From: Nitrospirota bacterium | GTDB lineage: Bacteria; Nitrospirota; Nitrospiria; Nitrospirales; Nitrospiraceae | Assembly (NCBI GenBank): GCA_016200355.1 | Contig: JACQEY010000051.1 | Span: 1 to 36,539 of the forward strand | Direction of reading: 5' to 3' | Length of the DNA stretch: 36,539 bases | Shown: positions 1 through 36,539 of the stretch, in pieces | Layout of the letters: each line of letters opens with the position of its first letter | How positions within the stretch are numbered: position 1 is the first letter of the stretch | Made by a program: the position numbers and the translations under genes | Notes under the pieces: generated by a model | What the model saw: the letters and a program-made list of their open reading frames with translations, nothing else | The model's database searches: none | Told to the model about the DNA's origin: nothing

Positions 1-135
1 GCCGAGATCTTTGAGTTCATTGAAGTGTTCTATAATCGGCAACGGTTACACCAAACGCTCGGGTATGTCAGTCCCGAGCAGTTTGAAACCCAGAACCCTG
101 TCCCCCTTCGGGGGTGTCTGCGGAATCGGGGGTAG
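1..135 (+). mobile_element. IS3-family transposase (OrfB), C-terminal end, cut by window edge
   Basis: The open frame enters from the left edge and ends at TAG 133-135. It encodes about 44 residues containing FIEVFYNRQRLHQTLGYVSP, the characteristic C-terminal end of the DDE integrase core of IS3-family OrfB transposases (the YNxxRxHxxLGYxSP motif). The catalytic DDE residues lie upstream, outside the window, so it cannot be said whether the element is whole. No clear terminal inverted repeat could be assigned in the 30 bases after the stop. It sits beside poorly conserved genes and a tRNA fragment, in keeping with an accessory region. Confidence 0.8.
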
Positions 136-167
136 CTCAGAATGTCCCCGATTCTCACCCAATCAGG

Positions 168-911
168 CTATGTCCTGCTCCCCTTATCCAGATCAGGGTG
201 AACATACTTGATGGACTTGCTCCGATTATCGTACACCCACACTCGTTCGAACGGGCACCCAGATAAAATCTTGAGAACATAGTCGTGAAACTCGGACTGC
301 CAATCGAAGCTATTGGAAGAAGGCTGGCTTGTGTAATGGGCCAAGAGTTCGATCGAGTGAGCACTGAAATACTTCTTTTTACACTTCTTCTCAATTTGCA
401 CGAATATCTCCTCAGTGCGTTCCGTCATTTCCATGACATCAAACGCCGGCCCGTCAGAGACTGGGCGGATTACCGAAATTTCAGCCAGGACTTTTCGCAG
501 CTTGCGGGGGACTTCGATATACCCCCTAGAATTCTCGGAATGCTGACGTAGTTCATGAACAACTTCAGGGACGACCGAGAGACGTTTTTTAATCGTGGTT
601 CCTCTAAGATATCCCACATGGATGAGCGCATCGCGAAACCTGGCCACTAGCACAGAGTGTCTTTCGCAGGCTGCTTTAAAAGCCTTTTCCAGCCTCTTAC
701 CGTTTTCTTTTTCCTGGACCAGCGCTGGCGTCACTATCTCGACCAGCTCAAAAGCAACAGGTCCTCTCCCCTGAATCTCACAAAGAATATCAGGGGCGGG
801 CCATGGTTCGCTCCTGATCGAGCCCGGTATAACAGGCAGGTGAGCAGCCTCCGCGAACAGCTGAAATGTTACTTGCTCCTGCTCTTCCTGACTCATGTCG
901 GGATCAGCCAA
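168..911 (-). CDS. Hypothetical protein, 247 aa
   Basis: No family is recognised with confidence. The predicted product is soluble, with no signal peptide or membrane segment, and is rich in charged residues. Near residues 40-62 it has the pattern PDILCEIQGRGPVAFELVEI, which loosely recalls the D...ExE strand pair of PD-(D/E)XK nuclease folds; this is a weak resemblance only. The start at 911 is TTG and has a good Shine-Dalgarno (GAAGG) about 7 bases upstream; an ATG five codons further in (896) has no clear ribosome-binding site. It lies 11 bases downstream of a possible small gene on the same strand and ends close to the IS3 remnant, so it may be accessory cargo. Its 247 codons without a stop, with ordinary codon use, argue for a real gene. 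Confidence 0.6.
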   Translation of the reverse strand: MADPDMSQEEQEQVTFQLFAEAAHLPVIPGSIRSEPWPAPDILCEIQGRGPVAFELVEIVTPALVQEKENGKRLEKAFKAACERHSVLVARFRDALIHVGYLRGTTIKKRLSVVPEVVHELRQHSENSRGYIEVPRKLRKVLAEISVIRPVSDGPAFDVMEMTERTEEIFVQIEKKCKKKYFSAHSIELLAHYTSQPSSNSFDWQSEFHDYVLKILSGCPFERVWVYDNRSKSIKYVHPDLDKGSRT

Positions 912-922
912 GATCTTGCCTT

Positions 923-1117
923 CTACGCTATTAGCGTGGAAATTTTCTGAACCATGATCTGACTATGCGTCGCTTGGGCATGCAGGACCTTGAATGTGCC
1001 GCCGTCGAGGATGCGTAGAACCTTGCATCCATAGTCAGGTGCAAGGGCGGAACAAGTGATCCATCCTGAACAGCTAAGTAGTAAGGAAGCGCTACCCAAG
1101 AGATCGCGAGGTAACAT
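923..1117 (-). CDS. Possible small secreted or membrane-associated protein, 64 aa
   Basis: This is a short open frame starting with ATG at 1117 and preceded by GGA about 9 bases upstream. The N-terminus has a hydrophobic stretch (residues 5-27, rich in L, S, A, G) ending near several cysteines, which could be a signal peptide or a poor lipobox; the rest is unrecognised. It lies between the frameshifted gene at 1212-1888 and the gene at 168-911, all on the same strand, and its stop is only 11 bases before the next start. The frame continues upstream to 1294, but that part is serine- and arginine-rich and looks non-coding. It could also be spurious. Confidence 0.3.
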   Translation of the reverse strand: MLPRDLLGSASLLLSCSGWITCSALAPDYGCKVLRILDGGTFKVLHAQATHSQIMVQKISTLIA

Positions 1118-1211
1118 GGTGATTCCGTGGTTGCCTTGGAAGTCAGTTATTGTTTTGCGGGTTACTTCTCCACTTAGCGAATCCAGAACGTCACTTCGCA
1201 GGGCTCCCCGG

Positions 1212-1888
1212 TCAAGGGAACTCGATGACCTTGATGTACTTTCCAGTCTTGTCAAAGACCGGGATGATCCAACCTGGTGGAATAGGTTTGTCACCTCTGA
1301 GATATGGCAGTATCGTGTTCACGTCATCCTTCGAGGCACCATCCGTGATTTTCTTGGCGAGGTAGATTGCACCGCTAATGGGCACTTTGATGTTGGCCGA
1401 GTCGGCATAGAGCTGATTCAGGCGGCTGACGATCGTCTCCGTCGGAACCTTGATGATGGTGCGTTCGTACAGCTCGTTCTTCTTGTAGCTATCGAACATG
1501 CCGTACGCCATTATGTCTTTAGCAGTGTATTGCCTTGGCAATTGCAGTTTCGGATTACAATTGCCTTTCCAAACTCGGCTGTGGCCTTCTCCCAAAGTAT
1601 CTGAGCGCCCGCCCGCACGGTTTCATCCGAAAACATGGATGCCGGAAACATGGAATTGCTCGCGACCCAGTGGCTTCCGGAAATGAATCCATCAATGAAT
1701 ACGACTTTCCTGTCGTTTTGCCGTTGATTCCAGTCTCTGCCTGCGAGCATCTCCAGGTGGGTATCGGACAGCTCGGCAGCTTGGCTCAATAAGGAATTGG
1801 TCATGGCCAAGGAAATCAACAGGAGCGCCAGCTGGAGCACGCTTCCCAGTCCTACACGGAGTGCCCACCTGACAAGTGTTGATCCCAT
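1212..1888 (-). pseudogene. Membrane-anchored hypothetical protein broken by a frameshift
   Basis: Two overlapping frames look like the two halves of one protein. The first half starts at ATG 1888, which has a perfect AAGGAG ribosome-binding site. It has one N-terminal hydrophobic segment (about residues 9-33, signal peptide or anchor), then a segment around GRDWNQRQNDRKVVFIDGFI, and it stops at 1511. The second frame is open from about 1595 to 1212 and carries YGMFDSYKK, then RLNQLYADSANIKVPISGAI, ending in KYIKVIEFP. A pattern of W..W...K..F..GF..G followed by L..LYAD..N is what I expect in a single small secreted family, so a one-base shift between about 1511 and 1595 is likely. It could be a true pseudogene or an assembly error. 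No function is known. Confidence 0.55.
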
Positions 1889-2143
1889 CGCAGACTCCTT
1901 ATCAGTGCGTCGTGCCATTCGCCACCCCATCTCAATAATAATCCCGCCCCAACCATTCGAGCAGGTTGCTGGAGCTTTTAAACTGATCCACTGCCAATTC
2001 TGAGGCGGGACATGAAACGTCAGCTTCAAGCCCTAATTAGGCAGTTCGTTATACAGGGATTAAAGGGGCATCCTAATTTTTTGTCATGTTACATAGCTGC
2101 TGACTGAGAAATTTTTAATGCCCCCTTATTATTTCCCGCAGTG

Positions 2144-3715
2144 TCAATGATTCAATTCGGTTGCACCATGGCTTTTGAGGAAATTGATCATTGCCGCCGA
2201 CTCAGCGTAATCCAGTGGCGTTTTCCCTGAGTTGTCGCGAGGCATGATCGTAGCGCCATGGGCAATTAGAATCTTAGCTGCAACCAAGTTGTCGTACTTC
2301 GCAGCGATATGAAGCGCTGTTCTGCCCTTGCTATCTCTATAAGCTACCTTCCCGCCATGCTTCAGGAGGTCTTTGAAAACGAGACTGGCCAGCCTTCGGC
2401 TGTCGCCAGAGGGCTCGTTAAGGGTAGCCACATTCATTGCGACCGCCAGGTGAATTGGTATCCCTTCCAGATCCGTGTAGAGACTTTCCCCTGTGATATT
2501 CGGGTCTGCTCCAAGCTCGAACAGAAGCTTGATCGTACGATATTGCTGTTCTTTATAAATCGGGTCTCTCAACGCAACTATAAGCGCTGTTTGGTCGCGA
2601 TCATCTTTTGCGTTGGCGTCTATGCGTCCCCCCTCACGTGCTAGGTGACTCATCTCAGCGACGTCACTTCGCTGCGCAGCGCTGATAAATCGTAAGAGAG
2701 AGGCCTTCTCAGTATCAATGCTTGGGATGCCGTGGGTTCTTAGAACCTCAGCAACTTTCGGCTGGTTATAATGAATGGCCCACTCCATAGGACTTTGTCC
2801 CTCAAGTTTTTTTCTAGGATTAGCCCCATTCTGTATGAGCAACTCAGTAAATTTTGCCCAGCCTTGTGAAATCGGGAAAAATAGAATGTTATCGTCGTAA
2901 ATATTTGATAGTTTAGCGCCATGTCCAAATAGGGCATTTGCAATTGCAATTGCCGTTTCTTCACTTATCGGAATACCGCTTGGCGTTGACCTCCCATAGA
3001 ATGCAAGTGTGCCTAGAGCAGAGAGTTTCCTCTTGTTTGACTCGGCTAGGTTATCAACCGCATTAGGATTAGCACCATCCTTCAGGGCTTGAATCACGCC
3101 TTGCACATCCATTTTTTGGATGCGGTCAAGCAGAAATGCATCGGCTTCTAGACGCCGAAATAAGGTTGCCTCGTTGTTTTGCACACGTGCAAAGTCCTTC
3201 TCGCTCTCCTTGATCCGATCAAGAGCTGTCTGGTGCTCAGCACCCGCGGTTGCCTCTGAAGCCACTTGCTTCCAGGTCTCCAACTCACGGCTGAGCCTGG
3301 CATATTCACCCTGGAGGTTCTTGTACTCCTGAGCCACATTTTTGCCTCTGATCCGTTGAGCCAAGTCCTCCATCTTGTCGGTGGTCACCGTCGTCTTGAT
3401 CTTTGTGTAGAAGCGCAATCCTTCGCCCATCAACGTGCGCGTCTTCTCTAGCACCTCAACATTCAGCACCCCACCTGCCAGGGTCTGTATTTCTTCAGCC
3501 GTCAAATCATAGTTATGAATCTTGGTATAGGCCTCGACATAGGTGCCGGCCTGTTCTAAAGCGGCTTGCTTCGCCTTCTGGAGTACCTGTGCTTCAGCGA
3601 ATGTCGGCGATTCGCCATCCCCCATCGTGTAGCTGGCCTCTGCTGTAATTACCTTGACCTCGGCTTGAGCTAGAGCGGGTAGAAGCAACGCGACTAGGAG
3701 AATAGGAAATAGCAT
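2144..3715 (-). CDS. Secreted ankyrin-repeat protein with LPP20/FlgT-like N-terminal domain, 523 aa
   Basis: Residues 1-18 form a classic Sec signal peptide ending ALAQA, so the protein should be periplasmic or cell-surface. Residues about 20-115 resemble the LPP20/FlgT N-terminal fold (a stretch of small alternating residues, then AEAQVLQKAKQAALEQAGTYVEAYT). A charged helical region that may be a coiled coil follows at about 115-190. From about 200 to 520 there are ankyrin repeats, recognisable from GADPN, GRTALHIAAKYDN and GKTPLDYAE. Ankyrin arrays mediate protein binding; the partner is unknown. The start has AGAGG 7 bases upstream. It stands alone between the frameshifted gene and the tRNA fragment, inside the presumed island. 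The fold calls are by eye; the ankyrin part is secure and the N-terminal domain less so. Confidence 0.8.
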   Translation of the reverse strand: MLFPILLVALLLPALAQAEVKVITAEASYTMGDGESPTFAEAQVLQKAKQAALEQAGTYVEAYTKIHNYDLTAEEIQTLAGGVLNVEVLEKTRTLMGEGLRFYTKIKTTVTTDKMEDLAQRIRGKNVAQEYKNLQGEYARLSRELETWKQVASEATAGAEHQTALDRIKESEKDFARVQNNEATLFRRLEADAFLLDRIQKMDVQGVIQALKDGANPNAVDNLAESNKRKLSALGTLAFYGRSTPSGIPISEETAIAIANALFGHGAKLSNIYDDNILFFPISQGWAKFTELLIQNGANPRKKLEGQSPMEWAIHYNQPKVAEVLRTHGIPSIDTEKASLLRFISAAQRSDVAEMSHLAREGGRIDANAKDDRDQTALIVALRDPIYKEQQYRTIKLLFELGADPNITGESLYTDLEGIPIHLAVAMNVATLNEPSGDSRRLASLVFKDLLKHGGKVAYRDSKGRTALHIAAKYDNLVAAKILIAHGATIMPRDNSGKTPLDYAESAAMINFLKSHGATELNH

Positions 3716-4034
3716 AAGTATCCTCTACAACCCATGCACCGTTATGAAGGCGCGTGCTTGGTTCGTCTGACGCCGCAAGGCTAGGCCGTCTGCGGGGAAG
3801 CTGTCAAGGTTTCCGGGAGCATTGGAGATGGTGAGGTGAAACCTTGTTATTTTTGCCGCTTCACTCTGTGCTATTGTCGTGAGGCATTCTGCAAGACTGC
3901 GACGTATACCGGAACAGAAACTAGACTCCTCGGTGTGCTTCTCAGGCCTCCATGTTTTAGTCGTACCCGTTTCTGACTTGAACAAAACCCCCGAGGCTCG
4001 CGTTATTAAATGGCGAAGTCGTAGTCGGGTTAAA
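3716..4034. other. Gene-free stretch between ankyrin gene and tRNA fragment
   Basis: About 320 bases with no convincing gene. The open frames here are short, lack ribosome-binding sites and have no recognisable product. It must hold the promoter of the minus-strand ankyrin gene, but no good -35/-10 pair stood out. It probably belongs to the right end of the island that finishes at the tRNA fragment. Confidence 0.5.
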
Positions 4035-4064
4035 ACACGGGTTCAAATCCCGTTGGGACCACCA
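4035..4064 (+). tRNA. tRNA 3'-end fragment (T arm, acceptor 3' strand, CCA): probable att site
   Basis: The sequence shows a perfect T arm, ACGGG-TTCAAAT-CCCGT (4037-4053), then TGGGACC (4054-4060), discriminator A and CCA (4062-4064). A full tRNA would need GGTCCCA about 72 bases upstream plus D and anticodon arms; none is present at 3985-4035. It is therefore only the last 28 or so bases of a tRNA. Such fragments are left where tyrosine-recombinase elements integrate into a tRNA gene and duplicate its 3' end. By orientation, the intact tRNA would lie further left, outside the window, and the island would lie between. The isoacceptor cannot be told from this part. Confidence 0.65.
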
Positions 4065-4293
4065 CACCGCGCTCAGTCAAGCCGCATACGCTGCATCCAT
4101 GACAGTGCGCGGATGAATCGGTCATGTTAGAACTATCCCTTCTGCACTCACGTAACCTGGAATCGTCGTACTGATCGCGACTTCGGGAGTGCCGCCTCCG
4201 GTAGATCTTCTCGTCGACTCTCGCGGCTCGCTAAACAGGTCATGTGTCCTCATGAACCAGGATGTGGCGCGGGGTTTCTCGTGTGCCATTTCG

Positions 4294-4323
4294 TTGACGC
4301 CTCTATCGTTGGTTGTGTATAAA
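4294..4323 (+). promoter_or_regulatory. Sigma70-like promoter for the DHS-like/dsbA/zinc-ribbon operon
   Basis: The -35 element TTGACG (4294-4299) and -10 element TATAAA (4318-4323) are separated by 18 bases. Transcription would begin near 4330, which rules out the longer in-frame extension of the next gene that starts at 4189. Confidence 0.6.
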
Positions 4324-4368
4324 GGGTGCGCTGCTTCTCATTCACTTTTCATGATAGGTAGACCTTTC

Positions 4369-5475
4369 ATGGGTGCACGCGAATTCCACGATGGGGCGCA
4401 AGATGGACTCGAAGCGCTTGAGCCTTTCGACCCTGAACAGATCGGGTCCTTCGACGGCCTGTTGACCGCTATGCGCAAGACAGCCTTTGGGGGCCGCAGA
4501 GTGGGCGAAGCCTACGAAGTGCTTTGGGCGATGATCGAAGACCCGGACTGCTTCGTCGTATTGACGCTGTCAGGGGCGATGACTATTGCGAAGATGGGCA
4601 AGATCATCAGTGCGATGATCGATCATGAGATGGTGCAATGTGTCGTTTCGACCGGGGCATTGATTGCCCATGGGCTGAGTGAGTCGGTTGGTAAAACACA
4701 TTATCGGCACCACCCGTCGATGTCCGATCAAGAGTTGTTCGAGAAGGGCTACAATCGGGTCTACGACACGCTGGAGATGGAGTCCAATCTCAACTACGTT
4801 GAACAAGTCGTTGCCCGAACAATGAAGCGGATGGATCAGGACCAGTCTCTTTCCTCGGAAATCCTCACTCGTGAGCTGGGGAGGACGCTCGCGGAAGAAT
4901 ATGACGGAACGGGTATTCTCAAAAGCGCCTATCTAAAAAAAGTCCCTGTCTTCATCCCTGCCTTTACCGATTCCGAGATGGGGCTGGATCTTGGAACCTG
5001 GGCTATGAGTCGAGATCTCGATCGGGCTCGTGCGCAGGCAAAGGGAAGCGATGATCTTGCGGTGCTGCGCGCGATTCATCGTTCCTATCCGTCCTTCAAT
5101 CCCTATCTCGATCTCAACAGTTATGCGAGCCATGTCATCTCGGCTAAGCGGCGTGGGATCTTTACGATCGGTGGGGGAGTGCCGCGCAATTGGGCGCAAC
5201 AAGTCGGTCCCTACATTGAGATCTGTAATACCAGGCTCGGGCTCAATGTGGAGCCGCCTCGATTCCAGTACGGGGTACGCATCTGTCCGGATCCGGATCA
5301 TTTGGGTGGATTGAGCGGTTGTACCTATCAAGAAGGTCTTTCCTGGGGAAAGTTTGTTCCGCCGGAAGCAGGAGGGCGCTTTGCTGAAGTGTTGAGCGAT
5401 GCCACGATTGTCTGGCCTCTCCTCATGGTCGGGTTGCTGGAGCGACTGAAAGCAAAGCGTACTTTTCACACATGA
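4369..5475 (+). CDS. Deoxyhypusine-synthase-like NAD-dependent aminobutyltransferase
   Basis: The 368-residue product has the marks of the deoxyhypusine synthase family: a Rossmann-type region with LTLSGAMTIAKMGKII, an STGALIAHG segment, a VFIPAFTDSEMG segment, the conserved GGGVPRN loop and the EGLSWGK motif, whose lysine (K328 here) matches the catalytic lysine that carries the aminobutyl imine. Eukaryotic and archaeal enzymes move an aminobutyl group from spermidine to eIF5A. Bacteria lack eIF5A, and their homologues are thought to act on small amines, for instance making homospermidine from putrescine, so the true substrate here is open. The start is set by the promoter at 4294-4323; ATG 4369 has AGGTAG upstream, and ATG 4351 is the alternative. 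It overlaps the next gene by 4 bases. Genes for putrescine formation lie 3 kb downstream. Confidence 0.85.
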   Translation: MGAREFHDGAQDGLEALEPFDPEQIGSFDGLLTAMRKTAFGGRRVGEAYEVLWAMIEDPDCFVVLTLSGAMTIAKMGKIISAMIDHEMVQCVVSTGALIAHGLSESVGKTHYRHHPSMSDQELFEKGYNRVYDTLEMESNLNYVEQVVARTMKRMDQDQSLSSEILTRELGRTLAEEYDGTGILKSAYLKKVPVFIPAFTDSEMGLDLGTWAMSRDLDRARAQAKGSDDLAVLRAIHRSYPSFNPYLDLNSYASHVISAKRRGIFTIGGGVPRNWAQQVGPYIEICNTRLGLNVEPPRFQYGVRICPDPDHLGGLSGCTYQEGLSWGKFVPPEAGGRFAEVLSDATIVWPLLMVGLLERLKAKRTFHT

Positions 5476-6179
5476 TGGACACGTACTTTTTTCGTACAGT
5501 TGTTGCGGCGGGACTGCTGTTGCTCATGCAGCTGACTCAGGCTGGCGCTGGGTCGGTTATGGACGACGGACGAATCAGAGGAAGCGCGGACGCACCGATC
5601 ACCATGATCGAGTATTCCGACTTCACGTGTGGGTACTGTGCGAAGTTCTTTCAGGAGACCTGGCCGCGCCTGCAGGCCAAATATATTGATACGGGGAAAG
5701 TTCGTTTTATCTATCGCGACTATCCTCGATCCGACCAGGGAGTCGGCGTTGAGGCGGCGGTGGCGGCCCGCTGTGCCGGAGCCCAGGGTCGATATTGGCC
5801 GATGCACGATCGGCTCTTCAGCGAACGAGGCCGCTTGGACTCGGGATCATTCAAAGGTTACGCGAAAATGATCGGCTTGGACCAGACGGCGTTTGCCAAA
5901 TGTTTCGACGAGCGGCAATATCTCGAATCCATTTTCCAGGATCGTAACGAGGCGAACCGGTGGGGCTTTCATGGCACCCCTGGTTTTATTCTGATGCGAA
6001 CGGCTGGTGGGCCCACTGAGAAAGAGCCGGCGGTTGCGATTCCCGGCGCAGTCCCGTTCAGCGAGTTTGCGGAAGAGATCGATCGCATGTTGGCCACTGC
6101 CCCACGCTCCCAGGGAGAACCCGCTGAGCCTCACGGGTTGACGGCGGTGGCACAGAACAGTCCATTCATCATTCACTAA
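5472..6179 (+). CDS. Periplasmic DsbA-like thioredoxin-fold oxidoreductase
   Basis: The N-terminus (residues 1-27) is a hydrophobic signal peptide. The mature part opens with GSADAPITMIEYSDFTCGYC, the typical start of the DsbA-like (Thioredoxin_4) family, with the redox pair C53-G-Y-C56 and a later HGTPGF containing the cis-proline. Length (235 aa) is normal for this group, which forms or isomerises disulfides in exported proteins. There is a further cysteine pair, C99 near RCAGAQG and C133 in AKCFDE. The start ATG overlaps the stop of the DHS-like gene (ATGA), so the two are translationally coupled. Why a cytoplasmic amine enzyme and a periplasmic oxidoreductase share an operon is not evident. 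Confidence 0.85.
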   Translation: MMDTYFFRTVVAAGLLLLMQLTQAGAGSVMDDGRIRGSADAPITMIEYSDFTCGYCAKFFQETWPRLQAKYIDTGKVRFIYRDYPRSDQGVGVEAAVAARCAGAQGRYWPMHDRLFSERGRLDSGSFKGYAKMIGLDQTAFAKCFDERQYLESIFQDRNEANRWGFHGTPGFILMRTAGGPTEKEPAVAIPGAVPFSEFAEEIDRMLATAPRSQGEPAEPHGLTAVAQNSPFIIH

Positions 6180-6188
6180 GGATTATCT

Positions 6189-6458
6189 ATGTCTGCAACA
6201 CAATCGTTTTGGTCTGTTCCGCAACGCGAGGGGGAACCACCCTATTGGATGTGCATGTCGTGCTTGTCGGAAGTCTTCTATCGCAAGGTACCGATGCCGG
6301 ATTGTCCGACGTGCCACGGCGTCTCGACCTATGAGGCCTTCACGCTTGAGGCGATTCGTGATTGGGGCACAGAGGACTTGGTCGCCAAGGCTGATCTCGC
6401 CCAACAGGCTGCCAATCTTGAGCCGACCTCTACGGCATCGGTTCATACCGCCGACTAA
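6189..6458 (+). CDS. Small zinc-ribbon protein, 89 aa
   Basis: Two CxxC pairs, CMSC (about residues 22-25) and CPTC (about 39-42), 13 residues apart, form a rubredoxin- or zinc-ribbon-like knuckle. The C-terminal half is acidic and alanine-rich, with no membrane segment. AAGG lies 7 bases before the ATG, and the gene follows dsbA by 9 bases, so it is the last gene of the operon. The TAA stop directly abuts the left end of the 9-bp-unit repeat element. Function unknown; such proteins often bind nucleic acid or protein partners. Confidence 0.75.
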   Translation: MSATQSFWSVPQREGEPPYWMCMSCLSEVFYRKVPMPDCPTCHGVSTYEAFTLEAIRDWGTEDLVAKADLAQQAANLEPTSTASVHTAD

Positions 6459-6663
6459 CAGGCTGCGGAAAAACGAGGCTGACCTGCCGGAAATCCAATG
6501 GTCCGCGCGTCTGAAACAAGCCCGGTCTGTCTGGTTTCTCTGGTCTCTCTGGTTCATCTGGTTTATCCGGTTAGTCTGGTGCAACCAAATAAACAAGACA
6601 GACCAGACAGACCGAATAGACCACATGAACAAGACAGGCTGGCGGAATTTTTCAGCTCCTGCT
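6459..6663. repeat. Dispersed palindromic element, arms made of 9-bp units (copy 1)
   Basis: The element begins right after the upstream stop with CAGGCTGCGGAAAAA and ends with GGCGGAATTTTTCAGCTCCTG, whose reverse complement resembles the left end; these are probable terminal inverted repeats. Inside, 6521-6583 holds seven consecutive 9-mers close to TCTGGTNNN, and 6581-6634 holds six in the opposite orientation. The conserved hexamer can pair across the two arms while the last three bases vary from unit to unit. Positions 6505-6533 match 34602-34630 in 26 of 29 bases. The ends look like REP/MITE-type elements. On the transcript it would form a long hairpin and may terminate or separate the zinc-ribbon and aldehyde dehydrogenase units. 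Confidence 0.8.
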
Positions 6664-6692
6664 AAGTCTTCACCACCCGCGGGGCGTCTTTC

Positions 6693-8132
6693 GTGCAAGA
6701 ACCACGTCCATTCTTGATTGGAGGTCTGTGGCGGCAAGGGGAGACGGTTGTCCCTGTAAACGACCCGTTTACAGGACGGCTACTCGCCGAGGTATCGAAC
6801 GCGAGTTCCACGGACGCCGAGGCTGCGATTCAATCGACAGTCGATGCTGCCGCAGCGATGGGGGCTTTGCCCTCCCACGCCCGCTATCGTGCGTTGCAAA
6901 AGATCGCCGGCGGACTTTATGACCGGCGTGAAGAATTTGCCCGCTTGATGATGGCTGAAGCCGGTAAGCCGATCACCGACGCGAAGCGGGAAGTCAGTCG
7001 GGCTGTGCAAACATTTACCGTTGCGGCTGAAGAAGCGAAGCGCATTCCTGGCGAGGTGATCCCTCTGGACTGGACGCCGGGGACGGATTCCCATATCGGC
7101 ATTCTCCGTCGGGTTCCGATCGGTCCGGTGCTCGGCATTACTCCCTTCAATTTTCCCCTGAATCTTGTGGCCCACAAGGTCGCCCCAGCGCTGGCCGCCG
7201 GAAATTCTATTCTCATCAAGCCGGCGCCACAGACACCACTCACCGCGTTACTCTTGGGCGAAGTAGTTCAGGAGGCTGGGCTTCCTGCCGGCGCACTCAA
7301 CATCCTTCCCTGCGACAATACGGTGGCAGAACAGCTTGTCGTCGATTCTCGCTTTAAACTCCTGAGCTTTACCGGCAGCGCTGCTGTGGGATGGATGCTG
7401 AAGGCCAAGTGCGGGAAGAAGAAGGTGGTGTTGGAGCTCGGCGGGAATGCGGGCGTCATCGTGGAGCCCGATGCCGATCTCGAGCTTGCCGCACAGCGCT
7501 GCGCAGTCGGTGGGTTTGGATATGCCGGTCAGACCTGTATTTCCGTGCAACGAATTTTTATCCATCATTCCATCGTGGACCTTTTCACCACGAAGCTTCT
7601 GTTGCAAGTCGCGCGTCTGAAGGCCGGCGATCCGAGCGACGATTCGACAGTGGTCGGGCCACTGATCGATTCGGCCGCGGCCCATCGTGTGGAGGAATGG
7701 GTTGGGGAAGCGGTGTCGCAAGGGGCGCGTGTGCTTCTGGGGGGCAAGCGCATGGGCTCGGTGATGGAGGCGACCGTGCTCTCGCACGTCACGCCAACAA
7801 TGAAAGTTTCTTGTCAGGAGGTGTTTGGGCCGGTGGTGACCGTGACCCCGTACCGACATTTTGGCGAAGCGATCACAGCGCTCAACCAGTCTGACTATGG
7901 GCTCCAGGCTGGAGTGTTCACCCAGGATGTGAATAAAATTTTTCATGCCTTTCGGCATCTTGAGGTTGGAGCCGTGCTGGCAAACGAGATTCCGACGTTT
8001 CGCGCCGACCACATGCCGTATGGTGGCGTGAAGGACTCCGGTGTCGGGCGTGAAGGGGTTCAGGCCGCGATCGAGGATATGACCGAGCCCCGCATGCTAG
8101 TATTGAACCTCAAACCGTCTGCCGGGATCTAG
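6693..8132 (+). CDS. NAD(P)-dependent aldehyde dehydrogenase
   Basis: A 479-residue member of the aldehyde dehydrogenase superfamily that oxidises an aldehyde to an acid with NAD(P). The catalytic cysteine is C282 in GYAGQTCISVQR, the general base is E248 in LELGGNAG, and the stabilising asparagine is N153 in TPFNFPLN. The cofactor-binding FTGSAAVG is at 227-234, and the end carries MPYGGVKDSGVGREG. Length is normal. The start is GTG 6693 with GGGG upstream; no closer ATG is available. The substrate cannot be read from the sequence. Given the polyamine genes around it, an aminoaldehyde is possible, but related enzymes also act on lactaldehyde or glyceraldehyde-3-phosphate. The repeat element ends only 30 bases before the start, so the promoter may lie within it. 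Confidence 0.9.
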   Translation: MQEPRPFLIGGLWRQGETVVPVNDPFTGRLLAEVSNASSTDAEAAIQSTVDAAAAMGALPSHARYRALQKIAGGLYDRREEFARLMMAEAGKPITDAKREVSRAVQTFTVAAEEAKRIPGEVIPLDWTPGTDSHIGILRRVPIGPVLGITPFNFPLNLVAHKVAPALAAGNSILIKPAPQTPLTALLLGEVVQEAGLPAGALNILPCDNTVAEQLVVDSRFKLLSFTGSAAVGWMLKAKCGKKKVVLELGGNAGVIVEPDADLELAAQRCAVGGFGYAGQTCISVQRIFIHHSIVDLFTTKLLLQVARLKAGDPSDDSTVVGPLIDSAAAHRVEEWVGEAVSQGARVLLGGKRMGSVMEATVLSHVTPTMKVSCQEVFGPVVTVTPYRHFGEAITALNQSDYGLQAGVFTQDVNKIFHAFRHLEVGAVLANEIPTFRADHMPYGGVKDSGVGREGVQAAIEDMTEPRMLVLNLKPSAGI

Positions 8133-8205
8133 CCAGATTGATTCATGAGTGCTTTTCCGGGACACTCAAAAGGTCGCTCGGCAAGAAGCCTCTGTACTCG
8201 ATGTA

Positions 8206-8274
8206 GGCTGAGGTCAAGGTTAAGTGAAGATTGGACTCTTTCGATCTCAGCCATGGCCTGAGCCTTAACCTTCC
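8206..8274. repeat. Inverted repeat with arms made of 6-bp units
   Basis: The left arm (8206-8223) reads as three consecutive hexamers of the form GGNNNA (GGCTGA, GGTCAA, GGTTAA). The right arm (8246-8274), read on the other strand, gives GGTTAA, GGCTCA, GGCCAT and GGCTGA in step. AAGGTTAAG in one arm is exactly complementary to CTTAACCTT in the other. It lies in the 323-base gap between aldehyde dehydrogenase and arginine decarboxylase, which otherwise holds the element end at 8283 and a possible promoter. It may end transcription of the upstream gene, though there is no T-run. Confidence 0.6.
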
Positions 8275-8282
8275 ACAAAACC

Positions 8283-8304
8283 GGCGGACTTTTTCAGCAT
8301 CCTG
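8283..8304. repeat. Isolated terminal repeat of the dispersed element
   Basis: The sequence GGCGGACTTTTTCAGC followed by ATCCTG nearly repeats the right end of the 9-bp-unit element at 6641-6660 (GGCGGAATTTTTCAGC, TCCTG). It is therefore another member or remnant of that family, here directly after the 6-bp-unit hairpin. No matching left end was found after the aldehyde dehydrogenase stop. Confidence 0.6.
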
Positions 8305-8326
8305 TCAGAAAAAACGTCATAGGATA

Positions 8327-8355
8327 TTGCGAAGCGTTGCCAATCTTGGTACAAC
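8327..8355 (+). promoter_or_regulatory. Possible sigma70 promoter of the arginine decarboxylase operon
   Basis: TTGCGA (8327-8332), 17 bases, then TACAAC (8350-8355). It is the best pair in the gap before the decarboxylase and would leave a 5' leader of about 95 bases, but both boxes are imperfect. Confidence 0.3.
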
Positions 8356-8455
8356 AGCGACCCTGTGCTCAATAACGTTTACCGTGGGTGTGCATTTCAG
8401 CTAACGACGCGCCGTCACCCGATTGGTCGGACGAACGAACTAAGGAGAAGAAACG

Positions 8456-9022
8456 ATGGTACCTACGCAGATGTTTTTGACGCGAGGAGTCGGAGTCCAC
8501 AAAGAAAAGCTGGCCTCCTTCGAACAAGCCTTGCGCAGCGCCGGCGTTGCCTATTGCAACCTCGTTACGGTGTCGTCGATTCTTCCGCCGAATTGCAAAA
8601 TTATTCCGCGTGCGCGGGGCGAGAAGTTATTGAATCCCGGTGAAATCACGTTCTGTGTGATGGCGCGGTCGGAGACGAATGAGCGAAATCGCCTGGCCTC
8701 CGCGTCGATTGGGTTAGCGGTCCCGACTGATCGTCGAACCTACGGGTATCTGTCCGAACACCATGCGCATGGCGAAACCGATGAAGAGACGGGTGAGTAT
8801 ACGGAAGACTTGGCGGCGCAGATGTTGGCCACGACGCTCGGTGTCGGATTCGATCCGAACATCGCGTGGAAAGAGCGGGAGCAAGTCTTCAAAATGGCCG
8901 GTAAGATCGTTCGGACCCAAAACATCACTCAGTCCGCCATTGGAAAACCTAATCGCTGGACGACGGTGATTGCATTGGCCGTGTTCATTCCAGAAGAAAA
9001 TCTGCCGAAGCGGCGCCGGTAA
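8456..9022 (+). CDS. Pyruvoyl-dependent arginine decarboxylase
   Basis: The 188-residue product matches the small self-processing decarboxylase family (PvlArgDC). It starts with [22 protein letters not shown] and has the cleavage site [10 protein letters not shown], where chain scission between S40 and S41 turns S41 into the pyruvoyl cofactor. [12 protein letters not shown] and the [13 protein letters not shown] region belong to the same family. It makes agmatine from arginine without PLP, the route known from archaea and some bacteria. A strong AAGGAGA lies just before the ATG. The agmatinase gene follows after 23 bases, so the pair gives putrescine and urea. Length is normal and no key residue appears to be missing. 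Confidence 0.92.
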
Positions 9023-9045
9023 TCCTGCCGCGTGAGCATACGCCC

Positions 9046-9978
9046 ATGACGCTTCCTGCCGGTTGGGAGGGTACCGACCAGAACTTCCTCGGTCTCGACG
9101 AGCCCTGGTGCCATCCCGATCAGGCGGGTGTCTACGTCCTGCCCGCGCCCTACGAACATACCTCGAGCTATGTGCTGGGCTCCGATCGAGGCCCGTCGGC
9201 CATCATTGAGGCGTCTCAACAAGTCGAGCTATACGACGAAATACTTCGGTGTGAGCCTTATCGAGAGTGGGGCGGGGTTGCCACCATCCGCTCGCTTGAT
9301 CTTGATGGCAAAGTCGATCGGCAGGCGGTGGATGGAATCGATGCGTTCGTTACTCCTCACGTCGGTACCGGACGGTTCCTTGTCACCTTGACCGGGGAAC
9401 ATACCGGCGCGCTTGGCGCCATCCGAGCCCATGCCCGACACCATCCTAATCTGTGCGTGGTGCAAATCGATGCACATGGTGACTTGCGGAAGGCCTATCA
9501 AGGAAACCCCTATAGCCACGCCAGCGTGATGGCCCGCGTAGTCGATGACGGGTTGCCGTTAGTCCAAGTCGGCATTCGTTCCATTTCTCCTGAGGAAATC
9601 GATCGCATTAAGAGTACCGATCGAATTGCCACGTTCTTTGCCGCCGAGATTCTTGATCCTTCCGGTCCATACGAAGGCAAGGCCTCTCGCTGGGTTCCCG
9701 ATGTCGTGAAGGCCTGTCGTGGGCCAGTCTATCTCACATTCGATTGTGATGGGCTTGACGCCTCGCTGGTCCCCGCGCTCGGCACTCCCGAGCCTGGTGG
9801 GTTGGGTTGGTACGATACGCTGCATCTCATCACAGCCTTAGCCAATGGACCTGGTATCCTTGGGATGGATATCAGCGAGATAGCCCCAATCGAAGGGTTT
9901 GTCGCACCCCAGTTTTGTATCGCCCGATTGATCTATCGCATGCTGGGACGGATCAAAGCGGGTCGTCGCGTCCACTGA
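9046..9978 (+). CDS. speB: Agmatinase (ureohydrolase family)
   Basis: The metal-binding signatures of the arginase/agmatinase family appear in order: GEHT (H119), IDAHGDLR (D142, H144, D146), SHAS (157-160), and TFDCDGLDAS (D233, D235) followed by PALGTPEPGG. These bind two Mn ions and hydrolyse agmatine to putrescine and urea. The first motif reads TGEHT instead of the usual GGDHS, but the liganding histidine is kept. Length (310 aa) is normal. Its place 23 bases after the arginine decarboxylase supports agmatine as substrate over arginine or guanidinobutyrate. The ribosome-binding site is weak, so coupled translation is likely. The released urea could be a nitrogen source. Confidence 0.9.
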   Translation: MTLPAGWEGTDQNFLGLDEPWCHPDQAGVYVLPAPYEHTSSYVLGSDRGPSAIIEASQQVELYDEILRCEPYREWGGVATIRSLDLDGKVDRQAVDGIDAFVTPHVGTGRFLVTLTGEHTGALGAIRAHARHHPNLCVVQIDAHGDLRKAYQGNPYSHASVMARVVDDGLPLVQVGIRSISPEEIDRIKSTDRIATFFAAEILDPSGPYEGKASRWVPDVVKACRGPVYLTFDCDGLDASLVPALGTPEPGGLGWYDTLHLITALANGPGILGMDISEIAPIEGFVAPQFCIARLIYRMLGRIKAGRRVH

Positions 9979-9995
9979 AATAGCATGTTCACGCT

Positions 9996-10727
9996 GTGAC
10001 CGATACGCTTCGCATCAATAAATTCTTCACACAGCACGGCATCTGTTCTCGACGAGAGGCCGATCGCCTGATCGAATCCGGTCGCGTGACCATCAATCAA
10101 CGGGTTGCCTGCTTGGGAGATCAGGTCGGTCCTGACGACGTCATCGCGCGAGATGGACAGGTGATTCCCTGGGGGGCGGCCCAGTTCTATATCAAATATT
10201 ATAAGCCGGTGGGCGTGACGACGACCAGCGAGTCGCATGTGCCCCGTAACATCATTGCGGAGATCGGCCATCCGGAACGGATCTTTCCGATCGGTCGGCT
10301 CGACAAGGATTCGTCTGGCCTCATCCTCCTCACGAACGACGGGGATATCGTAAACGATATTCTACGAACCGAGCATGGGCATGAACGGGAATACGAGGTG
10401 TCAGTCGATCATCCTTTCGATCAAACATTCATGGACCACATGGCTCATGGGGTCGTCATACTCGAACGCCCGACCAAACCCTGCCGAATTGAACGACTCA
10501 GTCCCGCACGGTTCCGTATTATCCTCACCGAAGGACGCAATCGACAGATCAGGCGCATGTGCCAGGTTTTGGGGTATCGGGTACTCACGCTGCATCGTGT
10601 CAGGATCATGCATATTACCCTTGATGGATTGGTCCCAGGAAAATGGAAATCGCTTACCGGTGAGGAACGTACGAAGCTCTTTCAAGCTGTCGGGCGAGGC
10701 AGCAGTCCAGGCCAGCATGATTCATGA
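9996..10727 (+). CDS. RsuA/RluB/RluF-family rRNA pseudouridine synthase, RluF-like
   Basis: The N-terminus (residues 5-50) is an S4 RNA-binding domain (RINKFFTQHGICSRREADRLIESGRV). The catalytic domain carries IGRLDKDSSGLILLTNDGD, with catalytic D103, and later EGRNRQIRRMCQVLGY. KDS at this place and DIVN after it resemble RluF (23S rRNA U2604) more than RsuA, but the exact target base cannot be fixed from sequence alone. Start is GTG 9996, 17 bases after the agmatinase stop, so it is probably the last gene of that operon. Length (243 aa) is normal. Confidence 0.85.
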   Translation: MTDTLRINKFFTQHGICSRREADRLIESGRVTINQRVACLGDQVGPDDVIARDGQVIPWGAAQFYIKYYKPVGVTTTSESHVPRNIIAEIGHPERIFPIGRLDKDSSGLILLTNDGDIVNDILRTEHGHEREYEVSVDHPFDQTFMDHMAHGVVILERPTKPCRIERLSPARFRIILTEGRNRQIRRMCQVLGYRVLTLHRVRIMHITLDGLVPGKWKSLTGEERTKLFQAVGRGSSPGQHDS

Positions 10728-10801
10728 GCGCCTCTGCCGTAATCGTGGATTCGTTGCTGCGATGAGCATTCGGCTGGCAGGCTAGCCGACGAATACCTCG
10801 A

Positions 10802-10830
10802 TTGACAAACATACCATTGGAACTCACACT
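10802..10830 (+). promoter_or_regulatory. Possible promoter for the small membrane-protein gene
   Basis: TTGACA (10802-10807) is a perfect -35. With a 17-base gap the -10 would be CACACT (10825-10830), which is poor, so this is only a candidate. Confidence 0.25.
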
Positions 10831-10865
10831 AGCCCGCGCATCGTCTCTGGAGAGCAACGTTCAGT

Positions 10866-11309
10866 ATGGCTACTACGTGGTGGAGCCCACAACTCAATGC
10901 CCTGCTTGGCAGCCTTGTCGTGGCGGCAGGTGCCTGGCTGGCGTGGGGTTCGTTTTCACCATGGGGAGTCGTTCTCGTCGCAGGATGCGCCGCAGGGTTT
11001 CTCGTTTGGCAGGGGCGCACTATTGGACTGGTTTGGGCCTGGGCTACTCTGTTGCTTGGCCTGGAGAGTCTTGCCTGGCCCATCGTCACGATGGTTCAAT
11101 TCCGCTCGATTACGACAGAGCCGACCGACGAACAATTGGGAACAATGCTCTCAGCCGCTCTGACGGGGCTCGTCTCGGCTGTTTTTTGGATTACGTTTTC
11201 CTATGGGTTCTTCAAGCGAGCCCGTCAGCCGATCGCCCCCGTATCAACTGATGCGACCGAGAGCCAACCACCTGCATCACTATCAAAAAATTCCCACAAG
11301 AAAACATAG
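10866..11309 (+). CDS. Small integral membrane protein, 147 aa
   Basis: No family is recognised. There are four hydrophobic segments (about residues 10-28, 31-47, 52-72 and 97-115), so it should sit in the inner membrane, with a short hydrophilic, serine- and proline-rich tail. Tryptophan and alanine are abundant, as in SPW- or DUF-type four-helix proteins. The start ATG 10866 follows GAGAGCAACGTTCAGT, whose GAGAG is a weak ribosome-binding site. It ends 3 bases from the convergent priA stop, leaving no room for a separate terminator between the two. Confidence 0.6.
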   Translation: MATTWWSPQLNALLGSLVVAAGAWLAWGSFSPWGVVLVAGCAAGFLVWQGRTIGLVWAWATLLLGLESLAWPIVTMVQFRSITTEPTDEQLGTMLSAALTGLVSAVFWITFSYGFFKRARQPIAPVSTDATESQPPASLSKNSHKKT

Positions 11310-11312
11310 CAC

Positions 11313-13637
11313 CTACCACATCTCGATCGGATCGACATCGACATCGAACTTGATGGCGCAGCGCTGATATGTCCGTTCCATATCCTTGACCGTGATCCGC
11401 ACCGCTTCGAGTCCCGCTTCCTGTTCGGACGATTTCACGAGAATTTGCCACCGATATCGTCCCCGGAGTCTCGGCACCGGAGAGGGGACCGGCCCCAAAA
11501 CAGCAAGACGGTTGGACTGACCGATCGATTGAATTGTCGAAGGGATCTTTGCCACGGTCGTTTGTCCAGCCACGGACGGAGAAGTGCAGGCGCTGAGCCG
11601 AGCTACCCAGTCCGTGGCAGCGTCGTGAACCATTGTCTCTTTGGTTCCGGATACAAGGAGGGCAATCAGAAAAACCGCCGGCGGATACCCCAATGCAGTC
11701 CGATGGGACAACTCCTCCGATAAGAAGATGGATTCGTTGTTCTGCGCTACAGCCTGAATTGCGTGATGTGACGGAAGATAGGTCTGCACGATAACCTGGC
11801 CGCCAGTCCCTGTCGAATTGGCGAGGCTGACCGCGTCGAGAAGCGTATGATAGGTACGTTCGGCGGATCGGAAATTCGGCACGTTAAATCCTGCGTCTGC
11901 CTGCACAATTCCAACGAGGCCCACCGTTGGGCGCGGCCCTCGGCGTAGCAACAACTGTGTCCCGACGATAATATCCCACTTCCCTTGCTCAACCCTCTGC
12001 CAGATGGCCTCGGCCTGCGCCGGCCGCCGCATGGTATCTCCATCGAGCCGAATCACCGCCGCGTGAGGGAACAATCGCTTCGCATCCTCTTCCACGCGCT
12101 CTGTGCCTTCCCCGATCAATTGCATGCGAGGGCCGGAACAGATAACGCACGCCTCGGGGAGGGGTGTCACGTCCCCACAGTAGGAACAGAGCAGACGACC
12201 AGCTTGCCGAGAGTACATCAGCGCCACGCGACAGGCAGGACAGCGGGGAACTTGGCCGCAGTCACGACAGACAAGGGCGCCGGCATAGCCTTTTCGATTG
12301 AGAAACAACAAGACGCCAGTCCGGCGACTGATCGCCTGTTCAATGGCTCGAACGAGCGGCTGGCTCAGCACTGTACCGCGACCATGATCCCGTAAATTAA
12401 CGACCTGTATACTTGGTTGCGAATCAGATGGCATGAGCTTGCGGACAACGATCCCTCGCTGCTCCACCGCCGCTCTGATCTCAAGAGAGGGGTGAGCAGA
12501 ACTCAGGACCAGCACCGCCTTTTCATCCTGTGCTCTCAGCCAGGCCACGTCCCGTGCATGGTAGCGTGGCTCTTGAGGTTCTTTGAGCGCCGTATCTTCC
12601 TCTCCCTCGACCCAGATCGCCCCGATCTCAGTCAAGGGAAGAAAGATGGCCGACCGGGTCCCCACGACCACGCGAACAATCTGCCGATGAATCTGATTCC
12701 ACATTTCGGCTTTCAGCTGGTCTGAAAGACCGCTATGGAAACAGACTGGGGCGATGCCCATCTCATCATTACGGATCAAGCTGGTAACCCATTGGGCCCG
12801 TTCTGCTTCCCCAACGATGATGAGAAACGTCTGTCCACGGTCGAGTACTAGGCGAACGGCTTGCTGTAAGAGCCTCAACCGATCGGTCCAGGAAGCCTGC
12901 ACCAGAACACGTGTGGGTTCTGGGCCTCTCAGCGCCTTGAGCAGTGGTTCAGACCAAGACATTGCAGGGTCAGGAATGAGTGGTGGGGTGACGCTGAAAC
13001 TGTCATGGTTCGCCTGTCTGGTTGGCCGGGTGCGAGGCGCTGCTGAGGTAGGCGGTAGGTTCTGGACCTCCATCACCCACCCGCGAACCTTGAGATCGTG
13101 TAACAAGTCGCCCAGACCAGGACTACGGGACGACCGGCGAAGTCCTGAAGGTTTTTTCCCAAGACGCGTGAGAAGTGCCCGTGCCTTCACCGAGCAGGGT
13201 TCGCGAACTGCAAGTGCGGCCCGCCCTTGTTCCGTCAGTTCGTAGTGACTGCCCTGCGCCAGTGGTTTGGGCGCCGGAGGCAATACCAATCTGAGACATT
13301 GCCCCCATGGCGCAACATACTGTTCGGCCACCTGCCGTGAGAGCTGAAATAGGTTTGATGATACGTCTGTTGCGGCCCCTTCCGAGAGTAATGAGTGAAT
13401 CTCTCTGAGGCGTGCTCGATCAAGACCTTGAGGAAGAACGTGAGAGAGGGCGATCACGGCTCCTTGGAGGATCGACCGTCCGAAGGGCACGAGCACTCGA
13501 TGTCCGATACGTAGCGTCGGTCGGAGTAACGAGGGTACGGTGTAGGTAAAAGGGCCTGCCAGATGTCGTGGGACAATGACATCTGCGAATAAGGACTCTG
13601 GCTGTTTGCATGGAGGGGCTGCCTGTATCGAAATCAT
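11313..13637 (-). CDS. priA: PriA-like primosomal protein N' with decayed helicase motifs
   Basis: The 774-residue product has the PriA architecture: an N-terminal 3' DNA-binding domain (about residues 15-100, ADVIVPRHLAGPFTYTVP), a winged-helix region, the helicase core, and the eight-cysteine double zinc site within the core (C457, C460, C466, C469, C484, C487, C497, C500). The start was moved from 13742 to ATG 13637 because the family begins just before ADVIV. The ATPase motifs do not match: the Walker A GxTGSGKT place reads VLVQASWTDR (243-254 region), the DEEH box reads EGEE (344-347), the VAGRAGR arginine-finger motif reads AVSLANST (602-609), and GTQMLAKGHDFP is altered to GTQLLLRRGPRP. 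It probably binds forks and partner proteins but cannot unwind DNA, as described for actinobacterial PriA. Confidence 0.85.
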   Translation of the reverse strand: MISIQAAPPCKQPESLFADVIVPRHLAGPFTYTVPSLLRPTLRIGHRVLVPFGRSILQGAVIALSHVLPQGLDRARLREIHSLLSEGAATDVSSNLFQLSRQVAEQYVAPWGQCLRLVLPPAPKPLAQGSHYELTEQGRAALAVREPCSVKARALLTRLGKKPSGLRRSSRSPGLGDLLHDLKVRGWVMEVQNLPPTSAAPRTRPTRQANHDSFSVTPPLIPDPAMSWSEPLLKALRGPEPTRVLVQASWTDRLRLLQQAVRLVLDRGQTFLIIVGEAERAQWVTSLIRNDEMGIAPVCFHSGLSDQLKAEMWNQIHRQIVRVVVGTRSAIFLPLTEIGAIWVEGEEDTALKEPQEPRYHARDVAWLRAQDEKAVLVLSSAHPSLEIRAAVEQRGIVVRKLMPSDSQPSIQVVNLRDHGRGTVLSQPLVRAIEQAISRRTGVLLFLNRKGYAGALVCRDCGQVPRCPACRVALMYSRQAGRLLCSYCGDVTPLPEACVICSGPRMQLIGEGTERVEEDAKRLFPHAAVIRLDGDTMRRPAQAEAIWQRVEQGKWDIIVGTQLLLRRGPRPTVGLVGIVQADAGFNVPNFRSAERTYHTLLDAVSLANSTGTGGQVIVQTYLPSHHAIQAVAQNNESIFLSEELSHRTALGYPPAVFLIALLVSGTKETMVHDAATDWVARLSACTSPSVAGQTTVAKIPSTIQSIGQSNRLAVLGPVPSPVPRLRGRYRWQILVKSSEQEAGLEAVRITVKDMERTYQRCAIKFDVDVDPIEMW

Positions 13638-13708
13638 GCGGCATTGTAGCAGCACAGGAAAAGGGGGAACAATGAGGGAGAAAGAATGGAAAGGTTCTGT
13701 AGGGGAAC

Positions 13709-13740
13709 GCGGGGGGTGACGTAGAATTGCCCCCCCCCGC
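13709..13740 (-). terminator. GC-only hairpin between the OmpA-family gene and priA
   Basis: GCGGGGGG (13709-13716) pairs perfectly with CCCCCCGC (13733-13740) across a 16-base loop. It lies 17 bases after the OmpA-family gene in its direction of transcription. There is no T-run, so it is not a textbook terminator; it may be a pause or mRNA-end hairpin. The run of nine C (13730-13738) is also prone to slippage. Confidence 0.4.
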
Positions 13741-13756
13741 ACGATATTCGATGAAT

Positions 13757-15295
13757 TTACTGTGGAGGGGCGATCGGAGCTGTGGGGGTCTGATCGGCAT
13801 TGCCCTGGCTAACTGATGTCGGAGTTGTCGCCGAAGCAGGGCCCGCAGGAACAGGTGCGGGCTCTACCTTGGATGAACTAGCTGGCGCCACTGGGATTGT
13901 CTGGTCCACTACGGGGATCGAAGTTCCGCTTTCGGCTGAATTGAGACGGGACAAGTTATAGCTTTTATCGCCGGTCTCAGCTGGTGTCGACGCCTGCTCA
14001 GACTGTTCCCTGGCTGATTCGGGCGAATAGAGCACAATGTCCACACGACGGTTCTTCTCCCGACCCACTTCGGTCGCATTGCCGGCTATCGGCTTCGTAT
14101 CGCCATAGCCGACCGACGAAAGCTTCGCTGAATCGATCCCGCCCTTCTCAATCAAGTAACGGAGGACACCCCCAGCTCGAGCTTTCGACAAGTCCCAGTT
14201 CGTCTGGTAGCGCGACTTCAGCGTAGGACCGATCTCCATATTGTCTGCATGGCCTTCGACTCGAATCAACCGATCGCTGGCAGTAGTCTTGAGATAAACA
14301 ATCAGTTCATCGAGCACCTGATGGCCCTCGGACGTAATCGTAGCTTCTCCCGACTCGAATCGAAGCTGCTTCATCAAATCACTGAGGCTGATCCGGGCTT
14401 CGCCGGCGACATTCTTGACCTGGAACTTGTTCGGAGTGCTTGGAGAAGGAACCGCAACAGGGGAGACATCTGGAGACTGCTGGAGAGATTGAGCGATTGG
14501 CATGGCTTCAGGAGCATGAACCGTCACTCTGACGCGATCGCCCTTGAGAACGCGGGAGATCGATTTTGTAATCAGCGCCGTGGAAGTCCGGTCCTCCAGG
14601 GACAGGATTTTTAATTCTCCCACCACTCTTTGAGGAAGGTTCCCTCCGGACCGAACTATTTCCATTCGATCCCCAGGCCTGATCCCGTCTTCCCGTCCCA
14701 GGTCCAGATAGACGACATTTCTTTGCGCCACCATGTTCATGATGCCCATGTTGGCCTGGAACTCCACAACCCGTCCTTCCACATTGCCAGCGGAAGGTTG
14801 ATCAACTGCTGCTCCCTCGTCAGTCGGAAGCACGAATTTCATTACCGGATCACCCGGTGATACAGCTGCATAGGCACGCACGATCTTAACAGTAGTCAGG
14901 TCCGTATCAACTTGGGTCACTTGAGCTACAGCGAGTCTATTGACCAAATAGCCCAGGTATTGACCGGAGGTGGGATGGAATACTTTGAGTGCTCGTCTGT
15001 AGATCGTGAAAAGATCTCCGGGTGCGACATCGCCGGGGTTCTTCAGCCGGAGATACAGGACATCCCGGGCTCCCAATAGCATGTGATCTCCGGTAGTCTG
15101 ATTGTCACCGGTAATCACATTTACGAACCCATCTTGTGGTGTTGACCGCTGGATGGAGCCGGACGAATAGGCCAAGGCCGATTCTCCGAATCGGATCGAA
15201 GTGAGGTCGTCGGCTGCCCAGGCCAAAGGAAGGAGCGGCGTGGCCAAGGTCCAGATTATGAGAGAGACGACACATTTTATTGAATAGTTAGCCAT
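13757..15295 (-). CDS. OmpA-family outer-membrane protein with periplasmic peptidoglycan-binding domain
   Basis: Counting from ATG 15295 (512 aa), residues 1-27 are a signal peptide (WTLATPLLPLAWA). A long middle region (about 28-280) has two beta-rich repeats of the pattern GDLFTIYR / GDRMEIVR, like the C-terminal domain of FlgT-type proteins. Residues about 310-425 form an OmpA/MotB domain: FESGEATITSEGHQVLDEL, VEGHADN, WDLSKARA, SVGYGDTKPI and KNRRVDIVLY, which binds peptidoglycan. The last 75 residues are low-complexity Pro/Ala/Ser/Thr. The start is fixed by GAAGGAC upstream and by the promoter at 15336-15363, which overlaps the earlier in-frame ATG (15340). Likely it links the outer envelope to the wall. 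Confidence 0.85.
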   Translation of the reverse strand: MANYSIKCVVSLIIWTLATPLLPLAWAADDLTSIRFGESALAYSSGSIQRSTPQDGFVNVITGDNQTTGDHMLLGARDVLYLRLKNPGDVAPGDLFTIYRRALKVFHPTSGQYLGYLVNRLAVAQVTQVDTDLTTVKIVRAYAAVSPGDPVMKFVLPTDEGAAVDQPSAGNVEGRVVEFQANMGIMNMVAQRNVVYLDLGREDGIRPGDRMEIVRSGGNLPQRVVGELKILSLEDRTSTALITKSISRVLKGDRVRVTVHAPEAMPIAQSLQQSPDVSPVAVPSPSTPNKFQVKNVAGEARISLSDLMKQLRFESGEATITSEGHQVLDELIVYLKTTASDRLIRVEGHADNMEIGPTLKSRYQTNWDLSKARAGGVLRYLIEKGGIDSAKLSSVGYGDTKPIAGNATEVGREKNRRVDIVLYSPESAREQSEQASTPAETGDKSYNLSRLNSAESGTSIPVVDQTIPVAPASSSKVEPAPVPAGPASATTPTSVSQGNADQTPTAPIAPPQ

Positions 15296-15335
15296 GGTGG
15301 TTGTCCTTCGTGTAAGGCAAGTTATTGCTGTCAAA

Positions 15336-15363
15336 ACCATAGCAAATAGTCCCGCATTGTCAA
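15336..15363 (-). promoter_or_regulatory. Strong sigma70-like promoter of the OmpA-family gene
   Basis: On the minus strand the -35 is TTGACA (15363-15358) and the -10 TATGGT (15341-15336), with 16 bases between. Transcription would begin near 15329, about 34 bases before the ATG at 15295. Confidence 0.6.
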
Positions 15364-15385
15364 GAATATTGAGACGTTGCCCTCA

Positions 15386-15415
15386 TTGACCCACTAATTC
15401 ACCCGATGCTATGGT
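15386..15415 (+). promoter_or_regulatory. Possible divergent promoter for the small ORF at 15451
   Basis: TTGACC (15386-15391), 18 bases, TATGGT (15410-15415). It lies back to back with the OmpA-family promoter; the two -35 boxes are 22 bases apart. Confidence 0.4.
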
Positions 15416-15450
15416 ATCTCGGAGAATGATTTTACAGAGCGGAGAACATC

Positions 15451-15684
15451 ATGGTGCCTGATCAGCCTTCTACCCACAGCGCTCAACGCGAAGATCGTCC
15501 TTGCATCGAGACTCAGATTCACCGACGCAAGAAAGCCAAGGCTTTCTCGGCCTTGGAGCCTGAATGGGATCAAATTGACGAAGTGCCACCTTCCCACCTG
15601 CGCATGTCGTCAGGTCGCATGTCGCCCATCCGACCAAACGGAGTGAAGAGCCTTTCAGAAGTAAGCCCTCCAGCAGGACAATAA
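15451..15684 (+). CDS. Possible small hydrophilic protein, 77 aa
   Basis: No family is recognised. The product is polar and very basic in the middle (HRRKKAKAF), with no membrane segment, cysteine pair or signal peptide. What supports it is context: a candidate promoter at 15386-15415 and a GGAG ribosome-binding site 7 bases before the ATG. An antisense frame at 15470-15751 is also open but has no such signals. It may be real, or only a leader in front of the long non-coding stretch before nuoA. Confidence 0.4.
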   Translation: MVPDQPSTHSAQREDRPCIETQIHRRKKAKAFSALEPEWDQIDEVPPSHLRMSSGRMSPIRPNGVKSLSEVSPPAGQ

Positions 15685-16093
15685 AGTCCATGAGCAAAAC
15701 GGGGTTTTTAGTTACGCCTCGTCCCTGCCGCCAGATATGTAGAGGTCCCAACGTGCTGGGTTCCCACTCGCGCCAGTGACGCCTCTCACCTCGACAGAGT
15801 CTAGCTCATAATAATACTCATGAGCGTTTCTGGTGCGATTGCAAACTCATAGCTGTGACGAGCCTTTGGCGACCCGGCTAACTGCTCACCCTCTCGACGA
15901 ACACACTGGAACCTCAAGGCTCCGCATGTCCGTCTCGCTCACGGCTGCGCGATTTCGCGACGAACCGTCGTGAATCATGCGGACTAGGACTTTCGGGTCG
16001 ATCCCACAGGTCTTTTGGACGCTTGCTATCTTCGCAATGCAAAGTCTAAAATCCACCCCTCCTTGTATCTCAAGGTATTGAAAGGTCAGGCCC
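15685..16093. other. Gene-free leader region upstream of nuoA
   Basis: About 410 bases with no convincing gene on either strand. It must contain the promoter of the large nuo operon. A possible but weak pair is TTGCTA at about 16022 and TAAAAT at about 16046. A small hairpin, CGCGATTTCGCG near 15950, is followed by CGACGAACCGTCG; these could be regulatory structures. No riboswitch class is recognised. Confidence 0.4.
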
Positions 16094-16477
16094 ATGAACG
16101 GTTCTGAGTTACTTCTTGAGTATCTGACTAGATACTTTCCGATTTTGTTCTTTGTTATCATAGCGCTGACGTTCGGCATGTGGTCGCTCATCATCAGCTA
16201 TCTGGTCCATCCGAAATATCCTGAACAGGAGAAACTCACTACCTATGAGTGTGGAGCGGAACCGTTCTCGGATGCCCGGATGCCCTTCCCGGTTCGGTAT
16301 TACATTTTTGCGATGCTTTTCGTCATTTTCGATATCGAGGTCATCTTTCTGTATCCCTGGGCAGTGGTCTTCACCAAGATCCAGCTGATCGGGCTGATTG
16401 AAATGCTGGTCTTCATCGGATTGTTTTTGGTGGCCTATGTCTATGCTTGGCGGAAGGGAGCCCTGGAATGGGATTGA
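16094..16477 (+). CDS. nuoA: NADH-quinone oxidoreductase (complex I) subunit A
   Basis: A 127-residue membrane subunit with three transmembrane helices (about 15-38, 70-92 and 98-118). The conserved [20 protein letters not shown] loop and [15 protein letters not shown] helix are the hallmark of NuoA/ND3; the cysteine-bearing loop lies near the quinone cavity. It is the first gene of the operon and overlaps nuoB by 10 bases. AAGG precedes the ATG at 16094. Length is normal. Confidence 0.95.
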
Positions 16478-16995
16478 TCCAAATTGGTCGTCATGACAAG
16501 GATGGCACGTCCGACGTCATAGTCACGACGATTGAAAAAGCCGTCAATTGGGGCCGCAAGGGGTCACTGTGGCCCATGACATTTGGCCTGGCTTGCTGCG
16601 CGATCGAAATGATCGCCGCAGTCTCGTCACGGTACGATATGGACCGCTATGGCGCCGGTGTCTTCCGGGCCTCACCGCGCCAGTCCGATCTGATGATCGT
16701 GGCCGGTACCGTTTGCCGACGGATGGCCCCCGTTATCCGAAAACTGTACGATCAGATGCCCGAACCCAAATATGTCATTGCCATGGGGTCTTGCGCGACG
16801 TCAGGAAACATTTACGACAGCTATAGTGTCGTCCAAGGTGTCGATCGCTTTGTGCCGGTCGATATCTATGTGCCGGGCTGCCCTCCAACACCGGAGGCAC
16901 TCTTTGACGGCATCCTCAAATTACAAGAACGAATCATGCTGAAACCCGTGTTTCTGAAGCAACCGGATCAGGTCAAACCCAGCCTTAAAGTATAG
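16468..16995 (+). CDS. nuoB: NADH-quinone oxidoreductase (complex I) subunit B
   Basis: The 175-residue PSST-type subunit that carries cluster N2, the last iron-sulfur cluster before quinone. The four ligand cysteines are the adjacent pair in [10 protein letters not shown], one in [10 protein letters not shown] and one in [10 protein letters not shown]. The start ATG 16468 has GGGAG upstream and lies inside the end of nuoA; an in-frame start at 16447 is less likely, since the family begins just before the conserved region. Length is normal. Confidence 0.95.
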
Positions 16996-17005
16996 GTCTC
17001 GATCG

Positions 17006-17509
17006 ATGTCCTTGCAGCTAATAGCCAGCCGGCTCCAAGAAAACTTTTCCACGGGCTTTGTCAAAGCCGTCGAATGGCGTGGTGATCTTGCGGTGACGGT
17101 GACGCGGGACCGACTCCATGAGGTCGCTCAATTTCTTCATGATGACCCGGCCATGGACTTCGACTACATCGTGCATGTGAGTTCGGTCGACTGGCCTGAC
17201 GACGAAGAGCGATTTGAAGTCGTCTACGAGTTCTACTCGATCAGGAAACGCCAGCGTATCCGGCTCAAGGCCAGGGTGCCGGAGTCGGATTGCATCGTGG
17301 ATTCTCTGACGGATCTCTGGAAAGGTGCGGACTTCATGGAGCGTGAAGTCTACGACATGATGGGAATCCGATTCCGACACCATCCGGATCTTCGCCGAAT
17401 CCTCATGCCGGACGATTATACCGAAGGCTATCCGCTGCGAAAGGATTTTCCGCTCCGGGGTAAGGGCTGGCGTGACACATTCGAATTTCTGGACGAGACG
17501 GCTCGGTAG
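17006..17509 (+). CDS. nuoC: NADH-quinone oxidoreductase (complex I) subunit C
   Basis: The 167-residue 30-kDa-type subunit, peripheral arm. Conserved parts include FDYIVHVSSVDWPDDEERFEVVYEF, the GADFMEREVYDMMGIRF segment, and HPDLRRILMPDDYTEGYPLRKDF at the end. It is separate from nuoD, not fused as in E. coli. It lies 10 bases after nuoB and 8 before nuoD. Length is normal for the unfused type. Confidence 0.93.
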   Translation: MSLQLIASRLQENFSTGFVKAVEWRGDLAVTVTRDRLHEVAQFLHDDPAMDFDYIVHVSSVDWPDDEERFEVVYEFYSIRKRQRIRLKARVPESDCIVDSLTDLWKGADFMEREVYDMMGIRFRHHPDLRRILMPDDYTEGYPLRKDFPLRGKGWRDTFEFLDETAR

Positions 17510-17517
17510 GACAGACG

Positions 17518-18762
17518 ATGGCCTTTGAAGATCAACGAACAACCGTCTACAAGATCGATCCGGCTCATCCGGGAAGCGAGACCCTTCCAACTCTGCGCAC
17601 GGAGGAACTGTTGCTCAATATGGGGCCTCAGCATCCTGCCACCCACGGGGTGCTAAAAGTGGTCCTCGAATTGGAAGGAGAACGTCTCGTCAAGTCTACC
17701 CCCGTGTTGGGATATTTGCACCGTGGAGTGGAGAAGCTTGCGGAAGACGGCACCTATCACCAATTTATCCCCCACACCGACCGGCTCGACTATGTCTGCG
17801 CGATGTACAACAATTTTGCGTACTGCCGCGCGGTCGAAAAGCTGATGAATATTATCGTGCCGGACCGTGCAGAATACCTGCGCACGATCGTGGCAGAGGT
17901 CCAACGAATCATCGGCCATCAGTTTTGGCTTGGCACCCAGGCGCTCGACATTGGAGCCATGACCGTCTTTTTCTATTGTTTCCGTGATCGGGAAATTTTG
18001 ATGGATTGGTTTGACGAACTTTGCGGCGCGCGCCTCACCACCAGTTGGTATCGTATCGGCGGCGTCGAGCGGGACTTCACGTCCTCGTTGCTTGATAAAC
18101 TCAAGCAGTTCTTAGACTATTTTCCGCCAAAAATCGACGAGTATATGGTCTTCTTGGAGACGAACCGAATTTGGGTCGGGCGGACCAAGGGAGTGGCCAT
18201 CATCTCAGCGGAAGACGCCGTGAGCTTCGGCCTGAGTGGGCCGACGCTCCGTGGCTCCGGTGTCGACTACGATCTCCGTAAAGCCCAGCCCTATTCAGCC
18301 TATCCGAAATGCGAATTCAGTGTGCCGCTCGGCAAGAACGGCGACACCTACGACCGGTACTGGATCCGCGTCCAGGAATTCTATGAGAGCGTGAAAATCA
18401 TCCGGCAATGCCTAGAGCAGATGCCGGCCGGTCCCATTATGGCCGATGTGCCTAGCGTGACGTTGCCGCCAAAGCAACGAGTCTTTACGAATCTGGAATC
18501 CATGATCCAGCAATTCAAGCTCTTCTCGCAGGGCTTCGACGCCCCTCCGGGAGAGATCTATTGTGGAACCGAAGCGCACAAGGGGGAGTTGGGATTCTAC
18601 ATCGTCAGCACGGGCGGCGGGAAACCCTACCGCTTGAAAATTCGCGCCCCCTCGTTTATTCACATGGGCGCATTCGACCATATGTCCAGAGGCTACATGA
18701 TTTCCGATGCGGTCACGATCTTCGGAACCTACGACATTGTGATGGGAGAGTGCGACCGCTGA
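17518..18762 (+). CDS. nuoD: NADH-quinone oxidoreductase (complex I) subunit D
   Basis: The 414-residue 49-kDa-type subunit, related to the large subunit of NiFe hydrogenases but without its nickel ligands. MGPQHPATHGVL, with the quinone-site histidine, is at about residues 35-46. TPVLGYLHRGVEK, LDIGAMTVFFY and GEIYCGTEAHKGELGFYIVS follow, and it ends in FGTYDIVMGECDR. Together with NuoB it forms the quinone pocket. Length is normal. After its stop the operon is interrupted by the 7-bp-unit hairpin before nuoG. Confidence 0.95.
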   Translation: MAFEDQRTTVYKIDPAHPGSETLPTLRTEELLLNMGPQHPATHGVLKVVLELEGERLVKSTPVLGYLHRGVEKLAEDGTYHQFIPHTDRLDYVCAMYNNFAYCRAVEKLMNIIVPDRAEYLRTIVAEVQRIIGHQFWLGTQALDIGAMTVFFYCFRDREILMDWFDELCGARLTTSWYRIGGVERDFTSSLLDKLKQFLDYFPPKIDEYMVFLETNRIWVGRTKGVAIISAEDAVSFGLSGPTLRGSGVDYDLRKAQPYSAYPKCEFSVPLGKNGDTYDRYWIRVQEFYESVKIIRQCLEQMPAGPIMADVPSVTLPPKQRVFTNLESMIQQFKLFSQGFDAPPGEIYCGTEAHKGELGFYIVSTGGGKPYRLKIRAPSFIHMGAFDHMSRGYMISDAVTIFGTYDIVMGECDR

Positions 18763-18771
18763 GAAGGGAAT

Positions 18772-18851
18772 TTTGAATGCTGAATGTTAAATGATGAATG
18801 GGGAGACGGCTCCTCAATTCAACATTCACAATTCACCATTCAACATTGAGG
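18772..18851. repeat. Inverted repeat with 7-bp-unit arms between nuoD and nuoG
   Basis: The left arm is four consecutive heptamers close to NNTGAAT (18772-18799); the right arm is four of the form ATTCANN (18817-18844), the reverse complement of the same unit, plus a variant ending in GAGG (18845-18851). The phase is kept exactly throughout. The last unit appears to supply the ribosome-binding site (GAGG, 5 bases before the nuoG ATG). In the transcript it would form an AU-rich hairpin inside the operon. Confidence 0.75.
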
Positions 18852-18855
18852 CACT

Positions 18856-21552
18856 ATGGGATTAAAGCCGGCAACAAACCCTGATGTGGAAGCAGCCACG
18901 ATCGAACTGTCGATCGATGGGAAGTCTGTGACGGCAAAGGGAGGGGTCTCGCTCTACGACGTGATCTCGAGCACGGGCAAGGTCATCCCTGCCATGTGCT
19001 ACCACTATACCTTCGACCCCTTCGGTTCCTGCGGCATGTGTTTGGTCATGCAGGAGGGCAAGAAAGCGCCTGTTCGTTCCTGCACCGCCAAAGCGGCAGC
19101 CGGCATGATCATCAGAACCGAGGGGGACGAACTTTTCCAAGCCCGGAAGAAAGCAGTGGAAAAACATCTCTCGGTCCATCCGCTCGACTGCCCGGTCTGC
19201 GACGCCGACGGCCATTGCGAACTGCAAGATATGGCCTTCCGGCACGGGGTCACAAACCTGGCCAACGCAAAGCAGAAATTTATTCCGGAAGATACACGCA
19301 GCCCAGTGCTCGATTTCAATATGAACCGCTGTATCGCTTGTGCGGAATGCATCAACGTGTGTAAAGACGTGTTGATGATCGACGCGCTCCAGTTCATGAA
19401 GAAGGGCGGATTTAATCAAGTGGTGCCGAAGGGAGATCTCGCATTGTCCTGCGAGTTCTGTGGAGACTGCCTCGCCGTCTGCCCGGTTGGCGCCATCACG
19501 AACAAATTCTCCAAATACTTGTATAAGCCGTGGCAGATGAAAAAAACCACGACAACGTGTAACTACTGTGGGGATGGCTGCCAAATGTATCTTGAGACCA
19601 AGGACGCGGAAGTCGTCCGCGTGACCTCGCCGCTGTCCTGGAAGAATAAATGGGGCGACCGAGCCGAGACGGCCAAGGGGCACGGCGGACTCTGTGTGCG
19701 AGGGCGTTTCGGCTTCGAGTACATCGATAGCGCCGCACGTCTGAAGCAACCCCTCCTTCGTAAAGGTAATCAGCTCGTCGAAACCCCCTGGCTCGAAACC
19801 ATGCACCAGGTGGTGGATCGATTCTCAGAGATCCAACGCAAGAACGGACCAGATGCAATTGCCGGCCTGATCACCGCCCGTTGTACCAACGAAGAGCTGT
19901 ATCTCTTCCAGAAACTCATGCGCGCAGGGTTCAGGACCAACCATCTCGATAGCAGTGCGCGTTACGGCCATCTCAACTTTGTCCATGCCTCTCAGCACGC
20001 CTTGGGAATTGGACGGAGCCCGAACGACTGGGAAGATCTAACAAAAGCCAAAGCCGTGATACTCATCGGTTCCAACATCTCGGAGACAAACCCGCTCACG
20101 GCCGTGCGCATCAAAGAAGCGATTCGCGTCTATAAAGCGCAAGTCGTGGTCATCGACTCCGCTGTCACAAACATGGCCAAGCTCGCGTCCCATCCTGTCC
20201 TGATCAAGCCGGGAACGGAAGGGCTCGTGATCGACGGACTTGTGAAGGCCACCCTGGAGCTGGATTTGATCGATGAAGAGAGCATCAAGAAACACTCACA
20301 AGCTTTCGAAGCTCTGAAGGCCGCCGTGGCCCACGTCTCCTTAGCGCAGGTGGCTGCCCAGACCGGCATGTCGGTCGAATCATTAAAAGATATTGCGGCG
20401 ATTTTCGCGGAAGCGTCCCGTTCCATCATTCTCTGCGCCGAAGGCATCGTCCGCCAGCCAGACGGGTATCAGAATGTCTTAAAACTGATCGACCTCGCCT
20501 GGGTCACAGGCAAGTTGAGCCAACCCGGCTGCGGGGTGAATACGGTGACAGAAGAGCCGAACGAGCAGGGCGCTGTAGATATGGGCGCCGCGCCGGAATT
20601 TCTCCCTGGTCAAGCTTCGTTCAACGATCAGACGGCTCGCGATCGTTTTGCTAAGGCTTGGGACGTCACACTTCCGGCCGCTGACTCTGGCGCAAATCTC
20701 GTCGAGATTCTCAAGCGCTGCAGAAGCGGCCAGATCCGCGCCCTCTATGTCATTGGAGAAAATCCGCTCGCCACGTTACCCGCATCGATGGAGGTCCGCG
20801 CTGCATTGGACCGGCTGGAGTTGCTCGTTGTCCAGGATCCGTTCCTAACCGAGACTGCGCGGATGGCGCACGCGGTGCTGCCGGCTTGTACCTCTGCGGA
20901 AAAGGACGGCACCTTCACCAACTTGGAAGGCCGAGTCCTGCGTGTCCGTGAAGCCATCGATCCCATCGGGGAAAGTTTGCCGGACTGGCATATAATGACG
21001 GCCTTGGCCAACGCGCTGGGCTGTCAATGGGAATACGAATCTCCGAACGATATTCAAGCCGAGATCATGAAGTTGCTACCCGGGTATTACAATCTGGGAC
21101 AGCCGCGCAAGGTTGTCCCGACGGTGGATCGCTATCTCTCCAACGGCTACACCGCCGATGTGGCCGCACGCTATCGAGCCCCTGCTCCATCAGACTCCAA
21201 GAACCGGCGACCCTTCGTGTTGCTGATGGGACAGGTCTTGTATCATTCCGGTAAGCTGTCCACCGAAGCTCCAGGGCTCATCACGATCGCCCCCAATACC
21301 GGGCGGCTTAGAATGAATCCTCAAGATATGGAGCAGCTTGCAGTGGGTGAAGGGACGGCGGTGCGTCTCACGTCGGACCTCGGTTCGATGCAATTGGCGG
21401 TGCAGCCCGATCAGTCCGTCGCGCCACAGACATGCTTTTTCCCGGAGCATTTCAATGAGCCGCCGGTGAAAGACTTGATGTCGGTCCAAGTCGATCCGAC
21501 GACCGGAGTTCCCTCGTTCAAGCGGACCCGCGTGACGATCGAAAAGGCATAA
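18856..21552 (+). CDS. nuoG: Complex I subunit G-like iron-sulfur/molybdopterin-fold protein with an extra cluster
   Basis: The 898-residue product has, in order: a [2Fe-2S] domain (C48, C59, C62, C76); the His-Cys3 cluster (H108, C112, C115, C121); two ferredoxin-type [4Fe-4S] motifs (C159/162/165/169 and C199/202/205/209); an N7-like motif (C235, C238, C242, C280); and a molybdopterin-oxidoreductase fold from about 285 to the end. Ordinary NuoG, as in E. coli, has only one cluster (N4) where this has eight cysteines; the arrangement is closer to formate dehydrogenase FdhA or to hydrogenase-type subunits. The electron input is probably here, as NuoE and NuoF are absent. A molybdenum cofactor is not assured: no catalytic Cys/Sec is evident. 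Confidence 0.9.
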   Translation: MGLKPATNPDVEAATIELSIDGKSVTAKGGVSLYDVISSTGKVIPAMCYHYTFDPFGSCGMCLVMQEGKKAPVRSCTAKAAAGMIIRTEGDELFQARKKAVEKHLSVHPLDCPVCDADGHCELQDMAFRHGVTNLANAKQKFIPEDTRSPVLDFNMNRCIACAECINVCKDVLMIDALQFMKKGGFNQVVPKGDLALSCEFCGDCLAVCPVGAITNKFSKYLYKPWQMKKTTTTCNYCGDGCQMYLETKDAEVVRVTSPLSWKNKWGDRAETAKGHGGLCVRGRFGFEYIDSAARLKQPLLRKGNQLVETPWLETMHQVVDRFSEIQRKNGPDAIAGLITARCTNEELYLFQKLMRAGFRTNHLDSSARYGHLNFVHASQHALGIGRSPNDWEDLTKAKAVILIGSNISETNPLTAVRIKEAIRVYKAQVVVIDSAVTNMAKLASHPVLIKPGTEGLVIDGLVKATLELDLIDEESIKKHSQAFEALKAAVAHVSLAQVAAQTGMSVESLKDIAAIFAEASRSIILCAEGIVRQPDGYQNVLKLIDLAWVTGKLSQPGCGVNTVTEEPNEQGAVDMGAAPEFLPGQASFNDQTARDRFAKAWDVTLPAADSGANLVEILKRCRSGQIRALYVIGENPLATLPASMEVRAALDRLELLVVQDPFLTETARMAHAVLPACTSAEKDGTFTNLEGRVLRVREAIDPIGESLPDWHIMTALANALGCQWEYESPNDIQAEIMKLLPGYYNLGQPRKVVPTVDRYLSNGYTADVAARYRAPAPSDSKNRRPFVLLMGQVLYHSGKLSTEAPGLITIAPNTGRLRMNPQDMEQLAVGEGTAVRLTSDLGSMQLAVQPDQSVAPQTCFFPEHFNEPPVKDLMSVQVDPTTGVPSFKRTRVTIEKA

Positions 21553-21577
21553 GAGTAAGAGGGGGCAGATAACGGAC

Positions 21578-22165
21578 ATGAGTGTTGCCACACTAACAAA
21601 GCAAATCCTCCAGGCTGCCTTGTTCTATGAGATTTGGGATGCCATGAAGGTGACGTTCAAGCATATGTTCCACAAACCCATGACCTTCCAGTATCCACGG
21701 GAGCAGCGAACTCTTCCCGACACCCATCGAGGAGCACTCGCGCTCTTACGCTATGACGATCACCAGGAACGTTGTGTCGGCTGTGATCTCTGCGAAGCCG
21801 CCTGCCCATCCCGCTGCATCAAGGTCATCAGCTTGGAAGATCCGGCGCGTCCGTTGCAGCGATTCGCCAGCGAGTTTTACATCGACATTACAAAATGCGT
21901 CTTTTGCGGCTACTGTGTCGAGGCGTGCCCCGTCAACGCACTGGCTATGACGAAGATGTACGAGTTCTCGACCCACGATAAGCGCACCTTGCTGTTCGAC
22001 AAAAAACGGCTGTACGAAATCGGCGAGCGTCATCTCGACGATGCGAAAAAGTACTTGTACGCGCACAATCAGGAACAGAACGTTGAGGAAAGCCGGGAAT
22101 ACCGGTACTACTTTCCGCAATCGGTACTCAAGTCGACCCAACCACCACCCAAGCATCTGAGCTAA
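21578..22165 (+). CDS. nuoI: NADH-quinone oxidoreductase (complex I) subunit I
   Basis: The 195-residue TYKY-type subunit with two [4Fe-4S] motifs, CVGCDLCEAACPSRC and CVFCGYCVEACP (clusters N6a and N6b), which pass electrons from the NuoG side to NuoB. An N-terminal amphipathic segment (about residues 8-30) lies along the membrane. It begins 25 bases after nuoG, where most operons carry nuoH, so nuoH is clearly missing at this place. The C-terminus is about 15 residues longer than usual, with a polar tail. GAGGGGG lies rather far upstream (about 20 bases). Confidence 0.94.
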   Translation: MSVATLTKQILQAALFYEIWDAMKVTFKHMFHKPMTFQYPREQRTLPDTHRGALALLRYDDHQERCVGCDLCEAACPSRCIKVISLEDPARPLQRFASEFYIDITKCVFCGYCVEACPVNALAMTKMYEFSTHDKRTLLFDKKRLYEIGERHLDDAKKYLYAHNQEQNVEESREYRYYFPQSVLKSTQPPPKHLS

Positions 22166-22172
22166 GCAATCG

Positions 22173-22697
22173 ATGGTTTTGGTCTTTTTTGCCTATTTCG
22201 CATTGGCCAGTATTGCTGCGGGGGTCTTGACGGTCGCGCTCAAGCACCCGGTGCATTGCGGTCTGGCGCTTCTGGCCTTGTTGGTCCATGTCTCCGGACT
22301 CTTCATTCTCCTCAACGCCGAGTTCCTCTGGGCCGTACAGATCATCGTCTATGCCGGCGCAATCCTCGTTTTATATCTCTTCGTACTGATGCTCATGAAC
22401 TTAAAGACCGACGACCGGTATCTCCACTCCTCCTACCTGTACTTTCTGACGCCGGCCGCCATCGGATCATTGTCCGTGCTGGCACTCCTGGTCCGTTCAC
22501 CATTCGGGGGCGCAAAGGGCGATGCGCCGACCGAGGCGATACTTGAGGTCGGGGGTACCCATGCGGTCGGGATCAAGATGTTCAGCGAGTATCTGTTGCA
22601 GTTCGAAATCATCGGCGTGTTCCTGCTGGGCGCCGTCATCGGAGCGATCGTGCTGGCAAAAACGCCGAAACCGGCCAACAAAGAACGTAAGGCGTAA
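22173..22697 (+). CDS. nuoJ: NADH-quinone oxidoreductase (complex I) subunit J
   Basis: The 174-residue ND6-type membrane subunit with five transmembrane helices. Conserved segments are HPVHCGLALLALLVHVSGLFILLNAEFLW and QIIVYAGAILVLYLFVLMLMNL, the latter with the flexible third helix that takes part in coupling. It follows nuoI by 7 bases. The last codons, including the stop, lie inside the left arm of the next 7-bp-unit repeat, so the sequence KERKA at the end is repeat-derived. Confidence 0.93.
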   Translation: MVLVFFAYFALASIAAGVLTVALKHPVHCGLALLALLVHVSGLFILLNAEFLWAVQIIVYAGAILVLYLFVLMLMNLKTDDRYLHSSYLYFLTPAAIGSLSVLALLVRSPFGGAKGDAPTEAILEVGGTHAVGIKMFSEYLLQFEIIGVFLLGAVIGAIVLAKTPKPANKERKA

Positions 22698-22782
22698 GGT
22701 CAGGCGTGAAGGGCCAAGCGACTGCAGGAAAGACAAGGGTTCGCGAGTCTCACGTCTCACGTCTCACACCTCACGGGTCACA
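22686..22782. repeat. Inverted repeat with 7-bp-unit arms across the nuoJ end and nuoJ/nuoK gap
   Basis: The left part (22686-22713) has two exact copies of CGTAAGG followed by two variants. The right part (22748-22782) has five heptamers close to TCTCACG (reverse complement CGTGAGA). The nuoJ stop (22695-22697) lies within the second unit, and the nuoK ATG begins one base after the last. No good Shine-Dalgarno remains before nuoK, only a GGG in the last-but-one unit. Confidence 0.7.
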
Positions 22783-23085
22783 ATGATTCCACTCAGCGCA
22801 TATGTCGCCGTCAGCGCCGTGCTTTTTATCACCGGCCTGCTCGGCGTATTGATCAGACGGAATTTCATCATCGTGCTGATGTCTGTCGAGATCATGTTGA
22901 ACGCGGCGAATATTAACCTCGTAGCCTTCTCCCATTACCTTGAATCTATGGCGGGTCAAATGGTGGCACTCTTTATCAACGCCATTGCCGCCGGGGAAGC
23001 GGCGATCGGGCTGGCCATCATCATCGTCGTGTTCCGTGGAAAGATCTCCACGAACGTGGACGAGATGAATTTCTTAAAGTGGTAA
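22783..23085 (+). CDS. nuoK: NADH-quinone oxidoreductase (complex I) subunit K
   Basis: The 100-residue ND4L-type subunit with three transmembrane helices. The two buried glutamates of the proton path are present, in LMSVEIMLNAANIN and AAGEAAIGLAIIIV. The start ATG 22783 was chosen because the family begins with IPLSAYVAVS; the longer frame upstream reads through the repeat and is not coding. There is hardly a ribosome-binding site, so initiation may depend on the repeat hairpin or on coupling to nuoJ. Length is normal. Confidence 0.94.
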   Translation: MIPLSAYVAVSAVLFITGLLGVLIRRNFIIVLMSVEIMLNAANINLVAFSHYLESMAGQMVALFINAIAAGEAAIGLAIIIVVFRGKISTNVDEMNFLKW

Positions 23086-23086
23086 C

Positions 23087-25051
23087 GTGACGGATCTGCT
23101 TATAAAGCTCATTCCGCTGTTTCCCTTACTGGCCGTAATCCTGAACGGGTTCTTCGGCAGGCGGTACTCCCATGATGTCGCGCACCGGGTCGCTTGGGGA
23201 TCGGTGGGATTGTCGTTTCTCTGCACAATCGGCGTGTTTGCAGACATTCTACAGACCGGCACGCCCCATGAAGTCATCGTCTATCAATGGATTTTCGGCG
23301 GTGACCTCACCGTCAATTTCGCCTACCTTGTCGATCCTCTCACGTGCATGATGCTGCTCGTCGTCACGGGAGTCGGACTCTTGATCCACGTCTACTCCGT
23401 CGGCTACATGCATGGGGAAAGCGGATTCACGCGATTCTTCACCTACATGAACCTCTTCATGGTCTCCATGTTGCTCCTCGTCATGGGGAACAACTATGTG
23501 GTGCTCTTTATTGGTTGGGAAGGGGTGGGACTCTGTTCCTATCTGCTGATCGGCTACTACTATGACAAGGTCTCCGCTGCGAAGGCCGCTTCGAAAGCTT
23601 TTGTGGTGAACCGCATCGGCGACGCGGGTTTCCTGCTGGCCATCTTTCTCATCTTTGTCAATTTCAAGACGCTCGACTATACGAAAGTCTTTGCCCAGGT
23701 TGGCCAGCTTTCACCGGAGATGGCCACCGCGATTGCGCTCTGTCTCCTCGTTGGAGCAGTCGGCAAATCGGCCCAGCTCCCTCTCTACACCTGGCTCCCG
23801 GATGCGATGGAAGGTCCGACACCCGTCAGTGCGCTCATCCATGCGGCAACGATGGTGACGGCCGGGGTCTACATGATTGTGCGGAATCATGCCATTTTCG
23901 ATTTGTCGCCGACGGCCATGACGATCGTCGGCGTCATCGGTGGACTCACAGCGTTGTTCGCCGCCACCATCGGCCTCGTGCAAACGGATATCAAGCGCGT
24001 CTTGGCCTATTCGACGGTGAGCCAGCTCGGGTACATGTTTCTCGGGTGCGGGATTGGGGCCTATACGGCTGCCATCTTCCATCTCATGACCCATGCCTTC
24101 TTCAAAGCCCTCTTGTTCCTCACAGCCGGATCGGTGATCCATGCGCTCTCGGGCGAGCAAGACATTCGAAAGATGGGAGGCCTCAGCGCGAAAATCCCAT
24201 GGACCTATCGGCTGTTTCTGATCGGCACGATCGCCATTGCGGGCATTCCGCCGTTGGCAGGCTTCTGGAGCAAAGATGAAATCCTGGCCCATGCCTTCAC
24301 GCAGCACCACTATTTTTTGTATGGCATGGCCGCGATCGGCGCGCTCTTGACCTCCTTCTACATGTTCCGTCTGACTTATCTGACATTTTTCGGCACCTCT
24401 CGCATGGACCATCATACGGAGGAGCATGTCCATGAGTCTCCGATGGTAATGGTCGTTCCGCTCATGGCGTTAGGTGTGCTGTCCATTCTCGGTGGGTTTC
24501 TGGGGTTTCCCCCTGAACAGGGCTGGCTCCATCAATTTCTTGCACCGGTCTCTGGCGTGGGAGAGGGGCATGAGGCGAGCAGGGGGCTCGTGCTCATGCT
24601 CATGATGATTGCCACGGGGATTGCGTTGCTGGGCTGGGGCCTCGCGCACTATTTTTATAGCGTGAATCTCTCGGCACCGGATCGCCTGGCCGCACAGTTT
24701 CAGGCGGGCTACAGGATCTTGCTCAACAAGTACTATGTCGATGAACTCTATGACCTGTTATGGGTGGAGCCGACCAAGAAATTGGGGCGTCTGCTCGATT
24801 GGTTCGACCGGACTGTGATCGATGGCCTCGTGTACGGCGTCGCGCAGCTGGCCGGATTAGCCGCGGCCGGTTCGACGTGGGCGGAGAAATACGTGATCTA
24901 CGGCGGCCTCAACGTGATTGGATACGGCAACCATCTCGCGGCCCGCCAATGGCGGAGATTGCAGAGCGGGATGGTGCATCATTATGCCGCCATCATTGTG
25001 GCAGGGCTCTTTCTGCTGGCGGTCGTTATTCAGCTCATCATGCAACTATAA
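23087..25051 (+). CDS. nuoL: Complex I subunit L, with lengthened C-terminal lateral-helix region
   Basis: The 654-residue ND5-type antiporter-like subunit, the distal proton pump. Core motifs are present: FIGWEGVGLCSYLLIGYYY (channel glutamate), VGKSAQLPLYTWLPDAMEGPTPVSALIHAATMV (lysine and histidine of the channel) and THAFFKALLFLTAGSVIHA. It is about 40 residues longer than E. coli NuoL as I recall it. Most of the surplus is at about 585-622, between IDGLVYG and RRLQSG, in the lateral helix that runs along the neighbouring pumps. This is what a complex with one extra pump subunit would need. Start is GTG 23087, one base after the nuoK stop. Confidence 0.94.
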   Translation: MTDLLIKLIPLFPLLAVILNGFFGRRYSHDVAHRVAWGSVGLSFLCTIGVFADILQTGTPHEVIVYQWIFGGDLTVNFAYLVDPLTCMMLLVVTGVGLLIHVYSVGYMHGESGFTRFFTYMNLFMVSMLLLVMGNNYVVLFIGWEGVGLCSYLLIGYYYDKVSAAKAASKAFVVNRIGDAGFLLAIFLIFVNFKTLDYTKVFAQVGQLSPEMATAIALCLLVGAVGKSAQLPLYTWLPDAMEGPTPVSALIHAATMVTAGVYMIVRNHAIFDLSPTAMTIVGVIGGLTALFAATIGLVQTDIKRVLAYSTVSQLGYMFLGCGIGAYTAAIFHLMTHAFFKALLFLTAGSVIHALSGEQDIRKMGGLSAKIPWTYRLFLIGTIAIAGIPPLAGFWSKDEILAHAFTQHHYFLYGMAAIGALLTSFYMFRLTYLTFFGTSRMDHHTEEHVHESPMVMVVPLMALGVLSILGGFLGFPPEQGWLHQFLAPVSGVGEGHEASRGLVLMLMMIATGIALLGWGLAHYFYSVNLSAPDRLAAQFQAGYRILLNKYYVDELYDLLWVEPTKKLGRLLDWFDRTVIDGLVYGVAQLAGLAAAGSTWAEKYVIYGGLNVIGYGNHLAARQWRRLQSGMVHHYAAIIVAGLFLLAVVIQLIMQL

Positions 25052-25060
25052 AGCACTGCG

Positions 25061-26620
25061 ATGTTAGAAGAACTAGCGTCAACGTTTCCGATTCTCACCT
25101 GTATTCTTTTTCTTCCCGTCATCGGGGCTGCCGTCCTGTGGCTGCTCGACGACGAGGATATGGTCCGGACCTCCGCTTTGACGATTGCGCTCTTGGAGTT
25201 GGCCCTCTCCGTATTCGTGCTCTTGCGATTCATTCCCGAATCGGCCGCCATGCAGTTTTCCGAACATGTGCCGTGGATTCCCGCCCTGGGGGTCAGCTAT
25301 CACCTTGCGGTTGATGGGATCAGTGTCCTCTTCGTTGGACTCACCGCATTCCTCGCGGTCCTCATCATCGTCTATTCCTGGGATACCGTCCGCCATCAAG
25401 TGAAGCTCTATATGATGGCGCTCCTTGCCCTCGAGACGACCACGATGGGGGTCTTCCTCTCTATCGACTTGATACTCTTTTTCGTCTTTTGGGAACTCAT
25501 GCTCATCCCCAGTTACTTTCTGATCAAGCTCTGGGGCGGAGGAGCGGAGCGGCACTACGCTGCGCTGAAATTCGTGCTCTATACCTTGCTTGGCAGTGTC
25601 TTCATGTTGGTGGGCATCGCCCTCTTGGACATCAATTATCACCAATGGGCGACGCTACGCCATATGGAGCAGACCTACTCATTTGACTTATTGGAACTGC
25701 TCTCCGTTCCGATCCCACTGAGCCAACAAATCCTCATTTTCTGGCTGTTATTCCTCGGCTTCGCGTTCAAGGCTCCTGTGTTCCCCTTCCATACCTGGCT
25801 TCCAGATGCCCTCCTTGAAGGTCCGATCGGCATGGCGGTGGTACTGGCCGGGCTGAAGCTCGGGACATTCGGCTTTATCCGGTTTAGCATTCCGTTGCTT
25901 CCGGACGCATCGAAAAGCCAGACTGTCGTATCGATCATCATGGCGCTGGGATTGGCGGCCATTCTCTATGGGGCCATCATGGCGCTGGTCCAGCAAGATT
26001 TTCGCCGGCTTCTCGCGTTCAGTAGCATCAGCCACCTTGGATTCGTGGTGATCGGCCTGTTCGCCCTCAACTATCAAGGGCTTCAAGGCAGCTTGCTTAC
26101 CATGATCAACTTGGGATTCAGTACAGCGGGTTTGTTCTTTATCGCAGGTTTTCTCTGCTCGCGGCAGCAGAACACCCAACTGGGCTCATTCGGCGGCATG
26201 GCCAAACAGACCCCCGTGCTCGCTAGCTTTTTCTTGTTCATCGGGCTGGCATCGATCGGCTTGCCTGGCACCAATGGCTTCGTCGGTGAATTCCTTATCC
26301 TCTTGGGAACCTTCAAGGCCAATTGGTTGTACGGTGGGATTGCGGTCACTGGCGTCATTTTTAGCGCGGCCTATTTTCTCTGGTACTACGAACGGTCGAT
26401 GCTTGGACCGCTCGGCAAAGCCGTCAAGGACTCCATCAGCGATCTGCATCCCCGCGAAATACTCATCGCGTCGGCCTTGTCGGTGATGATCCTTTGGATT
26501 GGCCTCTATCCCGCTCCTTTCTTGAGAATGATGAACGGATCGGTGCAGGCGTTGGTCGATCGATTGGAACGGGGGACCGTGGCGTTGGTCGAGCCTAAAC
26601 AGCCGATAAGGGTGGATTAA
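25061..26620 (+). CDS. nuoM: Complex I subunit M, first copy
   Basis: The 519-residue ND4-type antiporter-like subunit. All expected channel residues are seen: E145 in VFWELMLIPSYF, K237 in FAFKAPVFPFHTWLPDA, K266 in LAGLKLGTFGF, and the GTNGFVGEFLIL glutamate near the end. This copy looks like an ordinary NuoM. It lies 9 bases after nuoL and 5 before the second copy. The two copies differ throughout, so the duplication is old, not a recent tandem copy. Confidence 0.94.
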   Translation: MLEELASTFPILTCILFLPVIGAAVLWLLDDEDMVRTSALTIALLELALSVFVLLRFIPESAAMQFSEHVPWIPALGVSYHLAVDGISVLFVGLTAFLAVLIIVYSWDTVRHQVKLYMMALLALETTTMGVFLSIDLILFFVFWELMLIPSYFLIKLWGGGAERHYAALKFVLYTLLGSVFMLVGIALLDINYHQWATLRHMEQTYSFDLLELLSVPIPLSQQILIFWLLFLGFAFKAPVFPFHTWLPDALLEGPIGMAVVLAGLKLGTFGFIRFSIPLLPDASKSQTVVSIIMALGLAAILYGAIMALVQQDFRRLLAFSSISHLGFVVIGLFALNYQGLQGSLLTMINLGFSTAGLFFIAGFLCSRQQNTQLGSFGGMAKQTPVLASFFLFIGLASIGLPGTNGFVGEFLILLGTFKANWLYGGIAVTGVIFSAAYFLWYYERSMLGPLGKAVKDSISDLHPREILIASALSVMILWIGLYPAPFLRMMNGSVQALVDRLERGTVALVEPKQPIRVD

Positions 26621-26625
26621 TTCGT

Positions 26626-28332
26626 ATGGCCGACTACGCGCTGCTCTACATCCTGTTTGCCCCCTTCGTGGGGGCCATCGCACTGATCTTTGTTTCCAAC
26701 CGGCAATTGATGCTTGTGCGAGGGATCGCGGCAGGATCAGCTCTTGTCTCATTGCTTGCCTCACTTTATCTGTTCTACGCCTATGATCACGTGAAGGGAG
26801 GCTTCCAATTCGTCCAGCAATTCGCATGGTGTCGTCAGCTGGGTATTTCGCTCCACCTTGGTGTGGATGGGATCGGCACCCCGCTGGTGCTGGCATCGAG
26901 CATTCTGTTGTTCGCGGGTATTTTCGTCTCCTGGCACATCAAGGATCGGACGAAAGAATTCTATATCTGGCTGCTCATCCTCGCCGCCGCCACGATCGGC
27001 GTCTTCATGTCGTTGGATCTATTCTTTCTCTTTTTCTTCTACGAAATGTCCGTGATTCCCATGTATCTCCTGTTGGGCATGTGGGGAAGCCACACGAAAA
27101 CATACAACGAGATGACGGATCCAGAAGGCCTCAAACTGCGGGATTCGGTCGGATTCATCCTCAACTTCGGGTCCAACAGTAAAGAGTACGCCGCGATGAA
27201 ACTCGTGCTCTTTCTCTCGGCCTTTGCCGTCGCGGCGCTGATGGGTATCTTGCTGATCTACAAATACGCCGGTCTCAATACCTTCGACATTCTGGTTCTG
27301 CGTGAACAGGCCAAGCTGATGAACATCCCAGTCTTGGGCACAACGCTCGACAAGATTATTTGGCTCCTGGTCTTCTTCGGCTTTGCCTCGATTGCACCGT
27401 TGTGGCCGCTGCATTCCTGGTCTCCTGTGGGCCACGCGGCCGCGCCGGCCGCCACGAGCATGTTGCACGCGGGAGTGCTGATGAAGCTCGGCCATTTTTC
27501 CATCATCAGGGTGGCCTTTGAGATTTTGCCTGAGACCACGAGAGAACTCATGCCTATCGCGGCCGTGCTCTGCATGTTCAGTATCGTGTACGGCGGGTTC
27601 GTGGCGTTCTACGCCAAAGACACGAAGTATGTGATTGGATATTCCAGCTCCAGTCACATGGGGTATGTCTTCTTAGGCATGGCCGCCCTGGACTACATCA
27701 GCTTGACCGGGGCGGTGATGTATATGTTCGCCCATGCCATGGCCACGGGTATGCTCTTTGCCATGGCCGGGTGGGTATACGATCAGACGCACAGCCGCGA
27801 CATCCCCTCCCTCGGCGGACTCTCGAATCGCATGCCGTTCATCTCCGGCTGTTTCGTGGTGGCATGCATGGCCTCAATCGGCGTACCCGGCACCGTGAAT
27901 TTCATCGCTGAAGTGATGATCATCGTCGGCAGTTGGAACAAGTATCCGTTCCAAGTCATCGTGGCCGTGGTCGGCATCGTCTTGACCCTGGCCTACTTAT
28001 TCAAGATGATGCGCGGGCTTTTCTATGGACCCATGGACCAGAAATACAGTCACGCGCATGACGCAGTCGCCGTAGCCGATCGTCTTCCGCTCTTGATCAT
28101 GATTGCCGTCAGCGTCGGGTTCTTTTTCTTCCCCATGCACCTCTACAATGTGGTGCGGTCGGGCGTCGATCCCTTGATTGTGAAGATTACCCGCGTCGTG
28201 CCGGTGGCGCAGACAGATGAAGGGTCAGGGGTGAGGAGTGAGGCGAGCGCCCCTCCGCGGACGTCTGATATTCCGCTCGTCGCGAAGAGCCCCTCACCCC
28301 TCACCCCTCACCCCTCACAAGGGCTTGAATGA
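26626..28332 (+). CDS. Complex I subunit M, second copy, divergent
   Basis: A second ND4-type subunit (568 aa). E140 (FFYEMSVIPMYLL) and K287 (GVLMKLGHF) are kept, but the lysine expected before the PxxPxHxW motif is I256 (FASIAPLWPLHSW), and the usual LPDAH is SPVGH. An insert of about 25 residues lies at about 155-185 (TKTYNEMTDPEGLKLRDSVGF), in the loop where normal NuoM has GGPNRIYA. The last 35 or so residues (533-567) are translated from the 7-bp-unit repeat and have no counterpart in NuoM. Tandem M genes mark the 2M form of complex I known from Nitrospira; this copy would be the fourth pump or a spacer. Confidence 0.92.
   Translation: MADYALLYILFAPFVGAIALIFVSNRQLMLVRGIAAGSALVSLLASLYLFYAYDHVKGGFQFVQQFAWCRQLGISLHLGVDGIGTPLVLASSILLFAGIFVSWHIKDRTKEFYIWLLILAAATIGVFMSLDLFFLFFFYEMSVIPMYLLLGMWGSHTKTYNEMTDPEGLKLRDSVGFILNFGSNSKEYAAMKLVLFLSAFAVAALMGILLIYKYAGLNTFDILVLREQAKLMNIPVLGTTLDKIIWLLVFFGFASIAPLWPLHSWSPVGHAAAPAATSMLHAGVLMKLGHFSIIRVAFEILPETTRELMPIAAVLCMFSIVYGGFVAFYAKDTKYVIGYSSSSHMGYVFLGMAALDYISLTGAVMYMFAHAMATGMLFAMAGWVYDQTHSRDIPSLGGLSNRMPFISGCFVVACMASIGVPGTVNFIAEVMIIVGSWNKYPFQVIVAVVGIVLTLAYLFKMMRGLFYGPMDQKYSHAHDAVAVADRLPLLIMIAVSVGFFFFPMHLYNVVRSGVDPLIVKITRVVPVAQTDEGSGVRSEASAPPRTSDIPLVAKSPSPLTPHPSQGLE
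28222..28318. repeat. Inverted repeat with 7-bp-unit arms inside the 3' end of the second nuoM
   Basis: The right arm has four perfect tandem copies of CCCTCAC (28291-28318). The left arm has three units close to GTGAGGN (28224-28244), the complementary heptamer, in phase. The spacer of about 46 bases is unrelated. Unlike the other copies it is within a reading frame, and its translation gives a Pro/Ser/Thr-rich tail. Confidence 0.8.
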
Positions 28333-29831
28333 CCTTCGCACTCACGATGTCTTCCTCCGATCTCCTCCTGCTGTTACCGGAGATCCTGCTCACGTCTTGG
28401 CTCTGTCTTATTCTGATCGTTGATTTTTCGTTCCCTCGGCTGCCCAACGAACAATTAGCCTATTTCAGCATCGCAGGGCTCGTCGCCACTCTAGGCTGCC
28501 TGGTCTGGTTCGATATCGCCGGCATCACCGGGACCCTCTTTGCGAACATGTTCGCGCTCGACCGAATGGCCCTGTTCTTCAAAATGTTCATCGTCGGATC
28601 GACGATCCTCGTCATTCTGGCCTCCGTCGATTTCATCCATCGATTCAAGTTTTTCCGTGGTGAATATTACGCTCTGATCGTCATGTCGGCCCTCGGAATG
28701 ATGTTCATGGCCTCCGCGAACGATCTGCTGTCGGTCTTCGTCGCCCTGGAATTTTCTACCATAGGCTTCTATATCCTTGTGGCGTATCTCCGCGAGGATA
28801 CGGCTTCGAACGAAGCGGGTATCAAGTTTTTCATCCTGGGCATCTTTGCCGCAGCCCTCCTCGCCTATGGCATCAGTTTGGTCTACGGAGAAACGGGCAA
28901 ACTGGTGTTTTCCGATATGAAGGCGGCACAGGCCACACCCGGATTGGCTATTGGCTTCCTGCTGATTTTCGCCGCATTAGGATTCAAAATCGGCGCCGTG
29001 CCCTTCCATTCCTGGGTTCCAGATACCTATCATGGATCGCCGACACCGGTGACGGCGTTCCTCTCGATCGCACCAAAGGGAGCGGCCTTTGCCATCCTCC
29101 TGAGAATGTTCCTCGTCGCCTTGACAACCTTTAAGCCGGTCTGGGTCCTGCTGATTGTCGCTGTGTCCATCCTGTCCATGACCTACGGCAACATTGTGGC
29201 CATCGCTCAAAAGAACATGAAACGGCTCTTGGCCTATTCCGGTATCGCCCAGATCGGCAACGTGCTGATCGGTCTTGCGGCTGGTACGAAGATGGGCAGC
29301 GATGCGATGCTGTTCTATCTCTTGACCTATCTGTTCGCCAATCTCGGCGCCTTTGCCATTGTCATCGCCGTCAGCGAAGCCATCGGAAGTGAGGAAATCG
29401 AGGACTACAGCGGCCTGGGCCGCCGGTCGCCTTTTCTCGCTTTTTCTATGCTGATTTTCCTCTTGTCTCTAGCCGGGGTGCCTCCGCTGGCCGGTTTCAT
29501 CGGGAAATTGTACATCTTTGTCGCGGCCACAAAGGAAGGGCTCTACGCGCTCATTACCATTGGGCTCATCAACATCATCATTTCCCTGTACTACTACCTC
29601 ATCGTCGTGAAGAAGATGTATGTGAGCGAACCCCATGACCGGTCACCTCTCAAAGTCTCGGGCCCGATCAAAGTGGTGGTCTATGTCTGTCTCGCGGGCA
29701 CCCTCGCGATCGGCATCTATCCCCAGCCCGTCACCGACTGGGTTGTCTCGGCCATCTTGGCGTTTTCAAACGTGGCTGATCCAACCGCAGCCCTTCCCGT
29801 TCCCCCTGCCGCCATCCCCTTCGGCGGCTAA
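28329..29831 (+). CDS. nuoN: NADH-quinone oxidoreductase (complex I) subunit N
   Basis: The 500-residue ND2-type antiporter-like subunit with about 14 transmembrane helices. Channel residues are in VALEFSTIGFYILV (glutamate), LGFKIGAVPFHSWVPDTYHGSPTPVTAFLS (lysine, histidine) and the LLAYSGIAQIGNVLIG segment. It ends the operon; its ATG overlaps the preceding TGA. The C-terminal tail (PTAALPVPPAAIPFGG) is proline-rich. Length is normal. Confidence 0.94.
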   Translation: MTFALTMSSSDLLLLLPEILLTSWLCLILIVDFSFPRLPNEQLAYFSIAGLVATLGCLVWFDIAGITGTLFANMFALDRMALFFKMFIVGSTILVILASVDFIHRFKFFRGEYYALIVMSALGMMFMASANDLLSVFVALEFSTIGFYILVAYLREDTASNEAGIKFFILGIFAAALLAYGISLVYGETGKLVFSDMKAAQATPGLAIGFLLIFAALGFKIGAVPFHSWVPDTYHGSPTPVTAFLSIAPKGAAFAILLRMFLVALTTFKPVWVLLIVAVSILSMTYGNIVAIAQKNMKRLLAYSGIAQIGNVLIGLAAGTKMGSDAMLFYLLTYLFANLGAFAIVIAVSEAIGSEEIEDYSGLGRRSPFLAFSMLIFLLSLAGVPPLAGFIGKLYIFVAATKEGLYALITIGLINIIISLYYYLIVVKKMYVSEPHDRSPLKVSGPIKVVVYVCLAGTLAIGIYPQPVTDWVVSAILAFSNVADPTAALPVPPAAIPFGG

Positions 29832-29884
29832 GCTCACCGGCGACAATTTCCCGTCGTCCAACGAGCCTTCTTCTAAAATATTTC

Positions 29885-29913
29885 TTGCAGGGTCTTCCTG
29901 AGGAGGGTACAGT
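29885..29913 (+). promoter_or_regulatory. Possible promoter of the signalling cluster
   Basis: TTGCAG (29885-29890), 17 bases, TACAGT (29908-29913), in the 128-base gap after nuoN. No hairpin-plus-T-run terminator for the nuo operon is visible there, so read-through is also possible. Confidence 0.3.
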
Positions 29914-29959
29914 TTCCACGACGCTGGTTTATATCCCCACGCCCGCACACGTTTAAACC

Positions 29960-31444
29960 ATGGAATCCGTCACGCAGGAACATCCATCTACGCCAGTATC
30001 CATTCATTCGGAACCGGTTCCCGACAGCAGTCCGGCACCGCCTCCCAAGACCGGCTGGCTGATGGAGTGGTTCACCCATTGGTCAATCGAACGACGCGTC
30101 CTTGCGGGGTTTGGGCTCGTTTTTGCCTGCATTGTGGTCATCAGCGTCATCTCCTACCGCAACACCGCCGTCTTGATCGAGAATAGCCTGCTCGATACCA
30201 AAAGCCACGAATTGCTACAACTTCTCGATTCAATCGGAGAAGCCCTCGGCGCAGCTGAGAGCGGCCATCGGCGTTATCTCGTCACCGGCGACGAGTCGTA
30301 TCTCACATCCTATCGGACCGTTGTTGAGCGAATGCCCGAATACCTTCGGTATCTCAGAGGCCTGACGAACGAAGGCGTTGAGCAACGGGATCGCGTGGAG
30401 ACACTCGAACGGCTCATCGCCAGGCAACTGGGCGCAGAGGCGGATGCCATCACCCAGCGGGAGAAGCTTGGCTATGAAGGTGTCCGTCACCTCGCACTAT
30501 CTGGAGCGGCAAAGAACGAGCTTGAGGGAATCCATGGTCTCATGACGGAGCTCGACTCGGCTGAACAACGAGCCATTCATGCACGCGTGACTCAATCCGC
30601 TGGGAGTACGAATAATACGGTCGCCTTGCTCGGGCTCGGCGCCCTTCTGCAATTGGTCCTCTTGGGATCCGTGTACTTTCTGATCCATCACGATGTCACT
30701 GAGCGGCGCCGCGTGGCCGCGGAGTTGCAAAGCCGTGGCGAGCTGCTCGAGGCTTCCAATAAAGAGTTAGAAGCGTTCAGCTATTCCGTGTCGCATGATC
30801 TGCGTGCCCCGCTCCGTCATATCGATGGGTATGCGGCACTGTTGTCCAAGGTGGCCGGTGAGACGCTCAACGATAAAGCGCGGCGCTATCTGCAGACGAT
30901 TTCAGACTCCGCGAAGCAGATGGGACAACTGATCGACGATCTGCTCGTCTTTTCCCGCATGGGCCGCCAGGATATGCTCCGCACGACGGTCAACTTGGAT
31001 CAACTCGTCAAGACCGTCCTTCACGATTTACGTCTTGACTTGCAAGGGCGGACAATCTCCTGGACAATGCACCCACTACCTAACGTATCGGGAGATCCGG
31101 CTATGTTGCGCCAAGTTTTCATAAATCTGATCTCCAATGCGCTGAAATTTACAGCCACGAGGCCGGAGACCAAGATCGAGATCGGCGCCGTTATGCGGAA
31201 CTCCGTTGAGGCCGAGGTATTCGTGCGTGATAATGGGGTAGGGTTCGACATGCAGTATGTGGACAAGTTATTCGGCGTGTTTCAACGCCTCCATCGGAAC
31301 GATGAGTTTGAAGGCACCGGCATCGGTCTTGCCAATGTACGCCGAATCATCCATCGGCACGGTGGGCGGACTTGGGCCAAAGGGGCATTAGACCAAGGGG
31401 CCACTTTCTACTTTTCACTCCCGCTCGCGAGGTCTCTGAGATGA
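29960..31444 (+). CDS. CHASE3-type membrane sensor histidine kinase
   Basis: The 494-residue product has a cytoplasmic N-terminal tail (1-46, proline-rich), a first transmembrane helix (about 48-66), a periplasmic CHASE3-like helical domain with SGHRRYLVTGDESYL (101-115), a second transmembrane helix (about 222-242), a HisKA domain with H279 in SYSVSHDLRAPLRHIDGY, and a HATPase domain with FINLISNALKFT, RDNGVGFD and GTGIGLANVRRIIHRHGG. The DHp is of the bacteriophytochrome-like subtype. The signal is unknown. It overlaps the response regulator start by 4 bases (ATGA), so the two form a pair. Confidence 0.9.
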   Translation: MESVTQEHPSTPVSIHSEPVPDSSPAPPPKTGWLMEWFTHWSIERRVLAGFGLVFACIVVISVISYRNTAVLIENSLLDTKSHELLQLLDSIGEALGAAESGHRRYLVTGDESYLTSYRTVVERMPEYLRYLRGLTNEGVEQRDRVETLERLIARQLGAEADAITQREKLGYEGVRHLALSGAAKNELEGIHGLMTELDSAEQRAIHARVTQSAGSTNNTVALLGLGALLQLVLLGSVYFLIHHDVTERRRVAAELQSRGELLEASNKELEAFSYSVSHDLRAPLRHIDGYAALLSKVAGETLNDKARRYLQTISDSAKQMGQLIDDLLVFSRMGRQDMLRTTVNLDQLVKTVLHDLRLDLQGRTISWTMHPLPNVSGDPAMLRQVFINLISNALKFTATRPETKIEIGAVMRNSVEAEVFVRDNGVGFDMQYVDKLFGVFQRLHRNDEFEGTGIGLANVRRIIHRHGGRTWAKGALDQGATFYFSLPLARSLR

Positions 31445-31896
31445 CCACGGTCAAGCCCATCCTGCTTGCTGAAGATAACCCGCGTGACGCTGAGCTCGCG
31501 CTGGCTGCCATGGAAGAACATCACATTGCCGACAAAGTGGTGGTCTGCCATGACGGAGCTGAAGTCCTCGACTACCTCTATTGCCGCGGAGTCTTTGCCT
31601 CCCGCCAGCAGGGCAATCCCGTGGTCGTATTCCTGGATCTCAAGATGCCCAAAGTCGACGGGCTCGAGGTCTTAAAAACCATTAAGAATGATGTAAACCT
31701 GAAACCGATCCCCGTCGTCATGCTCACGTCTTCGCGCGAGGAGCGTGATTTGGCCCAAAGCTATGCGTTGGGCGCTAACGCCTACGTGGTAAAGCCAGTT
31801 GAGTTTCACCAGTTCATCACGGCCGTGAAAGAGCTTGGTGTATTTTGGGGTGTGATCAACGAACCGCCCCCCGAAGGCTCTGACCCGAACGAGTAG
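31441..31896 (+). CDS. Single-domain response regulator (Rcp1-like)
   Basis: A 151-residue stand-alone receiver domain with acidic pocket E11-D12, phospho-acceptor D66 (VVFLDLKMPKVDG), T/S switch in MLTSSREE, and lysine in YVVKPVEF. The loop with VFASRQQGNP and the short tail resemble the Rcp1 family that partners phytochrome-type kinases. There is no output domain, so it should act by protein contact or as a phosphorelay shuttle towards the hybrid kinase downstream. The start is ATG 31441; the longer frame from 31372 overlaps the kinase. Confidence 0.9.
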   Translation: MTTVKPILLAEDNPRDAELALAAMEEHHIADKVVVCHDGAEVLDYLYCRGVFASRQQGNPVVVFLDLKMPKVDGLEVLKTIKNDVNLKPIPVVMLTSSREERDLAQSYALGANAYVVKPVEFHQFITAVKELGVFWGVINEPPPEGSDPNE

Positions 31897-31914
31897 TCTC
31901 TCCACAAAGGATCT

Positions 31915-33537
31915 GTGAAACCCCCACTCCGCCTACTTCACCTCGAGGACGATCCGGTCGACGCGGAACTCATTACGACCACCCTGATCGAGGGTGGGAT
32001 CCCCTGTCAGTCGCAACTCGTCGACACGCGTCAGGCGTTTGTGGCGGCCCTCAAAGAAGGCCGGATGGATCTCATCTTGGCAGACTATTCGATCCCGGGA
32101 TTCGATGGGATGACGGCGCTCACCTTGGCACGTCAGCACTGTCCTGACGTGCCATTCCTTTTTGTCTCGGCCACCATCGGAGAAGAATTAGCCATTGATG
32201 CCATGCATCAAGGCGCGACGGACTATGTGCTCAAACAACGGCTCGGACGATTGGTGCCTTCGGTCCAGCGCGCACTACGTGAACTTGATAACCAAGCCGA
32301 ACGGAAGCGGGCAGAAGAGGCCCTTCGGCAGAGCGAAAAACAGTTTCGGCAGTCCCAGAAGATGGAAGCAGTTGGCCGGTTGGCCGGAGGGATTGCGCAT
32401 GATTTCAATAATCTCCTGACCGTCATCATGGGCTACAGCCAAGTCCTCTTGACCGAACTTGGTCCGCAGCACCCCCTTCGCGGAAAGATCGAAGAAACAT
32501 TGAAGGCCGGCGAACGGGCCGCGACGTTGATTCGGCAACTGCTCACGTTCAGCAGCAAACAATCGCTGGACCCGAAAATTCTGTCGCTCAATACCGCGGT
32601 CATGAGTTTGGAAACCATGCTGCGCCGCCTTATCGGCGACGACATCCGGCTCGTCAGTAAACTCGATCCGATGAATGGGCGGCTGCGCGCCGACCAGGCC
32701 CAGCTTGAACAGATCCTAGTCAATCTTGTCGTCAACGCGCGAGATGCCATGCCGAAGGGTGGAACGCTGACGATCGAAACGGCCCAGGTCGAACTGACCC
32801 GTAGTCCGGTCTACTACCTCACCCCGTTGCTTCCGGGCCCCTATGTCCGGTTGGCCGTCAGCGATACCGGCTGTGGCATGGACCGCAAGACCCAATCTCA
32901 TATTTTTGAACCATTCTTCACCACGAAGGAGGAGGGGAAGGGCAGCGGTCTGGGCCTCTCCACGATATTTGGGATTGTCACACAATGCGGCGGCGCCATC
33001 GACGTCACCAGCCGGGTAGGCCACGGTACGCGCTTCGATCTGTATTTTCCGAGAGTCGAGTCCGAGGTCATCCCCACCGCACCGGCCCAGCCCTTGGGAC
33101 AGCCTCAGGGAGGCACAGAAGCGATTCTCCTGGTGGAAGACGAACACAGCGTACGGGTGCTCGTGCGAGACGAACTGCGAAAGCTGGGCTATCGGGTCAT
33201 AGAAGCCAAGAACGGGATCGAAGCCTGCTTGATGGCGACGCAACGGGCAGGATCGTTTCAGCTTCTCCTAACCGACGTCGTCATGCCCGGCATGGCTGGC
33301 CGGGAACTGGCACAGCATCTCTCCGTTATCAATCCGGACTTACGAACCCTGTTCATATCGGGGTATATGGATGATGTCGGTATTATGGCTGGACTAGAAG
33401 AGGGGACGAGCAGTTTCTTGCAAAAGCCCTTCACTCCTGAAGTGCTCGCCCGCGCAGTCCGCGATCTGCTCGATGCCAACGCGCCATCGAACAGGGCCGG
33501 CGCGTCCCCATCGACATCTTCGAAAGCCCCGCGCTGA
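31915..33537 (+). CDS. Hybrid histidine kinase, REC-HisKA-HATPase-REC
   Basis: The 540-residue soluble kinase has an N-terminal receiver (1-120, D57 in [13 protein letters not shown]), a short coiled linker, an H-box with H162 in [18 protein letters not shown], an ATPase domain (about 250-395; [33 protein letters not shown]) and a C-terminal receiver (about 410-525; D454 in [10 protein letters not shown]). There is no membrane segment, so its input is probably phosphoryl transfer through the first receiver. Start is GTG 31915, 18 bases after the response regulator, which suggests one transcript. The tail is serine- and proline-rich. Confidence 0.9.
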
Positions 33538-33629
33538 CCATGCGAGACTCGCATCGAATCCGATGCTCTTTCCCCTCGAACGATTGGACGCTCCGTATCG
33601 GTTCTCTCTCTATTCGATCCAGAGACACG

Positions 33630-34529
33630 ATGATTCGGGACAACAGCTTCCACTGGTCTCTATCTTTCACCCCTGCCGCCAGATTTCTCCTGGGTATCAT
33701 CTTCGTCATATTCAGCGGGCCCTTGACGACGACGGCTCAGACCCTCACAGGGGATCAACTCGGAAATGGTTTATCCATTTCAGTCTGGAATCCTCACACG
33801 CAATGTCCAGACGTCGCGCCGCTGGTCGCTGTCGAAATCGATCCCGATCGCTATCGCTTTACCGTGCACTACTACCAGCAAGATGGTTTCTCAGACCCGC
33901 TCGATATTCGCCAATGGCAAGAACGAACCGGCCATGATCTGGTATTCAATGCCGGGCTCTTCCGTGAGAACTATGCCTATCTAGGGCTGCTCTATGGAAA
34001 TGGCCGATCGCTAGGGAGTAAGCGGCATGCGACCTGGCGGGGATTGTTTGTGGCAGAACCGGCGGCGGATGGTTCACGACGCGCGCGGGTTTTGGATTTG
34101 ACCTTTGACACTTTTGACGAGCAGCATATTCCCTATCGAGAAGTTGCGCAATCGCTCATGCTCCTTGACCGGACTGGAAAAATCCGCGTGCGCCAAACCG
34201 GGAAACGCGCACATCAGACTCTCGTCGCAGAACACGGAAATGGACATCTTCTCGTTCTCAAGACCACGGAAGTGGTGTCACTCCATGCCCTCGGAGAATG
34301 TCTGCGAGACGCCTTTCCCTCCCTACGCCAAGTCATGGCCATGGATGGAGGATCTTCTTCCGACATCGCCGTCAGTCCCTCGCTCCAACAAGCCACGACC
34401 AAAATGGCCAGGCTACATAGCTGGATACCTCTGTTAGAAGACAGCATCACAACCCACATTGGACTTCCAGCTGTAATCGGAATCAGTCCACGCCAGGAAA
34501 CATCCGGGGCTAAGGCCGTAGACAAATGA
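33630..34529 (+). CDS. Secreted phosphodiester-glycosidase-family protein (NAGPA/DUF2233-like)
   Basis: The 299-residue product begins with a hydrophobic signal segment (about residues 14-35, ending TTTAQ). The body has the marks of the exported phosphodiester glycosidase family: FNAGLFREN..YLGLLYGNG in the middle and VMAMDGGSSSDIAV near the end (DGGSS being the signature). Members of this family cleave sugar-phosphodiester bonds, but its substrate here is unknown. ATG 33630 is preferred because it puts the signal peptide near the N-terminus; the frame is open to ATG 33540, two bases after the hybrid kinase stop. Confidence 0.75.
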   Translation: MIRDNSFHWSLSFTPAARFLLGIIFVIFSGPLTTTAQTLTGDQLGNGLSISVWNPHTQCPDVAPLVAVEIDPDRYRFTVHYYQQDGFSDPLDIRQWQERTGHDLVFNAGLFRENYAYLGLLYGNGRSLGSKRHATWRGLFVAEPAADGSRRARVLDLTFDTFDEQHIPYREVAQSLMLLDRTGKIRVRQTGKRAHQTLVAEHGNGHLLVLKTTEVVSLHALGECLRDAFPSLRQVMAMDGGSSSDIAVSPSLQQATTKMARLHSWIPLLEDSITTHIGLPAVIGISPRQETSGAKAVDK

Positions 34530-34556
34530 GTCTGTCGAGATGGATGTCGGACTAGT

Positions 34557-34726
34557 AGGCAGCGGAAGAACCATTTCGGCACAGAAGAGCTTCGACGAAC
34601 GGCGCGTCTAAGACAAGCTCGGTCTGTCTGATTATCTGGTTTGTTTTGTTCACCTAGTTGGTCTTGTTGAACCAAACAAACGAGACAAACCCAATAAACC
34701 AAATAACAGCTTTCTTCCGCTTGCAG
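34557..34726. repeat. Dispersed palindromic element, arms made of 9-bp units (copy 2)
   Basis: The ends GGCAGCGGAAGAA (left) and the reverse complement of TTCTTCCGCTTGC (right) form terminal inverted repeats. Inside, 34635-34670 holds four 9-mers close to TCTGGTTNN, and 34668-34703 holds four in reverse orientation. One 8-base unit at 34627 marks an indel. Positions 34602-34630 match the copy at 6505-6533 in 26 of 29 bases. It lies between two convergent genes and could serve as a two-way terminator. Confidence 0.78.
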
Positions 34727-34732
34727 ACGCTT

Positions 34733-35158
34733 TCAGCGGCGCCTCGATTCAACTGGAAAACCTGCTGCAAGCCAGGCATTCATGCTGCCGGTGACGTTAT
34801 AGACATGACGATAACCCAAGTCGGCGAGCGTTTCTGCCGCAATGTTGCTGCGATGACCGGACTGGCAATAGACCACCAGATGATCCTCCAGCTGGGCGCC
34901 GATTTCACGATGCCGAGCTTGAATTTCTCTGAACTCAATGTTCAGATCGGTGCCGGGAATGTATCCTGTCGCATGTTCTTCCTCCGATCGGACATCAATC
35001 AGGATGAAACCCTTCTGCGACATCGAAGGCGCCTTGGTCAATCCGGTACGCAATTGCTGGACTGTGAGCAAGTAGGAATGATGGGCTGACACACCACTGA
35101 TCGAGATCCCAGATAGCAGAAACAGACCGAGAACTACGGCGACAATTCGCAAGGTCAT
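34733..35158 (-). CDS. Periplasmic rhodanese-like sulfurtransferase
   Basis: Residues 1-25 form a signal peptide (ending GVSAHH). The rest is a single rhodanese domain: FILIDVRSEEEHATGYIPG, then the active-site loop CQSGHRS with C98, and GYRHVYNVTGSMNAWLAAGFPV at the end. It probably carries persulfide sulfur in the periplasm. The start has a very good GAAAGGAGG ribosome-binding site. It is divergent from the lipoprotein gene; the 77-base gap contains two short inverted repeats (GAGTG...CACTC and TGAGA...TCTCA) that could be operators. Confidence 0.88.
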   Translation of the reverse strand: MTLRIVAVVLGLFLLSGISISGVSAHHSYLLTVQQLRTGLTKAPSMSQKGFILIDVRSEEEHATGYIPGTDLNIEFREIQARHREIGAQLEDHLVVYCQSGHRSNIAAETLADLGYRHVYNVTGSMNAWLAAGFPVESRRR

Positions 35159-35235
35159 GTTTGCCTCCTTTCAATAAAAAATAGAGTGGTGAATCACTCG
35201 ACTGAGATTGCTCTCATGAGTATGATAGGGACCGT

Positions 35236-35544
35236 ATGAAGACTTGGTCAAGCCTCTCCGTCCTCCTCGTTGTCGCCTTGGCCGGTTGCGGAGAGGGGGC
35301 AAAACTGCTTCAGGAAGAGAAAGACGGAGGGGTTGTCGCCTATCCCTTTATTGGGGAGCAGGGTCCGATGCTCTCCTCGTTTCGCACAGACGCCCTTGCC
35401 CTCATGAAGGAGAAATGCGGCGGACCCTATATCATCGTGCAGGAAGGGGAGACGAGAGGCCGCACCCGCATGGCCAGCCCAGTAGAAGGCGCGCAGGAAA
35501 CCATACAGGAGCGCCGCTGGGGCATTCAGTTTCAGTGTAAGTGA
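35236..35544 (+). CDS. Small lipoprotein, 102 aa
   Basis: A signal peptide with lipobox LAGC (C18) marks it as a lipoprotein. The mature part is short and polar, with two further cysteines (C61 and C101) that might pair. Its C-terminal half (KEKCGGPYIIVQEGETR...WGIQFQCK) resembles small bacterial lipoproteins of unknown function in which cysteine-glycine-glycine is followed by a beta-sheet. AGGGA precedes the ATG. It converges with pyrE, 18 bases away. Confidence 0.75.
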   Translation: MKTWSSLSVLLVVALAGCGEGAKLLQEEKDGGVVAYPFIGEQGPMLSSFRTDALALMKEKCGGPYIIVQEGETRGRTRMASPVEGAQETIQERRWGIQFQCK

Positions 35545-35562
35545 GGCAGTCTCTGCTGAAAT

Positions 35563-36144
35563 TTACGAGTGGGTTAGTTGCGCACTGGTCAGGTCGTCAA
35601 TGGTCAGCAGGCTCACCAGCGTTAGCCCTTCCGCTTCAACCTTGCGCCGCCCATCCTGCTCCTTGCGATCCACGATTACCAAGGCATGCGTCACAGCTAG
35701 GCCGGCACCCCTGGCAGCTGCGACAGCCTTAAGAAGCGAGCCCCCGCTTGTGAGTACATCATCCACGATCACAGCTCGATCCCCTGGTTGAAACGATCCT
35801 TCGATAAGTTTTCCGAGCCCATGATCCTTCGCCTGCTTTCGCACCACGAAGGTCCGCCACGTACGTGGCGGCTGAGCCACGAAGGCAAAATCCGAGATGC
35901 TGGTGGCAATGGAAATCGCTCCGATTTCTAGTCCGCCTAGACAGTCGAGCTCGACCGTCCGCAACGATTCGTACGCGAGGCTGGCCACAAGACGACGCGA
36001 CCCTGGATGGGCCATCAATGACCGGCAATCGACGTAGAAGGGGCTCTTCAATCCAGACGCGAGCGTGAACCCTGTGACGGTGTCCCACTTGAACGATTGG
36101 GTCTTATGGAAGGCTTTTGTTAACTCAACTTTGAGAGGCAGCAT
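35563..36144 (-). CDS. pyrE: Orotate phosphoribosyltransferase
   Basis: The 193-residue product carries the PRPP-binding motif AVIVDDVLTSGGS (125-136) and the orotate-side FVVRKQAKDHG (99-109), with LKSPFYVDCRSL at 32-43. It converts orotate and PRPP to OMP in pyrimidine synthesis. Length is a little short of the E. coli enzyme (213 aa) but normal for the shorter type. It follows the CbiX-like gene by 112 bases on the same strand and has its own candidate promoter. Confidence 0.9.
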   Translation of the reverse strand: MLPLKVELTKAFHKTQSFKWDTVTGFTLASGLKSPFYVDCRSLMAHPGSRRLVASLAYESLRTVELDCLGGLEIGAISIATSISDFAFVAQPPRTWRTFVVRKQAKDHGLGKLIEGSFQPGDRAVIVDDVLTSGGSLLKAVAAARGAGLAVTHALVIVDRKEQDGRRKVEAEGLTLVSLLTIDDLTSAQLTHS

Positions 36145-36170
36145 CCTATAACTCGGTTATTCGGTCGCCT

Positions 36171-36200
36171 ATTGTACACTCGGCGATGGCCCAATTTGAA
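36171..36200 (-). promoter_or_regulatory. Possible pyrE promoter
   Basis: On the minus strand TTCAAA (36200-36195), 18 bases, TACAAT (36176-36171). The -10 is good and the -35 weak; it lies 27 bases before the start. Confidence 0.35.
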
Positions 36201-36230
36201 TCCCGCCATAAATTAATTTCTCTCCGTTGC

Positions 36231-36249
36231 CGCGCGAATACATCGCGCG
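36231..36249 (-). terminator. Perfect short hairpin after the CbiX-like gene
   Basis: CGCGCG (36231-36236), loop of 7, CGCGCG (36244-36249), 8 bases after the stop in the minus direction. There is no T-run, so it may stabilise the mRNA end more than terminate. Confidence 0.3.
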
Positions 36250-36256
36250 ATCCTAG

Positions 36257-36539
36257 TCAGGAAAATCGCTTCACCTGTTCCGCCAACGTGTTCACGACAA
36301 GGTTCAGATCGAACGGCCAGGCGTAACGGAGTTCGATTCCGGGATGCTGCGGCCGCAGACGATCGAGGATTTCTGGAATCTCGATTTCCGAGTGAGAGCC
36401 TCCTGGTGTAAACATCGTCGTGGTCACGGTAATGTGCGTTGCGCCCTTCATGATCAGCTCCTCCACCGATTCTTCCAAGGTCGGCGCACAGAACTCGTTG
36501 TAGGCCACGGCAAAGAGCACCTCCCCAAGATTAGCCCGC
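36257..36539 (-). CDS. CbiX-like sirohydrochlorin chelatase, C-terminal part (cut by window edge)
   Basis: The frame is open to the right edge, so the N-terminus is outside. The 93 visible residues show VAYNEFCAPTLEESVEELI, then GATHITVTTTMFTPGGSHSEIEIPEIL, and a C-terminal HPGIELRYAWPF. These match the CbiX/SirB class II chelatase fold, in which GG/H carries the metal-binding histidine (here GGSH). Such proteins insert Co, Fe or Ni into sirohydrochlorin for cobalamin, siroheme or F430. Which metal is used cannot be told. Confidence 0.75.
   Translation of the reverse strand, partial: RANLGEVLFAVAYNEFCAPTLEESVEELIMKGATHITVTTTMFTPGGSHSEIEIPEILDRLRPQHPGIELRYAWPFDLNLVVNTLAEQVKRFS

Follow-up and report, generated by a model that had tools for sequence, protein, structure and literature searches.

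Strong palindromes are usually assigned to one of a few sequence families (REP, MITE or terminator). Short tandem units have precedents: the STRR heptamers of cyanobacteria are dispersed intergenic 7-bp tandem units, like those of the Nitrospira palindromes described below. The element analysed here lies in a 36,539-nucleotide stretch of Nitrospirota DNA, the whole of which we call the window, and it resembles the MITEs of the IS5 family. It is short, non-coding and multicopy, it has an end in common with an IS5-family insertion sequence, and at the window site it occupies a CTAR target whose four bases stand on either side of it; the usual target duplication of IS5 is CTAG according to the available text of PMC10379815. 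It differs from those MITEs in its interior: a palindrome of 9-bp units that can be replaced and that also occurs without the ends, including in other genera. REPINs and their RAYT transposases (Bertels and Rainey 2011, PMC3116915; cited, like the other publications here, for the portion accessible to us) share with it an extragenic inverted pair forming a predicted hairpin, and REPIN-shaped palindromes with related ends occur in the same genomes. In contrast to that system, the genome carrying the window has no Y1 match, the arms are made of tandem units, and the left end matches a DDE transposon.

The nearest published precedent that we found is provided by the inverted heptamer arrays of Xanthomonas. 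According to the accessible part of that report (PMC4692102), intergenic arrays of GGGAATC heptamers occur as inverted pairs 70 times in one species and 75 times in another, with many arrays within 50 bp of stop codons and with lengths that vary between relatives; the same text relays the idea that 7-bp repeats mirror the length of DNA held by polymerase. As in Nitrospira, short tandem units face each other in intergenic DNA near stops. The Xanthomonas heptamers, however, are G-rich and quadruplex-forming, with one unit sequence and no mobile carrier mentioned in that part of the report, whereas the Nitrospira units are degenerate, include a 9-bp type, comprise many unit words and have mobile carriers. 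Judged by their sequence, the TYTGGTNNN units of the window contain no run of three G. TAACTGA repeats (PMC4679880, same limit) are likewise dispersed intergenic 7-bp tandem units, but their sets are direct arrays (the BOGUAY genome has a single inverted case) that are mostly placed ahead of start codons. The RepRanger report (PMC12306157) includes Nitrospira moscoviensis in its REP table, without sequences in the portion available. No description of such elements in Nitrospira was found in a search by title and abstract that left most subscription literature outside. The sequence-only reading had known no named element of this construction; we too found none, but the Xanthomonas arrays are a precedent for it.

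The element starts on the base after a stop codon, as that reading had stated: a TAA at 6456-6458 ends an 89-aa ORF, for which Pfam gave no match, and the body begins at 6459. On its 3' side lies an aldehyde dehydrogenase gene (6693-8132). The parts of the element, and a second copy in the window, are as follows.

6455-6458, forward strand: left target copy CTAA, whose TAA is the stop of the 89-aa ORF (empty-site comparison).
6459-6661, forward strand: inserted element of 203 bp (empty-site comparison).
6459-6474, forward strand: left terminal inverted repeat CAGGCTGCGGAAAAAC, the same sequence as the terminal repeat of the IS5-family insertion sequence at locus L281.
6475-6520, forward strand: left domain, common to the insertions at the same site in genomes G013 and G016.
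6521-6580, forward strand: left arm of seven TYTGGTNNN units, the last triplet being the apex (window sequence).
6581-6583, no strand: apex triplet GCA, common to both arms (window sequence).
6584-6634, reverse strand: right arm of six inverted units with an ACCARA core (window sequence).
6641-6661, reverse strand: right terminal inverted repeat CAGGAGCTGAAAAATTCCGCC, only partly like the insertion sequence repeat.
6662-6665, forward strand: right target copy CTAA (empty-site comparison).
34552-34737, forward strand: second, degenerate copy of the element, with six forward and four inverted units (profile and unit search).

Seven direct 9-mers followed by six inverted ones in strict phase had been proposed, and this description was borne out at 6521-6634, where all units keep a single 9-bp register around the shared apex triplet. 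The left arm reads CCCGGTctg TCTGGTttc TCTGGTctc TCTGGTtca TCTGGTtta TCCGGTtag TCTGGTgca and the right arm ACCAAAtaa ACAAGAcag ACCAGAcag ACCGAAtag ACCACAtga ACAAGA. The proposed constancy of the hexamer core applies best to the left arm, where five of seven units are exactly TCTGGT; the right arm is looser. The triplets listed earlier (CTG, TTC, CTC, TCA, TTA, TAG, GCA) are exact to the letter, but they do not vary freely in every unit; close to the apex, the form seen most often among the copies differs from one unit position to the next. Elsewhere in the window, positions 4189-5475 encode a deoxyhypusine synthase-family protein (PF01916), in a bacterium.

The inverted array of 9-mers is confirmed as a real feature of the window. 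A three-unit pattern allowing up to three mismatches has 13 matches in the window, nine of them inside the element, against 0.13 expected from shuffles, and our array finder returned no arrays from 40 shuffled loci. The predicted fold of the element is better than all 200 dinucleotide shuffles on each strand (z of -4.0 and -5.6), which answers the call for a folding check, and 220 of 232 arrays of the family fold at z below -2 (20 base shuffles per array). An Rfam search of the window gave no match above the gathering score. The sequence-only reading would have been abandoned had the element been found nowhere else or had its periodicity not exceeded that of shuffled sequence; the matches across the family and the shuffle controls exclude both.

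Comparison with relatives establishes that the window copy is an insertion. The orthologous site upstream of the aldehyde dehydrogenase gene is readable in 17 genomes, including the one carrying the window; 14 have an empty site, with the sequence GACTAAGTC or one close to it, and three (our own, G013 and G016) are filled, our own having CTAA on either side. Compared position by position with our copy, 55 of the first 62 insert bases are identical in G013 and 53 in G016. Since all three share the left end and the left domain, one ancestral insertion is the simplest reading. The interiors differ: G016 contains a different, shorter 9-mer array with a different leader, and in G013 the array is absent and a different palindrome takes its place. 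We therefore read the interiors as having been exchanged or replaced inside an existing insertion. At another locus (L109, 4136-4241), the ortholog reads TAGCAGGATGCTAG where its relative, L035, has an array, resembling the outcome of an interior deletion.

The ends link the element to the IS5 family. In genome G014 (locus L281), a 1319-bp insertion sequence has CTAG on each side; its terminal repeat, CAGGCTGCGGAAAAAC, is perfect, and it encodes an intact transposase of 366 aa that matches NF033581 (IS5 family, NCBIfam) with 280.6 bits against a cut-off of 140. Insertion sequence copies with CTAGCAGG-type ends also occur in L287, L288 and L296. The left end of the window element is identical to the L281 repeat over 16 of 16 bp; the right end is similar only. 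The REP-like ends of the earlier description fit in shape, but the left one is thus an IS5-type terminal repeat, and its sharing with an autonomous insertion sequence, together with the empty site and the flanking CTAA (at the window site only), is what an IS5-type MITE would display. In our own genome the end pattern has 211 matches against two for a control, and it also flanks palindromes without 9-mers. Ends fall exactly on a called stop codon in 56 of 363 cases (44 TAG, 12 TAA, no TGA), where all called stops comprise 330 TAG, 291 TAA and 388 TGA; these counts rest on genes called with a simple dicodon model of our own, and a few overlapping loci are counted twice. If insertion at CTAR duplicates the target, a stop codon that is hit would be restored, which would account for this bias to TAG and TAA. 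The commonest flank of an end is CTAG (76 of 405 ends). Over 79 end pairs, identical flanking 4-mers are not in excess (six, against 5.05 by shuffling). A transposase relative (E<=1e-20) is present in nine of 32 genus genomes and in five of the 13 with at least 100 array matches; none was found in our own genome or in the other eight of those 13. Insertion sequences are often missing from draft genomes, and for this reason the absence says little. An autonomous partner was sought inside three of five widely spaced end pairs, where the long ORFs extend beyond the pair or are not transposase-like by eye.

The element belongs to a large family across the genus, as the search of our own and related genomes proposed earlier has now made clear. 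Our own genome (2.94 Mb in 242 contigs) has 71 matches per strand. The element search there gave 60 match rows from 40 scored of 167 candidates, with some places counted again on the opposite strand, and the apex pattern has 107 and 100 matches against nine and 12 for a reversed control pattern. A 22-base apex scan of named genomes retrieved at least 112 stretches, and all titles among the matches listed are Nitrospira, Nitrospiraceae or Nitrospirae. A 33-base pattern, searched with no more than two mismatches, matches all 32 genus genomes, with up to 117 matches per strand (controls 0 to 4), although two of them have a single match each, possibly by chance; when one mismatch is allowed, matches occur in 30 of the 32 genomes of the genus and in 40 of 147 of the family, and occurrence in the other genera of the family is patchy. 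In a phylum-wide draw of 295 genomes, 79 of them family members, 13 match, every one inside the family, and none of the 216 outside it does.

The profile of complete copies has a consensus 196-197 bp long, whose inverted ends read CTAGCAGGCTGCGGAAAAAC ... GGCGGACTTTTTCAGCATCCTGCTA(G); the consensus strings that we folded were transcribed from the profiles by hand. For the arrays themselves, 322 profile matches were reduced to 251 by unit-finder thresholds and to 232 by dropping identical apices. The apex spacing is 3 in 211 of these 232 distinct arrays, and 1820 of 1915 hexamer-to-hexamer spacers are exactly 3 bp, a count partly built in, since the finder rewards that spacing. Unit positions around the apex each have their own commonest form, for example ACCAAACAA at R1 and TCTGGTTAG at L2 (88 arrays of our own genome and 144 others); the forms are weak away from the apex, and the units next to it are biased in the 144 others because those loci were picked by apex pattern. 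The shared forms near the apex fit a descent of the copies from common arrays.

The 9-mer array is a module separable from the ends, for the filled sites differ in interior and about half of all arrays are without such ends. Among the 88 arrays of our own genome, 15 have both ends, 28 have one and 45 have none; the corresponding numbers for the 144 others are 18, 46 and 80. In three other genera (g5, g23 and g25) an IS-type end is found on only two of 46 array sides. No conserved terminus was found outside the last unit on the bare sides of arrays. At four loci of genome G139 (L379, L380, L382 and L384) the 9-mer array stands between REPIN-like arms; the four copies show 85-95% identity over about 171-187 bp, and judging by these sequences another carrier has apparently spread the array there. 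Unit gain and loss were assessed from alignment indels, length differences modulo 9 from the unit finder being set aside as circular. Alignments of 60 orthologous pairs among 79 copies (pairs that are therefore not independent) contain 223 indels, of which 141 do not exceed 6 bp; among the remaining 82, of 7 bp or more, 45 are multiples of 9 (33 of 9 bp, seven of 18, three of 27 and two of 36).

Construction from tandem units extends beyond the TYTGGT arrays. We scanned fetched loci totalling 1.46 Mb, most of them selected for their TYTGGT arrays, for imperfect palindromes both of whose arms are periodic at one period. The scan found 340; a motif rule assigned 291 to the TYTGGT type, and of the 49 others 38 have 7-bp units; 298 palindromes in these loci have period 9, both totals including overlapping and duplicate loci. 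A Markov-resampled control of equal length gave none. In an unselected genus genome, G019, we sampled ten 20-kb regions (200 kb in all) at fixed steps along one long contig; of the 29 strong palindromes there, 23 are periodic (ten TYTGGT, 13 others), mostly with 7- or 9-bp units. Equal samples gave none of four in G032 (same family), one of 12 in G041 and none of five in G050 (both same order), so that 23 of 29 compares with one of 21 (Fisher p 9e-8); resampled controls gave none of ten. The 62 palindromes with other units from both sets are built from 46 distinct unit words, which include near-variants of one another. In the window itself, three of five palindromes are periodic, namely the 9-mer element and two with 7-bp units:

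18769-18849, no strand: palindrome with 7-bp units (GAATGNT), detected at 18781-18849 in the palindrome scan of the window.
28227-28315, no strand: palindrome with 7-bp units (CCCCTCA), from the same scan.

A palindrome of the GAATGNT type is also present in L066, L022, L179 and L171.

Other accounts of the element have to be weighed against an IS5-type insertion carrying a separable hairpin module. That it might be a REPIN, an inverted pair of REP sequences moved by a RAYT (Y1) transposase, is suggested by its paired, foldable ends, its extragenic placement and its high copy number; moreover, 33 of 61 relatives have Y1 matches, and a rho of 0.42 (p 0.064) relates Y1 count to copy number in the 20 genus genomes whose completeness is 90% or more. 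Over all 32 genus genomes, however, the correlation is not significant (rho 0.23, p 0.21), our own genome (G000, 92.6% complete) contains no Y1_Tnp match, and the left end is identical to the repeat of a DDE IS5 element with CTAG on either side. We rejected a RAYT origin on the first two of these grounds and consider the REPIN account very unlikely. Of the earlier reading, then, the dispersed element, its arms of 9-bp units, its paired ends and its placement at a stop codon stand, and the link to RAYT is not supported. Palindromes of about 130 bp, TAGCAGGATGCTGAAAAAGTCCGCCAGC...GGCCTTGCTGGACGGCCTTTTTGAGCATCCTGC, that have an end type in common with the 9-mer element were seen at L059 (462), L119 (3479), L141 (3431) and other places; most are without CTAG on the other side, and they form a separate, REPIN-like family. 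It is also very unlikely, in our judgement, that the arrays are plain decayed minisatellites, inverted by happenstance. The 9-bp indels between orthologues would suit such an origin, heptamer tandem repeats are known from other bacteria (PMC4692102 and PMC4679880, in their available parts), and eight of 24 tandem windows in G019 overlap no palindrome that we found; the other 16 do overlap one, though, and the unit forms that unrelated loci have in common near the apex, as well as the sheer number of period-9 palindromes in the fetched loci (overlaps included), argue against it.

Alternatively, the palindromes could be hairpins maintained behind genes as mRNA stabilisers or terminators, their mobility being incidental. 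Placement is what speaks for this. Bare array edges facing the 3' end of a gene lie a median of 13.5 bp behind the stop, 75% of them within 29 bp (n=164); of 192 gene pairs with an array, 55 are convergent, 20 divergent and 117 tandem, against 98, 116 and 515 of 729 array-free background pairs. The palindromes with other units likewise lie a median of 13 bp behind stops (n=51), but only four of 53 are between convergent genes, which is no enrichment (43 are tandem, six divergent, five inside called genes and four at edges). The cores can indeed pair across the arms, as had been suggested, and in our own genome the arms pair far better than shuffled ones (-22.8 against -13.4 kcal/mol), adding to the strong folds of nearly all arrays. 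Nonetheless, arms of different copies pair as well as arms of the same copy (self against cross -22.84 against -24.22 in our own genome and -23.87 against -23.77 in the others, a value reached by 1864 of 5000 permutations), so no compensation is seen; RNAalifold returned no pairs for 31 aligned copies out of 44 full-length ones, a weak test given register slips between copies, and structure-conserving evolution was rejected on these two results. Conservation shows no excess either (identity 0.849 in arrays, 0.853 in other intergenic DNA). In the first set, taken up to 40 nt from a stop, the more stable strand was on the transcribed side in 56 cases against 31, and over all orthologue clusters in 57 against 36 (p 0.02), but the loci fetched afterwards gave 20 clusters against 18, and strand-specific stability was dropped as not replicated. 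An intrinsic terminator was also rejected: in G019, T5 was absent from both strands within 20 nt of all 23 unit palindromes, while 1.4% of random places have it. Survival where insertions are harmless would explain the placement equally well, and a position at gene ends fits both tolerance and function. Overall, we regard maintained hairpins as unlikely, if worth bearing in mind.

The reading that we prefer, with a probability of about 0.7, is one in which the window element is a MITE-like insertion, itself non-autonomous, whose IS5-type ends enclose a separable hairpin module. Its anatomy and history are well supported; the enzyme we infer. An IS5-family transposase would have moved the element in trans, choosing CTAR targets, so that ends landed on TAG or TAA stops that the target duplication would have kept intact. 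Our own genome is without that transposase, and movement in trans is therefore an inference about the past; the flanking 4-mers, which show no excess over many copies, and the right end, only partly like the insertion sequence repeat, also count against this account. The palindromic array is probably older than the IS5-type ends and independent of them. Slippage of 7-9 bp units combined with fold-back or strand switching would be its likeliest origin, although the predominance of indels of 6 bp or shorter between orthologous arrays argues the other way. Arrays may then have been copied between sites by recombination and by riding on IS5-type carriers. They could persist behind stops as a tolerated place, and possibly also because a predicted transcribed hairpin protects or ends mRNA, a role for which covariation, conservation and strand stability gave no support.

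The occupation of one insertion site by different interiors suggests that in a major group of nitrifiers the hairpins between mobile-element ends evolve as modules separate from those ends. The rule of arms built from tandem units is the more surprising part of our findings. In the genus sample most strong palindromes have a construction rule in common and not a sequence, and the origin of bacterial intergenic hairpins thereby becomes testable, with unit slippage and strand switching on one side and selection at gene ends on the other. We propose tentatively, and at somewhat less than even odds, that a process in Nitrospira writes palindromes from short tandem units (7-9 bp, many unrelated words) directly behind stops; the class was recognised late in the work, and the genomes behind it are one unselected member of the genus and three others. 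If this were so, a unit would consist of a conserved core and a free spacer, TYTGGTNNN would be the type that escaped into dispersal, partly by means of IS5-type ends, and the class of palindrome would be defined by construction instead of sequence. At 8281-8310 the window also contains a solitary right-type end, GGCGGACTTTTTCAGCATCCTG, preceded by what appears by eye to be a palindrome of 6-bp-like units (AAGGTT/AACCTT), and a similar palindrome stands between ends in L070, at 2647.
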